This document shows positions 1 through 64,000 of a DNA stretch of 64,000 nucleotides, one piece after another. Where the stretch lies: positions 1-64,000 of the IMG/VR virus record IMGVR_UViG_3300042402_001861, one strand, 5' to 3'. The translations under genes and the position numbers were made by a program. Origin of the DNA: a virus. Under the pieces are notes generated by a model. The model had not been told where the DNA came from and searched no databases. It saw nothing but the letters and a program-made list of their open reading frames with translations. Positions within the stretch are counted from its first letter, which is position 1; the number at the start of each line of letters is the position of its first letter.

Positions 1-66
1 CGTTGCGGGATCGGGAATCGGTATTGTCACATCGGGCAGAACTGACACCCTGTACAACATTGGTGT
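1..66 (+). repeat. Exact 66-base direct repeat, copy 1
   Basis: Bases 1-66 are identical to 283-348, in the same frame of the fibre gene. The offset of 282 bases equals 94 codons, so the repeat is one shaft repeat unit copied without divergence, unlike the looser repeats around it. Confidence 0.9.
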
Positions 67-3000
67 CACTTCGTTCAATGGTTTGACAGGAAATGTCTCT
101 CTAACTGGATCAGGAGCAATTCTTCATACCGTATCGGGCACTACCACCACTTTGGGTGCGAGACTTGCCACCACCTCGGTCACGGGTGTCGCTTCTTTCA
201 ACAATGTCCACTTCACCGTAGACACAACGGGGCATGTTCAACTTGCCCCCGCCTTTCAAGCCACAGGTGATACAGTCATCACCGTTGCGGGATCGGGAAT
301 CGGTATTGTCACATCGGGCAGAACTGACACCCTGTACAACATTGGTGTGACCTCGTTCAACGGGTTCACGGGTGCCGTACAGGTAACTGGATCGGGAGCA
401 ATTCTCCATACCGTCTCAGGTACAACAACAACGCTAGGTGCAAGACTTGCAACCACGGCTGTCACAGGTGTCGCTTCGTTCAACAATGTCCGTTTTACAG
501 CCACTACTACAGGGCATATTGATCTTGCTGCGGCTTTCCAAGTCACGGGAGATACAGTTGTTGCGGGATCTGCAATCAACATTAGCACTAGCGGAACGAC
601 CAAGACCATCAACAATATTGGTGTGACCTCGTTCAATGGTGCGACAGGTGCAGTCACATTCACGGTTCCGTTGGCAACGACAAGCCTTACTGGAACAGCA
701 TCCTTCAATCCAAGCCGTTTCCAAGTCTCGGCTACTGGAAATGTGGATCTGCTTGCTGCATTCCAAGTCACAGGTCAGACTGTTGTCTCGGGTGGTGCAT
801 CGCAACTTGTTACGACTTCGGGCAACACAGTAACAATCGACAACCGTGTTGCCACCTCAAGCGTCACGGGAGTTGCCTCCTTCAGCAGCACATTCTTTAC
901 TGTGTCGGCTACAGGCAGCGTACAACTTGCTACGGCTTACCAAGCAACTGGATCAGGAATTGCAACAGTTCCTCTTGCAACCACATCCCTGACAGGTACG
1001 GCTTCGTTCAACCCAAACAGGTTCCAAGTTTCTGCCACGGGCAATGTCGATCTGCTTGCTGCATTCCAAGTCACAGGACAGACAGTAGTTTCGGGCGGTG
1101 CATCACAACTCGTATCGACTTCGGGAAATACTGTAACGATTGATAATCGTATTGCCACTTCAAGTGTCACGGGTGTTGCATCGTTCAATGCTACTCGCTT
1201 TACAGTATCGGCAGCGGGTGCGGTAGACCTTGCTGCTGCCTTCCAAGCAACTGGTGACACCATTGTCGCAGGATCCGCTATCAACTTCAGCACTAGCGGA
1301 ACGACCAAGACCATCAACAACATTGGTGTCACCTCGTTCAACGGGTTCACGGGTGCCGTACAGGTAACTGGTTCGGGAGCAATTCTCCATACTGTATCAG
1401 GTACAACAACAACGCTAGGTGCAAGACTTGCAACCACGGCGGTCACGGGTGTTGCCTCGTTCAACACTAATGATTTTGTTGCTTCCACAACGGGGCATGT
1501 CAGTCTTACAGGTACGGTTGCACGGACAAATACAACCAACAACTTCACAGCAATTCAGGCGTTCCCGAATGGACTTTCTGCCCAAGGCGCAACCTTTGCG
1601 GGAATGGTAAGTGTTGCCGATTTCTTGGCGAGAACTGTTGGTGGTGACGAGGGAGGTGAGATCAAACTTGGTCTTGCTCAAACAAACACGACCCTGACAG
1701 GAAACGCCGTCACAATTGATGTATACCAAAACAGACTCCGCATCTTTGAGAGTGGTGGCTCGGCTAGAGGCTACTACATGGATCTGTCCGCTGGTTCGGC
1801 AGGAGCGGGATCCCAACTTGCAACATCTACACCATATTCTCCACCTTTGGCGACTACAAGCGTCACGGGTGTCGCTTCCTTCCGTGCTGCCGACTTTGAT
1901 GTTTCCACAACGGGTTCAGTAAGCCTTACTGGAACTGTTGCGAGAACTAACACATCACAGACCTTTACTGGATTGCAGACTTTTAGTTCCGGCATTTCCG
2001 CCAACGGAATTACGGGAACTCTTCTGACCGCAGCACAGACCAACATCACTTCAGTCGGAACTTTGACTTCCTTGGCTTCCGCAGGACTCACTTCCTCTCA
2101 GAGGATCAATATCACCAACGGTGGTCTATCGGCAGCAGGACCAGTATTCATCCAATCCAATGGCTTGAGTGTCACAGGAGGAATTGCCGGAACTCTTCTG
2201 ACCGCAGCACAGACCAACATCACATCGGTTGGTGTACTCAACGGACTGTCCGTCAACAATGGTCTGAGTGTCACGGGTGGATTGAGTGTAACAGGTGGAG
2301 AAGCAATCTTTGGCGGCAGCAGGATTCAATCTGGTGGGTTGAGTGTGACTGGTGGTGCAAATATCACGGGAGGCTCCTTATTCTTCGGAGACATAGAAGT
2401 CTATGATGGTGCTTTCATCCGTACAGGCGGTCTTTCGGTTACTGGCGGAATCGCAGGAACCATCAGCACAGCAGCACAACCTAATATTACATCGCTAGGA
2501 ACTCTAACTTCCCTTACCACATCAGGTCTTCTTTCCACGCAGGCACTCAGCGTTGTAGCAGGAGCAACATTTGGAATAGGCATCTATGCACCCAACATGG
2601 TCACAGGTGTCAACGGAATCACGGGTGCAGTAAGCATCACATCCGGTTCCAACATCACGATCACACAAAGCGGAAAGACAATAACAATTGCTTCCAGCGG
2701 CGGAGGAGGTGGAAGTCCACCACCACTCGCAACATCAAGCATTACGGGCGTTGCATCCTTCCGAGCAGCAGACTTTGATGTTTCCACAACCGGTTCAGTA
2801 AGCCTGACTGGCACGGTTGCAAGAACCAATGTGGCACAGACATTTACCGCATTACAGAGTTTTTCTTCGGGTCTTTCTGCATCTGGCGGATTGACATTCA
2901 ACTCTGATCTTTCCGTCAACGGAAACATCAACGCCACCACCAAGTCCTTCGTGATCAAGCACCCCATACATGAGGGCATGACCCTGCGCTACGGATCGTT

Positions 3001-3262
3001 GGAAGGACCGGAGAATGGCGTGTATGTCCGTGGCAAGTTGGATGGCTCCAATGTCATAGAACTTCCCGACTACTGGAAGAACCTTGTCCATGAAGACAGC
3101 ATCACCGTGAATCTGACACCAATTGGCTCTTCAAACTCACACTTTGTGAAGAAGATCACCGACAACACAGTCATCGTGGGAAGCCGTTCGGGGAAGATCA
3201 ACTGCTTCTATGTGGTCTATGGAGAGCGCAAGGATGTGGATCGCCTGACCGTGGAGTATTGA
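1..3262 (+). CDS. Repeat-built tail fibre/adhesin protein (5' end outside window)
   Basis: The frame is open at the first base (codons start at base 2) with no stop upstream, so the N-terminus lies outside the window; at least 1086 codons are visible. Most of the protein is degenerate Ser/Thr/Gly/Val-rich repeats built around 'LATTSVTGVASFN' and 'VTSFNGFTGAV', then a zone of 'GLSVTGG' repeats at about bases 2160-2460. This composition is typical of beta-structured trimeric fibre shafts. The last ~107 residues (from about base 2942) form a different, compact domain beginning 'KSFVIKHPIHEGM' with 'RYGSLEGPENGVY', which I recognise as a conserved C-terminal domain of structural proteins in marine T4-like phages. 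It is the first of a run of adhesin-like genes. The role in host recognition is inferred from composition and neighbours. Confidence 0.8.
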   Translation, partial: VAGSGIGIVTSGRTDTLYNIGVTSFNGLTGNVSLTGSGAILHTVSGTTTTLGARLATTSVTGVASFNNVHFTVDTTGHVQLAPAFQATGDTVITVAGSGIGIVTSGRTDTLYNIGVTSFNGFTGAVQVTGSGAILHTVSGTTTTLGARLATTAVTGVASFNNVRFTATTTGHIDLAAAFQVTGDTVVAGSAINISTSGTTKTINNIGVTSFNGATGAVTFTVPLATTSLTGTASFNPSRFQVSATGNVDLLAAFQVTGQTVVSGGASQLVTTSGNTVTIDNRVATSSVTGVASFSSTFFTVSATGSVQLATAYQATGSGIATVPLATTSLTGTASFNPNRFQVSATGNVDLLAAFQVTGQTVVSGGASQLVSTSGNTVTIDNRIATSSVTGVASFNATRFTVSAAGAVDLAAAFQATGDTIVAGSAINFSTSGTTKTINNIGVTSFNGFTGAVQVTGSGAILHTVSGTTTTLGARLATTAVTGVASFNTNDFVASTTGHVSLTGTVARTNTTNNFTAIQAFPNGLSAQGATFAGMVSVADFLARTVGGDEGGEIKLGLAQTNTTLTGNAVTIDVYQNRLRIFESGGSARGYYMDLSAGSAGAGSQLATSTPYSPPLATTSVTGVASFRAADFDVSTTGSVSLTGTVARTNTSQTFTGLQTFSSGISANGITGTLLTAAQTNITSVGTLTSLASAGLTSSQRINITNGGLSAAGPVFIQSNGLSVTGGIAGTLLTAAQTNITSVGVLNGLSVNNGLSVTGGLSVTGGEAIFGGSRIQSGGLSVTGGANITGGSLFFGDIEVYDGAFIRTGGLSVTGGIAGTISTAAQPNITSLGTLTSLTTSGLLSTQALSVVAGATFGIGIYAPNMVTGVNGITGAVSITSGSNITITQSGKTITIASSGGGGGSPPPLATSSITGVASFRAADFDVSTTGSVSLTGTVARTNVAQTFTALQSFSSGLSASGGLTFNSDLSVNGNINATTKSFVIKHPIHEGMTLRYGSLEGPENGVYVRGKLDGSNVIELPDYWKNLVHEDSITVNLTPIGSSNSHFVKKITDNTVIVGSRSGKINCFYVVYGERKDVDRLTVEY
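283..348 (+). repeat. Exact 66-base direct repeat, copy 2
   Basis: Second copy of the repeat at 1-66. Further near-identical units occur in the same gene, for example around 348-468 against 1329-1449 (offset 981) and around 721-870 against 1024-1173 (offset 303); both offsets are multiples of three. Confidence 0.9.
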
Positions 3263-3263
3263 C

Positions 3264-4013
3264 ATGGCAGTCGCATACAACAACTCACAAATCGTAACTG
3301 ATGGGCTGTTTCTCTACTACGATGCCAAGAATCCAAGATCGTATCCGGGTGCGGGACTGACTTTCAGCAACATCATGAGTAACCAATATCACGGGGTGAA
3401 GCAAGGAGCGTCTGGACCGACATTCCCAATGTACAATTCCGATGGGTTCTTCACATTCAATGGAGGAACATCTTCAAACAATTGGTCACGCTTCAGCGCC
3501 GTTTCTGTTCCAGGCTTGAGCAGCATTTCTTTTGAAATATGGTGGAGGACCACGGCGCTCAATGCAGACCAAAATCCAATTTCGGCAGGAGGACCAGACA
3601 GCAACCTGTATGGGTGGTTTTCATACTCCACAAGGTTGTTTCCTGCTGAAAATAAATTGTGGTATTCTTTTTGTGATGGGTCAGGAGGAAATCCGGCATA
3701 CGCATTTCTTGACTTCGGTAGCAGCCATCCGGGCATAGCAAACGGAAACTGGCATCACACCGTTGGAACATGGGACTTTGCAACACAGACGGGAAGGGGT
3801 TACTATGATTCCGTACTCAAGGGAACCGTGACCGGACCAACAAGCACACCTCTTGGAATATCCGGTCATTCCTTGAGATTAGGAGTAAGATCAGACATTC
3901 AGGGAGGTCACTTCTTTGGTGACATTGCGTTGGTGAGATTATACAATCGGGCGCTTACGCCCGAGGAAGTCAAGCAAAATTACACCGCAATGCTAGGAAG
4001 GTTCGGCATCTGA
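3264..4013 (+). CDS. Concanavalin/LamG-like adhesin, paralogue 1
   Basis: 249 residues. It opens with 'IVTDGLFLYYDAKNPRSYPG' and ends with 'RLYNRALTPEEVKQNYTAML' followed by GRFGI. These ends bracket a beta-sandwich of the LamG/concanavalin type, which generally binds carbohydrate or host surface glycans. Five more full-length paralogues lie at 4013, 4726, 54857, 56413 and 57156. The ATG follows the fibre gene stop by one base, and the stop overlaps the next start (TGATG), so the genes are translationally coupled. It probably acts as a fibre tip or decoration protein. The fold is recognised from signature motifs; ligand unknown. Confidence 0.75.
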   Translation: MAVAYNNSQIVTDGLFLYYDAKNPRSYPGAGLTFSNIMSNQYHGVKQGASGPTFPMYNSDGFFTFNGGTSSNNWSRFSAVSVPGLSSISFEIWWRTTALNADQNPISAGGPDSNLYGWFSYSTRLFPAENKLWYSFCDGSGGNPAYAFLDFGSSHPGIANGNWHHTVGTWDFATQTGRGYYDSVLKGTVTGPTSTPLGISGHSLRLGVRSDIQGGHFFGDIALVRLYNRALTPEEVKQNYTAMLGRFGI

Positions 4014-4726
4014 TGGCCCTTTCGCACTCACCATCAATCGTGACTGACGGCTTGGTGCTGTGCTTGGACGCAGCGAATAGCCGTTCCTATCCCGGCAGCG
4101 GAACTGCCTGCTATGATCTGAGCAACCGTGTTGCGGCGGGAGTATTGCAAAACGGAACAACTTTCAGTTCCTCCAATCTAGGCAGTTTTGTTTTTGACGG
4201 AACAAATGACAGAATACAGATAGATTCTCCGTTTGGTGACATAGATTGGGCAGGCAGAGCATGGTCGCTGTCTCTTTGGTCAAAATGGGATGCCTTTGGC
4301 GACAGAGGAATGATAAATTTGAATTCGGCCAACAATACACATTATTGTCTCAATATGATATGTGGTTATGGTGGATTTTATTGGTACTTCATACAAAATT
4401 CCACAACCAATCAAGCACCTTTCTTCACTTCAAGTTCACCTGTGGCAGTAAACCAAATATTCAATTTCACCATGACATACAATGGAAACGGAGTATTTCC
4501 CGCATTATCAAATGTTTCCAACATAAGATTCTATATCGATGGAAATCTAGTTTCTACAACCGTAGGTGGTGGTGCCACTATTACCAATCAAAGCGGAATA
4601 CAGTTGGGTGGAACAAACTATGCATTTGATGGCAATCTTTATCATGTTTCAATGTACAACCGAGTGCTAGCAGAGCAAGATGTGAGACAGAACTTCAACG
4701 CCATCAGAGGAAGGTTTGGTATCTAA
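4013..4726 (+). CDS. Concanavalin/LamG-like adhesin, paralogue 2
   Basis: 237 residues with the family start 'IVTDGLVLCLDAANSRSYPG' and family end 'MYNRVLAEQDVRQNFNAIRG' followed by RFGI. The core contains 'WSLSLWSKWDAFGDRGMINL' and 'IRFYIDGNLV', typical inner strands of a LamG-like sandwich. Start and stop codons overlap those of its neighbours (TGATG before it, TAATG after it). A 30-base tract near the start (4049-4078) is identical in the next paralogue while the cores differ strongly, consistent with module exchange. Function is inferred as surface-glycan binding. Confidence 0.75.
   Translation: MALSHSPSIVTDGLVLCLDAANSRSYPGSGTACYDLSNRVAAGVLQNGTTFSSSNLGSFVFDGTNDRIQIDSPFGDIDWAGRAWSLSLWSKWDAFGDRGMINLNSANNTHYCLNMICGYGGFYWYFIQNSTTNQAPFFTSSSPVAVNQIFNFTMTYNGNGVFPALSNVSNIRFYIDGNLVSTTVGGGATITNQSGIQLGGTNYAFDGNLYHVSMYNRVLAEQDVRQNFNAIRGRFGI
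4049..4078 (+). repeat. 30-base tract shared between LamG paralogues
   Basis: Bases 4049-4078 are identical to 4762-4791 in the next paralogue. The tract encodes the conserved 'GLVLCLDAAN' segment that precedes the variable core, so it could serve as a crossover point between paralogues. Confidence 0.85.
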
Positions 4727-5418
4727 TGGCAGTCTTCTCTGGACCGGAAATGGTTGAAGATGGCTTGGTGCTGTGCTTGGACGCAGCGAATCCTCGTTCA
4801 TACCCCCGAAGCGGGACAACTTGGTTTGACTTGAGCGGCAGGGGAAATCACGGTACATTGAAAAATGGCCCTACATTCAATGCAAATCTTGCTGGAGGCT
4901 CAATCGTATTTGATGGTACAAATGACTTTGTGGATGGTAGTTTGTCTTGCAGTAACACGCAGTATTCATTGGATTGGTGGCAGTATGCCCTGACTGCTTC
5001 TAACTACAACAACTACATCAGATTGGGTCCAAGTGATGGTAGTGGATGGGGAAGTTTCTTGTTTCACTACAACGGACCTGTTCCTGCATTCATTTCTGTA
5101 GGAACGGATACTGCAACAAGAATGCAAGCACCACAATTAAATGGAAGTTATGCAGTTACTTTGAATGCATGGCAGCACTACGCATGGTCGTTTGACAATG
5201 GCACAGCAAGACTTTACCATAATGGTTCTTTATTCCAAACAAAATCTATGAATGTTTCCACCAACAGTACATTTACCGAATATAGCGTAAGTTGGTCAGG
5301 GAGTGGATCACAAATAAATGGTTATGTTTCCAATTTCAAAGTCTATAGTCAGAAAGTGCTTTCTGACATTGAAGTAAGACAAAACTTCAACGCCCTCAGG
5401 GGAAGATTTGACATCTAA
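4726..5418 (+). CDS. Concanavalin/LamG-like adhesin, paralogue 3
   Basis: 230 residues. It starts 'MVEDGLVLCLDAANPRSYPR', continues 'TTWFDLSGRGNHGTLKNGPT' and 'IVFDGTNDFVDG', and ends with the family tail 'QNFNALRGRFDI'. The core has the expected strand pattern ('HYAWSFDNGTARLYHNGSLF'). Its start overlaps the previous stop (TAATG). The 26 bases at 4810-4835 are identical to 57240-57265 in a paralogue about 52 kb away. Predicted role: receptor-binding or decoration protein at the fibre tip. Confidence 0.75.
   Translation: MAVFSGPEMVEDGLVLCLDAANPRSYPRSGTTWFDLSGRGNHGTLKNGPTFNANLAGGSIVFDGTNDFVDGSLSCSNTQYSLDWWQYALTASNYNNYIRLGPSDGSGWGSFLFHYNGPVPAFISVGTDTATRMQAPQLNGSYAVTLNAWQHYAWSFDNGTARLYHNGSLFQTKSMNVSTNSTFTEYSVSWSGSGSQINGYVSNFKVYSQKVLSDIEVRQNFNALRGRFDI
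4810..4835 (+). repeat. 26-base tract shared with a LamG gene 52 kb away
   Basis: Bases 4810-4835 are identical to 57240-57265. Both encode the 'SGTTWFDLS' segment next to the variable core of LamG-like paralogues. Exact DNA identity between the two arrays suggests recent exchange rather than ancient duplication alone. Confidence 0.85.
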
Positions 5419-5435
5419 TCCAAACAGAGGATCAA

Positions 5436-5702
5436 ATGGAATACCCAAACAGAAACTATCTCATCTTCAATGTGTCGGAACTGCCTATCATCGACTTCTC
5501 CCAAGTACTTGAGACATCCGCAGACACTCTCCGTAGATCCGTGGATGGAACCAAGACATTTGTGAAATGGGAGACAGAGGAGCCTTCGTTTGTACAGTCC
5601 CTGACCACCAAGGAAGGCCCATATACCCACTCAGAAATCCTTGAAATCCTGTCTGGTTCTGACTGGGTTAATCTGACCCCGATGGGATCGATAAGTGGCT
5701 AA
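5436..5702 (+). CDS. Small conserved fibre-region protein
   Basis: 88 residues containing 'IDFSQVLETSADTLRRSVDG' followed by 'TKTFVKWETEEPSFVQSLTT' and 'KEGPYTHSEIL'. I recall close relatives as small proteins of unknown function near tail-fibre genes in cyanophages and other marine T4-like phages. A clear GAGG ribosome site precedes the ATG. No membrane segment or enzymatic motif is visible. A virion or fibre-assembly role is inferred only from position between adhesin genes. Confidence 0.7.
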   Translation: MEYPNRNYLIFNVSELPIIDFSQVLETSADTLRRSVDGTKTFVKWETEEPSFVQSLTTKEGPYTHSEILEILSGSDWVNLTPMGSISG

Positions 5703-5705
5703 ATA
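5699..5705 (+). promoter_or_regulatory. Weak late-promoter-like CTAAATA box
   Basis: CTAAATA sits 8 bases before the ATG at 5713 and contains the stop codon of the upstream gene. Compared with the other boxes in this window it leaves almost no leader and no room for a ribosome site, so it may be chance. Confidence 0.3.
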
Positions 5706-5712
5706 ATCAGAA

Positions 5713-6504
5713 ATGGCTGACTCTGACAAGAACATCATCATCCGCCCCAATCGCGGTGCAACGGGATCGACCGGGCAGCCGCAGATACGGTTTGTCGGTC
5801 AGAATGCCGATCCGATCACGCTGCGAGTCCTTGACATCACGGGAAGCAGCGCCGGGGCTATCTCGTTCGAGGGTTCTGCCGGACAGTTGTTCTCCATTAC
5901 CAACTCCCTGACATCGGGAAGTATCTTCAGCGTCAACGACATTTCTGGATTACCGAGCATCGATGTCAATGCCAACGGGACCATCCTTTTCGCCGGATTC
6001 ACGGGAAATGTCGGAATCGGTGCAACGGCAGGCATATCGGGTTCGGCACAGAGATTGACCGTGGTTGGCGGAATACATGTGACGGGAGGGGCAAGCAACA
6101 TCGGCGGAACCCTGAACATGAACACGAACCTGATTCGTGACCTTGAGATGCGTGACTATTACGAGACATTGACAACGCCGACATTCTCGGGAGGTGTACT
6201 GACATGTGACCTCAATTCATCTCAGGTCTTCACTCATACCTTGCACTCTTCCATCAACCGCATCGTCCTGAGCAATGTCCCAACCAAGACAAATACGGTC
6301 ATGGGATTCACCCTTGTTGTGAAGCAAGGCACAACGGGCGGAAACACGGCTGCATTCTCGGGCATATCGGGTGCCACGACATTGTTCGCAAACAACGAGG
6401 TTCCCGTCATGTCAACTGGTGCAAACAAGACTGACATAGTTTCATATGTCACCTATGACAACGGTTCAAACTGGTTTGGATTTTTGGGAGGACAGAATTT
6501 CTGA
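5713..6504 (+). CDS. Virion structural protein with glycine-rich beta repeats
   Basis: 263 residues. It begins 'MADSDKNIIIRPNRGATGST' and continues with repeats such as 'DITGSSAGAISFEGSAGQLF', 'SLTSGSIFSVNDISGLPSID' and 'NVGIGATAGISGSAQRLTVV'. This serial pattern is common in phage fibre proteins, where a beta-prism or helix shaft is followed by a globular end (here the last ~90 residues). It lies one base upstream of the RCC1-repeat gene, so the two are probably made together and may assemble as fibre shaft and tip. No enzymatic motif seen. Confidence 0.7.
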   Translation: MADSDKNIIIRPNRGATGSTGQPQIRFVGQNADPITLRVLDITGSSAGAISFEGSAGQLFSITNSLTSGSIFSVNDISGLPSIDVNANGTILFAGFTGNVGIGATAGISGSAQRLTVVGGIHVTGGASNIGGTLNMNTNLIRDLEMRDYYETLTTPTFSGGVLTCDLNSSQVFTHTLHSSINRIVLSNVPTKTNTVMGFTLVVKQGTTGGNTAAFSGISGATTLFANNEVPVMSTGANKTDIVSYVTYDNGSNWFGFLGGQNF

Positions 6505-6505
6505 T

Positions 6506-8854
6506 ATGTTCGGTGGCATGAATTCCAACATCATTCGCAGAAAACCCGAAACAGGAAACCTTTGGGTATGGGGCAGAGGCTACAACTATGGGTTCCTTGG
6601 ACTTGGAAATCGTGTGAATCTGTCTTCGCCTGTTGCATTGGGTAGAAGAAACGACTGGTATTCTGTTTCTTCTTCGGCAACTCATGCCCTTGCATTGACC
6701 GTAGGAGGAAGATTGTGGGCATGGGGAAACAGCAACAATGGTGAAATAGGAGACAACACCAACCAACCAAGATCATCGCCTGTACAGATAGGCACCTTGA
6801 CCGACTGGACATATGCCCATGCAGGAAGAACCACTTCCTTTGCCATGAGAAGCAATGGAACATTGTGGGCATGGGGACAAAATGGTTCGGGCCAACTTGG
6901 CATCAACAGAACTACAAACACCAACAGTCCGATACAGGTCACATCGGGAGGATTCACGGGTTTTTGGAAAAGCGTAAATGTTGATGAGGCCACGGCAGCG
7001 GTTCGTGGAGATGGGACTTTGTGGACTTGTGGCCTGAACAACTATGGACAACTTGGATTAGGTGTCTTTGGCACCAATATGTCGGTACTCATGCAAGTGA
7101 CGGGAGGAAGCGGAGGCACGGGTGGCTGGAGCAAGGTATCCTCGGGAAGAACACACATATTGGCCCTGAAGGAAGATGGGACATTATGGGCAGCAGGAAA
7201 CAACAGCGCAGGACAACTTGGACTCGGCAACACGGTTTCTAGGTCTGTCTTCTTTCAGATAACTGGAGGGGCAGGAGCAACCAATGACTGGATGCTTCCC
7301 GTGGCAAACAAGGGATTCGGAAGAAAATCATTCGCAATCAAGAGAAACGGCACATTGTGGGGATGGGGATACAATAATTTCTTCTCTCTTGGCTTGGGCG
7401 ATTCGTCAAATCGTTCTGTGCCGGTTCAGATAGGAACATTCACCGACTGGGTTGCCATGATGCCAAGCACGAATGGAGGAACCTTTGGGTTGCGAAGAAA
7501 TGGAACGCTATGGATATGGGGGAACAACAATTATGGCATGGCCGGACAGAGCCTCAGCACATATGGATGGTCGCCCGTGCAGATGGGCACGGGAAACGAC
7601 TGGTCTTCTCTGCTTCAGTCGGGAAGCAACTCTTACAATTTCCTGTTTGCATTGAAGACCAATGGAACCATGTGGGCATGGGGCAGAGGACAGGGAAATT
7701 ACCGTCAGTTGGGATTGGGAAACACGACCAATTTCTCTGCCCCACAGCAGATAACCGGCGGAGGAGGCGCAACCAACGATTGGAAGATGGTCGGTCCAAG
7801 AAGGCAGGGAGGACATGCACTCAGAAACAACGGAACTCTCTGGGGTTGGGGAGAAGCATTTGACTTTCAGAATGGCGACGGAACAAGCACCACAAGATCA
7901 GTACCAACATTGGTGACAGGCGGAGCCGGGGCAACCAATGATTGGGCGACATTTTCTACTGGTCGTTCATTTTGCATGGCCATCAAGACCAATGGAACGC
8001 TTTGGGGGTGGGGAAGAAACAATTACGGTAACCTTGGATTGGGAGACACCACCACCCGATCCTTCGCCACACAGGTTGGCACCGGCAACAATTGGTCCGC
8101 TGTCAAGTGCGGATTTGCCGAAGTACTTGCCACCAAGACCGATGGAACCTTGTGGGGCTGGGGAAGAAATGCAAACGGACAACTTGGATTGCGTGACACG
8201 GTTGCAAGATCATCTCCCGTACAGATCACGGGAGCAGGGGAAACCGGCTGGACAAGGGGACTCACTTCCCTCGGCGTTGGAGGAAGGCATTGCCTTGTGA
8301 TACGAGAAAATGGAACCCTGTGGGGGTTGGGTGGATATGACGGAAGACTTCTTGGAAATGGCGTATTCGGGGGACGGTCAGTCCCCATGCAAATCACGGG
8401 TGCAACTCCCGGTGGCGGCACAAATGACTGGCTTCAGGTAAATTGTACACAAAATCAGACATTTGCATTGAAGACGGACGGCACTCTGTGGTGCTGTGGA
8501 TTTAACGGGTATTCCGTTCTTGGCCTAGGCCGTGCAGGAGAACTTCGTGGGGGTGATGGCTTCGGTCTTGTTGGCAGATTCACTCTTCAGGGAACAACGG
8601 CTGACAAGTGGAAGGATGTTTCTGGAAATGGAGTCAGCATAGCAGGAATACGCCAAGACGGAACCCTTTGGGGATGGGGGGGCAGGAATTACGGCGTTGG
8701 TTGCGTTCCTTACATGGTTCTTATCTCTTCTCCGATGTTGGTATCTTCCTTCAATGGGTGGACAACCAACATTGGAGCAACGGGAGTCAGAAACATTGGA
8801 ACCGGGATCGGTTCGGCAATGGTCATTCGCAGAAGGAAGACAGATCCGAATTGA
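6506..8854 (+). CDS. RCC1-like beta-propeller protein with 14 repeats
   Basis: 782 residues. The ATG at 6506 lies one base after the preceding stop; a longer reading from 6446 would run 59 bases into the neighbour and is not preferred. The motif 'NGTLWAWG' or close variants occurs 14 times (GNLWVWG near the start, GTLWGWGGRN near the end), each followed by 'GQLGLGNTxxRSxPxQI'-type sequence. RCC1 propellers have seven blades, so 14 copies fit two propellers in tandem. Such propellers usually bind proteins or surface ligands. With adhesin genes on its left it is probably a receptor-binding or decoration protein. No signal peptide or catalytic motif seen. Confidence 0.85.
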   Translation: MFGGMNSNIIRRKPETGNLWVWGRGYNYGFLGLGNRVNLSSPVALGRRNDWYSVSSSATHALALTVGGRLWAWGNSNNGEIGDNTNQPRSSPVQIGTLTDWTYAHAGRTTSFAMRSNGTLWAWGQNGSGQLGINRTTNTNSPIQVTSGGFTGFWKSVNVDEATAAVRGDGTLWTCGLNNYGQLGLGVFGTNMSVLMQVTGGSGGTGGWSKVSSGRTHILALKEDGTLWAAGNNSAGQLGLGNTVSRSVFFQITGGAGATNDWMLPVANKGFGRKSFAIKRNGTLWGWGYNNFFSLGLGDSSNRSVPVQIGTFTDWVAMMPSTNGGTFGLRRNGTLWIWGNNNYGMAGQSLSTYGWSPVQMGTGNDWSSLLQSGSNSYNFLFALKTNGTMWAWGRGQGNYRQLGLGNTTNFSAPQQITGGGGATNDWKMVGPRRQGGHALRNNGTLWGWGEAFDFQNGDGTSTTRSVPTLVTGGAGATNDWATFSTGRSFCMAIKTNGTLWGWGRNNYGNLGLGDTTTRSFATQVGTGNNWSAVKCGFAEVLATKTDGTLWGWGRNANGQLGLRDTVARSSPVQITGAGETGWTRGLTSLGVGGRHCLVIRENGTLWGLGGYDGRLLGNGVFGGRSVPMQITGATPGGGTNDWLQVNCTQNQTFALKTDGTLWCCGFNGYSVLGLGRAGELRGGDGFGLVGRFTLQGTTADKWKDVSGNGVSIAGIRQDGTLWGWGGRNYGVGCVPYMVLISSPMLVSSFNGWTTNIGATGVRNIGTGIGSAMVIRRRKTDPN

Positions 8855-8897
8855 GAATATAATTTATTCGATTCGTGGCTAACATTGCGTTCTTATC

Positions 8898-8904
8898 CTA
8901 AATA
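8898..8904 (+). promoter_or_regulatory. Late promoter, CTAAATA
   Basis: CTAAATA lies 17 bases before the ATG at 8922 in a 67-base intergenic gap, with a GGAG ribosome site just after it. It sits in a near-palindrome (8895-8909). It would drive the sugar-modification block. Confidence 0.6.
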
Positions 8905-8921
8905 AGGATGGAGTCTACATC

Positions 8922-10766
8922 ATGCAGCATACCATTCATTTTCTTTCCGGCCTGCCTCGCAGCGGGTCAACCGTCCTCTCCTCCCTCCTCAATCAGCATC
9001 CACAGGTTCATTCCACTTCAACTAGTGGTCTGATCGACATCATGGGTGCCGTCTGCGTGGCATGGGAGCAATCGCCTTCAACCGTAGCACAGTCTGCCGA
9101 CAAGGAAGAGGCATATCGCCTTCTCCGCTCCGTTGCCGACAGCAAGTATGAAACCGTGTCCAAGCCGGTCATCATCGACAAGAGCCGTGGATGGGCAAAT
9201 CCGCAGATCATGGAAACGCTGACACAGGTTCTCGGAAAGCCGCCAAAGATCATTGCCACGGTCAGGAACCCCGCCGATTGCGCTGCATCGTTTGTCCGTG
9301 TTGCCAAACCAAAGGATGTTCCGAATTTCCTGCGCTCTTCTCAACTCATAGCGCATCTGAAGTCCTCGTATGCAATTCTCAACCAAGGCTACGAGAAGCA
9401 TCCAGAGAATTTCTGCTTCGTTGATTACGATGATCTCATCCAGTCTCCGCAGGCGCAGATGGATCGCATCATCAAGTTCCTTGGTCTTGAGCCACACAAA
9501 TTCGATTTCCACAACATCGACACCAAGGTAGTTGCAGAGAAGGATGATGAGGCATGGGGGATTCCGAATCTTCACACGATAGCCCCTCGCTTGGGCAAGC
9601 AGCATAATCAGGATGCAAGGACGGTTCTTGGCTTCAAATACGATGACTTTGATCCGCCCAAGTTCTGGAAGGGGGAAAATTTTGAAGCACCACGAAAGAA
9701 GAAGAAGATTGACATCTCGGTGGAACTTGCCATGCGTGGGGAATTCGACAAGTCCTACAAGATATTGTGTGAGGCACAGAAAGAGAATCCCGAGTGCAAC
9801 AAAATCGCATTCAACATGGGTTGGTATGCCTTGCGTCAGGATCGCTTGCAGGAAGGCATGGAAAACCTTGCCCGTGGACGGTTTGAGAATTGCTTTGGCA
9901 ATCCCAAGCCACCCGTGCCGACTCCTTTGTGGGATGGAAAAAGCATGGGAACAATTTTGTACAATCTTGAGGCTGGCCTAGGTGACCAGATTCATGCCCT
10001 GAAGTACATTCAAGACATCAATCGTCGTGGTTGTGATGTTATCGTTGCTTGTTCTCCCGAACTCTGCCCGTTGGTGAAAGTTTGCACGGGAGTCAAGATG
10101 ATCATAGACCATGCAGCGGCAGGAATGGTCTATCATGACTTCTGGGTTCCATCCATGTCCGTGCTGTTGCCCCTTGGTTATGAATACAAGGACATCAGCG
10201 GAAAGCCATACATCCCACGGACACGGCATCCTATCAACAAGCGTCCTGTGATAGGTGTGCGTTGGCAGGGAAACCCCAAGTTCGAACATGAACAGAACCG
10301 AAGATTCCCCCTCAAGCCTTTCTTTGATGCTCTTCGCAACATAGATGCGGATTTCATTTGCTTGCAGCGTGACGAAGGGGAGGAAGACTGTCCAGACTTC
10401 ATCAAAAAAGTTGCTCTCAATGATTGGGAACAGACACGGGATGCAATCTCAGGATGTGACTTAGTGATTTCCTCATGTACAAGCGTTGCCCATCTTGCGG
10501 GTGCAATGGGAGTTGAAACCTGGGTCGTGGTTCCTGTTCTCAATTATTACATTTGGAGCGTACCGGGGAACAAGACACCATTCTATGATTCGGTACGGCT
10601 ATTTCGTCAGCAGAAATTTGGCTGTTGGAAGGCTCCGACACAGGAAATTGCCGAGGCATTGGCTGCTAAATATCCGAGCATCAAGCCGCCATCGAAGGCT
10701 GCACCAAGAACAACAAAGGCAACAAGGAGAAATCACAATGCAGAAATATGTCAGAGTAGAGAATGA
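8922..10766 (+). CDS. Sulfotransferase-TPR-heptosyltransferase-like (GT9) fusion
   Basis: 614 residues in three parts. Residues ~1-240 are a PAPS-dependent sulfotransferase: P-loop-like 'LSGLPRSGSTVLSSLLNQHP' near the start and a 3'-phosphate site 'VRNPADCAASFVRVAK'. Residues ~255-325 look like TPR helices ('AMRGEFDKSYKILCEAQKEN'). Residues ~335-590 resemble GT9 (ADP-heptose:LPS heptosyltransferase) proteins: 'EAGLGDQIHALKYIQ', 'IGVRWQGNPKFEHEQNRRFP' and 'CDLVISSCTSVAHLAGAMGV'. The enzyme could sulfate and glycosylate a host surface glycan or a virion protein. The neighbouring heptose-nucleotide genes support heptose as donor sugar. Its end overlaps the next gene by 29 bases. Confidence 0.75.
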   Translation: MQHTIHFLSGLPRSGSTVLSSLLNQHPQVHSTSTSGLIDIMGAVCVAWEQSPSTVAQSADKEEAYRLLRSVADSKYETVSKPVIIDKSRGWANPQIMETLTQVLGKPPKIIATVRNPADCAASFVRVAKPKDVPNFLRSSQLIAHLKSSYAILNQGYEKHPENFCFVDYDDLIQSPQAQMDRIIKFLGLEPHKFDFHNIDTKVVAEKDDEAWGIPNLHTIAPRLGKQHNQDARTVLGFKYDDFDPPKFWKGENFEAPRKKKKIDISVELAMRGEFDKSYKILCEAQKENPECNKIAFNMGWYALRQDRLQEGMENLARGRFENCFGNPKPPVPTPLWDGKSMGTILYNLEAGLGDQIHALKYIQDINRRGCDVIVACSPELCPLVKVCTGVKMIIDHAAAGMVYHDFWVPSMSVLLPLGYEYKDISGKPYIPRTRHPINKRPVIGVRWQGNPKFEHEQNRRFPLKPFFDALRNIDADFICLQRDEGEEDCPDFIKKVALNDWEQTRDAISGCDLVISSCTSVAHLAGAMGVETWVVVPVLNYYIWSVPGNKTPFYDSVRLFRQQKFGCWKAPTQEIAEALAAKYPSIKPPSKAAPRTTKATRRNHNAEICQSRE

Positions 10767-11163
10767 CCAAGTGGTTGAATGCCTTGACTATCTTCCCGGT
10801 ACACCGGGAGATTGGCGGGAGGCAATCGACATCACACCGACTCTTATACCTTTAAAGCAAATTTGTGGGCCACATCATTTCGATATCAGCAAGAATCCCG
10901 TAGAAATCGTGTGGAGCGTGATTGACTTGAATGAGCAGGAACGGAAGGAAACATTGATGAATATTCTGGTTAGTCCCTTGACCTTCAAAATGCAGCAAGA
11001 AATGCAAAAAGAATTCAACAATTCTTTAGAGGGAATTGGAATGGATGTTGATTTTGTTCGTTCGTTGACTGAACAAGTTCGGGCAATCAAGACAGAGATT
11101 GCTGCCCTGACCACTCACGAAGAAATTGATGCATACATCGCCGCCAAGGGAATCACTCCCTGA
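10738..11163 (+). CDS. Unknown protein in sugar block
   Basis: 141 residues, not recognised. The ATG at 10738 is preceded by AAGGAG at good spacing, which decides the start; the frame is open further upstream, inside the previous gene. The protein has a beta-rich N-terminal half ('MQKYVRVENDQVVECLDYLP') and a helical C-terminal half ('ERKETLMNILVSPLTFKMQQ', 'VRAIKTEIAALTTHEEIDAY'). A CTAAATA at 10676-10682 inside the upstream gene might be its promoter but could be chance. The helical part resembles small tail-fibre-associated proteins only in a general way, so no function is offered. Confidence 0.55.
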   Translation: MQKYVRVENDQVVECLDYLPGTPGDWREAIDITPTLIPLKQICGPHHFDISKNPVEIVWSVIDLNEQERKETLMNILVSPLTFKMQQEMQKEFNNSLEGIGMDVDFVRSLTEQVRAIKTEIAALTTHEEIDAYIAAKGITP

Positions 11164-11193
11164 ACTGACTTTCACAATTAGTGGGGACAAGTC

Positions 11194-12006
11194 GTGAGAA
11201 TTGCTTTTACCATCATACATAATGGTCTTCATCACCTGAAGCACAACGATCAAGCGGAGAGAATCCTTTCGATGTGCGACAGGTGGGTGGTGGTGGAAGG
11301 AGCCGCCCGTTCCAAGGGCAGCACGACTTGGTGCAAGGAGTTTCCCGAAAGTCTCCATGAAAATGGAGCCAGCGTGGACGGGACATTGGATTACCTGAAC
11401 GATCTTTCGCAGAAGAACGACAGGCTGATCCTTGTCCCGTCCACCGGCTTCTGGGAATCCAAGGATCATCAGGTCAATCGGGCAATTGTGGAAGTCCGCA
11501 AGATCACGGATCGCTGTTTCCTGTGGGAGTTCGATGCCGACGAGCAATGGGATGCTGAGTCGATGGATGCAGCGGAAAAAGAACTTGTTGAAAAGAACGC
11601 CAAGGCAGGATGTTTTGCAGCAGATTGCTACATCGGCAGGAACCTGATGGCAATCGGAGATTGGGGCGAGGCAAGGACATACGGATACACCCGCCTGTGG
11701 AATTGGGAAGGCGAGAACTTCATCTGCCATGAGCCTCCCGTGCTTGAGGGGCTGATGGGGATCGATCCAACCATGCTGTCGCCTAGATTCAAGCACTACA
11801 ACTATCACTTTGAGAAGGATGTTGCATTCAAGGATGCATGGTATGGTGGTCATGAGGGAATCCTTGAAAGATGGAAGTTGATCAATTCCCTTGACAAGCG
11901 ATTCTTCCCAATGCACATCTCAAACCTCATCACGGGGCCGTGGGGCAAGTCCAACAGCGCAATAATATGGAACAATAGAAATGAAGAACATCCTCGTCAT
12001 TGGTGA
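11194..12006 (+). CDS. Glycosyltransferase, GT-A type
   Basis: 270 residues from a GTG start with GGGGA upstream. It has the layout of small GT-A glycosyltransferases: 'MRIAFTIIHNGLHHLKHNDQ' at the N-terminus, a Rossmann-like strand 'CDRWVVVEGAARSKGSTTWC', and the metal/nucleotide-sugar motif in 'FLWEFDADEQWDAESMD' (DxD-type). Relatives in phages and LPS clusters are assigned to GT2- or GT17-like groups; the exact family is unsure. It probably transfers a sugar in the same pathway as the neighbouring heptose genes. It overlaps the following kinase gene by 26 bases. Confidence 0.7.
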   Translation: MRIAFTIIHNGLHHLKHNDQAERILSMCDRWVVVEGAARSKGSTTWCKEFPESLHENGASVDGTLDYLNDLSQKNDRLILVPSTGFWESKDHQVNRAIVEVRKITDRCFLWEFDADEQWDAESMDAAEKELVEKNAKAGCFAADCYIGRNLMAIGDWGEARTYGYTRLWNWEGENFICHEPPVLEGLMGIDPTMLSPRFKHYNYHFEKDVAFKDAWYGGHEGILERWKLINSLDKRFFPMHISNLITGPWGKSNSAIIWNNRNEEHPRHW

Positions 12007-12721
12007 CAGTTGCCGAGATATCTTTGTGTACTGCGATGCACATAGGCTATGCCCCGATGTTCCTGTTCCTGTGTTGAATGTCTCCTATCAAACAGAGAAC
12101 AAGGGAATGGCTTTGAATGTTCAGGAGAATATCAAGGCTCTTGGACAGCCTTGCGACATCTTCACAAATTCAAATTGGCACGATGTCACCAAGACTCGCT
12201 ATGTCCACGCAACAAGCAACCATGCTTTCTTCCGTGTTGACTCTGGCATCAAGCCAGAAAGAATGATGAATTGTCCTTCTCTTCTATACGGGATGATCGT
12301 GATCTCCGATTACAACAAGGGATTTCTCAAGGAAGAAGACATTGCAGCCATCTGTTCCATGCACGACAATGTATTCGTTGACACCAAGAAGCGACTTGGC
12401 CCATGGCTCAACCATGCCCGATACATCAAAATCAATGCATCCGAGTACATGGCATCCAAAGAATTCATCACGCCGGAACTGAAGGACAAGATCGTCGTTA
12501 CCCTCGGCAAGGATGGCTGCGAACACAGGGATCATATCTATCCCGTGCAGCAATCCGATGTCCGTGATGTCTCGGGAGCAGGAGACACCTTCCTCGCGGG
12601 ACTTTGCGTGAAGTACTTGCAGACAAGCGACATAGAGGAATCCATAATGTTTGCAAATCGTTGTGCGGCTTCTGTGGTGAAGCATCGTGGAGTCACGGTG
12701 GTTGATCCGAATGAAATCTGA
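11981..12721 (+). CDS. hldA: PfkB-family heptose-7-phosphate kinase (HldE kinase-domain type)
   Basis: 246 residues. It matches the kinase half of HldE along its length: 'VIGDSCRDIFVYCDAHRLCP' then 'DVPVPVLNV' (HldE: SRISPEAPVPV), 'VISDYNKGFL' (SDYAKG), and the C-terminal PfkB signature 'DVSGAGDTFLAGLCVKY' containing the catalytic Asp of GAGD. HldE kinase domains are ~310-330 residues; this one lacks most of the segment after the 'LNVQENIKALG' helix. The reaction would be ATP-dependent 1-phosphorylation of D-glycero-D-manno-heptose 7-phosphate in the cytoplasm. The nucleotidyltransferase that is usually fused follows as a separate overlapping gene. Confidence 0.75.
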   Translation: MKNILVIGDSCRDIFVYCDAHRLCPDVPVPVLNVSYQTENKGMALNVQENIKALGQPCDIFTNSNWHDVTKTRYVHATSNHAFFRVDSGIKPERMMNCPSLLYGMIVISDYNKGFLKEEDIAAICSMHDNVFVDTKKRLGPWLNHARYIKINASEYMASKEFITPELKDKIVVTLGKDGCEHRDHIYPVQQSDVRDVSGAGDTFLAGLCVKYLQTSDIEESIMFANRCAASVVKHRGVTVVDPNEI

Positions 12722-13136
12722 AATCAACAAGATTGTACTCACCAACGGCGTGTTTGATGTCATTCACAGAAAGCACATCGAACTCCTGTCATTCTGTAAG
12801 GAGCAAGGTGACTATCTGATCGTGGCGATAGATTCGGATCGCAGGGTGAGAGAAACCAAGGGAAGCACTCGCCCAATCAACAGCGAGATGGACAGGAAGT
12901 TTGTTCTGAATTCCTTGAAATTTGTTGACGAAGTTCTTGTGTTTGACACGATCCAAGACCTTCGGCAATTGCACAAAGGGATTCGCCCAAACATCTATGT
13001 AAAGGGCGGTGACTGGCAGGAATCGTTTCTGCGTGAAACCGATGGTATACTTCCTGCCACCAAGGTCATCCTCTTTCCATACGAGAATTCCTATTCCTCC
13101 ACGAAGACCATAGAAAGAATGAGGCAATCGCAATGA
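12711..13136 (+). CDS. hldC: Heptose-1-phosphate nucleotidyltransferase (HldE C-terminal type)
   Basis: 141 residues from the ATG at 12711, overlapping the kinase gene by 11 bases. It matches the adenylyltransferase half of HldE: 'TNGVFDVIHRKHIELLSF', 'GDYLIVAIDSDRRVRETKGS' then 'TRPINSEMDR', 'IYVKGGDW', and 'YSSTKTIERMR' at the end. The reaction would be ATP + heptose 1-phosphate to ADP-heptose. The usual HxGH nucleotide-binding motif reads H-R-K-H: both histidines are kept but the glycine is lysine, which is unusual. Together with the gene before it, it equals one HldE split into two cistrons. Confidence 0.78.
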   Translation: MKSEINKIVLTNGVFDVIHRKHIELLSFCKEQGDYLIVAIDSDRRVRETKGSTRPINSEMDRKFVLNSLKFVDEVLVFDTIQDLRQLHKGIRPNIYVKGGDWQESFLRETDGILPATKVILFPYENSYSSTKTIERMRQSQ

Positions 13137-14044
13137 TCGTTGTTACCGGCGCATCTGGCTTCATAGGAAGCAGGATGGTTGCATATCTGAACACATTGGG
13201 CATCACGGACATAGCCGTAGTTGATGACTTTGAGGTCAATCACAGGCTCGGGTATGCAAGCAAGGCAAACTACGCCAACTTGCAGTCTTGTGAGTTTGGG
13301 ACCGTGCATCCAATCATCATGAGTAGGGATTCGATACTTCCTGTTGGTGACATTCAGGCAGTATTTCACTTTGGTGCCATCAGCAACACTCTCGAAAAGG
13401 ACACCTCAAGGCTCTACAACTACAATACCCGCTACACCTACATCCTTGGCGAGGCTTGCAAGGAGAGGGGCATTCCCCTGCTGTTCAGTTCAACCGCAGC
13501 AGTCTATGGCAACGGAAACGGTCCTCTGAACGACTATGCCAAGTCCAAGAGGATTTCCGAAAAAGATATATCTGCTCATGCCGTATGCTTCAGGCTTTTC
13601 AATGTGTATGGTCCCAACGAATCACACAAGGGCAGGATGGCATCGGTAATCCATCATTGGCACAACCAACTGACCAAGAACGGAATTCTTGAGATGTTTG
13701 AAGGTTCCCATGCGTACAAGCGTGACTTCATTTGGGTCAACGATGTGTGCCGAGTCTTTCATTCGGCATCGATCAACTACCAGCCGGGAATCTATGACTT
13801 GGGAAGCGGCAGGAGCGAAGCCCTTGACAAGGTTGCTAGAGTGGTGATTGCTGCTCATGGTGGCGGTGAAATCAAGGAGATACCGATGCCAAGCGACTTG
13901 GCGCTTCAGTATCAGACAAACACGCAGTCAGATATTGTTGCCATAAGAAACAATGGTTGGTGCGTAGACATGATGGGAATTGAGATGGGAATCCCCCTGT
14001 ACATCGAAAAGTTGAGGAACGCAAAATGGCAAGTCGCAAGTTGA
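13133..14044 (+). CDS. hldD: ADP-heptose 6-epimerase-like SDR protein (HldD type)
   Basis: 303 residues. Extended short-chain dehydrogenase/reductase with the NAD(P)-binding 'VTGASGFIGSRM' at the N-terminus, catalytic Tyr135-x3-Lys139 ('NDYAKSK') and Ser/Thr in 'LLFSSTAAVYG'. The stretch 'RLFNVYGPNESHKGRMASVI' closely follows the HldD hallmark FNVYGPxExHKGxMASV, which separates it from GalE- or RmlB-type epimerases. The reaction would convert ADP-D-glycero-D-manno-heptose to the L-glycero-D-manno form, the LPS inner-core donor. ATGA overlap with the nucleotidyltransferase gene shows coupled expression. Confidence 0.82.
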   Translation: MIVVTGASGFIGSRMVAYLNTLGITDIAVVDDFEVNHRLGYASKANYANLQSCEFGTVHPIIMSRDSILPVGDIQAVFHFGAISNTLEKDTSRLYNYNTRYTYILGEACKERGIPLLFSSTAAVYGNGNGPLNDYAKSKRISEKDISAHAVCFRLFNVYGPNESHKGRMASVIHHWHNQLTKNGILEMFEGSHAYKRDFIWVNDVCRVFHSASINYQPGIYDLGSGRSEALDKVARVVIAAHGGGEIKEIPMPSDLALQYQTNTQSDIVAIRNNGWCVDMMGIEMGIPLYIEKLRNAKWQVAS

Positions 14045-14394
14045 AGAGCGAGATGGTGGAAAAAGGTTGGGGCAACGAGATCATCTTTGCCAACAACGGA
14101 AGATACTGCGGAAAGTTGCTGAACCTGAACGCAGGAAAGAAGTTCAGTATGCACTTTCACCTGATGAAGGACGAGACATGGTATGTCGCCAAGGGAAGCC
14201 TGATACTTCGTTGGATCGACACCTCGGATGGCAAGACGCATTGGGAGAAACTTGATGTGGGAGATGTAGTGAGGAACTTCTCGGGGTTTCCCCATCAACT
14301 TGAGGCAATAGAAGACTCAACGATATTTGAAGTTTCCACCCAACACTTCGACCACGACAGTTACCGTGTACTGCCCGGAGACAGCCAGAAGTGA
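14026..14394 (+). CDS. Cupin-fold protein, sugar-phosphate isomerase-like
   Basis: 122 residues. Single cupin domain with metal ligands in 'FSMHFHLMKDETWYVAKGSL' (H-x-H then E) and a later His in 'GFPHQLEAIEDSTIFEVST'. The opening 'KGWGNEIIFANN' resembles the KxWGxE start of type II phosphomannose isomerase cupins. It could be a sugar-phosphate isomerase or epimerase acting on the pathway encoded beside it. It overlaps HldD by 19 bases and the HAD gene by 4 bases. The cupin fold is clear; the substrate is unknown. Confidence 0.7.
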   Translation: MASRKLKSEMVEKGWGNEIIFANNGRYCGKLLNLNAGKKFSMHFHLMKDETWYVAKGSLILRWIDTSDGKTHWEKLDVGDVVRNFSGFPHQLEAIEDSTIFEVSTQHFDHDSYRVLPGDSQK

Positions 14395-14711
14395 GATACG
14401 CCTTCGACATCGACAATACATTGGTTTCCACGCAGGGTAGCGATTACCAAAATTCAACCCCGATACAACATCGAATTGATTCGGTGAATCGTCTTTACGA
14501 GGAAGGCCATACCATAATTCTTTTCACGGCAAGGGGTTCTGCATCAGGCAATGACTATACAGAATTCACCAAGCAGCAGATGGAGAAATTCGGAGTCAAG
14601 TATCATGTTCTCATCACGGGCAAGCCGGATGTAGATGTCTTCATAGATGACAAGGCAATGTCGGTTCGCGAGTGGGATCGAAAGCAAGGACGAATTGTTC
14701 TTCGCTTTTGA
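14391..14711 (+). CDS. HAD-family phosphatase, candidate heptose bisphosphate phosphatase
   Basis: 106 residues from GTG (GTGA overlap with the cupin gene). HAD motif I is 'FDIDNTL' with nucleophile Asp6 and Asp8, motif II is in 'IILFTARGSA', and motif IV is 'DVFIDDKA'. Small HAD proteins of this type occur in capsule and LPS clusters. In the ADP-heptose pathway a HAD enzyme (GmhB) removes the 7-phosphate between the kinase and nucleotidyltransferase steps, so this gene fits that slot. GmhB is longer (~190 residues) and normally has zinc cysteines that are absent here, so assignment rests on context. Confidence 0.65.
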   Translation: MRYAFDIDNTLVSTQGSDYQNSTPIQHRIDSVNRLYEEGHTIILFTARGSASGNDYTEFTKQQMEKFGVKYHVLITGKPDVDVFIDDKAMSVREWDRKQGRIVLRF

Positions 14712-14782
14712 AAATAGCAGAAATACTTATCCACAATCGACAAATCCCTTGCACGAATGAGTGTTTCTGCGTATCCTTTGGT

Positions 14783-14789
14783 CTAAATA
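14783..14789 (+). promoter_or_regulatory. Late promoter, CTAAATA
   Basis: CTAAATA lies 34 bases before the ATG at 14824, with AAGGAG between. A weak sigma70-like pair (TTGCAC at 14749, TATCCT at 14772, 17-base spacer) lies just upstream and might give earlier expression of the reductase. Confidence 0.55.
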
Positions 14790-14823
14790 CACTCACCAAA
14801 CAAGACACAACAAGGAGAAGAAA

Positions 14824-16746
14824 ATGAGTGAACACGGACTTCCCACGCCTTACCAGCATTTCATCCATCTTTCAAGATATTCAAGATGGCTTGAATCGGA
14901 GAACCGCAGAGAGACATGGGAAGAAACGGTGGCTCGTTACTTCGACTTCTTTGACAAGCACCTTGGCAGCAAGATCACCAAGGAGCATCGCAAGGAACTT
15001 GAGACTGCCGTTCTGAACCTTGAGGTGATGCCTTCCATGCGGGCATTGATGACCGCCGGTCCTGCTCTTGAGCGTTGCAATGTAGCGGGATACAACTGTG
15101 CATTCGTGGCAGTCAATCGTGTCCGTGCTTTCGATGAAATCCTCTATGTGCTGATGTGTGGCACGGGAGTGGGCTTCAGCGTGGAGAATCGCTTCGTCTA
15201 CAAGTTGCCGACCGTTGCCGAGGAATTCTTCCCAAGCGACACCGTGATCGTGGTTGAGGATTCCAAGATCGGATGGGCAAAGGCATTCAAGGAACTCATC
15301 AGCCTGCTGATTGTAGGACAACTTCCCAAGTGGGATGTCTCCAAGGTCCGTTCCAAGGGTGCAAGACTCAAGACATTTGGTGGCCGTGCAAGCGGTCCCG
15401 ATCCGCTTGTCGAATTGTTCAAGTTCACATCCGACACCTTCCGTAAGGCAGCAGGCCGCAAGTTGACAACAATTGAATGCCATGACATCGTTTGCAAGAT
15501 CGCGGAGATCGTGGTGGTTGGTGGCGTTCGTCGCTCTGCATTGATCAGCCTGTCTGACCTCAACGATGAGCGGATGCGTAATGCCAAGGTTGGTCAATGG
15601 TGGGTGATCGATCCACAGAGGGCATTGGCAAACAACTCTGCCGTCTACCAAGAGAAGCCCGAGATCGGCACCTTCATGGACGAGTGGGTTTCTCTGTACA
15701 AGTCAAGGAGCGGTGAGCGTGGAATTTTCAATCGCGATGCAGCCAAGAAGCAAGTTTCGAAGTTGGGTGATCGTCGTGATCCAAACTTTGACTTTGGAAC
15801 AAACCCATGCTCGGAGATCATCCTGCGTGACCGTGAATTCTGCAACTTGTCCGAAGTGGTGATTCGCAGCACCGACAGCGTGAATGACCTGACTCGCAAG
15901 GTTCGTCTTGCTGCCATCCTTGGCACATGGCAGGCATCCCTGACCAACTTCCGCTACATCTCAAGCGAGTGGAAGAAGAACTGCGAGGAGGAGGCTTTGC
16001 TTGGGGTTTCGCTCACGGGAATCCTTGACAATTCCCTGCTGCGAAACTACAACAATCTTGATGGACTTCTTGAAACAATGAAGCAAGTCGCAGTCAAGAC
16101 AAACGCCGAATGGGCAAAGAAGATCGGCATCAACCCTGCCGCAGCCATCACTTGCGTCAAGCCTTCGGGAACTGTGTCTCAGTTGGTTGACGCTGCTTCA
16201 GGAATCCATGCCCGTCACAGCGAATACTACATTCGCACAGTCCGGGCAGACCGCAAGGATCCGCTGTGTCAGTTCATGATCGACCAAGGCTTCCCCGCAG
16301 AGCCTTGCGTGATGCGTCCTGACCATACGATGGTTTTCTCTTTCCCAATGAAGTCGCCAAAGGGTTCACCTACACGAAACGACATCACGGCCATTGAACA
16401 TCTTGAATTGTGGAAGATGTACCAAGACCATTGGTGTGAACATAAGCCTTCCATCACGATCACGGTTCGTGAGCATGAATGGCTTGATGTTGGTGCATGG
16501 GTCTACAATCACATTGACAGCATCTCGGGAATTTCGTTCCTACCTCACTCCGATCACAGTTATCAGCAGGCACCATACCAAGACTGCACCAAGGAGCAGT
16601 ACGAGGCCATGGTTGCCAAGATGCCGAAGAATGTCGATTGGAGCCTGCTGTCAAATTACGAGAAGGAAGACAATACCGCAGGGACGCAGACATTCGCATG
16701 TTCTGCGGGTTCGTGTGAGATTGTTGACTTAACACAAGCGAGTTGA
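14824..16746 (+). CDS. nrdJ: Class II (adenosylcobalamin-dependent) ribonucleotide reductase
   Basis: 640 residues from the ATG at 14824, chosen because AAGGAG precedes it; the frame is open upstream across the promoter. It resembles monomeric B12-dependent ribonucleoside-triphosphate reductase (Lactobacillus RTPR type, ~740 residues). The active-site loop is N327-P-C329-S-E331 ('NPCSEIILRDREFCNLSEVV'); the second redox Cys of the pair lies in 'AGPALERCNVAGYNC' and 'REFCNLS'; the C-terminal re-reducing pair is C626 and C631 in 'FACSAGSCEIVDL', with the CxxxxC spacing of RTPR. It makes deoxyribonucleotides for phage DNA and depends on host cobalamin. No intein is visible. Confidence 0.88.
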   Translation: MSEHGLPTPYQHFIHLSRYSRWLESENRRETWEETVARYFDFFDKHLGSKITKEHRKELETAVLNLEVMPSMRALMTAGPALERCNVAGYNCAFVAVNRVRAFDEILYVLMCGTGVGFSVENRFVYKLPTVAEEFFPSDTVIVVEDSKIGWAKAFKELISLLIVGQLPKWDVSKVRSKGARLKTFGGRASGPDPLVELFKFTSDTFRKAAGRKLTTIECHDIVCKIAEIVVVGGVRRSALISLSDLNDERMRNAKVGQWWVIDPQRALANNSAVYQEKPEIGTFMDEWVSLYKSRSGERGIFNRDAAKKQVSKLGDRRDPNFDFGTNPCSEIILRDREFCNLSEVVIRSTDSVNDLTRKVRLAAILGTWQASLTNFRYISSEWKKNCEEEALLGVSLTGILDNSLLRNYNNLDGLLETMKQVAVKTNAEWAKKIGINPAAAITCVKPSGTVSQLVDAASGIHARHSEYYIRTVRADRKDPLCQFMIDQGFPAEPCVMRPDHTMVFSFPMKSPKGSPTRNDITAIEHLELWKMYQDHWCEHKPSITITVREHEWLDVGAWVYNHIDSISGISFLPHSDHSYQQAPYQDCTKEQYEAMVAKMPKNVDWSLLSNYEKEDNTAGTQTFACSAGSCEIVDLTQAS

Positions 16747-16753
16747 ATAAATA
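16747..16753 (+). promoter_or_regulatory. Late-promoter-like ATAAATA
   Basis: ATAAATA directly after the reductase stop, 8 bases before the GTG at 16762. It is close to the T4 late -10 (TATAAATA) but leaves no leader. Confidence 0.4.
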
Positions 16754-16761
16754 CTCCTGCT

Positions 16762-17337
16762 GTGAAGATAGCAGGAATCGATTACTCACTCTGCTCCCCT
16801 GCCGTCACCGTTCATAGCGGTGACGGCTTTTCTTTGGAGCAATGCAAGTCCCACTTTCTGACGGACACGAAGAAACACGCCACCATGTACATGTCAACAG
16901 GACTGCATTGCCGTGGGTGGGACTATCCGCAATGGTCGATGCCTGAGTTTGGGCGAGGGGAAGATAGGTACGACAAGATATCCGATTGGACAATGAACCT
17001 TATCTCCGACTGCGATCTTGTCTACATTGAAGACTATGCCCTAGGTGCCAAGGGAAAGGTTTTTAACCTTGGCGAGAATTGTGGATTGTTGAAATGGAAA
17101 ATGTGGAAAGCGGGAATAGGCTTTCATCTCGTTGGTCCCACGGTAGTGAAGAAGTTCGCAAGTGGCAAGGGAAATGCCGACAAGGACAAGATGTATGAGG
17201 CATTCCTAAAAGAAACAGGGGCTGACATCCGAAAGGAAATCAGCCCCGAGTCCAAGAAGGTTACGAGTCCCGTGTCTGATATCGTGGACTCTTACTTTAT
17301 CTGCAAGTACGCTTACAGTTCGCTTGCAAGCATCTGA
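16762..17337 (+). CDS. RuvC-like Holliday junction nuclease
   Basis: 191 residues from GTG. RNase H-fold resolvase layout: 'MKIAGIDYSLCSPAVTV' with Asp7, 'DLVYIEDYALGAKGKVFNLG' with Glu90, then 'KKFASGKGNADKDKMYEAFL' and the C-terminal 'SPVSDIVDSYFICKYAY' with acidic metal ligands. Phage RuvC-like enzymes resolve branched DNA before packaging, the role endonuclease VII has in T4. The start codon has a poor ribosome site; no better start lies downstream without losing Asp7. It faces the minus-strand genes after a GC-rich spacer. Confidence 0.72.
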   Translation: MKIAGIDYSLCSPAVTVHSGDGFSLEQCKSHFLTDTKKHATMYMSTGLHCRGWDYPQWSMPEFGRGEDRYDKISDWTMNLISDCDLVYIEDYALGAKGKVFNLGENCGLLKWKMWKAGIGFHLVGPTVVKKFASGKGNADKDKMYEAFLKETGADIRKEISPESKKVTSPVSDIVDSYFICKYAYSSLASI

Positions 17338-17340
17338 CTG

Positions 17341-17425
17341 CGTAAGCGCCTGTGCGCCCGTGTGCCCGTACACCCCCACTCGGGCGGGAGCGCACACGCC
17401 CATGCGCCCGTGTGCGTGAGGCGTT
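17341..17425. terminator. GC-rich structured spacer between convergent genes
   Basis: Very GC-rich, unlike its surroundings. It contains a 13-base direct repeat (17353-17365 and 17403-17415), an 8-base inverted repeat with a 10-base loop (17391-17398 with 17409-17416) and an outer short inverted repeat (17347-17351 with 17419-17423). It lies between converging genes, so bidirectional termination is likely. There is no clear T-run. Confidence 0.5.
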
Positions 17426-17502
17426 CGGTTTGATAGGGAATCTCCTCATGGACATCCCCCATGTCATCATCAAAATCGTCTTCTTGCGGACGGGTTCTTG
17501 GA

Positions 17503-17679
17503 TCAGCGGCCACGATGGAACTTCTCCTTTGTTTCGAAAAAGAAATCGTCATCTTCATAATCATCCTGCGAGAAAGCATCATTCAGGTTTCTGTGATGCT
17601 TCAAAATCTTCTTGTGGTGAGTGTCGCTGCGGCGACTAGAACTGCGCTCCAATGCGCCATTGTCCTTTTCCTGACTCAT
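17503..17679 (-). CDS. Small acidic/His-rich protein, 58 residues
   Basis: 58 residues, beginning 'MSQEKDNGALERSSSRRSDT' and ending 'FFFETKEKFHRGR'. The ATG overlaps the stop of the upstream minus-strand gene (ATGA at 17676-17679), which supports translational coupling. The first half is basic with 'HHKKILKHHRN', followed by an acidic/aromatic stretch 'QDDYEDDDFFFE'. Not recognised. It is too small for domain assignment, and a mixed-charge disordered binding protein is the most that composition suggests. Confidence 0.55.
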   Translation of the reverse strand: MSQEKDNGALERSSSRRSDTHHKKILKHHRNLNDAFSQDDYEDDDFFFETKEKFHRGR

Positions 17680-18098
17680 GTCTTTACTGCCTTTATGGGA
17701 ATTAGATTTGGGAAAGCGATGTCCACAACCTCCCGTGGAAGGCCAGGAATTTCCCCTTCGATCATCTGCTCAATGGTCTTTGCCTCTGAAGGATGGACCG
17801 ACTCAAGCAGTTGAATCAGAAGTTCGTTCTTGCGCTTCTCGGTGACTGGATTGTCCTTTTGAAAGACATACAGTCTTCGATACTCAATCATGAGATTGGT
17901 AAACGCAAGTCCCTCGGGTGCAGGATCGGGCGTGTATGCGGGTGCCTTTTCGCAGTACCAAGTCACCTTCGGATCATATGTGTACTTCAGTACTTCTTGC
18001 AAGGCAGGCGATCCATGCGCCCGCAGGATGTTGGCCTTGTCTCTGTTTGACCCCTGCGATGCAGCCTTTGTCAGTATCTCCGAAATCAGTAGTTGCAT
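17676..18098 (-). CDS. Conserved marine T4-like phage protein (DUF6433-like)
   Basis: 140 residues: 'MQLLISEILTKAASQGSNRD' at the start, 'ALQEVLKYTYDPKVTWYCEK' and 'LLIQLLESVHPSEAKTIEQM' further on. I recall very similar proteins in most marine T4-like phages, grouped as DUF6433. Function is unknown; it is mainly helical and soluble. A CTAAATA box on the minus strand lies 21 bases upstream, with GAAGGAG before the ATG, so it is probably expressed late. It is coupled to the 58-residue gene that follows. Confidence 0.7.
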   Translation of the reverse strand: MQLLISEILTKAASQGSNRDKANILRAHGSPALQEVLKYTYDPKVTWYCEKAPAYTPDPAPEGLAFTNLMIEYRRLYVFQKDNPVTEKRKNELLIQLLESVHPSEAKTIEQMIEGEIPGLPREVVDIAFPNLIPIKAVKT

Positions 18099-18118
18099 GG
18101 TAAATGCTCCTTCGTCCT

Positions 18119-18125
18119 TATTTAG
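18119..18125 (-). promoter_or_regulatory. Late promoter, CTAAATA on minus strand
   Basis: Reads CTAAATA on the minus strand, 21 bases before the ATG at 18098, with GAAGGAG between. It overlaps the stop codon of the upstream minus-strand gene (18122-18124). Confidence 0.6.
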
Positions 18126-19264
18126 TAGACGGCAAGGATAATTGTGTCGGCATTTACCCTGCCGCTTGCTTCTTTTTCCACGGTATTTGAAAGACCGATG
18201 GCATTCTTAACAGAGCGAATTCCCCCATCCTCACGGACTGCCTTCAGGAGGGGGTCTGGCTTACGCAGCCGCTTGGATTTGGACTTGTCGGCATCAAATC
18301 CGATGACCGTAGTTCCCTTGATGGAAAGCCCCGTCTTGGTGGATGCCTCAAGGATGGTACAAGTCTTGGTCTTCGTGTTGAACAGAATGGCTTTCTCTGC
18401 CCCGACGATCTTTGTTGGATGCACGGACTTGATCTTCCAAGTCTCGTCTTCCTTCTTGTATTTCAGGTTCTTGACCACCTTGACCGGATCCTTCGGTCTG
18501 CGACGGCGAGGCTGTCTCAACTTCTTGGAAATCTCAACCTGATGTTGGCAGGCTTCGATGAGGCAATTGAGCCACTTGTGGTATTCCTTCAACTGCTTCT
18601 TGGTGTACAGCGAATAGGCTTCCTTCAACTGCTCGTCGGCCTTGCCCCCAAGAAGGGTTTCGATTGGATCAAGCCGCCGCCGAAACCACTCTGCGATTCG
18701 GGTTGCCTGAATACCACGAATATTTCTTTTCCGAATGTAATCGGCAATGACATTGCATCCATTCTTTGGATTCGTACTGCCGCCGATAAAGAACTGATCT
18801 TCAAACTGTTCAAGTTCACCAATGAGAATTGAAACTTGCTCACGGATGCGATCTTGAATATTGGGAAGCCCTTCCACCTTCTCCACCTCACGGATGGACT
18901 TGCCCTTCTCCGCAAGGTGCCTAATCGCCTTCAGGAGCCGTTCCTTGCGTACCTCGGGCAAAGGTGCCCCTAGACTCAGGAGCCTCGCCAGAACGCCTAC
19001 AATGCATCCGGGTTCATGTGGGGCCACCTCATCGGGAGTGGTCGTAGTCTGCCCTGTACGGGCGACTGCCTTAATTTCAGAATCCCCGAAGTTATTGGCC
19101 TTCATGAATTCTAAAATCCACTTCCGATGGTCGTTGTCATCGGACATATGGTGATACCAATTTTCAGCCCGTGCCAAGGCACAAGCCCGTTCCACGGGAT
19201 CTTTTGAAATTTCGTCCCATTGGGGTTCGGTTCCCCAATGAACCTGTTCGGCTTTCGTTGCCAT
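18122..19264 (-). CDS. Conserved phage protein of unknown function
   Basis: 380 residues from the ATG at 19264; the reading frame extends 102 bases further upstream, but that part crosses the promoter pair and is not phage-protein-like. The N-terminus has 'VHWGTEPQWDEISKDPVERA' then 'CALARAENWYHHMSDDNDHR'; the middle is basic ('RQPRRRRPKDPVKVVKNLKY'); the C-terminal third is 'TGLSIKGTTVIGFDADKSKS' and 'KEASGRVNADTIILAVY'. I recall the same architecture in cyanophage and other marine T4-like genomes, always without assigned function. A sigma70-like promoter with a 16-base spacer ends right at its start, so its message may be nearly leaderless and early. Confidence 0.7.
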   Translation of the reverse strand: MATKAEQVHWGTEPQWDEISKDPVERACALARAENWYHHMSDDNDHRKWILEFMKANNFGDSEIKAVARTGQTTTTPDEVAPHEPGCIVGVLARLLSLGAPLPEVRKERLLKAIRHLAEKGKSIREVEKVEGLPNIQDRIREQVSILIGELEQFEDQFFIGGSTNPKNGCNVIADYIRKRNIRGIQATRIAEWFRRRLDPIETLLGGKADEQLKEAYSLYTKKQLKEYHKWLNCLIEACQHQVEISKKLRQPRRRRPKDPVKVVKNLKYKKEDETWKIKSVHPTKIVGAEKAILFNTKTKTCTILEASTKTGLSIKGTTVIGFDADKSKSKRLRKPDPLLKAVREDGGIRSVKNAIGLSNTVEKEASGRVNADTIILAVY

Positions 19265-19271
19265 GTGGGAT

Positions 19272-19299
19272 ATCTTATCGTCTGCTATTTTGATGTCAA
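19272..19299 (-). promoter_or_regulatory. Sigma70-like early promoter (minus strand)
   Basis: On the minus strand: TTGACA (19299-19294), 16-base spacer, TAAGAT (19277-19272). Transcription would begin at about the ATG at 19264, giving a leaderless or near-leaderless message. It diverges from the plus-strand promoter at 19314-19341. Confidence 0.5.
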
Positions 19300-19313
19300 G
19301 CCCTATTTGGGTA

Positions 19314-19341
19314 TTGACATGGATTGGTTTGCTGTTATACT
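19314..19341 (+). promoter_or_regulatory. Sigma70-like early promoter
   Basis: TTGACA (19314-19319), 16-base spacer, TATACT (19336-19341). It lies about 66 bases before the ATG at 19407 and would start the early/replication operon. The -10 hexamer and spacer equal those of the promoter before gp32. Confidence 0.65.
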
Positions 19342-19406
19342 TATGCAAGCACCGAAGAAATCCCAAAAGGTTTGGGATCGATGCAGTTCATCTACAAAGG
19401 TGAATC

Positions 19407-19637
19407 ATGTCAGAGAAGCACGATACGAAGACGCACTCCCGCAAGCCGCAGAAGGTTTGGGTGCAGTCCCTGAACAAGGTCGGACAAGTCAAGAAGGTTG
19501 AGCGTGATCCCGTGTGGGGTTCGCAGTATCTCGTCAGCGTCTACTCTCCTGAGTGGATCGGTGACACCCATCCCTATGAACACTTTTGGGTCAAGGAGGA
19601 TGATGTGTTGCCCGTGAAGGAGAGGGAGGAAGCCTGA
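19407..19637 (+). CDS. Small protein of early region, unknown
   Basis: 76 residues, beginning 'MSEKHDTKTHSRKPQKVWVQ'. After a basic N-terminal tail it has a short beta-rich part ('GSQYLVSVYSPEWIGDTHPY', 'EHFWVKEDDVLPV') that could form a small SH3-like barrel, but no family is recognised. It is the first gene after the sigma70-like promoter, so it is expected early. It stops one base before the acidic protein, suggesting the basic/acidic pair is made together. Confidence 0.6.
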   Translation: MSEKHDTKTHSRKPQKVWVQSLNKVGQVKKVERDPVWGSQYLVSVYSPEWIGDTHPYEHFWVKEDDVLPVKEREEA

Positions 19638-19638
19638 G

Positions 19639-19866
19639 ATGCGAATGAGCAAGTACGATCTCCCCACGGACGAGATTGACATTCTTGCCCTTGATGCCTC
19701 CGATCCCTCCAACTATGAGGAGGAAGACGAGGATGAGTCGTGGGACGAGGAAGACGATCTTCCTGAATGGGATGATGAAGAAGAGGATGAGGACGGTGAA
19801 GGCGAAGCGGATGTTGAGGAAGACGAAGACGAGGATTGGGCGAACACCGAAGACGAAGACTTCTGA
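19639..19866 (+). CDS. Extremely acidic small protein, possible DNA mimic
   Basis: 75 residues, of which 41 are Asp or Glu and only two are basic. The acidic run begins after about residue 25. GGAGG precedes the ATG at 19639; a second in-frame ATG at 19645 is also possible. No domain is recognised. Strongly acidic small phage proteins in early operons can mimic DNA (for example Ocr, ArdA, Ugi classes) and block host nucleases or regulators, but this one has low-complexity sequence and may simply be disordered. A hairpin follows 19 bases after its stop. Confidence 0.6.
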   Translation: MRMSKYDLPTDEIDILALDASDPSNYEEEDEDESWDEEDDLPEWDDEEEDEDGEGEADVEEDEDEDWANTEDEDF

Positions 19867-19884
19867 ATAAATCCACCTTGGCTT

Positions 19885-19904
19885 GGGGATGATCGACCAT
19901 CCCC
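19885..19904 (+). terminator. Hairpin between acidic gene and tRNA
   Basis: Perfect 7-base stem (19885-19891 with 19898-19904) and a 6-base loop, followed by TTCT but no T-run. It could be a weak terminator or protect the upstream message when the tRNA is processed out. Confidence 0.45.
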
Positions 19905-19908
19905 TTCT

Positions 19909-19982
19909 GGCCCCATCGTCTAGTTGGTCTAGGACACCTCCCTTTCACGGAGATAACAGGGGTTCGAATCCCCTTGGGGTCA
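19909..19982 (+). tRNA. tRNA-Glu (anticodon UUC)
   Basis: 74 bases that fold as a cloverleaf and closely follow bacterial tRNA-Glu: acceptor stem 7 pairs with one G-U, D-stem GTCT/GGAC, anticodon loop CTTTCAC with TTC, T-arm with TTCGAAT loop. CCA is not encoded. The first anticodon-stem pair (27-43) is C-A, a mismatch. The tRNA lies between early genes in the same direction, so it is probably cut from their transcript. Confidence 0.93.
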
Positions 19983-20002
19983 CTTATGCTACAATCAACG
20001 CA

Positions 20003-20584
20003 ATGAACATCTTTTACCTACACGAATATCCTGACAAGTGCGCCCAAATGCATTGCAACAAGCATGTGGTCAAGATGGTTCTTGAATACACGCAGTTGCT
20101 TTCCACGGCACATCGCTTGTTGGATGGCAAGCAATCAATCGTAAAGATAAATGGCAGGAACATGAAGCGTTGGACGCTTGAAAACAATGTTCTGAACGAA
20201 CGGCTGTTTCTCGCTTCCCATGTCAACCATCCATGTGCTGTTTGGGCACGGGAAACCCAAGACCAATACCTGTGGCTGCACAGACTCCTGACGCACTTGC
20301 TCAAGGAATACTCCTTTCGCTACGGCAAGACTCATTCCGTACAGAACCGCTGTTGGGATGATTTGCGTAAGCATCCATTTGCGCTCAACAGCAAGCGTGG
20401 GTGGCGTGAGCCTCCACAAGCCATGCCCGATGATTTCAAAGTTCATGGGAACTCCGTGCTTGCATATCGCAAGTACTATGTCGGTGCAAAGTCAAAGTTA
20501 GCCAAGTGGTCAGTCCGTCCTGCACCCGATTGGTGGTCGCTAAATATCCTTACACAGAAGGAGAACACTAATGCCGTTCTATGA
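20003..20584 (+). CDS. Conserved phage protein of unknown function (Pyr_excise-like?)
   Basis: 193 residues from the ATG at 20003; a longer reading would run through the tRNA. Features: 'MNIFYLHEYPDKCAQMHCNK' then 'HVVKMVLEYTQLLSTAHR', 'HPCAVWARETQDQYLWLHRL', and the C-terminal 'AMPDDFKVHGNSVLAYRKYY'. This is a widespread family in T4-like and other large phages. Some databases link it to pyrimidine-dimer glycosylase-like folds, but I cannot confirm that here and the T4 DenV motifs are not obvious. Conserved Cys/His near the N-terminus might bind metal. It overlaps the zinc-ribbon gene by 14 bases. Confidence 0.65.
   Translation: MNIFYLHEYPDKCAQMHCNKHVVKMVLEYTQLLSTAHRLLDGKQSIVKINGRNMKRWTLENNVLNERLFLASHVNHPCAVWARETQDQYLWLHRLLTHLLKEYSFRYGKTHSVQNRCWDDLRKHPFALNSKRGWREPPQAMPDDFKVHGNSVLAYRKYYVGAKSKLAKWSVRPAPDWWSLNILTQKENTNAVL
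20540..20546 (+). promoter_or_regulatory. Late promoter, CTAAATA
   Basis: CTAAATA inside the end of the upstream gene, 24 bases before the ATG at 20571, followed by AGGAG. Its spacing equals that of other boxes, so it may give late expression of the zinc-ribbon, nuclease and gp33 genes. Confidence 0.5.
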
Positions 20585-20828
20585 CTACAAGTGTAAGGGG
20601 TGCGATCATGCATTTGAAGAGATGCTTCGGATGGCTGACATCGACAAGCCAACCAAGAAGAAGTGTCCCAAGTGCGGAAAGAAGAAAGTGGAAATCGTGG
20701 TGGGAACACCCGCAGTATGCGATCCCGTTCGCATTGGCGTTCGCCGTCCCGACCAAGGGTGGAAGGAAGTGATGGCAAAGGTCAAGGAAGCACACCCAAG
20801 ATACAACATGAAGGGCAGACTAGGATGA
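20571..20828 (+). CDS. FmdB-type zinc ribbon protein
   Basis: 85 residues. The N-terminus 'MPFYDYKCKGCDHAFEEMLR' and 'KKCPKCGKKKVEIVVGTPAV' gives the paired CxxC knuckles of FmdB-family zinc ribbons, followed by a short basic tail ('VMAKVKEAHPRYNMKGRLG'). Small zinc ribbons of this type occur in many phages as putative regulators that bind nucleic acid or RNA polymerase; no direct function is known. Its stop overlaps the next start (ATGA). Confidence 0.8.
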   Translation: MPFYDYKCKGCDHAFEEMLRMADIDKPTKKKCPKCGKKKVEIVVGTPAVCDPVRIGVRRPDQGWKEVMAKVKEAHPRYNMKGRLG

Positions 20829-21520
20829 ACTTTCCGCAAATCAGGTCGGTACAGATTGAAGATTACGGGCGATTCTATGAATCACCGATGACGGGTCATT
20901 GGTATCCCTCTGTCACCACCGTGACGGGGTTTGCCAAGAAGGACTTCTGGACAAAGTGGAGGAGCAATCCTGAGAACAGGAAGACCTCCGATCTTGCCAT
21001 TGCCCGTGGCAACATGATGCACGAACTTGCCGAGGCATACCTGAAGAAGGAGTACGAGAAGATTGACCGTGTTCCTCTTTCCGACAAGGTTCTGTTCGTG
21101 CAGTTGAAGAAGTACCTTGACCGCATCAACTCCGTGTATGCACAGGAGATTCCGATGTGGTCGGACACTCTTCGCATGGCAGGACGATTCGACTGCATCG
21201 GTGAATACGATGGCAAGCCGTCGATCATCGACTTCAAGTCTTCAAAGACCGAGAAGAAGCCTGAGTGGATTCTCAACTATTTCCAGCAGGCAACTGCATA
21301 CGCCCACATGTGGGTCGAACGGACGGGGCAGAAGTTGCCTCAGATCGTGATCCTTGTGTCCTGCGACAATGGAGCAGACCAGGAATTCATCCGCAGTCCG
21401 CTTGACTATCGCGAGAGCCTTCGTGATGCCATCGACAACTATTGGGCAAACAACGATTTCAAGGAACTTCAGGAAAGGGCCAAGGATGCGTTTGCTAAGA
21501 CGGCTGTTTCCGTGGCTTAA
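20825..21520 (+). CDS. PD-(D/E)XK exonuclease, Cas4/RecB-like
   Basis: 231 residues from the ATG at 20825 (ATGA overlap with the zinc ribbon). Nuclease core: 'RGNMMHELAEAYL' (His of the RecB motif), 'MAGRFDCIGEYDGKPSIIDF' followed by KSSK (the metal-binding Asp, then D-x-K), and 'QQATAYAHMWVERTG' (QxxxY motif). These are the hallmarks of Cas4/RecB-type single-strand exonucleases. In T4-like phages such nucleases sit with replication and recombination genes, as here beside gp33/gp59/gp32. It probably processes DNA ends in recombination-dependent replication or degrades host DNA. Confidence 0.8.
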   Translation: MNFPQIRSVQIEDYGRFYESPMTGHWYPSVTTVTGFAKKDFWTKWRSNPENRKTSDLAIARGNMMHELAEAYLKKEYEKIDRVPLSDKVLFVQLKKYLDRINSVYAQEIPMWSDTLRMAGRFDCIGEYDGKPSIIDFKSSKTEKKPEWILNYFQQATAYAHMWVERTGQKLPQIVILVSCDNGADQEFIRSPLDYRESLRDAIDNYWANNDFKELQERAKDAFAKTAVSVA

Positions 21521-21683
21521 GAAGAATATTCCTCTTGAAACCAATGGAGAGGAACGCTATCATTGCGTCCGCATCTTCCGCAAGGAAGGCGACGAGATCG
21601 TCATGCTCCTGACCGAGAAGGAAATGGAGAATGGGATTCGTCGTGCCATCGAAAGAATCGGAGTGGTCCCTTATTCGGAGTAA
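21486..21683 (+). CDS. Small protein of unknown function
   Basis: 65 residues from the ATG at 21486, inside the end of the nuclease gene (35-base overlap in another frame). The N-terminus is basic and hydrophobic ('MRLLRRLFPWLKKNIP'), the rest is 'RYHCVRIFRKEGDEIVMLLT' and 'EKEMENGIRRAIERIG', which suggests a small alpha/beta domain. Not recognised. Its place directly before gp33 suggests a minor role in replication or late transcription, but there is no sequence proof. Confidence 0.5.
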   Translation: MRLLRRLFPWLKKNIPLETNGEERYHCVRIFRKEGDEIVMLLTEKEMENGIRRAIERIGVVPYSE

Positions 21684-21685
21684 GC

Positions 21686-21913
21686 ATGGGTTCCATCGTG
21701 AACATGAACAATGACTTCAGCAAGGAAGTCGAAGAATTCGTAAAGAAGCAGAAGGAACCATCGTACATCGATGCGGTCCTGCACCTGTGCGAGAAGCACG
21801 GAGTTGAACCCGACACCATCTCAAAGTTGTTGAGCAAGCCGATCAAGGAACGGCTAAAGGTGGAGGGTCAGCAGTTGAACTTACTCAAGAGGGATTCCAA
21901 GTTGCCGCTATGA
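21686..21913 (+). CDS. gp33: Late transcription coactivator gp33
   Basis: 75 residues from the ATG at 21686. It resembles gp33 of marine T4-like phages: 'KEPSYIDAVLHLCEKHGVEP' in the middle and the C-terminal 'EGQQLNLLKRDSKLPL'. In T4, gp33 binds RNA polymerase beta-flap and the sliding clamp gp45 and, with the sigma factor gp55, activates TATAAATA late promoters; the C-terminal hydrophobic end contacts the clamp. T4 gp33 is 112 residues, marine forms are shorter. The order gp33-gp59-gp32 is the same as in T4, which strengthens the call. ATGA overlap with gp59. Confidence 0.78.
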   Translation: MGSIVNMNNDFSKEVEEFVKKQKEPSYIDAVLHLCEKHGVEPDTISKLLSKPIKERLKVEGQQLNLLKRDSKLPL

Positions 21914-22563
21914 ACGGCTACGAAGCATATCGAATCTATGTCTCCCTGAAAGCGCATTTTCGTGGCGGGAACTATGACTTCTTTCGCTACGGAAGACTGA
22001 CTCCGAAGGTACAGACATACGAGACTCGCAAGGATCGCCACTTCTTCGACAAGTTGGCAAAGCGCCATCCATTGGAGGAGAACATGGTCAAGTTTCTCCT
22101 GTCTCAGATTCAGGAAGACCCGAACATGTGGGTTGGTTCCATGCTTGGCGAAGAAGCGAATCAGCGTTACCTTGAGTGGCGCAAGCGCAACGAACGGCTG
22201 TCCTACCAATTTGGTGAGGATGTCAAGACTATCATCAAGTATGCCTCAATCCATGAGAAGTTCACTCCAAGTGCATGGGGCAACATGTTCGTGGTTTCCG
22301 AAAAGGGCAACCACCCACGAATCCTCAAATTGCTGATGCAGAAGAAGATCGCTCCTGAATCATTCTGTGTCTTGGACGGGATGCTCAATTTCACCAAGTC
22401 ATGGAATTCAAAACTTCAAGGCGATCCTGTTTGGGAAGAGATGAAGGCACGACTGAACGGCTACAAGTCCTTCGTACTGCATTTCTCAAACATGGACAAT
22501 TTGAAGGAATCGGTGCGAAGAATCCTGTCTGAATCGGCAGAAACCAACTTGACCGCAGACTAG
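21910..22563 (+). CDS. gp59: Helicase loader gp59
   Basis: 217 residues, the same length as T4 gp59. Shared features: 'MNGYEAYRIYVSLKAHFRGG' then 'NYDFFRYGRL' (T4: DGKSVYKLYLMIKQHMNGKY), 'RKDRHFFDKLAKRHPLEENM', and the helical C-terminal domain with 'SFCVLDGMLNFTKSW' (T4: SFETFILLDSFLNII). gp59 binds forked DNA and gp32-coated single strands and loads the gp41 helicase during recombination-dependent replication. It lies directly before gp32, its partner, as in T4. The gp32 promoter's -35 lies at the end of this gene. Confidence 0.88.
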   Translation: MNGYEAYRIYVSLKAHFRGGNYDFFRYGRLTPKVQTYETRKDRHFFDKLAKRHPLEENMVKFLLSQIQEDPNMWVGSMLGEEANQRYLEWRKRNERLSYQFGEDVKTIIKYASIHEKFTPSAWGNMFVVSEKGNHPRILKLLMQKKIAPESFCVLDGMLNFTKSWNSKLQGDPVWEEMKARLNGYKSFVLHFSNMDNLKESVRRILSESAETNLTAD

Positions 22564-22576
22564 ATACCTGTATACT
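22549..22576 (+). promoter_or_regulatory. Sigma70-like promoter before gp32
   Basis: TTGACC (22549-22554), 16-base spacer, TATACT (22571-22576). It leaves a leader of about 45 bases before the ATG at 22628. The -10 and spacer equal those of the promoter at 19314-19341. Confidence 0.6.
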
Positions 22577-22627
22577 CTTTACATTACCCATACTCACCAT
22601 ACTCACACACGAAAGGACACGAAACAT

Positions 22628-23551
22628 ATGGGATTCTCTGATCTTAAGAAGAAGTCAAAGTCGATGACGGAACAACTCTCCAAGGAAATGGAGAAGTTGA
22701 CCACCAAGGGGGGCTACGAAAAGGATGACCGTTTCTGGTCGCTTGAGCGTGACAAGGCAGGCAATGGCTATGCCGTGATTCGCTTCCTTCCCGCCGTGGA
22801 GAACGAGGAGATTCCGTGGGTTCGGGTCTTCAGCCACGGGTTCAAGGGCAAGGGTGGATGGCTCATCGAAAACTGCCCGACCACCATCGGCAAGAAGTGC
22901 CCGATCTGCGAGGGTAACAACGAACTGTGGAACAGCGGAGTGGAGTCGGACAAGTCCATCGCCCGTGACCGCAAGCGCAAGTTGACCTACATCTCCAACA
23001 TCCTTGTCGTGAAGGATCCTGCCAATCCTTCCAACGAGGGCAAGGTCTTCCTCTTCAAGTACGGTGCGAAGATTTTCGAGAAGATCAACGACAAGATGAC
23101 ACCCAAGTTCGATGACGAGAAGCCGATGAATCCATTCGACTTCTGGCAGGGTGCCAACTTCAAGTTGAAGGCCACGATTGGTGATGGTGGCTATGTCAAC
23201 TATGAGAAGAGCGCCTTCGACTCCGCTGAACCGCTCCTTGAGGGCGAAGATGCAGAACTAGAGGCTGTTTGGAAGAAGGAGCATCCGCTGCTTCCCTTCG
23301 TTGCACCCGATCAGTTCAAGGCTTACGAGGAACTGAAGGATCGTCTGCACACGGTTCTCTTTACGGAGGCTCCCGAGAAGAAGGCCGAGGACGAGCCTGT
23401 GCGTGAGTCCCTTTCGCAGAAGTTCGCCAAGAGCAACAAGGCCGTCGAAGAGGCAGTCAAGCCTGCGGCGAAGAAGCCTGCTCCAAAGAAGGAAGACGAT
23501 GGCGACGATGATGCCCTCGCCTACTTCCGCAAGTTGGCCGAAGAGGACTGA
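22628..23551 (+). CDS. gp32: Single-stranded DNA-binding protein gp32
   Basis: 307 residues (T4 301). The zinc site is complete: His70, Cys83, Cys91 and Cys94 ('HGFKGKGGWLIENC' then 'KKCPIC'), with the T4 H-x12-C and C-x2-C spacing. The core has 'NGYAVIRFLPAVENEEIPWV' and 'ISNILVVKDPANPSNEGKVF' then 'LFKYGAKIFEKIND', as in T4. The C-terminus is acidic ('KEDDGDDDALAYFRKLAEED') for protein contacts, and the basic N-terminal arm allows cooperative binding. It coats single strands in replication, repair and recombination, and recruits gp59. AAAGGA precedes the ATG; a sigma70-like promoter and a strong terminator make it a separate unit. Confidence 0.95.
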   Translation: MGFSDLKKKSKSMTEQLSKEMEKLTTKGGYEKDDRFWSLERDKAGNGYAVIRFLPAVENEEIPWVRVFSHGFKGKGGWLIENCPTTIGKKCPICEGNNELWNSGVESDKSIARDRKRKLTYISNILVVKDPANPSNEGKVFLFKYGAKIFEKINDKMTPKFDDEKPMNPFDFWQGANFKLKATIGDGGYVNYEKSAFDSAEPLLEGEDAELEAVWKKEHPLLPFVAPDQFKAYEELKDRLHTVLFTEAPEKKAEDEPVRESLSQKFAKSNKAVEEAVKPAAKKPAPKKEDDGDDDALAYFRKLAEED

Positions 23552-23574
23552 TTGTAAAACTCAAACCTTTCGCG

Positions 23575-23600
23575 ACTGCCGCTCGGAAACGGGCGGCAGT
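23575..23600. terminator. Strong hairpin terminator between convergent genes
   Basis: An 11-base stem with one G-T pair closes a GAAA tetraloop. Downstream on the plus strand the sequence is T-rich (TTGTGTTT). It ends gp32 transcription and, with the same stem on the other strand, the tape-measure operon whose stop is at 23606. Confidence 0.85.
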
Positions 23601-23605
23601 TGTGT

Positions 23606-26119
23606 TTATGTGGCGATCAAAGCCCGTGTCGGATCCATGTGGTGAACAGGATTTGGAGAAAGAGCAACAGGAATTGTGTTGTTGCCTCCTCCACCGCCAG
23701 CAACATTGTTTGTCATTGACGATGTATTGTTGATGATGACCGGTGCGCTGACTGCCTTTGGTTCTGCCATTCCCATTCTTTCGGAATAAGGCATGAAAGG
23801 AGCGGTTGTCGGGGCAGCGGCACCGCTTTCCCTCAGCATTATCGCTTCAGCATTGGCTCGGAACAAAGGACTTTCTAGCCTGCTTCTTGTCCGTGATTCG
23901 GTAATCTTTCTTTCGGTTTCCTGCTCTTCCCGAATCTGCGCCTGTGTTGCCATTTCCTGCCGCTTATCCGGTTCTTCGTCACCAAACCAATCAAACCACC
24001 CGAAGATCGTTTCCTTGACGGCAGCAAAAGCCTCATCAAGGACAGCGGTGAATTCGTCTATCCATGATGTTATGTTGTCGAATGCTTCCTGCGTATTTTC
24101 ATTGAGATATGTAAGCCAGTCAGAGACTGCCGTGAAGGCATCGACAATAGGCCCAAAGATCATGCCAACGAACTTCATGATTCCAACGAAGATCGGCACC
24201 ACAAGGTAGTCAAGCAATGGCTTCAGCACGAAGTCATAGATCATCTTCACCACTTCAAAGACCATCTTGAACACGAACTTCAATATGGCAAGAACGGGAG
24301 TGAGAAGAATCAACACGAACCCTACCAACTTGGCGACAATTTCACCGACCTTCTTGAGAACCGTGAATATCGGCTTCAGCACATTCTCAAACAAAGATCC
24401 GACGATTGGCTTCAGCGTATCGTTCCATAAGTCATATAGTGTTCCTCCGAGCCAAGAGAACACATCCGCAAAGACCTCAAAGAAACCTGAAACTTGGGTG
24501 ATGATTCCATCAAGAGGCTTGGACAATGCATCATACATTGCCTCAAAGTCAAGGATGAAGTCGCTCAATCCGAGGGTCAGGAACGCAGCAATTCCTTTGA
24601 GCAATCCCACGAAGATGGACTTGATTACGCCACCAACTCCTTCGGTTTCCATCTTCTTGAAAGCCGAAACAATGGTTTCAATCACAGACGGAATAACTGA
24701 CAGGAAAGGAATGTACTTTGCTATGCTTGCACCAAAACGGAATGCTGTCTTGAAGACTCCAAGAGCGGCCTCACCGAAGATGAATTCAACGGACTGCATT
24801 ATCGTCTTGAGGATTCCTGCTCCTCCGCCCGAGAACATCGATGTGATTCTTCCAAAGCCATTCGAAACGCTGCTTCCGATGCTTGAGAAAAGTCTTGTGA
24901 ATGTCGGAAAGAGACTTTTGAACGAGTTGCCTATGAATGTAGTCAATTCAAGGAACTTACCACCAACACGGGAGGCTATCCCGAGGAATACCTCACCTGT
25001 CAGCCTGACCACGGTGTTGCCAATGCTGTAAATTCTGTTTGTCAAATATCGAATCCCATCGACAAAGAAGGCAAGACCATCTCCAACGACACCGAATCTT
25101 CGCAAAAACTTGGTTGTCACATCAAGCATCGAAGTGACGAACGGACCAACAGACTTGGAAAACAAGGTGAACATCTTCCCGATTTCAAGGATTGCGGTCT
25201 TGTACATGGGTATCGCCGTGGCGATGAATCCTGTAATTCCACCCAACGCACCCATCAACAGACTCACAGGCATACTGACCTTTTCTGCTCCTGCTGCTCC
25301 CATTCCGAGGAGTCCGCGAGTCCCGCCCAACAGACTGCTCCTTGCCATCAAAGCGGCAGGCAGGGCCAACGCATTATTATAAATGCCTTTCAGCCCAGTT
25401 TGTGTCTTCGCCAATTCGTTGACTGCATTGGCCAACTGTTTGGTTGCGTCTTCCGTGGCCTTGGTGCCAGCCTTGCTTGCGTCCTTGCTTTCGTCTGCTG
25501 CTTCCTTTGCTGCCGCTGCCGCCGCTTTCTGTGCATTGGCGGCATCCTCAGTCTTGTCAACCAATTCTCCTGTGTTGGTGGCCGTGGTCTGTACAGCGTC
25601 CTTGATCGCCTCTGCTGTCTGTGCAGTCATAGCAACAGGAGTCGCAGGACTTGCGCCGGGTACAGCGGGAGCAGTACCAAGAACAGCCTCAACCTCCGTT
25701 CCTGTTTTTGCATTGTTGAGAAGATCACCTATGCTTGGTTGGTTCTCTGCTTTTTCCTTGGCGGCTTCTGCTGCACCCTTTAGGGAATTTTCAAGGTTTA
25801 TACCGAATTCAGATGCCTTCTTGGTCATCTCCTCGAACTTCTGATTCGTATCTTGCAGCCTAGCACCGAGTTTCGTCAGAGGATCGCTGACATCCTTGGT
25901 AGTCTTGGTCAAATCCTCGTAGGACTTCTTGGCAATCTCAAGAGTGTCCTTCATCTTCTTCAGATTCAGACGCACCCCATCCACTTCCCCCGTATTCTTG
26001 TCAAATGCCTTGGTAGAATTAGAAAGACGCTTCTCAAGGTCTTTGAGCGAAGCCACAGCATCGTCTATTCTGCTTGTTAGACCGGCTAGACTGCTTCCAA
26101 GAATGTCTTCTTCTGCCAT
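23606..26119 (-). CDS. Tail tape measure protein (gp29-type)
   Basis: 837 residues. The N-terminal ~250 residues are coiled-coil and Ala/Lys/Glu-rich ('LEKRLSNSTKAFDKNTGEVD', 'KAAAAAAKEAADESKDASKA'). The middle and C-terminal half hold hydrophobic segments typical of tape measures ('SLLMGALGGITGFIATAIPM', 'KSIFVGLLKGIAAFLTLGLS', 'LVGFVLILLTPVLAILKFVF'). It sits directly behind the gp26/gp51-like pair, the position of the tape measure in most long-tailed phages, and near gp54 and gp48. It sets tail length and probably inserts in the host inner membrane during DNA entry. T4 gp29 is 590 residues, so this tail may be longer. The sequence match to gp29 itself is not shown. Confidence 0.82.
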   Translation of the reverse strand: MAEEDILGSSLAGLTSRIDDAVASLKDLEKRLSNSTKAFDKNTGEVDGVRLNLKKMKDTLEIAKKSYEDLTKTTKDVSDPLTKLGARLQDTNQKFEEMTKKASEFGINLENSLKGAAEAAKEKAENQPSIGDLLNNAKTGTEVEAVLGTAPAVPGASPATPVAMTAQTAEAIKDAVQTTATNTGELVDKTEDAANAQKAAAAAAKEAADESKDASKAGTKATEDATKQLANAVNELAKTQTGLKGIYNNALALPAALMARSSLLGGTRGLLGMGAAGAEKVSMPVSLLMGALGGITGFIATAIPMYKTAILEIGKMFTLFSKSVGPFVTSMLDVTTKFLRRFGVVGDGLAFFVDGIRYLTNRIYSIGNTVVRLTGEVFLGIASRVGGKFLELTTFIGNSFKSLFPTFTRLFSSIGSSVSNGFGRITSMFSGGGAGILKTIMQSVEFIFGEAALGVFKTAFRFGASIAKYIPFLSVIPSVIETIVSAFKKMETEGVGGVIKSIFVGLLKGIAAFLTLGLSDFILDFEAMYDALSKPLDGIITQVSGFFEVFADVFSWLGGTLYDLWNDTLKPIVGSLFENVLKPIFTVLKKVGEIVAKLVGFVLILLTPVLAILKFVFKMVFEVVKMIYDFVLKPLLDYLVVPIFVGIMKFVGMIFGPIVDAFTAVSDWLTYLNENTQEAFDNITSWIDEFTAVLDEAFAAVKETIFGWFDWFGDEEPDKRQEMATQAQIREEQETERKITESRTRSRLESPLFRANAEAIMLRESGAAAPTTAPFMPYSERMGMAEPKAVSAPVIINNTSSMTNNVAGGGGGNNTIPVALSPNPVHHMDPTRALIAT

Positions 26120-26131
26120 GTGTCCTTTTCC

Positions 26132-26383
26132 TTATCGGTGCTTGGCTTGCTCTTGTTCCATTCTCTCCTTTTCCTCTTTCACATAGTTGATCAGCAATCC
26201 AATGTAGGTCTGCCTTTCCCAAGGCATCATGTTCTCGATTTCAGTCAGGCTGAACTCATGTTGTTTCATCATTATAAAATTAGTCTGCATCATGTTCGCA
26301 AGTGACTCATGACACATCAGGATGTAAAAAAATCTTTGATCCCTCGCAATGTGTACTTGTTGTCCTTGCTGCACTTGTGACAC
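26132..26383 (-). CDS. gp51: gp51-like protein, probably made as a -1 frameshift extension of gp26
   Basis: The open frame spans 83 codons from a GTG inside gp26, but no ribosome site supports that start. The conserved part is 'CHESLANMMQTNFIMMKQHE' and 'FSLTEIENMMPWERQTYIGL' followed by 'LINYVKEEKERME', which I recall as the small gp51-like protein of marine T4-like phages. It overlaps gp26 by 67 bases in the -1 frame. A UUUUUUU heptamer in the overlap would give a 302-residue gp26-gp51 fusion (238 + 64 residues). Lying just before the tape measure gene, it matches the lambda G/GT tail-assembly chaperone arrangement. Confidence 0.7.
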   Translation of the reverse strand: MSQVQQGQQVHIARDQRFFYILMCHESLANMMQTNFIMMKQHEFSLTEIENMMPWERQTYIGLLINYVKEEKERMEQEQAKHR

Positions 26384-27039
26384 ACGAAGGAAACTTCCTT
26401 CTTGATTGTCGGCATGGTGTTGAAGAAGTCCATGATTTTCATGAACATCGGCTGTGACAGATTTTCGATGAACTCCTTGACTTCTTCCTTCGTGAAGTCC
26501 TTGGTCTTGTATGTGTTACCACGATCCTGTATCACTTCGATGCAGGCAGCAATCAAGTCCATTGCCGCTTCCGTATTCTTCTTGGTATCTGCGGTTTCGT
26601 CCATATCGGCAGTCTGCATGTCTTCGATTGTCGGATACCGCATGAGGACGCTCAACGAATCCGTGATCTTGATCGTCGTTGAGTGGTTCTCGGGCTTGAT
26701 GACCTGTATTGAAGGAAGTTCGATTTCGATGCTGTTGGTTGCCTCGCATGAAGAACACTTGATTCCGACCGATGCCGTTTCGCCAACAGAGCGAATGCGA
26801 AGTTGCAGTAGAACATACTCAAGGTCAAACGGAGGAGCCGTATCGACATTTACTTGTCCAAAGGTGCAGTCTTTGATTACTTGCTTGGTAGTGGACTGAA
26901 TCTGCACCGGATCCTTGGTTTCCATTGCCAAGAGAAGAACCTTCTCCTCCTTGACGAGGAATGGTCGGTACTTAACCTTCTTGCCGGTCGAAGGAAGTTT
27001 CAGTTCATATTCTGGTGTCGCAACAATAGGTATAGCCAT
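26317..27039 (-). CDS. gp26: Baseplate hub protein/assembly factor gp26
   Basis: 240 residues (T4 208). N-terminus 'PEYELKLPSTGKKVKYRPFL' then 'VKEEKVLLLAMETKDPVQIQ', as in gp26 relatives; a first CxxC knuckle in 'GIKCSSCEATNSIEIELPSI' and a second in 'SFVCHKCSKDNKYTLRGIKD' could bind zinc. In T4, gp26 is needed for hub assembly; its place before gp51-like and the tape measure suggests a chaperone role here. CGGAGAT precedes the ATG, and a minus-strand CTAAATA lies 29 bases upstream. It ends with TGA two codons after the slippery heptamer. Confidence 0.8.
   Translation of the reverse strand: MAIPIVATPEYELKLPSTGKKVKYRPFLVKEEKVLLLAMETKDPVQIQSTTKQVIKDCTFGQVNVDTAPPFDLEYVLLQLRIRSVGETASVGIKCSSCEATNSIEIELPSIQVIKPENHSTTIKITDSLSVLMRYPTIEDMQTADMDETADTKKNTEAAMDLIAACIEVIQDRGNTYKTKDFTKEEVKEFIENLSQPMFMKIMDFFNTMPTIKKEVSFVCHKCSKDNKYTLRGIKDFFTS
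26326..26332 (-). other. UUUUUUU slippery site for -1 frameshift
   Basis: On the minus strand the gp26 frame reads GAT TTT TTT ACA TCC TGA. The seven T residues form a perfect X-XXY-YYZ heptamer. Slipping back one base continues as TTT TAC ATC CTG into the gp51-like frame. A small possible stem (ACAT-CCTG-ATGT) follows at once. Confidence 0.7.
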
Positions 27040-27067
27040 TTTGATCTCCGTTAGTCAGGAATACTAA

Positions 27068-27074
27068 TATTTAG
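27068..27074 (-). promoter_or_regulatory. Late promoter, CTAAATA on minus strand
   Basis: Reads CTAAATA on the minus strand, 29 bases before the gp26 ATG at 27039, in the 50-base gap after gp54. It would drive gp26, gp51-like and the tape measure gene. Confidence 0.65.
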
Positions 27075-27089
27075 ACGGTCATCTGAAGG

Positions 27090-28100
27090 TTAGCCACGCT
27101 GGAAGAACCCGCCATTGTCCATGTCCTTGGTAATGACGGCTCCGTTGGAAGCGACATTCTTGTCCCGCTCTTTGTCTTTTGCGAACAATCTTCTGTTGAA
27201 TTCTCTGAATTCTTCGTCTTTTCTTCGCTGCTCTTCTTCCAATGCCTCTTGATCGGCATAAGGATTGACAAACAAGGGGTCTTCTTCGGACTCTATCTGT
27301 CCAAGGGATACCGATCCATTGAATGCTGCATTTTGCCCTTGCGAACGGCTCAATAGATCATCAAGACCATTGGTCAGATCAGACTGGTTGAGTCTTTCCA
27401 ACTGACGCTGAACTTCTTGGTCGTATGTCCTCAAGTTTACGAATTCTCTTGTTCCGAATGTCACATTCATCAGCAATGGCTGATTCTTTGGTGCCCATTC
27501 GACAGGACCGCCGTTTATTGACATTGCCCTCGGATACGCCTCAAGAAATCTGATCCCGGATATCGTCTTGTTGCTGTATGCACTTATGAGGTCTTCCATC
27601 TTTCCTATACTGTTTGGCACAAATAGCAGGGTTATCTTGGAGTCCTTGGCATAATCGTCATAGTACGAAGCATAGCGAGTGACGGGGTTGAGTATTCCAT
27701 CCATCCATCCTTGAAACAGGTTGAGTTCAAACATGTCTTGGCTGCAATAGAACTGCAAAGACAATTCATCGTAGGTCGTGGTGTATGGAATGAATCGCTT
27801 TGGACCGGCGATGTTTCTTTCATGTGTGGAGAAGTATCTTGTTGGGATATTTGCCGTAAAGCATTGCAGGGAAAGACGAGTATCTAACTTCCTGCGGACA
27901 AACTGAATCTTCTCATCCAACCACGGGTTCTCGAACATCACGATGAACCGATTGGAAATCTGATAACCAAGCCGTGAAGCCTGCCCAACAAATTCCGTGT
28001 AAGCAGAGTTTGGCTGTATGTTCGTTGCTCCAAGATTTGGCTGCAAGAACGAAGACAGGTAACTTGGGGCCAGGGTCAATGCGTTTTGGAATACGGACAT
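27090..28100 (-). CDS. gp54: Baseplate-tail tube initiator gp54
   Basis: 336 residues (T4 320). Tail-tube-like fold: 'QISNRFIVMFENPWLDEKIQ', 'SLQCFTANIPTRYFSTHERN' and 'YDELSLQFYCSQDMFELNLF' followed by QGWMDGILNP are the tube-protein strand and loop pattern. 'PLLMNVTFGTREFVNLRTYD' closes the fold, and a charged tail follows ('EEEQRRKDEEFREFNRRLFA'). gp54 starts tube polymerisation on the baseplate together with gp48, which lies nearby on the other strand. The distinction from other tube-fold proteins rests on length and neighbours. Confidence 0.75.
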   Translation of the reverse strand: MSVFQNALTLAPSYLSSFLQPNLGATNIQPNSAYTEFVGQASRLGYQISNRFIVMFENPWLDEKIQFVRRKLDTRLSLQCFTANIPTRYFSTHERNIAGPKRFIPYTTTYDELSLQFYCSQDMFELNLFQGWMDGILNPVTRYASYYDDYAKDSKITLLFVPNSIGKMEDLISAYSNKTISGIRFLEAYPRAMSINGGPVEWAPKNQPLLMNVTFGTREFVNLRTYDQEVQRQLERLNQSDLTNGLDDLLSRSQGQNAAFNGSVSLGQIESEEDPLFVNPYADQEALEEEQRRKDEEFREFNRRLFAKDKERDKNVASNGAVITKDMDNGGFFQRG

Positions 28101-28717
28101 TAGAGCATTCTCCTTGATTGTTTCCAGACTTCTTCCCTGACGATGTTTGCGAACCGATCTATGGGCAGGAACAGCATGAACTTCCAGTAGATAGGCGGAA
28201 CTTCGGTGACTTTGGTGACGATGTTCGAATAGTAGTATCGCTTGATGCTTGGCTTGTAGAAGCCCAATGCCTTGCCCTTCTTGGATGCTCCAATGGTCTT
28301 TGCAGACTTCATGGCTCCATAGGTCACAGCAATTCTTGCGTCTGGATTCTGGTCAAACTCAGGATCGTTGATGAATCTAGCGAGGTTGTTGAAGAAATTG
28401 GCACGATCAATTGGGTGCAGATAGTGGAAATTCAAACCAAGGAACCCATCGGTTTCCCGTTGCAGAACCAAGGTCAAAGGAAATCGGTCATAGAAAGGAA
28501 GGGTGGCTTCCCCTCTTGGTCGATATCCATAGAAGTAAATCTTTCCCGGCATCAGGCGGGATATGAACTTGCCAGAGTCTTCGATGATTGCCGTTGGCTT
28601 CATGTAACCCACCGAGGCCAAGTTGTCGCGAAACCACAGGGTGGCTTCGGCAGAAGTCATGTCTATGTCTTCGGCAAAGAACTTACGAAGAACCTTGATC
28701 GCTTCTTCTTGGCTCAC
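28100..28717 (-). CDS. Conserved virion or assembly protein, unknown
   Basis: 205 residues: 'SAEATLWFRDNLASVGYMKP' near the start, then 'LMPGKIYFYGYRPRGEATLP' and 'FYDRFPLTLVLQRETDGFLG' followed by LNFHYLHP, ending 'REEVWKQSRRML'. I recall the same signature (YDRFP, GLNFHYL, late VWxxSR) in many marine T4-like phages, close to gp4 and baseplate genes, without an assigned function. It overlaps gp4 by 4 bases and gp54 by one, so it belongs to the same late transcript. A structural or head/tail-joining role is inferred. Confidence 0.65.
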   Translation of the reverse strand: MSQEEAIKVLRKFFAEDIDMTSAEATLWFRDNLASVGYMKPTAIIEDSGKFISRLMPGKIYFYGYRPRGEATLPFYDRFPLTLVLQRETDGFLGLNFHYLHPIDRANFFNNLARFINDPEFDQNPDARIAVTYGAMKSAKTIGASKKGKALGFYKPSIKRYYYSNIVTKVTEVPPIYWKFMLFLPIDRFANIVREEVWKQSRRML

Positions 28718-29193
28718 TTCTTGCCTCCGAAGATGTCATCCTCCGTCAGAATTTGAAATTTCCACTTGCGGTCTGAGCAGAATTCCTGAGCCGCCTTCCA
28801 CTTTGCATTATTGACCATCCAATCCCGTATTTCCGTCATCTTGCCCTTGGATACCTTAGCACCCACGCCCACAGGCATCTCTGGCTTGATGGTCTTTTTC
28901 TTGGGCTTGATCTCCACAAGAAGGGTATCCAGCGTCCCCTCCTTGCTCTTGACCTTTATCCAGAAGTCAACGAAGTAACGATGTATCTTCTGATCGAACG
29001 GGGAGCGATAGGGAACGATGATCTCCTCGGATGACCATTCAATCACATTGTCGTTCGTGTCGCAGAAGACCATGAAGCGTCTTTCCCACAGAGAACGATA
29101 GACGCATTGGGTCGGATCGCCTTTGTATTTCTGTGGGTTGGTTGGTCGGTAAAACCCTTTGTAACTTCCCTTTGGAATAGGTAGTCTCCTCAA
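28714..29193 (-). CDS. gp4: Head completion protein gp4
   Basis: 159 residues if the TTG at 29193 is used (T4 gp4 is 150). Match to gp4: 'YRPTNPQKYKGDPTQCVYRS' then LWERRFM, 'VIEWSSEEIIVPYRSP', 'DQKIHRYFVDFWIKVK'. The D-x-W and 'LLVEIKPKKK' segments look like a PD-(D/E)XK-type nuclease core. gp4 finishes DNA-filled heads before tail joining. The start is odd: no ATG lies before the conserved part. TTG at 29193 lies 5 bases after a CTAAATA box, without a leader; an ATT five codons further on has AGGAG at good spacing. Confidence 0.82.
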   Translation of the reverse strand: MRRLPIPKGSYKGFYRPTNPQKYKGDPTQCVYRSLWERRFMVFCDTNDNVIEWSSEEIIVPYRSPFDQKIHRYFVDFWIKVKSKEGTLDTLLVEIKPKKKTIKPEMPVGVGAKVSKGKMTEIRDWMVNNAKWKAAQEFCSDRKWKFQILTEDDIFGGKK

Positions 29194-29198
29194 TTTTG

Positions 29199-29205
29199 TA
29201 TTTAG
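29199..29205 (-). promoter_or_regulatory. Late promoter, CTAAATA on minus strand (divergent pair)
   Basis: Minus-strand CTAAATA, ending 5 bases before the TTG at 29193. With the plus-strand box at 29215-29221 it forms a divergent late promoter pair whose boxes are 9 bases apart. It would drive gp4, the unknown protein and gp54. Confidence 0.65.
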
Positions 29206-29214
29206 CAGAACTCA

Positions 29215-29221
29215 CTAAATA
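29215..29221 (+). promoter_or_regulatory. Late promoter, CTAAATA (divergent pair)
   Basis: Plus-strand CTAAATA, 24 bases before the TTG start of gp48 at 29246, with AGGAG between. It would drive the long baseplate operon gp48-gp53-gp27-gp5. Confidence 0.7.
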
Positions 29222-29245
29222 ACCTTACACAGGAGACTTCAAACT

Positions 29246-30529
29246 TTGGATACCCCCTCATTCATCAAGCGTCTTTATGGGCAGGGAAGAGCGTTCAAGG
29301 GTTCATCGGATGGGCAGGCGGATCGTGACTTGTCGCGGACATCCCCCTTCCCGTACTCTCCCGCAGAGCGTTCCTTCTATCGATATCCATTTGATCTTGG
29401 GGACTCCCCCGAACATCAGAACTTCATGGTCTTCGACATCTTTGAAAATGACGGCGAGGGTCTTAAGTCCACCCGAGCGGAGGGGCCAAACTTTGTCACA
29501 GACCTTGCCAAGAAGTCTGATCTAATCTCCAAGGGATTTGATGCAGCCGCCAAGGTTGTTCCTGAAACCGGGGTTCTGTCGGCGTTGGCTTCGGATGTAG
29601 CCAAGGGACTAGGTGGGGCGCAATCTGGTTTGGCGGGAAACCTGACCAAGGTGGGCAACATCGCACAAGGGGCAAACTTGGTGACATCGGGAGTCGGATT
29701 TGGCGCATTGTCTGCCATCAACAAGGCGGCAGAAAGTGCTTTCCTTGAGGCAGGAAGGGGAGAAGAGGGCTTCATTCAGGAGTCGCTTGGGTTGGGTGGT
29801 CAGTTGAAGCGAGCAACCAAGACCATTTTCCTTTACATGCCGGGAAGCGTGGCAAGCGAGTACGGTACAAAGTACAGCGAAGACACGGAATTCAAGACCC
29901 TCGGCATGGTTGCTACGGGCATCGGTGGTGCCATGAAGAACACCATGAGCATGGCCACCAATGCCAGCCTTGATCCTTCAACGAAGGCAGCCGGTGATGC
30001 CCTTGCCGTGCAACTTGGAATGGGAACCGTCAAGAAGATCGAAGATAGCCTGAAGAACACCGCCGAATCTCTTGGACAAGAAGGCGACTTGAATCTCAAG
30101 AAATTCCTTGAAGCATCGCAGCGAAGGGTACAGAACCCGTATGCCCTCCAATTGTTTGAAAGCGTAGAACGAAGGACATTCTCATATAGTTTTGAGTTCT
30201 TTCCGAAGAATCCCGATGAGGTTGATGAAGTCTATTCGATCATTCGGACATTCAAGAGATATGCCCTCCCCGCAAAGAGCCTTGGTGGAAGATTCCTTGA
30301 CTACCCTGCCGAATTCCGAGTGACATACATCAACAAGGATCGGGAAAACCTGTACATCAATCGCATTGCAAGATGTGCCTTGACGAAGATTGGCGTGTCC
30401 TACGGAGAAAGTCCGTTTGTTACCTTCCAGCCAGATGAGGGCGGTGCTGCACCTACCAAGACAACGCTGACACTTGACATGACAGAACTTGAAATCCTCA
30501 CGCAAGATCGCATCGATCAAGGATTCTGA
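29246..30529 (+). CDS. gp48: Baseplate tail tube cap gp48
   Basis: 427 residues from TTG (T4 gp48 364), with AGGAG ten bases upstream. The C-terminal part matches gp48: 'FESVERRTFSYSFEFFPKNP', 'YPAEFRVTYINKDRENLYIN', and the ending 'TKTTLTLDMTELEILTQDRI' (T4: FTLEITMREIITLNRASL). The middle is Gly/Ala-rich and partly hydrophobic ('NLVTSGVGFGALSAINKAAE'), as in T4. gp48 caps the baseplate hub and, with gp54, starts the tail tube. First gene of the plus-strand baseplate operon; gp53 follows after two bases. Confidence 0.85.
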   Translation: MDTPSFIKRLYGQGRAFKGSSDGQADRDLSRTSPFPYSPAERSFYRYPFDLGDSPEHQNFMVFDIFENDGEGLKSTRAEGPNFVTDLAKKSDLISKGFDAAAKVVPETGVLSALASDVAKGLGGAQSGLAGNLTKVGNIAQGANLVTSGVGFGALSAINKAAESAFLEAGRGEEGFIQESLGLGGQLKRATKTIFLYMPGSVASEYGTKYSEDTEFKTLGMVATGIGGAMKNTMSMATNASLDPSTKAAGDALAVQLGMGTVKKIEDSLKNTAESLGQEGDLNLKKFLEASQRRVQNPYALQLFESVERRTFSYSFEFFPKNPDEVDEVYSIIRTFKRYALPAKSLGGRFLDYPAEFRVTYINKDRENLYINRIARCALTKIGVSYGESPFVTFQPDEGGAAPTKTTLTLDMTELEILTQDRIDQGF

Positions 30530-30531
30530 AC

Positions 30532-31383
30532 ATGGCGTATTTCTCTTACTTTCCGTCATTGTCGTATGCCTTGGACAAGGATGACCTGTCCAAGTTGATC
30601 GTGGCCAAGGACATAACCGTCCGTGCAAAGATCAGCGAATACTTCAAGAATGCGGCAATCACCTCTTTGCCATACGAAATACAAGACGGAGAGCGGCCCG
30701 AAACTCTTTCGCACCGAGTTTATGATCGAAGTGACTTGCATTGGCTCATTCTGCTGTTCAACGAAATACAGGATCCAACCTTTGAATGGCCATTGTCTTC
30801 GGCTGAACTAGAAAGTCACATCGCACAGAGATACACAGGTTATTCAATCTACTATCCCGATACGGCAAGAATCACCGACGAATTCCAAGAGCAAAATACA
30901 ACCATCCTCGCGGGGGCAAAGACAATTCATCAAATCCTATCAGGAGGTTCCACCATCAGCGCAAGCATAGTCAAGTGGAATCCAACATACAACGAAATCG
31001 TCATTACAGGGGATGATGCAGCAAAGTTTGATTCTTCGTATGAATATCCCGAATCCCTTGATGGGTATGCACGATTTCATGTCGATGGCGATGAAACCAA
31101 GACAATTGCCTTTGCCAGAACGGTTCCATATGAATATGCGGTCAACCATTTTGAAGACACGGACGGAAATGTGCTTGATCCTAGATCAGGACCACCTTCA
31201 GACCCCACAAGCACATCTTCCATTCTCAATCGCTACATCACCCAAGTAGGGTATTCCGAGCCGCTTGAGGTCACGAATCGTGTTCAGGAATTCAAAAACA
31301 ACGATGATCGTCGGCTAATAAGAGTCATGAAGCCGGAATTCATCAGCCCGACACTTTCGCAGTTCAGAACCATCTTCAAGTGA
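30532..31383 (+). CDS. gp53: Baseplate wedge protein gp53
   Basis: 283 residues (T4 196). The N-terminal half matches gp53: 'MAYFSYFPSLSYALDKDDLS', 'EIQDGERPETLSHRVYDRSD' then 'LHWLILLFNEIQDPTFEWPL' (T4: GSPRPEELANAIYGNPQLYWVLLMCN). This LysM-like 'low start and dwell time' segment is shared by gp53 proteins. The C-terminal part is longer than in T4. gp53 joins wedges around the hub. It lies between gp48 and gp27 with gaps of 2 and 5 bases. Confidence 0.82.
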   Translation: MAYFSYFPSLSYALDKDDLSKLIVAKDITVRAKISEYFKNAAITSLPYEIQDGERPETLSHRVYDRSDLHWLILLFNEIQDPTFEWPLSSAELESHIAQRYTGYSIYYPDTARITDEFQEQNTTILAGAKTIHQILSGGSTISASIVKWNPTYNEIVITGDDAAKFDSSYEYPESLDGYARFHVDGDETKTIAFARTVPYEYAVNHFEDTDGNVLDPRSGPPSDPTSTSSILNRYITQVGYSEPLEVTNRVQEFKNNDDRRLIRVMKPEFISPTLSQFRTIFK

Positions 31384-31388
31384 CATAA

Positions 31389-32702
31389 ATGCAAGTTCCC
31401 AATGACAAGATTCTGAATCCCGGCGACATTCTGATTGACTCGCTGACCATACAGTCGGCAGCGGGTGCGACCTTGGATGTCAAGGGACAATTTGTGTCCA
31501 TCAACATCTATGAGGACATGTTTGCCAACGGGGTTTCGGGATTCCTTGTCCTCATCGATTCCCTGAACTTGCTCCGTTATTTGCAGATCACGGGAAGGGA
31601 AACTCTCAAGGTCACATTCATAACGCCGGGTGACCAACCAGGAATGGATGAATACATCGACCGCGAATTCAGCATCTACAAGGTGACCACGGACCTGAAG
31701 ATGGCAGGCGGCGGAAAGAAACTCGTCCGTCTTGAATTCGTGTCCAAGCCCCTGTACGAAAATACAAAACAAAGACTGTCTCGTTCCTTCAACAATATGT
31801 CCTATAGCGACATGGTTACCACGATCATGTCTGATACATTTGGCGTTGAAGTGAATGCCTGTCCGACATTGGGAAAGAGGAATATCATCATTCCCAACTG
31901 GAATCCAATGTATGCCATAAGTTGGCTTGCAAAGCGTTCCGCCGCCGAGTATTCGCCCGAGATGTGCGATTATGTGTTCTTTGAGAATCTTGAGGGAACA
32001 TATCAGTTTCTTCCATTGTCGCTGCTGAAGTCAAGAACTCCAAGCGTCAAGTACCACCACACACCCACGGCAAGGAATCCCGAAACAGGCGGGATTTACA
32101 TGAAGAAGGAATTCTTCAACATTCTTTCCTACTCCGTGAACTCCCGTGGCGACAAGATGCGAGAGATTGCTTCAGGCGTGTATAGCAACAACGCCGTGTC
32201 GCTTGACATCATTGGCAAGCGAGCCAACATGGAGATTTATGCCTACTTCTCGCAGCGAAAGAGAATACCGACCATTTCAGAACACCCCTTGGTTCCCACT
32301 CTCTCGGATGATCTTAGCCTGAACATCGGTGCGTATCAAAAGTTCTTCCCCAAGCATTCTTTCAGGTACGACGGCGTGGAAGACAATGATGAACTTGAGG
32401 TTGTTTCTACCAGAAGGCAGTCACAGATGAATGCCTTTAGGACACATAGCCTGACGATTGATGTCAATGGAGATTCCAGAAGAAGAGCGGGAGAAGTTGT
32501 ATCAATTGACATCCCGAGCGTGGAGAATCCAAAGAACAAGGACGATTGGTTTGATCCATTCCTCTCTGGTAAATACATGATAACGAGCATCCTACATGAG
32601 ATAGGCGATGGAAGTTACAACATGAAGATGGAAGTAATGAAGGATGGCTATGACGAGAAACTTGCGGATCAGCAATCCTTTGGTGTAGACGGGACGATTT
32701 GA
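31389..32702 (+). CDS. gp27: Baseplate central hub protein gp27
   Basis: 437 residues (T4 391). gp27-type hub: 'ILNPGDILIDSLTIQSAAGA' then 'TLDVKGQFVSINIYEDMFAN', 'LSRSFNNMSYSDMVTTIMSD', 'IIPNWNPMYAISWLAKRSAA', and 'FLSGKYMITSILHEIGDGSY' near the end. In T4, a gp27 trimer forms the collar that holds the gp5 spike and receives the tail tube. The next gene is gp5-like, as expected for the partner. The same fold is found in type VI secretion VgrG N-terminal domains. Confidence 0.85.
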   Translation: MQVPNDKILNPGDILIDSLTIQSAAGATLDVKGQFVSINIYEDMFANGVSGFLVLIDSLNLLRYLQITGRETLKVTFITPGDQPGMDEYIDREFSIYKVTTDLKMAGGGKKLVRLEFVSKPLYENTKQRLSRSFNNMSYSDMVTTIMSDTFGVEVNACPTLGKRNIIIPNWNPMYAISWLAKRSAAEYSPEMCDYVFFENLEGTYQFLPLSLLKSRTPSVKYHHTPTARNPETGGIYMKKEFFNILSYSVNSRGDKMREIASGVYSNNAVSLDIIGKRANMEIYAYFSQRKRIPTISEHPLVPTLSDDLSLNIGAYQKFFPKHSFRYDGVEDNDELEVVSTRRQSQMNAFRTHSLTIDVNGDSRRRAGEVVSIDIPSVENPKNKDDWFDPFLSGKYMITSILHEIGDGSYNMKMEVMKDGYDEKLADQQSFGVDGTI

Positions 32703-32704
32703 AC

Positions 32705-34495
32705 ATGATCAACGAAATGCGAGACAATCCCAATGACTACATGGGAAAGATGGACTTCGTGTGGTGGCACGGAGTCGTGGAAGATGTAAACGATCCGCTA
32801 AAACTCGGGCGGGTGCGTGTGCGGGCGTATGGGTTTCATACAAACGACAAGTTGCTGATTCCGACAGAATCCCTTCCATGGGCAGCGGTGATGCAGCCAA
32901 TTACAAGCGCAGCCATGAGCGGAAAAGGACAGTCTCCCACAGGATTGCTTCCCGGTTCATGGGTTGTAGGCTTCTTCCGCGATGGTCCCCATGCACAGGA
33001 TCCCATCATCATGGGAAGCATAGCCGGGTGGCCGTTTCCCGATGTCAATACGGGAAAGTACAAGGATCAAGAGATCGGTTTCAACGATCCAAGCGGCAAG
33101 TACCCGCTTGATGATTATCTTGGGGAGCAGGATACGAATCGTCTTGCAAGAGGCGTAACCGGTGCCGATCTGGACAAGACAATCGTAAAGAGCAAGTTGG
33201 ATTCAAGGATTCCCAAGGTTCCAGCAGGAATCACGGGAGAGTGGTCAGAGCCTGCTACCCCTTACGGTGCAACCTATCCCCACAATCATGTCTACGAAAG
33301 CGAATCCGGTCACCTGTTTGAGGTCGATGACACAGAAGGCAAGGAAAGGCTTCATCGTTATCACAAGAGCGGTTCGTTCGAGGAAATTCATCCTGACGGA
33401 TCAAGGGTAACAAAGATCATCGGAAATGACTACGAAATAACCATCGGATCAAAGTCAGCGATGATCAAGGGAGATGTCCTGTATACCAACGAAGGCAGGG
33501 CAAAGTTCAAGGTTGGCAAAGATTTCTATCTAGAGGTCGATGGTGATGTCAGAACCTTGGTTCATGGCAATGTCATCATGCATACCAAGGGAAGTTTTGT
33601 GCATCGGGTATCGGGCTCATATACGCTTGCAAGCGGCGGAAACATGACCTTTGTTGCCCCGAGAATTGACCTGAATCCAGAAGGACTCAATCCATCTACC
33701 GTAAGCGTTGGTGGCCTCGACAAGATTCAGAAGAGAAGGGTCGAATTCCCTGATCCCGCAAACCCTGCGGCCACAACATCCGTGCCTTCTTTGCCACCCG
33801 CTTCGCTTTCCGGTGTCGTTGCCGGAAACACAAACAAGAACAGCGTATTGCAGCAGCAGTCGGCAGGAACCATTTCACAAGGCGCTATCGCCTCGGATAC
33901 TTCGGCAGTTTCCGACACGGTGGTCACGACTTCTGCTACGGATGTTACGGACACCACGGCAACAGTCACATCCTTGGATGGCAAGGCCGCTCCTGCGGTC
34001 CCATCCGAAGTGGGTGGTGTGCAGTACCTTGGCTCAACTAACATTCAACTTCCGAGAATACCGACAGACATCGGGCAGATTGCCTTGCTTGCAGCGGCAG
34101 CCGGTGCCGCAGCCGCTGCTGCTTTCCAAGATGAATCCGATTCTCAGCAACAGGCAACCAATGAACCCGTTGCTGCGGTTGCATTGCCTCCACTTCCTCC
34201 CCCTTCTCCCGGAGTTCAGGATACACGGGTTGTCATGGGTTCGGCAGGAGGAACAGGAGCAGCGCAGGAAGCAACAGGTCTTCCCGGCCTGCCTACGGTC
34301 AGTCTCTATGCAGTTCCCGGCGAAGCGGCTACGCTACTTCAGGGCTACCCCGGTCAGACTGGAATCGGAAACACCGATCCTTCGTCCGACTTGCCAACAG
34401 TCACTCCGCTGCCGAGCGTACCCGTGCTTGCCTTCCCTGCGGAGTTCGCACAGCCAGTCATCCTTCCCGATGTGCTTGACGGAGGCGCATTCTGA
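32705..34495 (+). CDS. gp5: Central spike protein, gp5-like without lysozyme domain
   Basis: 596 residues from the ATG at 32705. The N-terminal OB-fold is clear: 'VWWHGVVEDVNDPLKLGRVR' then VRAYGFHT, and 'GLLPGSWVVGFFRDGPHAQD' followed by PIIMGSIAG, the gp5/VgrG signature. 'HNHVYESESGHLFEVDDTEG' and repeated 'IKGDVLYTNEGRAKFKVGKD' lead into a beta-helix spike. No T4-lysozyme-like domain lies between OB-fold and spike. After about residue 345 the protein becomes Ala/Pro/Ser/Thr-rich low complexity ('AALAAAAGAAAAAAFQDESD' type). It punctures the outer membrane; the PAAR tip is encoded nearby. Confidence 0.82.
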   Translation: MINEMRDNPNDYMGKMDFVWWHGVVEDVNDPLKLGRVRVRAYGFHTNDKLLIPTESLPWAAVMQPITSAAMSGKGQSPTGLLPGSWVVGFFRDGPHAQDPIIMGSIAGWPFPDVNTGKYKDQEIGFNDPSGKYPLDDYLGEQDTNRLARGVTGADLDKTIVKSKLDSRIPKVPAGITGEWSEPATPYGATYPHNHVYESESGHLFEVDDTEGKERLHRYHKSGSFEEIHPDGSRVTKIIGNDYEITIGSKSAMIKGDVLYTNEGRAKFKVGKDFYLEVDGDVRTLVHGNVIMHTKGSFVHRVSGSYTLASGGNMTFVAPRIDLNPEGLNPSTVSVGGLDKIQKRRVEFPDPANPAATTSVPSLPPASLSGVVAGNTNKNSVLQQQSAGTISQGAIASDTSAVSDTVVTTSATDVTDTTATVTSLDGKAAPAVPSEVGGVQYLGSTNIQLPRIPTDIGQIALLAAAAGAAAAAAFQDESDSQQQATNEPVAAVALPPLPPPSPGVQDTRVVMGSAGGTGAAQEATGLPGLPTVSLYAVPGEAATLLQGYPGQTGIGNTDPSSDLPTVTPLPSVPVLAFPAEFAQPVILPDVLDGGAF

Positions 34496-35235
34496 TGACA
34501 GGGGAGTATCTGTGGCAGGGGAAGTACAAGGTAATATCGGAAGTCGATCCAAGCACCTACTACCCAAACGGGATAGTGGAGTCCTCTGAAGATGAGTCCG
34601 AAGATATTCCTTGCATTCGCATTTCATTTCCAATAGCAAACAACAACGCATTCTTCAATACAGGAAATGACCTGAATTTCGTACAGATACCGATCTATTT
34701 CGAGCAACAGGACATTACCGACGATGTATTTTGGAAATTTTCGGTTATACAAAATCCTTTGTTTGTGGGAGGGGGTGGATTTGGCTTGGGTGGATGCACG
34801 GGTGTTTCGATATCAGATCCTGGTTTCTTGATAGTGACTGGCGATTTCTCCCCCGACATGGTTCTGAATGTTGACACAGGAAAGTTGACGGGTAGGACGG
34901 GAGAACTTGATTTCTACGCCTCCTCCCTGAACATTCCCCCCGACTACGAGATAGATGAACAGAACTATGGGACAGTCGGCTCGGCATCCTACTTCAGGAA
35001 TGGAGTGGGGTTTGGAATCCCCGTTTCCGTCACCGTCCGTGCTTTCGACAAGACCGATCCATCGATCCACATAGACACAACCTTTACCTACACTCTGAGG
35101 AACAACTGGTCCTCCGATAGAGATAGTTTGATCCTAAATATCAAGAATCAATTCTATGTGGATGGCAAACCCGCCACCAATCTTGAATATTTGGAGGCGC
35201 AGAAGGCCAAGGGATTCTTCCCCGGGCCACCTTAA
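34495..35235 (+). CDS. Unknown protein between spike and PAAR genes
   Basis: 246 residues, with a TGATG overlap with the spike gene. Beta-rich, for example 'IPCIRISFPIANNNAFFNTG', 'VNVDTGKLTGRTGELDFYAS' and 'GIPVSVTVRAFDKTDPSIHI' followed by DTTFTYTL, which resemble Ig/cadherin-like strands. A glycine run 'GGGGFGLGGCTG' lies near residue 100. No family is recognised with confidence; I infer a baseplate or spike-associated structural protein from its place between the gp5-like and PAAR genes. Confidence 0.6.
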   Translation: MTGEYLWQGKYKVISEVDPSTYYPNGIVESSEDESEDIPCIRISFPIANNNAFFNTGNDLNFVQIPIYFEQQDITDDVFWKFSVIQNPLFVGGGGFGLGGCTGVSISDPGFLIVTGDFSPDMVLNVDTGKLTGRTGELDFYASSLNIPPDYEIDEQNYGTVGSASYFRNGVGFGIPVSVTVRAFDKTDPSIHIDTTFTYTLRNNWSSDRDSLILNIKNQFYVDGKPATNLEYLEAQKAKGFFPGPP

Positions 35236-35244
35236 GGAACAACA

Positions 35245-35532
35245 ATGCCAGCAGCACACAGACAAGGCGACATCTGCACAGGACACGGATGCTACGGACC
35301 AAGACAGAACATTTCTTGGTCTACGAATGTCTTCGTGAACAACAAGGGCTGGCACCGTCAATTTGACAATTGGGGAACCCATTGCTGTGGTCCGTTTTGC
35401 CACAAGGCACACACCGCAGAGGGCTCTTCGATGGTTTTTGTGAATAGCCGTCAGGCAGCACGGATCGGAGATCCCCTTTCCTGTGGTTCCGCTGTCGCCA
35501 CAGGAAGCAAGAATGTCTTTTGCGGAGGATGA
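35245..35532 (+). CDS. PAAR-type spike tip protein
   Basis: 95 residues. PAAR signature: 'MPAAHRQGDICTGHGCYGPR', 'GSSMVFVNSRQAARIGDPLS' and 'CGSAVATGSKNVFCGG'. His/Cys ligands for the single metal ion of PAAR cones are present. PAAR proteins cap the beta-helix spike of gp5/VgrG trimers and sharpen it. In T4 gp5.4 plays this role. AAGGAACAAC precedes the ATG. It lies between baseplate genes and is 4 bases from the next gene. Confidence 0.88.
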   Translation: MPAAHRQGDICTGHGCYGPRQNISWSTNVFVNNKGWHRQFDNWGTHCCGPFCHKAHTAEGSSMVFVNSRQAARIGDPLSCGSAVATGSKNVFCGG

Positions 35533-35535
35533 GAG

Positions 35536-36183
35536 ATGTCGTCATCTGATACAGGAAATTTCGACCTTTGGATGAATGTTGGCACCGCGATTTTCGCGAT
35601 GATCGCTGGAATGTTCACCGGGGCCGCATACCTTCGCAAGAAGATGACCTTCTGGAAGAAAGAGGAGGAAAAGGGTGCGGCAATCACCGTTGATGACATA
35701 CGCAAGTATGGTCAGGTGCAGGAACTCATTACCACTCTGCGAAACATGACCGGAGCGGACAGAACGCAGATCCTGCAATTCCACAACGGAGGAAAGTTCC
35801 TTGATGGCTCGTCCATGAAGAGAATGTCTGTTACCCACGAATCCTGCCGTCAGGGAGTTGCCTACGAGTACATGCATATGCAAGCCGTGCTTGCAACCTT
35901 GCTTTGGGAAAAGATTGAACTGGTCAAGAAGGACGATTCTCAGATTCACTTCACCAAGAATCTCACAGATTCGACTCTGAAGACCTACTGCCGAAGCAAG
36001 GGAACAGAGGCTTTCTCCATTCTTCCGATTCGCAAGGACAATATGTTGATAGGCTTCATAAACATCGACTGGCTTGATGCGGAAGAAGTTCCAAACAAAC
36101 CAATAGATTTTGCAAATGTGTTCGAGGAGTATCGCGGATACATCGAACTGCAACTCGCAAAGGACACGGCGGATGGCCACTAA
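35536..36183 (+). CDS. Membrane-anchored GAF-like protein
   Basis: 215 residues. A single hydrophobic segment near residues 10-30 ('WMNVGTAIFAMIAGMFTGAA') is followed by basic residues (YLRKKM), a likely membrane anchor. After a charged linker a GAF-like domain follows: 'LRNMTGADRTQILQFHNGGK' then 'FLDGSSMKRMSVTHESCRQG', and 'FSILPIRKDNMLIGFINIDW'. Similar anchored domains occur in several large phages, with no known ligand. Its presence inside the baseplate operon is odd. It may be an inner-membrane protein for infection sensing or exclusion, or a virion component. GGAGG precedes the ATG. Confidence 0.65.
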   Translation: MSSSDTGNFDLWMNVGTAIFAMIAGMFTGAAYLRKKMTFWKKEEEKGAAITVDDIRKYGQVQELITTLRNMTGADRTQILQFHNGGKFLDGSSMKRMSVTHESCRQGVAYEYMHMQAVLATLLWEKIELVKKDDSQIHFTKNLTDSTLKTYCRSKGTEAFSILPIRKDNMLIGFINIDWLDAEEVPNKPIDFANVFEEYRGYIELQLAKDTADGH

Positions 36184-36580
36184 CTGGCGCAAAGACCCGA
36201 TTCTTTCCTTTTCGGATATCGATATGGATTTGACCAAGGATCCATTGACCGAAGATGTCACTTCAATAACTGGAGAAGAAGTGGTCAAGCAGTCCCTGAA
36301 GAACTTGCTTCAATTCAAAAGATATGAGAAGCCGTTTCATCCAGAGATAGAGTCGGGCATTACCGATTTGCTGTTTGAGCCTGTTTCTCCGATCATAATG
36401 ATACAGATGAAGAGAAAGATCACGGAACTGATTCAGACATACGAACGGCGGGTTCGTGCAGTACAGGTGGACATTTTCGATCTGATGGATGAAAATTCAT
36501 ATAGGATCGATGTTCAATTTCAGGTTCAGAACAAGGTTGATGTGTTTCGTGCCACGGTTATCGTGGAGAGGATCAGATGA
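36173..36580 (+). CDS. gp25: Baseplate wedge protein gp25
   Basis: 135 residues from the ATG at 36173 (T4 132); overlaps the previous gene by 11 bases. gp25/TssE fold: 'TGEEVVKQSLKNLLQFKRYE' then 'KPFHPEIESGITDLLFEPVS' and 'RVRAVQVDIFDLMDENSYRI'. The EPR-type core motif of the family appears as 'LLFEPVSP'. gp25 starts sheath assembly and links it with gp6/gp53. ATGA overlap with gp6. Confidence 0.88.
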   Translation: MATNWRKDPILSFSDIDMDLTKDPLTEDVTSITGEEVVKQSLKNLLQFKRYEKPFHPEIESGITDLLFEPVSPIIMIQMKRKITELIQTYERRVRAVQVDIFDLMDENSYRIDVQFQVQNKVDVFRATVIVERIR

Positions 36581-38478
36581 CAACTCCCAACTTGCCAGTA
36601 GACAATCTCGACTTTGACTCAATCAAGACAAGCCTGAAGGATTTCCTCAAGGGTCAGGACAAGTTCAAGGACTATGACTTTGAGGGTTCGGGGATGAACA
36701 TTCTCCTTGATCTTCTTGCATACAACACACACTATCAGGCGTTCTATGCAAACATGGTGGCAAACGAGACTTTCATCGACTCAGCAGTCAAGCGTCAGTC
36801 GGTGGTTTCTCTTGCCAAGCAACTTGGCTATACTCCACGGTCATATAGGGCATCTACTGCAAACATCGACATCGTTTGGACGAACCCAAGTGCAAGTTTC
36901 CGTGCTAGCGTAGCCCGAGGCGAGGTTTTCATAAATCGCGGTGACATCTTCACCGCAACCACGGGAGGCTCGGTCTTCACTTTCATTCCCGTACAGAATT
37001 ACAAGGTTGTGAATGAAGGCAACAATTGCGTGGTCAGAAACATGGAGATCAAGGAAGGTCGTTTGCAGACATTCACATATGTCGTGAATGAGGCAGACAC
37101 GGCACAGAAGTTCATAATTCTCGACACACGGGTTGATACCTCCTCCCTGCGTGTGCGTGTGACTCGTTCGCCCAAGGACACTACGGGCATTCTAGACATC
37201 TGGACATTGGTGACCGACATCAATGCAATCGATGGAAGCACGAATGCCTACTACTTGCAGGAAACAGACAAGCAGCGTTATGAAGTGCAGTTTGGTGACG
37301 GCATCGTCGGAAGAAAGCCTGCCGATGGAAATGCCATACTCCTTGAGTATTTGGTCACACGGGGACAAGAGGCCAACGGTATACAGTCTTTCAAGTACAA
37401 CGGCGCAGTAACCACCGCTGGCGTAACACCCACAGTCAGCGTGGTCACAAACGAAGAGGGAATACCGCAATCTTCCTATGGAGGCAGCGAGTTCGAGGAC
37501 ATCGAATCCATTCGCTACTATGCTCCGAGAAACTACCAAGCACAGGAAAGAACTGTCACCGCCGAGGACTACAAAACCATCCTGACGAGAGACTACACAA
37601 GCGCCGACTCCATACAGGTTTGGGGTGGAGAAGAAAGCGATCCCCCGCAGTATGGAAAAGTCTTGATTTCCATCAAACCGCAAGGTGCGACCCGTTTGTC
37701 CACCCTTGAGAAACTGTCGATTCAGAACACGATTTTGCAACGCAAGAATGTTCTTGGCATCACGCCCGAAGTCGTAGACCCCGATTATGTCTACATTGTC
37801 CTTGACCTTGCGGTTCGATACAACAGCAGCCTCACGACCTTGAGTGCAAAGGACATTGAACGCCTTGTCAACGAAAGCATAACTTCGTATGCATCGGAGA
37901 AGTTGGGGAAGTTCGGACTAAACTTCCGATTTTCAAAGTTCCTCGCATTCATTGATGGCATCAATCAGAGTATCACAAGCACAGATGCAAATTTGCGAAT
38001 TCAGAAGAGATTCGAACCGGTCATCGGAAACCCCGGCGTTTACACGATCAAGTTCAACTTTGACAATCAACTGTATCACCCAATTGACGGCTATCCTTCA
38101 ATCTTGAGCAGCACGGGATTTGGATATGTTGATCCACAGACAGGACTTGAGGTAGATGCATACATGGATGATGACGGATATGGCAACATCCGCATCTACA
38201 AGCAAGTCGGAGAGGAAAAAATCTACCTTATTAATGAGGCAGGAACCCTTGATTATTCCAACGGAACGATCAGCCTGACGAACTTCAATCCAACCTACAT
38301 CCTCCCCAAGACAAGCACAGAAATCGCCCTGACTGCGGTTCCTGTTTCCACGGATGTGTTCACACGAAGGAATCAGATCATTCTGTTCGATACAGAAAAT
38401 TCGAACATAACCGTTGTTCCTGACTCATTCCGAACCGAGAGAAACCAGACTGCAAGTTCCTTCCCATCAAATAGATAA
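36577..38478 (+). CDS. gp6: Baseplate wedge protein gp6
   Basis: 633 residues (T4 660). 'FDSIKTSLKDFLKGQDKFKD' then 'YDFEGSGMNILLDLLAYNTH' and 'QAFYANMVANETFIDSAVKR' are the conserved gp6/gpJ N-terminal motif. Later 'YYAPRNYQAQERTVTAEDYK' with 'TILTRDYTSADSIQVWGGEE' is the second gp6 signature. gp6 dimers form the continuous inner ring that holds the baseplate in dome and star states. It is coupled to gp25 by ATGA and followed 6 bases later by the gp7-like gene, the T4 order. Confidence 0.9.
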   Translation: MTTPNLPVDNLDFDSIKTSLKDFLKGQDKFKDYDFEGSGMNILLDLLAYNTHYQAFYANMVANETFIDSAVKRQSVVSLAKQLGYTPRSYRASTANIDIVWTNPSASFRASVARGEVFINRGDIFTATTGGSVFTFIPVQNYKVVNEGNNCVVRNMEIKEGRLQTFTYVVNEADTAQKFIILDTRVDTSSLRVRVTRSPKDTTGILDIWTLVTDINAIDGSTNAYYLQETDKQRYEVQFGDGIVGRKPADGNAILLEYLVTRGQEANGIQSFKYNGAVTTAGVTPTVSVVTNEEGIPQSSYGGSEFEDIESIRYYAPRNYQAQERTVTAEDYKTILTRDYTSADSIQVWGGEESDPPQYGKVLISIKPQGATRLSTLEKLSIQNTILQRKNVLGITPEVVDPDYVYIVLDLAVRYNSSLTTLSAKDIERLVNESITSYASEKLGKFGLNFRFSKFLAFIDGINQSITSTDANLRIQKRFEPVIGNPGVYTIKFNFDNQLYHPIDGYPSILSSTGFGYVDPQTGLEVDAYMDDDGYGNIRIYKQVGEEKIYLINEAGTLDYSNGTISLTNFNPTYILPKTSTEIALTAVPVSTDVFTRRNQIILFDTENSNITVVPDSFRTERNQTASSFPSNR

Positions 38479-38484
38479 TATGCC

Positions 38485-41400
38485 ATGACCACGGGTAGCG
38501 ACAAGAGCCAGTCAGCAATCATCCAGCATAGATTGCCGGAGTTCGTTCAGACGAATCATCCGACTCTTGTTGCTTTTGTGCAGGCATACTATGAATGGCT
38601 GGAATCGCAGAAGGAATCGGGATACATGCGGACTCCTTCGGCGTTGGAGGGGGTTTCAGACATTGATGCCACTCTGGATGAATTCGTAACCGACTTCAAG
38701 AAGGAATTCCTACTTGGCTTTCCCGAGGAATTTGCGGTCAATGGCGAGAGCGATACAGTCGATGTGCGGAAGTTGATAAAGAACATCAAGGAATTCTACA
38801 GAAACAAGGGAACCGAGAAGACATACGAGTTCCTGTTTCGGGTGCTTTATGACACCGCCGTGGAATTTTACTATCCTGCAAGAGACATTCTTCGTCTGTC
38901 AGATGGAAAGTGGATTCAGAAATACTCAGTTCGCTGCTCAAACGACCTTGGAAACAAGATTTTCGAGGCAAGAGGAAAGACCATCACGCAGCGAAACAAG
39001 TCCACCAACAGCATCGTGGCCAGCGGAAGAGTGATCGATGTTGTCACATATCAAATCGGCAACCGTGAAATATCGGAACTGTTCCTCACCAACATCAACG
39101 GAGCATTCGTTTCCAATACCAAGGCAGGAAATGAGATTTATGGGGGAATAGAATTCACAGACAATGATTCCGTGCAAAGAACGGAACCAAGAATCTATCC
39201 CGTCCTGAAGTCCATACAAGTGACCGCAGCAGGAACCGGCTATCGAAAGGGAGAAAGAATACTCTTTTCTGCATCCGGAGACAGCGGAGTCGGTGCATCT
39301 GCCACAATCACGGAAGTCGATTCGATGGGTGGCATCGTTCGCACAAGAATCGATAACTTTGGAATAGGCTATGAGAATGTCCCGTCATACTCCATAGAAA
39401 CGGCGTTTGGTGAGAATGCATCATTGACTATATCCGTTGGCTCAACTTGCACCTACCCCGGCTACTACTCGGGAAGCGATGGAAAGTTGAGTTCAAGCAA
39501 GGTGATGCAGGACAACCATTACTATCAGAACTTTTCCTATGTCCTCCTCTCGGAAGTGGTAATCGACCGTTACAAGGAAATCCTACGACGAATCATCCAT
39601 CCGGTGGGCATGGGAATGTTCGGAAAGGTGCTGCTCACCCGATGCTCGGCACAGTCACCACAGACAGATGCATTGGGAAGCAAGACTGAGGTTCCCGTCA
39701 TCGGTAATTATGCCCCGTACACGATATACACAAACACGGACCTGAGCGAACTGTTTTACGATGATCGTCCCATGCCGTACTATCCTTCTCTGCATGAATC
39801 CGTAATACTTGCGGCCACAGGAAACCCTGCTGGCATCACCAACCACCATGCCGTGGATTTCAACCCAAAGAACATTCCCGGCCTGAAGGTCTGGCTCAAC
39901 GGCAAGCAACTGACCGCTGCCGGTGCCACGGTTTCTGCATGGGCAGACTTCAGCGGCAACGGATATACCGCAACGGCCTTGGCAACCAACATGTTGCCTT
40001 CGATCTCTCCAATGGGTGGATTGTATCTAACAGGCTCATCCGGCACATTCGGCTCCGTAATTACCACCCCCGCATTGGGAACCATGAACGACCGAACAAT
40101 GTTCGTCGCATTCACCCCATTCCCCGTGTCGGATTCCGTGACCCGCCAAAGAAACTCAATGGTGGCAGGTCTACAAAGATCGGCACATGTGGGCAATACA
40201 GGTTCAGCAACGGGACAATGCTATCAGAATCATACTATTTGCATAGATTATCGGCGCAACAACATAGACGGCATTGGAGACACACAGCCAAGGATCGCCT
40301 CATACTATGGATTTGGTAATTTTGCAAGCAGCAGTTCGCAGTATGGAACCGATGGAGATGAATCTGGTGATTATATCCTGATGGAGAATGATACTGTAGC
40401 AGATCGAAAAATCCTTGCATTGAATTATGGATCGGTGATCTACAAGGAACTTCTTGACCTAGAGTCCGTTACCGCTTCCAATCAAAATACGACAATCGCT
40501 TGTTCAGTACTGGCAGACGGATATCCGACCAAGAGCATTCAGGTTTATAGCAGCAATGATGAAGTCATAAGCACAGAAAAGAAAAGCAACAATGACTTGT
40601 CACCTAGCGCCAGTTACTATCGCTATCATCTGATGGCTGAATATGTTGTTCCTGTAGAAGGTGAAGGATCATATGCATTTTCCATGGAGCAAGCGACCGA
40701 TTATTCATCGGCAGTTGCAGCATGGCGTTCCGTGATGACGAAAAATGATGGTCTTGTCGTTCCGACTTCCGAAACGCTTGATGAGGTAAACAACATCATA
40801 GCGGAATGGACTTGGGCGACAATGACGGATCAATTTCTTGGTTCTGACAACTACACATTGCACAAGACAACAGCAAAAGACCTAAAGCCAGGTGATGTTG
40901 TCAGAATTTGGATGAGTCCTTCCTACAATTCCGGACTTAAGCCACTAAACTCTTCCTTGGATATAACCAAGTCGATGAAGTTTAAGAATTTCACGGTTTC
41001 CCGTGTTTTCGGTCAAGGAGAGAACATTCTCACCGTCGATGGGCAGAAGATCGGTTCTGCTCTTGGCAATCTTGACGGCATTACGGCAGGACAAAGACTT
41101 GTCCTTGGCTTGGGTCAGAACTACTTCAACGGCGTTGTCCATGAAGTGCTTGTCTATGACCGTGCCTTGGCTCCCCGCGAGCGAGAGACAGTAGAAGCAT
41201 ACCTCCACTACAGGTGGAAGGACAAGATAATTACCGCAACGGGACATTCCTGGAATCTCTCGGTATCAGGACTCACCAACGGATACGGAATCTATCCTGC
41301 ATTGGCAACGAACGGCGGAATCACCGCAAACTCAACCACGGGAAGTTCCAACATTGGTTATCCGTTCTTTGAAATCAACATGCACCCCAACATTTCCCTT

Positions 41401-42045
41401 GCCGAGCAAGACACCTATGCGGTGAGAATCCTCTCGTCGCAGGCGAGTGATTTCCTTGGAGGGGGCACAGGATCAACCGGCTACTGGCCGGAATGGGCAG
41501 AGGGTTCGACGGCAAACCGACAGAATTGGGCAATAGGTCTGTCTGCACAGGGCAGTCGCCATGCGATTCTGCAATACAACACATCCTCGGAGTTCAGGAA
41601 GATCAGCGCAGACGCATTCTTTGACATGAAGGCGGGGCGACAGTTCGACTGCAAGGACGAATATGTCATCGAACCGGAGTATCCCAAGGTTCTTCTTGAC
41701 TACAGCGATGAATTTTCAAATTCTTCGTTTGAAGACCCGATCTATTCGAACGGCAACATCATCTTCCACTTCAACACCGAGAATGCCGAAAATCTTGAGT
41801 ATTGGACTACGGACATGCTTGAGATAGTGGTCAATGATGGCCGAGGAGAATACCTCTATCGTCCCGACAATCTTACAACCAAGACGATTTCTGGGTTCGT
41901 ATCTGATGGATTTGATGCCAAGCAGTACACGGTCACGGTCAGGCTTCTTGATTTCTATGGCAAGGCGATTCCGGGTTCGGAAAATTCCGTGTCGTTCTGG
42001 TTCAAGTACCTGAATACGGCTGGTGCCTACGACACCTTGCCATAA
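38485..42045 (+). CDS. gp7: Baseplate wedge protein gp7-like with concanavalin-like insertion
   Basis: 1186 residues (T4 gp7 1032). N-terminal part: 'LPEFVQTNHPTLVAFVQAYY' then EWLESQ, and 'KNIKEFYRNKGTEKTYEFLF', typical of gp7-like wedge proteins in marine T4-like phages. From about residue 458 to 915 lies a concanavalin-like unit: 'KNIPGLKVWLNGKQLTAAGA' then 'TVSAWADFSGNGYTATA', ending 'HEVLVYDRALAPRERETVEA' and YLHYRWKDK. This resembles the LamG paralogues of the fibre arrays. The C-terminal ~300 residues are Ig-like. Assignment to gp7 rests on position between gp6 and gp8; T4 sequence similarity is low. Confidence 0.75.
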   Translation: MTTGSDKSQSAIIQHRLPEFVQTNHPTLVAFVQAYYEWLESQKESGYMRTPSALEGVSDIDATLDEFVTDFKKEFLLGFPEEFAVNGESDTVDVRKLIKNIKEFYRNKGTEKTYEFLFRVLYDTAVEFYYPARDILRLSDGKWIQKYSVRCSNDLGNKIFEARGKTITQRNKSTNSIVASGRVIDVVTYQIGNREISELFLTNINGAFVSNTKAGNEIYGGIEFTDNDSVQRTEPRIYPVLKSIQVTAAGTGYRKGERILFSASGDSGVGASATITEVDSMGGIVRTRIDNFGIGYENVPSYSIETAFGENASLTISVGSTCTYPGYYSGSDGKLSSSKVMQDNHYYQNFSYVLLSEVVIDRYKEILRRIIHPVGMGMFGKVLLTRCSAQSPQTDALGSKTEVPVIGNYAPYTIYTNTDLSELFYDDRPMPYYPSLHESVILAATGNPAGITNHHAVDFNPKNIPGLKVWLNGKQLTAAGATVSAWADFSGNGYTATALATNMLPSISPMGGLYLTGSSGTFGSVITTPALGTMNDRTMFVAFTPFPVSDSVTRQRNSMVAGLQRSAHVGNTGSATGQCYQNHTICIDYRRNNIDGIGDTQPRIASYYGFGNFASSSSQYGTDGDESGDYILMENDTVADRKILALNYGSVIYKELLDLESVTASNQNTTIACSVLADGYPTKSIQVYSSNDEVISTEKKSNNDLSPSASYYRYHLMAEYVVPVEGEGSYAFSMEQATDYSSAVAAWRSVMTKNDGLVVPTSETLDEVNNIIAEWTWATMTDQFLGSDNYTLHKTTAKDLKPGDVVRIWMSPSYNSGLKPLNSSLDITKSMKFKNFTVSRVFGQGENILTVDGQKIGSALGNLDGITAGQRLVLGLGQNYFNGVVHEVLVYDRALAPRERETVEAYLHYRWKDKIITATGHSWNLSVSGLTNGYGIYPALATNGGITANSTTGSSNIGYPFFEINMHPNISLAEQDTYAVRILSSQASDFLGGGTGSTGYWPEWAEGSTANRQNWAIGLSAQGSRHAILQYNTSSEFRKISADAFFDMKAGRQFDCKDEYVIEPEYPKVLLDYSDEFSNSSFEDPIYSNGNIIFHFNTENAENLEYWTTDMLEIVVNDGRGEYLYRPDNLTTKTISGFVSDGFDAKQYTVTVRLLDFYGKAIPGSENSVSFWFKYLNTAGAYDTLP

Positions 42046-42051
42046 GAACCA

Positions 42052-42058
42052 ATAAATA
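42052..42058 (+). promoter_or_regulatory. Late-promoter-like ATAAATA
   Basis: AATAAATA in the 35-base gap before gp8, 22 bases ahead of the ATG at 42081, with GAGGA between. Same layout as the CTAAATA sites. Confidence 0.6.
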
Positions 42059-42080
42059 AGGCAGCGAGGAAACACCTAGA

Positions 42081-44432
42081 ATGGCCAATGTCTGCGACAA
42101 GTTTCGCCAGAATTTCAAGCAAACCTTCATAGAACAGGTTGCACATATGTTCAGCAACTTGTCGATGGACAAGTGGTTTCTTTCAATCGGCAAGCCTCTG
42201 CCGTGGGTTTCCGAATCCGGCACGGAAGATGGCTTCCCCCCTGCTGCATCCGATACAGAAGCAACCGAAGTTGATTTCTGGAGCAACATCATAGCACACA
42301 AGAGAATCACGGAAGAGGATGTTTCCATCGTGGTTCCTCGCTATGACTGGACCTTGGGAACCGTCTATGATCCCTTCAGAAACGATGTTGATCTGTTCAA
42401 TGTGGATGATCCTTCGATTTTCTATGTGCTGGTGGACGAGGAACGAGTCTACAAGTGCATCGACAACAACTACGGTGCGCCATCCACGATTGCGCCCACG
42501 CACACAGACACGGACATCAAGAAGTTGTCTGACGGATATCGATGGAAGTATATGTATTCCATCCCTGAAACCAAGAGAAAGTTCTTGACCAAGGGAGGAC
42601 TGCGGCAGGATGGCGTGATTCGACCGGGATACATGCCTGTGGAAAAGTTGGAAATGCTCGGCATGGAAGACGAGAGATACTTGCAGTTTGCCGTGCAGAA
42701 CGCTGCTGTCGATGGGGAAGTCGTGTTCATCTACTTCCTTCCTGAGTATCGCGACTATGTGATTTCGGATGGTTGCGTTTTCTCCTCTACTTCAAATCTA
42801 GTCACATCGGATGTCTTTGTAGGTGGCACGACCGCCCACATCTATTCGGGCGATCTTGTTCCCGTTTCAAACTTCTACAACGACATGGTTATCTCCATCG
42901 ATGGAGGCAACGGGCAGGGACAGAGGAGAGTAATATCTTCTTACACACCAAGCGGTGCTAACTCGGCGTTGATCAGCGTAACAAATCCATTCACGGTGAG
43001 TCTTTCTGGCTCGGTTTCTCAGTTTTCAATAGTCCCAAACATCTATCTTGAGGGAAGCCATGAATCCGGCTCAAGAGACAATACCCTCAATCCCTTGATG
43101 CAGTATGCGGATGTTTCCGTAAGATTCTCCACCACCACAACAGGACAATCAAGATATGTCGATTCGTTTGAAATGGTGGACACCGGACAGAAGTACAACA
43201 CGGCTACTTTCAAGGTAGTCAAGGGTCTTACATTCGCTTCAAACACTCCATCGGCTCTTGTTACTTCTTTCGAGAATATCGCTGAACCAATCATCTCGCC
43301 CCAAGGAGGACACGGTTCTAATCCTGTGGCTGAACTTGGCGGAAGAGCCTTGATGATAAACAAGAAGTACAGCGGCAGCGAAGGCGGAAAACTCACGACG
43401 CAGAACGAATTCCGTCAATTTGGAATCATCAAGAATCCCCTCCTATCGAATCCATACTATCGCATAAGCACCGTGCAGCAGGGAACTCCTGGTGCGTTCG
43501 TGGTCGGCGCAACGGCATATCAGGCCGCAACAGGTGGATACGAAGAGGCATCGGGCAAGGTAGTTTCGTGGTATGTCGGACTCACCGGATACACGGGAAC
43601 ATCCGAACTTGTGGTGACTAATGTTTCGGGAATGTTTGAGGCTGGTGCCTTTATCGGTTCTTCTACTGGTTCGGCTTCGATTTCCGTGTTTGATGTGATG
43701 GAAAGAACGATTGCCGGTACAGAAGGCAGGGATTTACTTGTACTTACCCTTGCACCTTCAACCGACACCCGTTTCTCTTCTATCGTTGATGAGTTCCCAA
43801 GAGGACTCAATGCTGTCGCCGTTGGCAACCAAGACGAGAATGTGATGTTCAGCGGTTCAAAGGGAATGATCTATCGTTGGCAGCCTTCCTCGGGAATGAA
43901 CAATAGCGGAAGGCTATTTCTGGAGCATTCACACGGCGATTTCATGGAAAACGAACTTGTAGGAGTCCGTGATCGTTACATGACCCTGTATTCGGGGCTG
44001 ACCGGCATCGGAAAGATCATCGAAAAGACGACTGTGGCGGAGGACTTTGCCGAAATCTACGACCAGACCCACAAGTTGGTCATGAACGCCGCCGCTGGCG
44101 ACACATTCTCAGATTCCTCCTTCGTGCTTGACAGCACGGTGGAAGGATTTGACGGGGCTACGGCTGTCTCCACCGGTTATGTCGTGAACTGGATACCTTC
44201 GGGAGCAACGGGAGAATTGTCCGTAATTTCCGTGGTCGGTGACTTCGTTGCCGGTGAAACCATCAAGTACACCAATGCGGAAGGAAACACGGCAAATGCC
44301 TTGGTAGATATCTTGGTTTCTGAAGTTGACCTTGTTTACAGGTCTGGCCAAGTCCAATACATACAGAATATGAGGCCCATTGTCCGTTCAGAAGAGCAGG
44401 AGGAAGAGATCAAACTCGTCATAGAGATTTGA
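42081..44432 (+). CDS. gp8: Baseplate wedge protein gp8 (enlarged)
   Basis: 783 residues, against 334 in T4. The N-terminus keeps gp8 features: 'FLSIGKPLPWVSESGTEDGF' then PPAASDTEATE, 'VVPRYDWTLGTVYDPF' (T4: VIPRRDWGDTRYPDPY), 'VLVDEERVYKCIDNNYGAPS' and 'LSDGYRWKYMYSIPETKRKF'. The C-terminus 'QYIQNMRPIVRSEEQEEEIK' matches the T4 end 'IYMENRPPIIMAMDQTEEIN'. About 450 extra residues of beta-rich repeats sit between. gp8 dimers join wedge parts at the outer baseplate. Confidence 0.85.
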   Translation: MANVCDKFRQNFKQTFIEQVAHMFSNLSMDKWFLSIGKPLPWVSESGTEDGFPPAASDTEATEVDFWSNIIAHKRITEEDVSIVVPRYDWTLGTVYDPFRNDVDLFNVDDPSIFYVLVDEERVYKCIDNNYGAPSTIAPTHTDTDIKKLSDGYRWKYMYSIPETKRKFLTKGGLRQDGVIRPGYMPVEKLEMLGMEDERYLQFAVQNAAVDGEVVFIYFLPEYRDYVISDGCVFSSTSNLVTSDVFVGGTTAHIYSGDLVPVSNFYNDMVISIDGGNGQGQRRVISSYTPSGANSALISVTNPFTVSLSGSVSQFSIVPNIYLEGSHESGSRDNTLNPLMQYADVSVRFSTTTTGQSRYVDSFEMVDTGQKYNTATFKVVKGLTFASNTPSALVTSFENIAEPIISPQGGHGSNPVAELGGRALMINKKYSGSEGGKLTTQNEFRQFGIIKNPLLSNPYYRISTVQQGTPGAFVVGATAYQAATGGYEEASGKVVSWYVGLTGYTGTSELVVTNVSGMFEAGAFIGSSTGSASISVFDVMERTIAGTEGRDLLVLTLAPSTDTRFSSIVDEFPRGLNAVAVGNQDENVMFSGSKGMIYRWQPSSGMNNSGRLFLEHSHGDFMENELVGVRDRYMTLYSGLTGIGKIIEKTTVAEDFAEIYDQTHKLVMNAAAGDTFSDSSFVLDSTVEGFDGATAVSTGYVVNWIPSGATGELSVISVVGDFVAGETIKYTNAEGNTANALVDILVSEVDLVYRSGQVQYIQNMRPIVRSEEQEEEIKLVIEI

Positions 44433-44444
44433 TCGGAGGAAGCA

Positions 44445-47400
44445 ATGTCATACGATCCCGAACTATTTAACGCAGACCCATACTACGACGATTACAGCGA
44501 GTCGAAGAAGTTTCTTCGTGTCATGTTCAAGCCTGGGTATGCGCTTCAGGCAAGGGAAGTAACCCAACTACAGACAATCCTCCAAAATCAAATTGAACGG
44601 TTCGGCAACCACATTTTCGAGAACGGATCGGTCGTTCTTGACGGTCAAGTCACGGAAAACATCCTTAGATTCGGAAGAATCACGGGTCTAAGCGGCACCT
44701 CCACCGTTACCGACTTGGTTGGTGCCGTGGTGGGCAACACAGGCAGCGCACAGGCACGGATCGTCCATGCGGAATCTGGCTTGTCTTCGTCCACGGTGGA
44801 CGGCTACAATGTTGTATTCTTTGAGTATCTTGGCGGCGGGACCGGTTTTACCGCTGGAATGTTCGTTTCCGGCACGGCAGGAACCACTCCCGTGTCCTTC
44901 TCCCTGAGTGGCAATGCAACTGTCGGTGCAATAGGTGAAGCCACCGTGGTTTCTGTTGATTCGGGCGTTCGCTATGTCGATGGATACTTTGTTCTGCATG
45001 ATGCACAGATGATTGGTGCTTGCAGCACCACGGGTGCATCCGGTTCTCAGTATCGTGTCTACAGCAATCCGACCACACGCATAGGTTTTGTGTCCAACAA
45101 GTCGTTCGTCAATGCCAACGAAGACACTACACTCAACGATCCGGCCTTTGGTTACTACAACTATGCGGCACCGGGTGCCGACCGCTTCAAGATCGATCTT
45201 GAACTTGCACAGTACGCCTTCAATCCAACCGATGTAACCACGACTTCCAACTTTGCACGGGAAGACTTCATTGAATTCATCCGCATCGTGGATGGAGAGA
45301 CTGTCAAGAAGGAACTGTATCCTTCATATGCAGCCATAGAGGATACGCTTGCTCGTCGCACATACGACGAAAGCGGAAACTACACGGTAGACCCGTTTGA
45401 CCTCACCCTGACCTACCGTGGTGTCACGGGCGGAGCAACCGGAAATACCCTCACCGCAGAACTTGGTCCCGGCAAGGCTTACATCTTTGGCTACGAATTT
45501 GAAACTCAAGGCGTGACACCGATCACCCTTGCTCGCCCAAGAACCACGAAGAGTTACACCAATCAGACGATGATTGGCTCAATCGGGCCTTCCATCCTTG
45601 TTTCTCCCGGACTTACCACCGCTTCTTTGACGGGGTTCAATCTCACGAATCAGTCTCTGATGTATCTGTCGGACGGCGCATCGGGTGCGACCTTCAACAA
45701 CATCGGTACTGCCCGCATCCGAAGCCTCAAGTACGAATCGACCAATCTGTACCGAGCATATCTGTATGACATTTCCCTTACTGGTTCATACACGATGGCA
45801 AACGCAACCCGCTTGTTTGTTGCGGAAAACGCAAGACAGGGAGGAGCAACATCGCAGCCTGCTTTCAACATCCAATGGCAAGGAGCAACAGGAACTCTCT
45901 CCAATGTCGTGGATACGGGAATGCTGTTCCTTGTTCCCAAGGGCGACCGAGTTGAGGGAATCGATGGTGTTAACTATGCAACTTCAAACTTTGTTGCATT
46001 GAACCTGAATGGATCGGGGTTTGGCTCTTATACCACCCCTAGCGCAAACATCGACTTGCCCAGCGTTGGCAGTCAAATCGTAAATCCTACGGCTGAGTTC
46101 TTCGTTCTTTCTGTTTCGGGTGCTGCTGTCGGATTTACGGGACAGATCGAGAATGCAAACAAGTTCTCGCTCACGGCATCCTCCGCTGCCAACCAAAAGG
46201 TATATGTCTTCTTCACTACAGACATTGATTCTGCTTCCGTTCGCAGAAACAAGACACGGGTTACCGAGACTTTTGGGTTGACATCGGCTTCATTGCAGAC
46301 AGATCCAAAGACAGGAAAGAGATTCTTCTACTTCGTGGGCACGACCGGCCCATACAACGATGTGGTTTCGGTGATTTCCATCACGGGATCGTTGAGTGGA
46401 TCGTCGCAGCAGATTTCCAATCTTCTTACGCTCGACAATGGGCAGCGTGATGATTACTACGATTGGGCAAGATTGCTTGTTTCTGACAACACGACAGTCA
46501 GCAGCACGGCGGGACCAAACACTATCACCGGACCCTATCAGGTCACGGTCACTCGCTACACGCACAGCGGCGACCTTGGGCCATTCACGGTGGATTCCTA
46601 CAGCGGCGAATACAAGGATATTCCCTCGTACACAAGTCCGACAACCGGTAGAACATATCGCTTGTCGGATGTCCTTGACTTCCGCCCGACAAAGACAACC
46701 GATGGTTCGCTCACGGGACAGTACCTTGTTCCTTCCGAGACAGCCGCAAACGACAGGAAGATCGACTATACGCACTATCTGCCAAGAACTGACAAGATTG
46801 TCCTGAACCGCGACCGTTCCTTCAAGGTTCTCACGGGCATTCCCGCAATAGATCCCGTTGCTCCTGCCGATGATGCGGATGCAATGACGCTTTATTCCAT
46901 CACGATGAATGGCTACACCGTTGACAACACCGATGTGCAGATCAAGCGAGTGGAAAACAAGCGGTACACCATGCAGGACATCGCTGAACTTGAGAACCGC
47001 ATCGACAATGTTGAATATTACACCAACCTCAGCCTGATAGAGCAGCAAGCCAAGAGTTCTCCGTTCCTTGATTCTGATGGCATTGAGATGCCCAAGAAGG
47101 GAATTCTTGCCGATGGATTCCGTGGACACTCCATCGGTGATGTACTTGACCCGATGTATGCTGCATCGGTGGATTTTGAGAACGGTGAGATGCGTCCTGC
47201 CTTCAGAAACCGTGTTTTCCGCATGAACTCATCGTCCAATGCAGTCAATGTCACGGGTTCTGCCGATGGAATCTTCACACTCGACTACACCACGACACCG
47301 CTCATCAATCAGCCTTTGGCAACGACAAGCATCGTAGTCAACCCATCGGGCGTATTCAACTACCTAGGCTTCGTCCGTTCCACGCCTTCAAGCGACTTCT

Positions 47401-49346
47401 GGATGGATGACATTAACTCTCCTGTTGTCCGCATCAACACCGAAGGAGAGAATGATTCGTGGGCATACGGAATTGCATCTGGCACGGGCCCGGGAGAGGC
47501 GAAGGGCTTTGGAAGCCAATGGAACGATTGGGAATCCAACTGGTCGGGAATCGAAAGAAATGATTATGTCGCTCCTGACATAACCGTTGCCAATCGCAGC
47601 ATCTTCGTGACTTCCTCGGGAAGCAGGCTCTCTGCTCCTGCTTCAAGAAGTTCTATCCTTCCCGACTCAATCGTGGATACGGTTGGCAGCCTACAAGTTC
47701 GCAAGGACATTCAGCCATACGCAAGAAGCATTGCCGTCACCTTGAATGCCAAGAATCTCCGTCCCAACACATACATGAACTTGTTCATGGATGGAGTTTC
47801 CCTAAGCACGGGAGCAACTTCGGATGCCTCGGGTTCGCTGTCCCTGACATTCACTATTCCTGCTGCAAGTTACGCAACGGGCAAGCGGCAGATTCGCCTT
47901 ACCGACAGCGCAACAAACACCCTGTCCGAGACAACGACTGCCGCAGACTACATCCTGCCAATCGAAGGGACATGGGGAACATTCAAGGATGGCGTAGTTT
48001 CAACAAGAAGCGTACAGACTCGTCGCGAAACCGTTCGTTCTGAAAGAATCGTCACGAATGTATTCGGCAAGAACCTACAGCGTTCGGAATCAACCAAGTT
48101 GCTTGGCTATACCGATCCCCTGTCGCAGAGTTTCTATGTCGATCCGACCATCTACCCTTCGGGAATCTTCCTGAAGAAGGTAACCCTGTACTTCAAGTCC
48201 AAGGATTCCAACAACAATTCACCGATCACGCTTACCTTGCGTCCGGTCATCAACGGGTATCCTCATCCTTCGAAGTTCGTGCCGCTGTCGGATGTCACGA
48301 TCCTCTCGTCGGCAATCACGACTTCCACGATTGCTGCCACGGGAACGGATTTTGAATTCACAAGCCCGATCTATCTGCCGCCGGGAGAACACGCCTTCTC
48401 GCTGACAACTCCAAGCAACAACTTTGAAATCTATAGTTCGGAGATCGGGCAGTCGGTGATCAAGCAGACCACCACGGAAGCCACAAGACGGGCAACCAAG
48501 CAGCCCTATGCAAGGAGCCTGTTCAAGAACCAGACTTCCACGGGATTGCAGAAGAGCGAGGTTCAGGATGTCAAGTTCCTGCTGCACCTTTGCAGTTTCA
48601 AGAACACGCAGCCGACGAGAACCGTCACCATACAGAATGCTGCCTCCACATATTACGGTGCATCATTCGACATCGATGTGATTCGCTACAACTTCCCCGT
48701 GGTGACTCCCGCAGGGACAAGCATGATTGTTAAGGAAACGGGAATCGTCGCAGATTCGCAGTCAACTATCAATCTCAATCAGAACATCATCTCGGTCAAG
48801 TCCACCCCGCCGAATGTTTCGGGAAGTTCGCAGTTCACGCAGTTGGACATCACCTTGGATTCCGATGATGAATTCGTGTCTCCTGTGTTTGACATCGACC
48901 GTGCAAGCGCATACTTTGTTGAAAACAAGATCAACAATGTTGTTCTCAACACCGCCGGGGAAACAGGTGCCACCAACCTTTCTGTGGCTGCGGCAAACAG
49001 GACGGCTTCTCGCTTCATCACCAAGCGGGTCGTACTTGAACCCGGCATGGAGGCAACCAACCTTCGTGTGGAGATGCTTGGTTCCTATCCCGCAGAGACA
49101 AATTTCAAGGTCTATGCAAGGATGTCTCCCGAGAACGGAACAGGATTGCCTTTCGATCTCCGTGAATATGTGGAAATGACAGCATCCTCTTCCTATGCCA
49201 ACACAGCCGTGGATTCGTTCCAGGAAATGGCTTACACCTTGACGAATCAGACTCCGTTCCGTGTGTTTGCCGTCAAGATCGTCATGACTTCATCGGACGG
49301 CAGAATCGTCCCAAGATTCAAGAATTTGAGAATCACCGCAGCATGA
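44445..49346 (+). CDS. gp10-like baseplate/tail pin protein (DUF4815)
   Basis: 1633 residues. The N-terminus 'DPYYDDYSESKKFLRVMFKP' then 'GYALQAREVTQLQTILQNQI' and ERFGNHIFENGSVVLDGQ is the signature I recall as DUF4815 in large structural proteins of cyanophages, next to gp8. The rest contains many beta repeats ('ITGLSGTSTVTDLVGAVVGN'), a region around residues 850-960 ('YTMQDIAELENRIDNVEYYT') with coiled coil, and a globular C-terminal part. The place after gp6-gp7-gp8 corresponds to gp10 of T4 (tail pin, fibre attachment), so it probably links the wedge to fibres. GGAGG precedes the ATG. Confidence 0.75.
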   Translation: MSYDPELFNADPYYDDYSESKKFLRVMFKPGYALQAREVTQLQTILQNQIERFGNHIFENGSVVLDGQVTENILRFGRITGLSGTSTVTDLVGAVVGNTGSAQARIVHAESGLSSSTVDGYNVVFFEYLGGGTGFTAGMFVSGTAGTTPVSFSLSGNATVGAIGEATVVSVDSGVRYVDGYFVLHDAQMIGACSTTGASGSQYRVYSNPTTRIGFVSNKSFVNANEDTTLNDPAFGYYNYAAPGADRFKIDLELAQYAFNPTDVTTTSNFAREDFIEFIRIVDGETVKKELYPSYAAIEDTLARRTYDESGNYTVDPFDLTLTYRGVTGGATGNTLTAELGPGKAYIFGYEFETQGVTPITLARPRTTKSYTNQTMIGSIGPSILVSPGLTTASLTGFNLTNQSLMYLSDGASGATFNNIGTARIRSLKYESTNLYRAYLYDISLTGSYTMANATRLFVAENARQGGATSQPAFNIQWQGATGTLSNVVDTGMLFLVPKGDRVEGIDGVNYATSNFVALNLNGSGFGSYTTPSANIDLPSVGSQIVNPTAEFFVLSVSGAAVGFTGQIENANKFSLTASSAANQKVYVFFTTDIDSASVRRNKTRVTETFGLTSASLQTDPKTGKRFFYFVGTTGPYNDVVSVISITGSLSGSSQQISNLLTLDNGQRDDYYDWARLLVSDNTTVSSTAGPNTITGPYQVTVTRYTHSGDLGPFTVDSYSGEYKDIPSYTSPTTGRTYRLSDVLDFRPTKTTDGSLTGQYLVPSETAANDRKIDYTHYLPRTDKIVLNRDRSFKVLTGIPAIDPVAPADDADAMTLYSITMNGYTVDNTDVQIKRVENKRYTMQDIAELENRIDNVEYYTNLSLIEQQAKSSPFLDSDGIEMPKKGILADGFRGHSIGDVLDPMYAASVDFENGEMRPAFRNRVFRMNSSSNAVNVTGSADGIFTLDYTTTPLINQPLATTSIVVNPSGVFNYLGFVRSTPSSDFWMDDINSPVVRINTEGENDSWAYGIASGTGPGEAKGFGSQWNDWESNWSGIERNDYVAPDITVANRSIFVTSSGSRLSAPASRSSILPDSIVDTVGSLQVRKDIQPYARSIAVTLNAKNLRPNTYMNLFMDGVSLSTGATSDASGSLSLTFTIPAASYATGKRQIRLTDSATNTLSETTTAADYILPIEGTWGTFKDGVVSTRSVQTRRETVRSERIVTNVFGKNLQRSESTKLLGYTDPLSQSFYVDPTIYPSGIFLKKVTLYFKSKDSNNNSPITLTLRPVINGYPHPSKFVPLSDVTILSSAITTSTIAATGTDFEFTSPIYLPPGEHAFSLTTPSNNFEIYSSEIGQSVIKQTTTEATRRATKQPYARSLFKNQTSTGLQKSEVQDVKFLLHLCSFKNTQPTRTVTIQNAASTYYGASFDIDVIRYNFPVVTPAGTSMIVKETGIVADSQSTINLNQNIISVKSTPPNVSGSSQFTQLDITLDSDDEFVSPVFDIDRASAYFVENKINNVVLNTAGETGATNLSVAAANRTASRFITKRVVLEPGMEATNLRVEMLGSYPAETNFKVYARMSPENGTGLPFDLREYVEMTASSSYANTAVDSFQEMAYTLTNQTPFRVFAVKIVMTSSDGRIVPRFKNLRITAA

Positions 49347-49543
49347 GGCAACTTCGCGTAAAGGGTGAAACCGGCTTGGTACGGGATGTTCAGTCCCGTG
49401 CCTTGCTGTTTACGGATCCAAAGGCGGTAGATGCCTATCGGAAGAAGAAAGCACAGAACGAAGAAATAAATACGCTGAAGAAAGAGGTCGCGGAATTGAA
49501 GAACCTTGTCCAACGCCTCATTGAACGGCAGGAGAACCCATAA
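49343..49543 (+). CDS. Small coiled-coil protein of tail-fibre region
   Basis: 66 residues: a basic N-terminus 'MRQLRVKGETGLVRDVQSRA' then LLFTDPKAVDAYRKKK, and a leucine-heptad helix 'INTLKKEVAELKNLVQRLIE' at the end. I recall the same small protein, with 'DVxSxALLxTD' and a terminal coiled coil, behind the gp10-like gene in many marine T4-like phages. It may act as a trimerisation or chaperone peptide. It is coupled by ATGA to the upstream gene and its stop overlaps the ATG of the fibre gene. Confidence 0.7.
   Translation: MRQLRVKGETGLVRDVQSRALLFTDPKAVDAYRKKKAQNEEINTLKKEVAELKNLVQRLIERQENP
49466..49472 (+). promoter_or_regulatory. Late-promoter-like ATAAATA
   Basis: AATAAATA inside the small coiled-coil gene, 70 bases before the ATG at 49543. 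It could drive the fibre block, but as it lies in coding sequence it may be chance. Confidence 0.35.
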
Positions 49544-52521
49544 TGTCGCTTACCGGCAACATCGTAAATGTAGAAAAGATACAACTGACCGACACTTTTC
49601 AGACTTGGTTTGAGAAGACCAACGAACTGATCGATGCGGTCAACCCCATAAACATCTACGATCTTGATGCCGGAAACGGCACAAATGTCACTTATGGCTT
49701 GTCGGGAACCGAATACAACGGCGTAAAGTCCGTAAATGTCGAAGCCGGATTTGGCGTTGCCGTTGGGGCAGGAATCACGCAGGCATGGAGTGGATTGGTA
49801 TCTCTTGATCTTTCAAGTATCAGCGGCAATTCCTTCACCCTGACAGGAAACGAAGCCTTTACCTTGACAGGTGCTGCTCCAAGAGCATCCGAAGTCAATA
49901 TCGATGACTATTACACGATTCTTGATGCTTCGGATACCACACAGAGCGCACAGGGAACGACAAAGCGGGTAAAGGCAAAGCATATGCTTCCCCGCGATGT
50001 CTACATCCCAACGATGAATTTCTGGGGCGACTTGATCGTAAAGGGAAACTTCAATGCCGTAGGTGCTGCAAGCACATCGGTAGGAAACCTTTCGGTTAAC
50101 TCTCAGTATCTTTACCTTGCAACCACAGGTGCCATCACAGGTGGCGCATATGCAAGCGATGTTGCATTGAACCAAGCCGGAATCATAGTGGCAATGACAG
50201 GGGGTGCCCCAATCAAGAGCATTCTTTGGAACCACAATAGCGGAAACCCATACTGGGCCTTTGGCAGCACATACGGGGCAAATGATCCAGACTATTCTTT
50301 GGTAAATTCCAAGTTCATTGCCAGAAACTTTGTAAGTGGCGACACAAACAACAACAACACATTTGTCTTTGAAGCCGCAGGATCGACTTCCACGAGAATC
50401 TGGCTGACCGAACTTTCATCGAATCCATACTTCGGCATCGTCAAGACATCGGCTTCGAGCAATGTGAATTTCAATGTCTACAATGGTGCAGGCGTGACAT
50501 CGATTGCACACTTCATTGCTGGTGCAACATCTGTGTATCCAGGCGTTACCGCAAATGTGTTCGTGCAGAACGCAAATGTGGACATGCTTGATGGCGCACA
50601 TGCAGTCACGGGCGCAAGCGCATGGACGATTCCTGTTGGTGATGCTTTGGGTCAGATGCACCCTGATCGCCACAATGCAGGACAGATTCGCCGTAGATTC
50701 ACGCAAGTCGGTCACGGGCTGACAACGGGCGAGGCAGTCACGATTGTACCGACAGGATATGTGACCGCAGGCTCTCTCACTAGCGCAAATGCAGGAAGTG
50801 CCCTATTTGAGGCTATCGGCATCGTTGATCGGGTAATCAGCGCCAATGAAGTCTCGGTGACCATGAAGGGGTACATCGAACTTTCGGCCAATCGCCTGAA
50901 AGGAATCGGTTCTCCTGCAACGGGCCAATATTACATTCTTGATTGGGTGCAGCCGGGTGGATTGACCACAAACATGGCTGTTCCCACAAGCAAAGTATAT
51001 CAGCCCGTCTTCCTTGCTTTGACTCCCACTACAGGAATCGTCTATGGCAACGAAGGCGATACTGTCTTTGCGACTACTACGGATCAAGTTTACCTTAAGA
51101 GCCTTGTTCCAATCGGATCTGTACAGTCGTATGCAGGAAATGTTGCAGGACTGACGATGGGTCTGTCGGGTGGATCACTCTCGGTCAGCGATGTTTCTTA
51201 CAACGAGAACTGGCTCCCCTGCGATGGTCGGGCTATTTCCGCAACCGGAGCCTCGGGGTTTGTTGACCTGTTCCAACTGCTTGGCTACACCTACTCTGTC
51301 CGTGGAACGATGGTCAGTTCCAACGGAGAAGCAAGATTCAGAATTCGTACCGACCGCGATACTCGCAACCTTTCGACCCTATCGCTTGGTTCGGGAACTA
51401 CAAGGATCATACAGCGTTCGGGTGCAAGCGCCGGAACTCAATTGAACTTTGCATATTCTTCCTTTACGGCGGATTCAAGTACGGTCACCATCGTTGGCAC
51501 GGGTCTTACCACCGAAAGCGCACAGATTGCAAGCGGAACCCTTGTGGACATCGTTACGCCCAAGGTTGACAACATATTCTTCGTTCCCGACCTTCGTGGA
51601 CGAACTCCATTCGGTGAACTGTCTGCTCTTGGTGTTGCAAGAGGAGAGAATTTCAACCTTGGTCTTACGGGTGCCACCGGAGCAAGTGCTTCTGGTCAAG
51701 GTGGCCTGTTCACAAACTACATCATCCGTGCAAGACGGGAATCGGATGCCCTGATCCTCACAGGCCACAACCACGATTCGCGATATCTTCGCAAGGATGT
51801 CAGCGATTCTGTAACCCCCGGCATCAGCACCATTCTTGCAAACACCATCGTCAGCGGTTCTCTGAATGCTGCCTCTGGTCTAGTGGTGACAGGTGGAGCA
51901 AGAATCGCCGGAGGCATCACCTCAAGCAACAACATAAACATCCTTGGTGCCAATGGATTGTTGTTCAACGATTCCGACAACAGCAACTGGCTGCAACTCA
52001 AGGCTCCTTCCGTCGTTGCAGGAAATGTGACTTGGACATTGCCAAGCACCGATGGCACGGCAGGATTTGTGTTGCAGACAAACGCATCAGGAACCTTGTC
52101 TTGGAAGGAAACACTTGCAGGCTCGGACATGCAAGTTCAATACAACCAGAATGGGGTCATTGGCGCAACTGGTAATCTTCTGTTCCACTACAACGGAGCA
52201 GGCGGATACAGCGCAGGAACATTGGGTGTAAGCGGCGGTGCCTATGTCCTTGGCAACATGGGAATCGGGATAACGGGCCAGAACATAGGCGGCAGGATCC
52301 TGCAAGGCTCGGGAGCAAACACCGCAAGAGGCAAACTTGAGGTTGTCGGTGACATTCGAATTCCTTCGGGCGGATTCTTCGTCAACTCAAACATCACGAT
52401 TCCTTCCGGCCTGACTGCCACGATTGCCAATGGCGAAAATGCCTTGATGGCAGGCACATTGACGGTCGAATCGGGTGCAACCCTGCTCGTTCAGACCGGC
52501 GGGACAATCATAGTTCTGTGA
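49543..52521 (+). CDS. Tail fibre with phage tail-collar domain (gp12-like)
   Basis: 992 residues. The N-terminal 'IQLTDTFQTWFEKTNELIDA' then VNPINIYDLDAG is shared by virion-attachment ends of marine phage fibres. From about residue 520 to 720 lies a tail-collar domain: 'VPIGSVQSYAGNVAGLTMGL', 'SYNENWLPCDGRAISATGAS', 'FFVPDLRGRTPFGELSALGV', as in T4 gp12 short fibres. The C-terminal part has fibre repeats ('IVSGSLNAASGLVVTGGARI') and the module 'WLQLKAPSVVAGNVTWTLPS'. A receptor-binding fibre is likely; the tip may depend on the small cassettes downstream. Confidence 0.82.
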   Translation: MSLTGNIVNVEKIQLTDTFQTWFEKTNELIDAVNPINIYDLDAGNGTNVTYGLSGTEYNGVKSVNVEAGFGVAVGAGITQAWSGLVSLDLSSISGNSFTLTGNEAFTLTGAAPRASEVNIDDYYTILDASDTTQSAQGTTKRVKAKHMLPRDVYIPTMNFWGDLIVKGNFNAVGAASTSVGNLSVNSQYLYLATTGAITGGAYASDVALNQAGIIVAMTGGAPIKSILWNHNSGNPYWAFGSTYGANDPDYSLVNSKFIARNFVSGDTNNNNTFVFEAAGSTSTRIWLTELSSNPYFGIVKTSASSNVNFNVYNGAGVTSIAHFIAGATSVYPGVTANVFVQNANVDMLDGAHAVTGASAWTIPVGDALGQMHPDRHNAGQIRRRFTQVGHGLTTGEAVTIVPTGYVTAGSLTSANAGSALFEAIGIVDRVISANEVSVTMKGYIELSANRLKGIGSPATGQYYILDWVQPGGLTTNMAVPTSKVYQPVFLALTPTTGIVYGNEGDTVFATTTDQVYLKSLVPIGSVQSYAGNVAGLTMGLSGGSLSVSDVSYNENWLPCDGRAISATGASGFVDLFQLLGYTYSVRGTMVSSNGEARFRIRTDRDTRNLSTLSLGSGTTRIIQRSGASAGTQLNFAYSSFTADSSTVTIVGTGLTTESAQIASGTLVDIVTPKVDNIFFVPDLRGRTPFGELSALGVARGENFNLGLTGATGASASGQGGLFTNYIIRARRESDALILTGHNHDSRYLRKDVSDSVTPGISTILANTIVSGSLNAASGLVVTGGARIAGGITSSNNINILGANGLLFNDSDNSNWLQLKAPSVVAGNVTWTLPSTDGTAGFVLQTNASGTLSWKETLAGSDMQVQYNQNGVIGATGNLLFHYNGAGGYSAGTLGVSGGAYVLGNMGIGITGQNIGGRILQGSGANTARGKLEVVGDIRIPSGGFFVNSNITIPSGLTATIANGENALMAGTLTVESGATLLVQTGGTIIVL

Positions 52522-52522
52522 A

Positions 52523-52529
52523 ATAAATA
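52523..52529 (+). promoter_or_regulatory. Late-promoter-like ATAAATA
   Basis: AATAAATA directly after the fibre gene stop, 9 bases before the ATG at 52539, with AGAGGA in between. It would drive the fibre cassettes, although the leader would be almost absent. Confidence 0.45.
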
Positions 52530-52538
52530 GAGGATGCC

Positions 52539-53138
52539 ATGGGAAACATAAAAGCCGATTCAATTCTGCCGACAAACAATGGAAACAATCTGATCCTGCG
52601 GACAGGGGTTGGTGATGTGGAGCGAGTGCGAATCAGTCCTTCTGGTGACATTACGGTGAATGGAAGTTTCTCGACAAGCGTTACAGGCAACATCAATGTT
52701 GTTGGCAATGTCGAAGTAACTGGAAACATGAATTTCGTTGGGGGAGCAACCTTTAGTGGCAAAATCACTACTGCAAGCACCACCGATTCTGATTCATCTG
52801 TGACATTAACAACCAAAGGGTATCTTAACGGATTTGCGCCAAAAGTATTCTGCACAATAAACGCATCAGGAACAGTTGTTACTCAAAAAACAATAACTGG
52901 GGAAACTATAACTTGTTCTAAAGGTGGAGCAGGAGTTTTTAACATAACAGTTCCTTCTGGAATATTTGCAGATGCAAACTACACAGTTCTTACTACTATT
53001 TCGTCTGATGGCAGAACAGGTTTGTTTTGTCCTGTTGTTACTGCCAGAACAGCAACTACCTTGACTGTAAGATGTATAACATCAAGTGCTGGGGTAGAAG
53101 ACCCTACATTAATAAATGTTGCAATCTTTGACATATAA
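52539..53138 (+). CDS. Short fibre cassette protein 1
   Basis: 199 residues. An attachment-type N-terminus 'MGNIKADSILPTNNGNNLIL' then 'GDVERVRISPSGDITVNGSF' is followed by shaft repeats 'TGNINVVGNVEVTGNMNFVG' and the shared element 'FSGKITTASTTDSDSSVTLT' TKGY. The C-terminal ~95 residues ('FCTINASGTVVTQKTITGET') form a beta-rich head resembling heads of other small phage fibres. The same N-terminal and linker elements recur in the next genes with other heads, which suggests exchangeable receptor-binding modules. The AT content is higher than in the baseplate genes. Confidence 0.7.
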   Translation: MGNIKADSILPTNNGNNLILRTGVGDVERVRISPSGDITVNGSFSTSVTGNINVVGNVEVTGNMNFVGGATFSGKITTASTTDSDSSVTLTTKGYLNGFAPKVFCTINASGTVVTQKTITGETITCSKGGAGVFNITVPSGIFADANYTVLTTISSDGRTGLFCPVVTARTATTLTVRCITSSAGVEDPTLINVAIFDI

Positions 53139-53184
53139 TAGAGGTAACCTACTTGTGTATACAAATGAGTAAAAGAACTTCCCT

Positions 53185-53253
53185 ATGAGCAAAATAAAGA
53201 CAGACATCATCGAACCGGTCGGATCAACGATATCCATCAGCGGCAATGCCAGC
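53185..53253 (+). repeat. 69-base duplicated fibre cassette start, copy 1
   Basis: Identical to 53729-53797 except at base 6 (AGC against AGT, both Ser). It encodes the first 23 residues of the fibre cassette. Confidence 0.92.
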
Positions 53254-53700
53254 ATTTCAAATGGTGTGTCTGTTACCGGAAATGGATCATTCAGCGGCAA
53301 GATCACAACTGCAAGCACTACGGGTTCGGATTCATCCACGACATTGACCACCAAGGGGTATGTTGATTCGATCTTCAATCCTCAAGGCGGGGGTCTTTCT
53401 GCCAGTTACACAAAACTTGGAAATATTTACATCCAATATGGACTTGCTGCGCTGGTGGAATTGACTCTTGATACTACCAACAACCATTATGGTCGTGTTG
53501 CATTTGGTCTTACATTTGCATCAGCACCATATTCGATCCAAGTTACTCCAAGATTTAGTGCATACAATGCTCAAGGGGATATCATGGGTCAAGCGGCTTC
53601 TCCGGGAACAACAGGATTTACATTGGTAATAAATGGTGCATCAACTGGGACACTAACGAACTTAGCGGGTGCATATTGGTTTGCGGTAGGACCAGCATAA
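53185..53700 (+). CDS. Short fibre cassette protein 2
   Basis: 171 residues: 'MSKIKTDIIEPVGSTISISG' N-terminus, the shared linker 'FSGKITTASTTGSDSSTTLT' TKGYVDSIF, and a C-terminal head 'LSASYTKLGNIYIQYGLAAL' ending 'LTNLAGAYWFAVGPA'. Its first 69 bases recur almost exactly at 53729-53797. It is the intact relative of the truncated cassette that follows. Role: small fibre or receptor-binding protein, inferred from repeats and neighbours. Confidence 0.7.
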   Translation: MSKIKTDIIEPVGSTISISGNASISNGVSVTGNGSFSGKITTASTTGSDSSTTLTTKGYVDSIFNPQGGGLSASYTKLGNIYIQYGLAALVELTLDTTNNHYGRVAFGLTFASAPYSIQVTPRFSAYNAQGDIMGQAASPGTTGFTLVINGASTGTLTNLAGAYWFAVGPA

Positions 53701-53728
53701 ATTTGACAACACTAGTTAAAAAACAACT

Positions 53729-53797
53729 ATGAGTAAAATAAAGACAGACATCATCGAACCGGTCGGATCAACGATATCCATCAGCGGCAATGCCAGC
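53729..53797 (+). repeat. 69-base duplicated fibre cassette start, copy 2
   Basis: Second copy of 53185-53253, one silent difference. The similarity ends sharply after the codon for Ser23, marking a recombination boundary. Confidence 0.92.
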
Positions 53798-53899
53798 CTA
53801 GTATCGGGCACTATTTCTGCAAACGGATATCGCCCGTTGGTACAAATATTCAGATTCGTCGGTGATGGTTATGCTAGTTCCGCCCTGCAAGATATCTAA
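53729..53899 (+). pseudogene. Truncated fibre cassette (56-codon remnant)
   Basis: An open frame of 56 codons, from ATG at 53729 to TAA at 53897-53899. The first 23 codons are those of the cassette at 53185; the rest ('LVSGTISANGYRPLVQIFRF' and on) is unrelated to its head and has no shaft linker. It looks like a cassette that lost its body by recombination, leaving the attachment end fused to a short tail. It could still be made as a small peptide. Included as a broken gene. Confidence 0.65.
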
Positions 53900-53955
53900 A
53901 ACACACATACCCAACTGGCAACAACCGTAAATCTGCACCATAGCGAAAGAAACCA

Positions 53956-54456
53956 ATGAGTACCATCAGAGCAACCAACATCCAACCACAGAGCGACAGC
54001 GATCCTCTTGTCTTTTCCACCAATGCGACGGAGAAGTTGCGTATTCCTTCCACCGGTGCAATTAGTCTCACGGGCGGTGCTACCCTAAGTGGAGGCTTGA
54101 GTGTCACGGGAAATGTGTCCACAAGCGGCAATCTGACTTTGGGAAGTGCAACTCTTTCCACTCCTAGCGGAAATGCACCACTATATGGGGCACGGGCTTG
54201 GGGACAAATTTCTCATACCTCTACTCAATATGGTCAAAATTTTACTGCAACTGTGTCTTCTGGCGTTTATACAGTAACCTTAACAACACCGATGCAAGAC
54301 ACCAATTATGGTGTAATTGCAACCGCTATTGGTACTATACAAACCTGTGCAACAATAGTAAACATAACTAGCGCAAGCCAATTTACAATTAGAGTATTTG
54401 GCGGAACTGATAATTTGAGAACAGATAAAAGTGTTATGTTTGCTGTATTTGCGTAA
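53956..54456 (+). CDS. Short fibre cassette protein 3
   Basis: 166 residues: 'MSTIRATNIQPQSDSDPLVF' then STNATEKLRIPSTGAISL, shaft 'GGATLSGGLSVTGNVSTSGN' and a C-terminal head starting 'YGARAWGQISHTSTQYGQNF' and ending 'DNLRTDKSVMFAVFA'. The 'GLSVTG' shaft links it to the large fibre at the start of the window. The head domain resembles that of cassette 1 in strand pattern only. A small receptor-binding or shaft-tip protein is likely. Confidence 0.68.
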   Translation: MSTIRATNIQPQSDSDPLVFSTNATEKLRIPSTGAISLTGGATLSGGLSVTGNVSTSGNLTLGSATLSTPSGNAPLYGARAWGQISHTSTQYGQNFTATVSSGVYTVTLTTPMQDTNYGVIATAIGTIQTCATIVNITSASQFTIRVFGGTDNLRTDKSVMFAVFA

Positions 54457-54499
54457 AATCCATGCTTTAGACAAGCAGTAAATTTATCCATAACACCCA

Positions 54500-54838
54500 A
54501 TGGCAACAACCGTAAATCACGACATGGATCAAGGAACGAACTTTGCGTTCACGATACTCGCAAAGGATGGAAACAACATTCCCATCGATCTCTCGTCGGG
54601 CTATACGGCACACGCACAGATGCGGAAATACTACAGTTCCTCGTCCTATGTGACCCTTACGGCATCAATCACAGGAACAACAGGCAACATCACGGTTTCC
54701 CTTGGTCCGACAGCAACCGCAGCCATCAAGGACGGAACATGGTTCTACGATGTCGAACTTCATTCCAACAACGGATCAACCGTACAGAGAGTCGTTCAGG
54801 GAATGATCACAGTATATCCTGAAGTAACAAAGTTGTAA
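54500..54838 (+). CDS. BppU/Ig-like small fibre-associated protein
   Basis: 112 residues: 'NHDMDQGTNFAFTILAKDGN' then 'IPIDLSSGYTAHAQMRKYYS', 'GNITVSLGPTATAAIKDGTW' and 'YDVELHSNNGSTVQRVVQGM' ITVYPEVT. This is a compact beta-sandwich seen in many marine T4-like phages beside LamG-like proteins, and similar in pattern to BppU-type baseplate adaptor domains. It may dock the LamG-like proteins encoded next to fibres. Family recalled, function not established. Confidence 0.65.
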   Translation: MATTVNHDMDQGTNFAFTILAKDGNNIPIDLSSGYTAHAQMRKYYSSSSYVTLTASITGTTGNITVSLGPTATAAIKDGTWFYDVELHSNNGSTVQRVVQGMITVYPEVTKL

Positions 54839-54856
54839 CAAACACAGCCCTTTATC

Positions 54857-56413
54857 ATGGCATCCATAGCGGGACCAAGAATAATAGAAGATGGCCTGAT
54901 ACTTCATCTTGATGCGGCAAATCCAAGAAGTTACCGTGGCCCTACGGCATTCAATGCTATAAACAGCGCCGTGAATTCATTCCCGATGACTGGGAATTCT
55001 TGGGACACATTTCAAGTAAACCAGTACAACAGCAATCAATATTTCTCCATAGGTGGGGTGCAAGATATCACAAACAACATTGTGACGATGACCGGGCCGC
55101 ATCCTCTGCGTACATATGATGCAGTCCGTCCACAGACTAGCGGCGGGGGAGTCACGGCAGGGATCGATTACTTCGTCAAAAAGATAAGCGCAACAGCCTT
55201 CAGTCTTCATACTTACAGCAATGTGCAGAATGGAACATTGGGGTTTTCGGTTCTTGATCCCATATCAAACGACCAACGACAATCACTCACGGCAACAAAC
55301 TTTCCGACGATGTGGTGGGGAGCGCCACACCTTCCCAACTCCGACACAATCAAGACCATACTTCCAAGAGGATTCGATCTTGAAGGAAGAGTGCATGATT
55401 GTGTTCGCATCAACTGGTTCCGTCCCGATGGAGTCGGCTGCTATCTGACAAGAGGAGGAATGGCATATGGCGTAACCCCTGTCCTAGATGCGGGAACCAC
55501 ATATACATGGTCTTTCTATCACAAGGCAGGAAATGAAAGAAGTCTAGGTCAGACAGGGCAATTCCAGATATATTTCAGCAGCAATGCAACATCAAGATTT
55601 GCTAGTTTCGTGCCCGGAGCGCAATGGAATCGTCTTTCGTTTTCTGCCCAAACTCCAGGAATAACATCATCTACCATCCTGATGTATTGGTTCACAAGCA
55701 CGGGAATATCGATAACATCAGGACTTGCCTACGACATAGCGGAAATACAGGTAGAAAAGAGACTAGATTCTACTCCATTTCTTCCAACAACAAGAGGAAG
55801 CACGGCGGGTTCGGGAGGCGGATTCAATGATCTTACGCCAAGCAACAATCAACTTGAGGTAGTGAATGGAAGCGGGTACACGGCACAGACCGGCGGTGGA
55901 ATTGTCCTTGATGGAATTGATGACTACATCATCACCACGGAAGCAAAGGGTCTTCCTTTAGGGAACAGCAGCAGAACTATTTCGATATGGACAAAGTTTT
56001 CTACACTCAAGAACAATTTTGTGCAACTTGGTAGCGCACCAGATCAAAGGTACATATTTGAATGTGCTGACTTTTCTGGCACGGTATATCTGTTTACCGA
56101 TGGGGTAAATGGAGGAAACAATATAGTCATCAGCGGTTCGGAGATTCCTGCATTGAATGTGTGGAACAATCTTGTTTTCTCGAATAGTGGACAAAATTGG
56201 AAATACTACATCAACGGCTCGTTGGTTAAGTCGGGAACATTCCCGATAACTCTGAATACCGGAGGCAACAAGATATTGGTGGGTGAACGGGACGATATCT
56301 CATATGACAACATGAACGGAACGATTTCGATGGTGTCAATATACAACAGGGCGTTGTCTGATGGGGAAGTCAAGCAGAACTTCAATGCATCAAGAAAGAG
56401 GTTTGGAATCTGA
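54857..56413 (+). CDS. Concanavalin/LamG-like adhesin, long paralogue 4
   Basis: 518 residues, about twice the usual length. The family start 'IIEDGLILHLDAANPRSYRG' is followed by an inserted region (about residues 40-320) with its own sandwich ('SGGGVTAGIDYFVKKISATA', 'TTYTWSFYHKAGNERSLGQT' types). The LamG core then resumes at 'TAQTGGGIVLDGIDDYIITT' and closes with 'SIYNRALSDGEVKQNFNASR' KRFGI. TGATG overlap with the next gene. Predicted glycan- or surface-binding tip protein. Confidence 0.72.
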   Translation: MASIAGPRIIEDGLILHLDAANPRSYRGPTAFNAINSAVNSFPMTGNSWDTFQVNQYNSNQYFSIGGVQDITNNIVTMTGPHPLRTYDAVRPQTSGGGVTAGIDYFVKKISATAFSLHTYSNVQNGTLGFSVLDPISNDQRQSLTATNFPTMWWGAPHLPNSDTIKTILPRGFDLEGRVHDCVRINWFRPDGVGCYLTRGGMAYGVTPVLDAGTTYTWSFYHKAGNERSLGQTGQFQIYFSSNATSRFASFVPGAQWNRLSFSAQTPGITSSTILMYWFTSTGISITSGLAYDIAEIQVEKRLDSTPFLPTTRGSTAGSGGGFNDLTPSNNQLEVVNGSGYTAQTGGGIVLDGIDDYIITTEAKGLPLGNSSRTISIWTKFSTLKNNFVQLGSAPDQRYIFECADFSGTVYLFTDGVNGGNNIVISGSEIPALNVWNNLVFSNSGQNWKYYINGSLVKSGTFPITLNTGGNKILVGERDDISYDNMNGTISMVSIYNRALSDGEVKQNFNASRKRFGI

Positions 56414-57156
56414 TGGCTCTTTCGCATGGCCCAAGACCAATCACCGATGGACTTGTTGTCTCCCTAGATGCAGCAAATCCAAAGTCATATCCCGGCGCTG
56501 GCTCAACTTGGTATGACATCAGCGGAAACGGAAACAACGCAACCTTGAATTCCGCTGCTTTCAATGTGACCGGAAACTATTTCGAGAACTCTGGGGCGAC
56601 ATCAAATTTTTTCCATCTAATCATATCAAACAGCACGACATTGCAAAATGCATTCGAAAGTCGTTATGGTGGTTGGACAATTGAGGAAACAATCTGGACC
56701 AACAGCGTTACATATCCTGAAGCCGATGCAGGAACCGTCGTGTCCTCAAACGCATATGGAGTGGGAGCAACAGGATTCGATTGGAACCACGGAATAGGGT
56801 TGACGGGATTTAGGTTTGGCATGGGAGTGGGCAATTCCGCAACCTATAGTGTAACCAATGACATAACAATTCCATCTCCATATGATCGGGCAAACATATG
56901 GAGAGTGAGATGCATGGTATGGGATCGATATCTCAACCAGAACAGATTGTACATAGACGGAAATTTGATTGGTTCGGGTTCATCGATTGCCGTTCAAGGC
57001 TTGTCCGTCTATGACGGAGGAGGAATGTCGATAGGAACCTTGTATGGATGGAAGCACTATGGCAGGCGAGCAACATTCAAGGTTTACAACCGCGTACTGA
57101 CATCCACCGAAATAAAGCAGAACTACAGAGCCTTGGGAAGGCGGTTTGTTCAGTAA
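56413..57156 (+). CDS. Concanavalin/LamG-like adhesin, paralogue 5
   Basis: 247 residues. 'ITDGLVVSLDAANPKSYPGA' then 'STWYDISGNGNNATLNSAAF' at the start; core 'YGGWTIEETIWTNSVTYPEA' and 'YLNQNRLYIDGNLIGSG'; the end 'KVYNRVLTSTEIKQNYRALG' RRFVQ departs slightly from the family RFGI. Start and stop overlap neighbours (TGATG and TAATG). Same predicted function as the other paralogues. Confidence 0.74.
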   Translation: MALSHGPRPITDGLVVSLDAANPKSYPGAGSTWYDISGNGNNATLNSAAFNVTGNYFENSGATSNFFHLIISNSTTLQNAFESRYGGWTIEETIWTNSVTYPEADAGTVVSSNAYGVGATGFDWNHGIGLTGFRFGMGVGNSATYSVTNDITIPSPYDRANIWRVRCMVWDRYLNQNRLYIDGNLIGSGSSIAVQGLSVYDGGGMSIGTLYGWKHYGRRATFKVYNRVLTSTEIKQNYRALGRRFVQ

Positions 57157-57872
57157 TGGGAATTGCGTACAACACTAGGATAGTGACCAATGGATTAATT
57201 CTGTGCTTGGATGCTGCAAACAGAAAAAGTTATCCCGGCAGCGGGACAACTTGGTTTGACTTGAGTACAAATTCTCTTGCTGGTAATTTTGTCAATGGTG
57301 TTGCATTTGACCCTGCAAATGGAGGCAGTATTGCCTTCGATGGAGCCAATGAGGCAGTTACATTCCCAATGTCAACATTACGGCCTACTAGTCAAATAAC
57401 GCAGGAATGTTGGTTTTCGATATCTCAAAATCAATTTCAGGTATTCATTGGCGCTCAGAGAGGAAGTAGTTTTGACAATTCTTATGTACTTTGGTTAAAT
57501 GGTGCAAATGTATTGGCGGCAGGGATCAATCCTGGAGGTCCAGAAGGGAGCATAAATTTAAACTATCAAACCATAAATTTTACGCTTTCGACAAATAGAT
57601 ACTATCATTTTGTACACACTTACAATGGTTCTACTCAGCAAATCTATATGAATGGAGAAAGTGTTTTTTCTTGGGCGACTACTGGTTCTTTGGTTTATGA
57701 CAACTTGAACACTTTGCTTGCAATAGGAAATGACTGGGGTAGCGGATACGATCAGGGTCTTAACTCTGGTTGTAGGGGGAATCTACCTATAGTTAGGATA
57801 TACAACAGGGCATTGACTCTTTCGGAAATCCGACAAAACTTCAACGGCGTTAGACGAAGGTTTGGCATCTAG
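57156..57872 (+). CDS. Concanavalin/LamG-like adhesin, paralogue 6
   Basis: 238 residues from the ATG at 57156, which overlaps the preceding stop (TAATG). 'RIVTNGLILCLDAANRKSYP' then GSGTTWFDLSTNSLAG, core 'TQECWFSISQNQFQVFIGAQ' and 'YYHFVHTYNGSTQQIYMNGE', end 'RIYNRALTLSEIRQNFNGVR' RRFGI. The conserved 'SGTTWFDLS' segment is encoded by 26 bases identical to 4810-4835 in the first array. The core is AT-richer than the conserved ends, which points to separately acquired cores. Confidence 0.74.
   Translation: MGIAYNTRIVTNGLILCLDAANRKSYPGSGTTWFDLSTNSLAGNFVNGVAFDPANGGSIAFDGANEAVTFPMSTLRPTSQITQECWFSISQNQFQVFIGAQRGSSFDNSYVLWLNGANVLAAGINPGGPEGSINLNYQTINFTLSTNRYYHFVHTYNGSTQQIYMNGESVFSWATTGSLVYDNLNTLLAIGNDWGSGYDQGLNSGCRGNLPIVRIYNRALTLSEIRQNFNGVRRRFGI
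57240..57265 (+). repeat. 26-base tract shared with LamG gene at 4726
   Basis: Second copy of the tract at 4810-4835; identical. Confidence 0.85.
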
Positions 57873-57923
57873 TGGACTTGAAAAGAAATTCAGCAACATT
57901 TATAGCATGAGTCAACATCATTG

Positions 57924-57930
57924 CTAAATA
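57924..57930 (+). promoter_or_regulatory. Late promoter, CTAAATA
   Basis: CTAAATA 29 bases before the ATG at 57960, with ATGGAG between, in an 87-base intergenic gap. Confidence 0.62.
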
Positions 57931-57959
57931 CACCTGACCGTTAAACATGGAGATTCAAA

Positions 57960-59153
57960 ATGACGATCACGATTGAGCAGACCACACCTTCCGCCGTAGT
58001 TTCCGCCACGGCTCCCGCAACCACCAACAAGAAGACGAAGACTGTCACGCTGTGCATGATCGTGAAGAACGAAGCACGGGTGATTGAGCGTTGCCTTGCT
58101 TCGGTGCTTCCCATCATCGACCATTGGGTCATCGTGGACACGGGTTCCACGGACGGAACGCAGGAGAAGATCCTGAAGTTCTTTGAGAATGTCGGCATCC
58201 CCGGCGAACTGTACGAGCGTCCGTGGAAGAACTTCGGGCATAACCGCAGCGAGGCACTTCAACTGGCCAAGGACAAGGCCGATTATTCCTACATGATTGA
58301 TGCCGACGAGGTTCTTGTCTTTGAACCCGGCTTTGATCCCGACAAGTTCAAGGAAACACTCAACGCCGACCTGTACAACATCTTTGCACTCTACGGCGGG
58401 ACTCGCTATCACCGTCCGCAGATGACGAGCAACAAGAAGAACTTCTACTACCGTGGCGTACTTCATGAGTATGTCGATTGCCATGATCCAATCGAAACCC
58501 GAGACTTTGCCCGTGGCTTCATGAACACCCCTATTCAGGACGGCAATCGCTCAAGCATGGAGAAGAAGTACGAGCGAGATGCAGAGGTTTTCGAGGAAGC
58601 ACTCAAGGGTGAGGTCGATCCCAAGGACTTCAACCGCTATCACTTCTATCTTGCACAGTCCTATCGCGACTCGCAGCAATGGGAGAAGGCTCTTGCTGCC
58701 TACATGAAGCGGGCGGAACTTGGCGGATGGAACGAGGAAGTATTCTACTCGCTCTATCAGGCAGGACGCATCATGGAAGTTCTGAACAAGAACATCGATG
58801 ACATCATCAAGGTGTACTTCAATGCCTATCAGGCGGCTCCCTATCGTGCAGAGAGCCTTTGGGCCGCTGCCCGTCTTTGCCGCATGAACATCCGTTTCGA
58901 TCAGGCATATACCTTCGCAAAGCAGGGACTCAAGTGCCGTTGCCCCGAAGGTGCCCTGTTCATCGGTGCCCCGATCTACGAGTGGATGTTGCTTGACGAG
59001 TTCGCCATCGCCGCTTACTGGACAGGTCATTTCAAGGAGTCTCGAATGGCTTCGATTCAGTTGCTCAACAGCAACAAGTTCCCTCCCGATCAGAAGGAGA
59101 GAATCGAGATGAACCTCAAGTTTGCAACCGAAGAACTGATGAACGGAGGCTGA
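57960..59153 (+). CDS. GT2 glycosyltransferase with TPR-like C-terminal part
   Basis: 397 residues. The GT2 domain begins after a Thr/Ala-rich N-terminal tail: 'TVTLCMIVKNEARVIERCLA' then SVLPIIDHWVIVDTGSTDGT and the DxD motif in 'YSYMIDADEVLVFEPGFDPD'. After 'GGTRYHRPQMTSNKKNFYYR' and GVLHEYVDC comes a helical repeat part ('YHFYLAQSYRDSQQWEKALA', 'RAESLWAAARLCRMNIRFDQ') of TPR type. Such enzymes add sugars to proteins or lipid-linked glycans. Placed between fibre genes and the neck operon, it may glycosylate a virion protein or alter host LPS. Its own late promoter lies upstream. Confidence 0.8.
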   Translation: MTITIEQTTPSAVVSATAPATTNKKTKTVTLCMIVKNEARVIERCLASVLPIIDHWVIVDTGSTDGTQEKILKFFENVGIPGELYERPWKNFGHNRSEALQLAKDKADYSYMIDADEVLVFEPGFDPDKFKETLNADLYNIFALYGGTRYHRPQMTSNKKNFYYRGVLHEYVDCHDPIETRDFARGFMNTPIQDGNRSSMEKKYERDAEVFEEALKGEVDPKDFNRYHFYLAQSYRDSQQWEKALAAYMKRAELGGWNEEVFYSLYQAGRIMEVLNKNIDDIIKVYFNAYQAAPYRAESLWAAARLCRMNIRFDQAYTFAKQGLKCRCPEGALFIGAPIYEWMLLDEFAIAAYWTGHFKESRMASIQLLNSNKFPPDQKERIEMNLKFATEELMNGG

Positions 59154-59154
59154 T

Positions 59155-59943
59155 TTGCCTTCCTTTCCCGGTCATTTGATCGGCTCCTCCACCAAGGAAA
59201 CCAACTCCATTCGGTCAACGGTTTCCTTGGGCAAGCCCGCACCTTTCGCTTCCGGCATAGTGGTCTGTGTCGGAAGCGATGGTGTTTTGCGGCCATATGG
59301 CAGGAGAAAGAGCAGCGACCCCATTCTCGGAGTGGTAGAAAGGATTCATCCGCCCATGAACACGGAAGTTGATGTTGTGCATCATGGAATCGTGCATCTT
59401 GCTTTTATTGAAAATGGCAAGACTTATTATCTTCAGGATGATGGTTCCTTGGCAACCAAAGGACATCTTCCTCTTATTCGCGGCATCGGTGAGGGCAAAG
59501 GAATGTTCTCCATTCCACATGAGGGCGTGGGTGCGGGAGTTCCCACGGGAACCATGATGCAAATATGGTCTGATGTCGTTCCCTTGGGATGGCTTGAGTG
59601 CAATGGTTCCTTGGTGTCTGCCAAGCACTATCCTGCATTGTTTGACAGCACAAGAAGTCTCCGTGGAAGCATTCGTCTTTCCGTGATTACTGGTTCACAT
59701 TCCATGCTTTCGCTTTCCTATAACGGGTCCATCCCCGAAGGAACAATTCTGACCATCCCCTTGCATGGAACCGTGCAAGTCCTGTCCTGCAAGGATGGAA
59801 TGATTGTAGTCACATCGGAGAAGGAATTCTCTTGGCTGTCCTGTGCGCCAAACGCCAAGCATGAATTGGTATGCAACGATCCTAACCTGTTCTTCCTGCC
59901 AATACGGTCGGAACCACCGTACAAGTGGATTGTTAAAACCTGA
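59155..59943 (+). CDS. Small tail-collar-like protein
   Basis: 262 residues from TTG at 59155, one base after the previous stop, with GGAGG at good distance. The N-terminal half 'VSLGKPAPFASGIVVCVGSD' and 'GVVERIHPPMNTEVDVVHHG' IVHLAF resembles capsid/fibre decoration barrels. The middle has a collar-like motif: 'PTGTMMQIWSDVVPLGWLEC' then NGSLVSAKHYPALFDSTR, as in gp12-type domains, with 'LFFLPIRSEPPYKWIVKT' at the end. It probably is a structural protein of the tail fibre or collar. No ATG fits before the conserved part. Confidence 0.62.
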   Translation: MPSFPGHLIGSSTKETNSIRSTVSLGKPAPFASGIVVCVGSDGVLRPYGRRKSSDPILGVVERIHPPMNTEVDVVHHGIVHLAFIENGKTYYLQDDGSLATKGHLPLIRGIGEGKGMFSIPHEGVGAGVPTGTMMQIWSDVVPLGWLECNGSLVSAKHYPALFDSTRSLRGSIRLSVITGSHSMLSLSYNGSIPEGTILTIPLHGTVQVLSCKDGMIVVTSEKEFSWLSCAPNAKHELVCNDPNLFFLPIRSEPPYKWIVKT

Positions 59944-59960
59944 CCCATCGATTTCAAAGT

Positions 59961-59967
59961 CTAAATA
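59961..59967 (+). promoter_or_regulatory. Late promoter, CTAAATA
   Basis: CTAAATA 16 bases before the gp13 ATG, followed by GGAGG. It starts the neck-terminase operon. Confidence 0.65.
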
Positions 59968-59983
59968 GCATCGGAGGATTCCG

Positions 59984-60802
59984 ATGGCTGTAGTAAACAC
60001 TAGGCAGAAACTTGTGGATTATTGCCTGCGCCAACTTGGTTCGCCGGTCGTTCAGATCAATGTTGATGACGAGCAGATCGATGACCGTGTGGACGATGCC
60101 ATGCGCTTCATGTCGGAATACCATTTTGATAAAGTTGAAAGAGTCTACCTGAAGTACAAGTTGACTCAGGCAGACATCGACCGCAAGTACCTGTTGCTCG
60201 AAAGCGACAACACCGAGAGCCTTTCCGCCGATGATCGTTTGCAGACAATCACCGAGGAAGGGCAGTCCGGCACCGTTCCCATCGACAACCTGATTACGAG
60301 CGTCACCCGAATTTTCCATATCTCGCAGCAGACCATCGACATGTTCGATGTTCGCTATCAGTATGCCCTGAACGATCTTTATACATTCGGAACCATCGAT
60401 CTTGTGCAGTATGACATAACGCAGCAATACCTGTCCTTGCTGCGAATGTTCCTGTCTCCCGACAAGCAAGTGGAGTTCAGCCGTGTTACCAATCGTCTTG
60501 AAATTCACATGGATTGGAAGATCGTCAAGCCGGGTGGATATCTGATCATAGAATGCTATCGAATCCTTGACCCCCGTGTATACCCCGAGATATACGAAGA
60601 TCGTATGCTCAAGAAATACCTGACATCTCTAATCAAGAGACAATGGGGCATCAACATGAGCAAGTACAGCGGAATCAAGTTGCCCGGTGATGTCACCCTT
60701 CGTGGCGTTGACATCGTGAACGAGGCACAGAAGGAAGTGGACGAAATCGAAAAGGAAATCATAGCGAAGTACGAACTTCCTGTTGATTTCATGATGGGAT
60801 GA
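59984..60802 (+). CDS. gp13: Neck protein gp13
   Basis: 272 residues (T4 309). 'TRQKLVDYCLRQLGSPVVQI' then 'NVDDEQIDDRVDDAMRFMSE' YHFDKVERVYLKYKLTQ is the strong gp13 N-terminal signature. 'WKIVKPGGYLIIECYRILDP' and 'LTSLIKRQWGINMSKYSGIK' follow. gp13 and gp14 form the neck that closes the filled head and joins the tail. Order gp13-14-15-16-17 is that of T4. One base separates its stop from gp14. Confidence 0.92.
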   Translation: MAVVNTRQKLVDYCLRQLGSPVVQINVDDEQIDDRVDDAMRFMSEYHFDKVERVYLKYKLTQADIDRKYLLLESDNTESLSADDRLQTITEEGQSGTVPIDNLITSVTRIFHISQQTIDMFDVRYQYALNDLYTFGTIDLVQYDITQQYLSLLRMFLSPDKQVEFSRVTNRLEIHMDWKIVKPGGYLIIECYRILDPRVYPEIYEDRMLKKYLTSLIKRQWGINMSKYSGIKLPGDVTLRGVDIVNEAQKEVDEIEKEIIAKYELPVDFMMG

Positions 60803-60803
60803 C

Positions 60804-61676
60804 ATGGCACTAAATCCATACTTCAACAAGTTCAACAATCTTCCTGAGCAAAACCTCATCGAAGACTTGACTATTGAGGCCATCAAGATACATGGCATCG
60901 AGATGTACTACATCCCGAGAACCATGTTGCACAAGGACGATTTGTTTGGCGAAGCGCCGTATTCACGCTTCGCATCATTCAAGATGATAGAGATGTACAT
61001 GGATACGACAACCGCCTTTGAAGGCGGAGACACCTTTACGAAATTTGGCTTTGAAGTGAGAGACAGCGTGAAGTTCACGGTTTCCCGCAAGAGGTTCAAG
61101 CGGGAGACAGGGATGGCTAGACCCATGGAGGGTGATTTGCTTTTTCTGCCCTTGAACAGAGGTCTGTTTGAGATCAAGTTTGTAGAGCATGAGAACCCAT
61201 TCTATCAACTAGGCAAACTTCTTTCGTACCAGATGACTTGTGAATTGTTCCAATACAGCGAGGAGAAGATGAACACCGGAATCCCGGCAATCGATGCAGT
61301 CGAAGAAGTCGCCTTCAAACTTCAACTCACACTAGGAGCAACAGGTGGAACAGGAACTTTTACAAAAGGCGATCTCGTTTACCAGCCTGCGAGTGGGACG
61401 ACTTCGGGAGTCTTTTCGACGGCGGCTGCAAAAGCAACCGTATATGCTTGGAGTGCGTCAGAACCGACAAACCTTGTTCTTGTGGATCCGGTTGGCGGCT
61501 GGAGTCTCACAGGAACAAATCGATTTGTAACCAAGTCGGACAACACAGCATACTACAGAATGGTTGTTGGGGACGAGAAGTTCGGAGAACTCATCGACCA
61601 TACCAACGAGGCCATTCAGGACGAGGCCGACACCTTCGTCAATTTCAGCGAGAAGCATCCTTTCGGAGAGCCATAA
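60804..61676 (+). CDS. gp14: Neck protein gp14
   Basis: 290 residues (T4 256). 'NLIEDLTIEAIKIHGIEMYY' then 'IPRTMLHKDDLFGEAPYSRF' and 'KFGFEVRDSVKFTVSRKRFK' are conserved in gp14. 'GDLLFLPLNRGLFEIKFVEH' ENPFYQLGKL follows. A ~60-residue insertion after about residue 170 ('LGATGGTGTFTKGDLVYQPA') is Gly/Thr-rich and explains the extra length. It works with gp13 in the head-tail connector. Confidence 0.92.
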   Translation: MALNPYFNKFNNLPEQNLIEDLTIEAIKIHGIEMYYIPRTMLHKDDLFGEAPYSRFASFKMIEMYMDTTTAFEGGDTFTKFGFEVRDSVKFTVSRKRFKRETGMARPMEGDLLFLPLNRGLFEIKFVEHENPFYQLGKLLSYQMTCELFQYSEEKMNTGIPAIDAVEEVAFKLQLTLGATGGTGTFTKGDLVYQPASGTTSGVFSTAAAKATVYAWSASEPTNLVLVDPVGGWSLTGTNRFVTKSDNTAYYRMVVGDEKFGELIDHTNEAIQDEADTFVNFSEKHPFGEP

Positions 61677-61679
61677 GCA

Positions 61680-62459
61680 ATGTTCAGGTATTTCTACCAT
61701 GGAACCATCCGAAAGGCAGTAGTTACCTTCGCGAATCTGTTCAACAATATGTACATCGCAAGGTACGACGAAAACAATGTCGAAGTGGAACGAATCAAGG
61801 TTCCCATTGCCTACGGCCCAAGACAGAAGTTCATTCGTCGCCTTGAGCGCATCGGCACGGACTTCGACCAAGCCAAGGTGAAGTTGGAAAACTACCTGCC
61901 TCGTCTTGCATTTGAGATGCAGAACATCACTTTCGATCCATCCCGAAAGTTGTCTGCCATGAACCAAACAGTAATCTACAATTCGGCAACGAATGCCTTG
62001 CGTAGATACGAAAGAGTTCCATACAACCTAGAACTGTCTTTGAGCATCCTTGCCAAGAACACCGAGGATGCATTGCAGATTTTTGAGCAGATCATCCCGT
62101 ATTTCCAACCCGAATACACGGTGACGGTTGACATGAATCAAACCGACAAGGCGGTATCTGTTCCTGTCGTATTCAAGAACGCCGTGCTTTCGGAAGGAGA
62201 TGACGGAAGTTACGGAGACTATGGTACGAGAAAGGTCACCATCATGACCCTATCGTTCACCATGAAACTGTATCTCTATGGCCCAATCAGCACACAGGGA
62301 ATCATCACATCCTCGCAAGTCAACATGTCAAGTACGGGACTTACCTCGGGGTTCGGTCCATCGGGTTCAGGTACATCTGTGGTTTCCAATGCTGTCACGG
62401 GAGGGGCTACGGGCTGTGGTGCAACAGGCACCGTCAGCAGCAGCACGAATACATACTAA
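61680..62459 (+). CDS. gp15: Tail sheath stabiliser and completion protein gp15
   Basis: 259 residues (T4 272). 'MFRYFYHGTIRKAVVTFANL' then FNNMYIARYDENNVEVERIKVPIAYG, with 'YLPRLAFEMQNITFDPSRKL' and 'RVPYNLELSLSILAKNTEDA' match gp15. The protein forms the hexameric ring at the head-proximal end of the tail. The C-terminal ~50 residues are Ser/Gly/Thr-rich ('GFGPSGSGTSVVSNAVTGGA') and probably flexible. It follows gp14 after 3 bases. Confidence 0.92.
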   Translation: MFRYFYHGTIRKAVVTFANLFNNMYIARYDENNVEVERIKVPIAYGPRQKFIRRLERIGTDFDQAKVKLENYLPRLAFEMQNITFDPSRKLSAMNQTVIYNSATNALRRYERVPYNLELSLSILAKNTEDALQIFEQIIPYFQPEYTVTVDMNQTDKAVSVPVVFKNAVLSEGDDGSYGDYGTRKVTIMTLSFTMKLYLYGPISTQGIITSSQVNMSSTGLTSGFGPSGSGTSVVSNAVTGGATGCGATGTVSSSTNTY

Positions 62460-62478
62460 TCAAGGGATTTTATGAATC

Positions 62479-62940
62479 ATGAGTGATGTTGATGATAATC
62501 TATCCAATGCATTGAACTTGCCCGAACCAATCAAGGAAACACAAATTGTTCCTCCCGTGGTTGGACCCAAGGAAATAGAGGCACGGGTGGTAAAGCCCGA
62601 TGCCGAGCGTGACTATGCCGAAGTCAGGCAGAATCTCAAGCGCATCATCGAGAAATCCGAAGAGGCCGTAGAGAACATCCTTGAGGTTGCCGTTGAAAGT
62701 CAGAATCCAAGGGCATATGAGGTGGTGGCACAATTGCTTGCGGCATCACTTGAAGCCAACAACAAGTTGATGCATCTGCATCGGCAAATCAAAGACATCA
62801 ACAAGGAAGAACCGGGCAAGACCACGAATGTGACCAACAACAGCATTTTCGTCGGAAACACGGCAGACTTGCAGAAGATGATTCGCAACCTGAATTCCCC
62901 AAAGCAGTTGGAAGAGAAGAAGCCCGACGATGCCTCGTAA
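62479..62940 (+). CDS. gp16: Terminase small subunit gp16
   Basis: 153 residues (T4 164). Helical centre with 'DYAEVRQNLKRIIEKSEEAV' then ENILEVAVESQNPRAYEV and 'LLAASLEANNKLMHLHRQIK', followed by 'NNSIFVGNTADLQKMIRNLN', the gp16 pattern. gp16 forms the ring that recognises DNA and regulates gp17 during packaging. Its end overlaps the start of gp17 by 11 bases. Confidence 0.9.
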   Translation: MSDVDDNLSNALNLPEPIKETQIVPPVVGPKEIEARVVKPDAERDYAEVRQNLKRIIEKSEEAVENILEVAVESQNPRAYEVVAQLLAASLEANNKLMHLHRQIKDINKEEPGKTTNVTNNSIFVGNTADLQKMIRNLNSPKQLEEKKPDDAS

Positions 62941-64000
62941 GCAAGGAAACACTTACCTTGGCAACCCCCTTCTCAAGGGGCCGAATGTACAGGTACAGTA
63001 CACCAAGCAGCAACTTGAGGAGTTTGTCCGCTGCTCCAAGGATCCGGTCTATTTCCTTGAACACTACATGAAGATCGTGACCATCGACTCTGGTCCGATG
63101 CTTTTCAAGATGTATGAGTTTCAGCGGCAGATCATCAGGGAAATCCATTCCAATCGTTTTGTGATTTCCAAGATTCCCCGACAGAGCGGAAAGTCCACCG
63201 TGATGTTGGGATACATTCTGTACAGCATTCTGTTCACTCCCAACTACAAGGTGGCAATCCTTGCCAACAAGTTGAAGACCGCTGGTGAATTGCTGAACCG
63301 TCTGAAGTTTGCGTATGAGAATCTTCCCAAGTGGTTGCAGCAGGGTGTAATTGAATGGAACAAATTGAGCATCACCTTGGAGAACGGGTCGAAGGTCGTG
63401 TCTTCTGCAACGAGCGCATCTGCCGTCCGTGGAGACAGTTTCAACTTCCTGCTGCTTGACGAGTTTGCCTTCGTTCCTCCGAACATTGCCGAAGAGTTCT
63501 TTTCGTCGGTGTATCCAACCATCTCGTCGGGAAAGACATCCAAGGTGGTCATTGTTTCCACGCCATGCGGCATGAATATGTTCTACAAGTTGTGGAAGGA
63601 TGCCATTGCCAAGCGAAACGAATACATTGCCGTTGAGGCGCATTGGTATCAGGTTCCCGGTCGTGACGAGAAGTGGAAGGAAAGCACAAAGAAGAGCCTT
63701 TCCTCTGAAAGACAATGGCTTCAGGAATATGAATGCGAATTCCTTGGCTCTGAAGACACCCTCATCAAGCCTGCGAAGATATCGTCATTGGCATACGAGA
63801 AGCCAATCTTTCAAAATGAGGAAGGGCTTGTTGTTTATGAAGCACCCATCAAGGATCACATCTATGCAATGTGCGTTGATACTGCCCGTGGGCAGGGTCA
63901 GGACTACCATGCCCTCACCGTGGTTGATGCGACAAATATTCCCTACAAGGTAGTTGCCAAGTTCAGGAACAACACCATGCCCGTCATGGTATTTCCCAAT
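62930..64000 (+). CDS. gp17: Terminase large subunit gp17 (3' end outside window)
   Basis: 357 codons are visible, from ATG at 62930 to the last base; T4 gp17 has 610 residues. Walker A 'PRQSGKST' at residues 83-90, Walker B 'LLLDEFAF' with Asp177 and Glu178, the coupling motif 'VVIVSTPCGMN' near 207-216, and the first nuclease Asp317 in 'MCVDTARGQGQDYHALTVVD'. gp17 is the ATPase motor and headful nuclease that packages phage DNA. The gene overlaps gp16 by 11 bases, as expected for coupled subunits. Confidence 0.95.
   Translation, partial: MPRKQGNTYLGNPLLKGPNVQVQYTKQQLEEFVRCSKDPVYFLEHYMKIVTIDSGPMLFKMYEFQRQIIREIHSNRFVISKIPRQSGKSTVMLGYILYSILFTPNYKVAILANKLKTAGELLNRLKFAYENLPKWLQQGVIEWNKLSITLENGSKVVSSATSASAVRGDSFNFLLLDEFAFVPPNIAEEFFSSVYPTISSGKTSKVVIVSTPCGMNMFYKLWKDAIAKRNEYIAVEAHWYQVPGRDEKWKESTKKSLSSERQWLQEYECEFLGSEDTLIKPAKISSLAYEKPIFQNEEGLVVYEAPIKDHIYAMCVDTARGQGQDYHALTVVDATNIPYKVVAKFRNNTMPVMVFPN

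Follow-up and report, generated by a model that had tools for sequence, protein, structure and literature searches.

A five-gene phage cassette with a candidate cupin isomerase that may build ADP-heptose from sedoheptulose 7-phosphate

We describe here a cassette of five overlapping genes in a 177-kb T4-like phage, which would build ADP-heptose from sedoheptulose 7-phosphate, a common host metabolite; from sequence comparison, we give this reading a probability of roughly 0.6. The viral cassette itself and functional viral heptose enzymes are already known, and the new part is the role proposed for the cupin.

Cassette and proposed pathway

The analysed window is the whole stretch of 64,000 nucleotides taken from the phage record (IMGVR_UViG_3300042402_001861). 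The cassette genes span 11981-14711 downstream of fibre-like and RCC1-repeat genes, and matches to PHROG families were obtained in the profile search for all five proteins. The following features (all on the + strand) are concerned.

8922-10766, +, sulfotransferase-GT9 fusion (Pfam Sulfotransfer_3, 3e-20; glycosyltransferase half by structure)
10738-11163, +, small protein outside the pathway (no Pfam or PHROG match found)
11194-12006, +, protein without an assigned family (no Pfam, PDB or phage-record match found)
11981-12721, +, HldA-like (PfkB) heptose 7-phosphate kinase, short form, 246 aa (TIGR02198, 6e-34)
about 12711-13136, +, HldC-like heptose 1-phosphate adenylyltransferase (TIGR02199, 2.4e-38)
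13133-14044, +, HldD-like ADP-heptose 6-epimerase (TIGR02197, 4e-65)
14026-14394, +, cupin, 122 aa, candidate sedoheptulose-7-phosphate isomerase (D-lyxose isomerase profile matches)
14391-14711, +, small HAD phosphatase, 106 aa, candidate GmhB stand-in (HAD motifs; PDB 9iqw, 2.6e-22)

An earlier note on this DNA had described consecutive overlapping pathway genes, and their positions and overlaps were confirmed; the pathway genes proper begin at 11981, and the first two genes of the interval that it opened at 10738 (10738-11163 and 11194-12006) lie outside the pathway.

In the proposed pathway, the cupin would carry out the first step, from sedoheptulose 7-phosphate to heptose 7-phosphate, and the HldA-like kinase would, judging by its family, put a phosphate on C1. 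The HAD may then take off the 7-phosphate, as suggested by elimination and by its exchange of slot with GmhB; the HldC-like enzyme would join AMP, on the basis of its family and with an oddity of motif (HRKH), and the HldD-like enzyme would invert C6, on the basis of its family and active site. The same note had all steps from heptose 7-phosphate to ADP-heptose covered: this core pathway is supported, and what it missed is the probable first step by the cupin, as well as the occurrence of the cassette in named cyanophages.

Cupin as a candidate isomerase

Profile matches relate the cupin to D-lyxose isomerases (2y0o, 5e-8; 7nzo, 4.7e-7), and Foldseek matches of its AF2 model (pLDDT 96) include 3mpb and 7nzq. 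When aligned to 2y0o, K30, H43, H45, K48, E50, H90 and E102 are invariant in 87 of 87 rows, and the active-site set is present, namely the metal ligands His-His-Glu-His, two Lys and a Glu. The sugar- and Mn-binding residues reported for the Thermofilum D-lyxose isomerase (K62, H75, H77, K86, E88, H143 and E156; PMC8378251) all have invariant counterparts in these rows. The fold and the sugar/metal residues are thus common to the phage cupin and the D-lyxose/D-mannose isomerases of B. subtilis (2Y0O) and Thermofilum (7NZO-7NZQ), whereas the phage protein is shorter (about 120 aa versus 170-200), occurs in heptose clusters and has a phosphorylated C7 sugar as its proposed substrate. Heptose-labelled members cluster in the cupin tree, which was built on few columns and in which the branching is not resolved.

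The presence of GmhA elsewhere in the phage genome was considered and rejected, because no GmhA (SIS domain, TIGR00441) was found in the 177-kb record. Of the 28 virus records compared, 27 are without GmhA, that of the window phage among them, and none was found at 80 of 80 further cupin loci. Compact viral cassettes consist of HldE, HldD, the cupin and either a HAD or a true GmhB, and none of them includes GmhA; minimal forms are HldE(fused)-cupin-HAD-HldD in contigs L208 and L017 and HldE-HldD-cupin-GmhB in contig L014. All 35 cupin-bearing phage records possess a heptose 7-phosphate kinase, which is of the PfkB type in 31 and of the GHMP type (HddA, unrelated to the PfkB kinase and adjoining HddC) in four.

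Among 30 cellular genomes selected by the cupin, the HldE/HldC adenylyltransferase domain was found in all, and GmhA was missing in 24, although these GmhA-lacking genomes are not independent since many belong to one clade. In a control within one phylum, GmhA was present in 165 of 198 genomes (17% without it), and it was missing in all three of these genomes that have a true cupin. A Patescibacteria sample, also used to set GmhA against the cupin, contained three true cupins, too few to be informative.

Since the cupin is unrelated to the SIS-fold GmhA, it can only work like GmhA. The isomerase kinship, the kept active site and the cassettes and genomes without GmhA lead us to favour somewhat, judged on sequence, the view that the cupin is a sedoheptulose-7-phosphate isomerase acting in place of GmhA; if it supplies this step, sedoheptulose 7-phosphate may be the starting point of the pathway. 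We give about even odds to the wider proposal that such cupins form a second, unrelated sedoheptulose-7-phosphate isomerase family in those phages, bacteria and archaea in which heptose kinases occur without GmhA, and that it provides some phages with a complete four- to five-gene route, including the phosphatase, from sedoheptulose 7-phosphate to ADP- (or GDP-)heptose. A paper joining cupin, GmhA and heptose was not found in the open-licence literature.

It is also conceivable, if unlikely, that ADP-heptose is made from heptose 7-phosphate provided by the host GmhA and that the cupin has another role, such as isomerisation of mannose 6-phosphate or modification of the heptose. The cupin weakly resembles type-II phosphomannose isomerase (PF01050, 4e-4; 7zvm), GmhA and cupin occur together in some genomes, and cupins are also found apart from heptose genes: some 20 of the 80 cupin loci in viruses, on T4-like contigs that are mostly short, adjoin terminase genes without nearby heptose genes, and for 62 of 79 cellular cupins no heptose gene lies within 6 kb. 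Against this stand the constant lack of GmhA in the cassettes and the combination of HldE-type enzymes with the cupin, GmhA again being missing, across several distinct groups (Binataceae-type, Planctomycetota, Parcubacteria and archaea). Furthermore, because cyanobacterial LPS is reported to be without heptose (PMC4390846), cyanophages having these genes could hardly depend on a host heptose pathway.

Kinase, adenylyltransferase and epimerase

The three core proteins are very probably heptose enzymes. The HldA-like kinase matches rfaE_dom_I (TIGR02198) in two pieces and PHROG 8133 (1e-85), and BcHldA (4e84) was found as a PDB match; it has 246 aa versus about 315 in the full domain, about 70 HldA residues being missing. 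It keeps CPDVPVPV (the PxxPVPV substrate segment) and SGAGDT (GAGD with the catalytic Asp), and the GAGD motif is present in 82 of 84 relatives; a short kinase with this motif is the usual form among them. The reading frame of the HldC-like enzyme opens at GTG 12687 and has an ATG at 12711; the enzyme matches rfaE_dom_II (TIGR02199), so that the split of an HldE-type kinase and nucleotidyltransferase into two genes, claimed in the earlier note, holds. For the HldD-like epimerase, E. coli HldD (1EQ2) is the best solved relative (1.5e-50 over 292 residues), all four catalytic residues (S116, Y140, K144 and K178) are kept in the alignment with it, and the hallmark motif that had been noticed from the letters, FNVYGPNESHKGRMASV, was located at 13598-13648 in this heptose_epim (TIGR02197) match. 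The three profile matches lie well outside what chance would give. The NCBIfam cut-offs were not reached by the kinase (117.6 bits versus 345), the adenylyltransferase (131 versus 181.5) or the epimerase (220 versus 274.6). Because all were missed, we regard the three proteins as divergent members rather than textbook orthologues, and the epimerase, being below the equivalog cut-off of its family, is filed as HldD-like.

That the HldC-like enzyme is not limited to ATP as its nucleotide appears improbable. The nucleotide-binding motif HxGH, present in 80 of 81 relatives, is altered to HRKH in the window phage, the family also resembles glycerol-3-phosphate cytidylyltransferase (3e-17), and, according to PMC11573728, heptose nucleotidyltransferases with an STTR5 motif accept CTP and UTP. 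The best solved relative is nevertheless HldC of B. pseudomallei (5x9q, 2e-20), with the TagD-type 1coz (9e-14) behind it; the STTR5 arginine is not at that position in the phage enzyme (YENSYSSTK), and the same cassette has an HldD-type epimerase, which is ADP-heptose-specific in known cases. Still less probable is a remnant or partly broken copy yielding no heptose donor, to which the short kinase, HRKH and the scores under all curated cut-offs might point, because all five frames are intact and overlapping, the same sequence recurs at 100% in other samples, the other catalytic residues are kept and short kinases are usual among the relatives.

Small HAD phosphatase

In 20 relatives of the small HAD, the DxD, T, K and DD motifs are invariant or almost so; it has a PDB match to 9iqw, and by profile it is an EcbF/BcbF-type HAD. 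Of the HMM and structure comparisons that had been proposed as a check, those with HldA, HldC (5X9Q) and HldD (1EQ2) gave relatives, whereas no significant alignment was found between the small HAD and E. coli GmhB (HAD IIIA with a Zn-binding Cys cluster). True GmhB occupies the slot of the HAD in the related contig L014, and the HAD is fused to the adenylyltransferase in contig L020; fusions of this kind or of kinase with adenylyltransferase occur in the related contigs L208, L017 and L020. These observations support the suggestion of a GmhB stand-in, and the protein is likely to be a heptose 1,7-bisphosphate phosphatase that is GmhB-like in work and not GmhB itself.

Comparison with known systems

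The families of kinase, adenylyltransferase and epimerase and the catalytic residues of the epimerase are shared with the E. coli pathway; the phage differs in that HldE is split in two, a small HAD stands for GmhB, and GmhA is missing, with the cupin probably in its place. The same five families are found within a few kb in cyanophages P-SSM2 (PSSM2_309-313, T4-GC 304-308), S-SM2, P-TIM68, S-CAM1/3 and S-SSM7, several near tail-fibre genes, whereas gene order and strand differ and the sulfotransferase-GT9 fusion is extra in the window phage. In P-SSM2, S-SM2 and S-CAM1 the labels are misleading: "phosphoheptose isomerase" is the small HAD, and was therefore rejected as GmhA, and "nucleotidyltransferase" or "cysteine dioxygenase" is the cupin. 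HldD matches in Salmonella, E. coli and Listeria "phage" records were rejected as phage genes, the records being drafts of host contigs or else short and without annotation.

Viral ADP-heptose synthesis genes were reported by Tang et al. (2024), with activity shown for chosen viruses, according to two texts on that work (PMC11573728, PMC11461863). The published commentary describes the phosphatase as absent in viruses, whereas the present cassette has a HAD candidate and contig L014 a true GmhB; a cupin isomerase is not mentioned in these two texts.

Upstream genes and possible use of the heptose

The fusion protein at 8922-10766 has an N-terminal sulfotransferase domain and, C-terminally, TPR-like helices and a GT9-type domain (about 9702-10703). 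A Pfam search did not find GT9, and the GT9-like domain claimed just upstream was borne out by predicted-structure comparison: for the AF2 model of this half (pLDDT 82.8), Foldseek found WaaC 2h1h (2.6e-5), TibC 4rap, GT9 3tov and WaaF 1psw, ranks 1-9 being WaaC, TibC and a GT9 protein of the GT-B fold, and the best PDB matches are ADP-heptosyltransferases. GxGD (9975) and CTSxxH (10470) are invariant in six relatives. With WaaC, WaaF and TibC it shares the predicted fold and GxGD and SxxH-type motifs; it differs in having a sulfotransferase and TPR-like helices fused on, and the TM-score is about 0.5 at 10-12% identity. On this model, chances are slightly better than even that the domain is a heptosyltransferase using the heptose donor. 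The small protein at 10738-11163 adjoins the cassette in contigs L021 and L133 too, and the counterpart of the 11194-12006 protein in L021 is fused to an FkbM methyltransferase.

The GT9 domain, with its TPR-like helices and fused sulfotransferase, would probably move heptose onto a protein or a surface glycan. Fibre-like and RCC1-repeat genes precede the cassette, and from this we infer that the heptose more likely decorates virion or surface proteins, or alters the surface of the host, than modifies DNA; nothing found in the analysis supports DNA modification or interference with ADP-heptose signalling, both raised earlier.

Significance

For a long time, heptose genes of phages have appeared as "LPS genes" under wrong labels, and two widely copied annotations (PHROG 1238 and PHROG 7851) are corrected here. 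If the roles proposed for the HAD and the cupin are true, the two proteins fill both gaps and such phages would be self-sufficient for activated heptose, which would count most in hosts with heptose-free LPS such as cyanobacteria. The cupin would then also explain heptose synthesis in many HldE-bearing bacteria that lack GmhA.

Heptose cassette of a T4-like phage

The virus record comprises 177,364 bases in full; the window covers its first 64 kb. Its baseplate, tail and terminase families identify a T4-like phage. The capsid protein has 63% identity to that of Pelagibacter phage Mosig, and phages of Roseobacter and Puniceispirillum have the enzymes most similar to its B12-dependent ribonucleotide reductase. 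The genes discussed here are as follows, the five cassette genes overlapping end to start throughout.

Genes of the cassette and the upstream fusion
8922-10766, fused sulfotransferase, TPR-like helices and GT-B domain; also conserved in the relatives L021 and L133
11981-12721 (+), kinase; overlaps the next gene
about 12711-13136 (+), adenylyltransferase; overlaps both neighbours
13133-14044 (+), HldD-like epimerase; overlaps both neighbours
14026-14394 (+), cupin; overlaps both neighbours
14391-14711 (+), small HAD; overlaps the cupin gene

The earlier note had read these genes as an ADP-heptose pathway, and this core reading is supported. The cassette is mostly a new example of one present in cyanophages, since the five families were also found in P-SSM2, S-SM2, P-TIM68, S-CAM1, S-CAM3, S-SSM7 and Sf-FS3. 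For P-SSM2, 24 "LPS genes" have been described, with the idea that the host surface is altered against superinfection (review, PMC2984593). Functional viral enzymes of heptose synthesis are on record in the literature, where the phosphatase is said to be missing from viruses (PMC11573728, PMC11461863). Cyanophage records give the HAD of 106-115 amino acids the name "phosphoheptose isomerase" and call the cupin "nucleotidyltransferase" or "cysteine dioxygenase"; these labels, found in records L001, L002, L004 and L005 and in PHROG 1238 and PHROG 7851, are wrong by family. Phage-like heptose cassettes or cupins also occur in L082, L083, L096 and L045, which are assigned to MAGs of Planctomycetaceae, Euryarchaeota and Pelagibacter and are probably misbinned virus contigs.

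Kinase, adenylyltransferase and epimerase

The kinase, adenylyltransferase and epimerase matched the NCBIfam families rfaE_dom_I (6e-34), rfaE_dom_II (2.4e-38) and heptose_epim (4e-65), each under the curated cut-off. Their assignment to heptose-pathway types is supported by their best solved relatives by sequence: B. cenocepacia HldA, B. pseudomallei HldC and E. coli HldD (1.5e-50 over 292 residues), respectively. All four of HldD Ser116, Tyr140, Lys144 and Lys178 are conserved in the epimerase. The kinase is short, like its viral relatives, and has a PDVPVPV segment and the GAGD motif, which is kept in 82 of 84 relatives. The adenylyltransferase (ORF 12687-13136) has HRKH at the position of HxGH, the form found in 80/81 relatives. 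Sequencing error is unlikely, because the cassette proteins recur at 100% identity in contigs from other samples.

Upstream fusion and possible fate of the heptose

For the predicted GT-B domain, WaaC (with an ADP-heptose analogue), TibC, a GT9 protein and WaaF ranked above most other enzymes, with TM-scores near 0.5; these model matches are consistent with the GT9-like (heptosyltransferase family) domain proposed earlier. Related glycosyltransferase genes share loci with the cassette in L021, L133, L181, L195 and L208. TibC attaches heptose to autotransporter proteins (PMC4358343). An RCC1-type repeat protein (6446-8854) adjoins the cassette, as it does in L017 and L021, three different phages in all. 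Because of the TPR-like helices and the adjoining fibre-like and RCC1-repeat genes, a protein is an attractive acceptor; the heptose may also serve surface glycan modification, and a sulfated-heptose glycan made by the fusion is possible. Nothing found points to the other uses suggested earlier, DNA modification and interference with signalling. The same phage record has two further sugar-nucleotide dehydratase-like genes, of GDP-mannose 4,6-dehydratase type by eye (L030:11040-12050 (-) and L032:17439-18155), surrounded by several glycosyltransferase-like and FkbM-like genes.

Cupin as a candidate replacement for GmhA

Known ADP-heptose synthesis requires GmhA activity. Since this is the remaining activity needed and the cupin is the only unassigned protein in the minimal cassettes of L208 and L017 (fused HldE, cupin, HAD and HldD), the cupin is a candidate for the GmhA step. 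GmhA was not found in 27 of 28 virus records, the present phage included, nor at any of 80 further viral cupin loci. A heptose 7-phosphate kinase is present in each of the 35 phage-collection records with the cupin, 31 of PfkB type and four of the unrelated GHMP type (HddA), the latter with HddC of the GDP-heptose route; thus the cupin tracks heptose rather than one enzyme family. The same cupin lies beside HddA and HddC in Bellamy, SynMITS9220M01 and AG-345-E15 (L006, L037, L043), so the nucleotide branch has been swapped between cassettes. In SynMITS9220M01 there is another HddA besides, together with a GmhA that lies within 7 kb of the cupin, the sole case seen of GmhA and cupin in one cluster.

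Profile comparison aligned most of the cupin with D-lyxose isomerases of B. subtilis (5e-8) and Thermofilum (4.7e-7), and shorter stretches with most oxalate decarboxylases and quercetinases. D-lyxose isomerases were among the first 25 structure matches of its model (pLDDT 96), after CapF and oxalate decarboxylase. In the Thermofilum enzyme, K62, H75, H77, K86, E88, H143 and E156 are reported to bind mannose, fructose and Mn (PMC8378251); by 2y0o alignment and spacing, they correspond to cupin K30, H43, H45, K48, E50, H90 and E102, each invariant in 87/87 sequences.

Among 30 bacterial genomes selected solely for cupin presence, all have an HldE/HldC adenylyltransferase domain, which mostly belongs to a frame of at least 500 residues, and GmhA was not found in 24 (threshold 1e-12). 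The control was a set of 198 genomes from the phylum to which one of the 30 belongs: GmhA is present in 165 and absent from all three that carry a true cupin (>150 bits; Fisher p 0.004). A larger comparison gave p 5e-12 with genomes mostly of one clade and therefore not independent. Further cases of heptose enzymes and cupin without GmhA come from Planctomycetota, Parcubacteria and archaeal genomes, and several genomes are exceptions with both GmhA and cupin.

Some 20 of the 80 viral cupin loci, on mostly short contigs, have the cupin next to terminase genes, with no heptose genes within reach. In T4-like contigs that lack heptose genes, a lone cupin is flanked by an FAD-dependent oxidoreductase-like gene and, on its other side, by terminase genes (L152, L157, L158, L160, L168, L170, L172-L175, L178, L180, L183, L185-L187, L191, L193, L198, L201). 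No heptose kinase or adenylyltransferase was found within 6 kb in 62 of 79 cellular cupin loci. Because of these lone and distant cupins, the family may include isomerases with other substrates.

Small HAD as a candidate stand-in for GmhB

The small HAD has the HAD motifs and groups with capsule-biosynthesis phosphatases. It is placed at the GmhB step, since it occurs in nearly every cassette of named phages, forms a fusion with the adenylyltransferase in L020, and is missing from the cassettes of L014-L016, where a true GmhB (35% identity to that of E. coli) immediately follows the cupin. The idea of a GmhB stand-in is supported by context, although the protein is not homologous to GmhB in detail. 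With support from context, active site and genome distribution, we propose the cupin as a replacement for GmhA and the small HAD as one for GmhB, a proposal that deserves attention.
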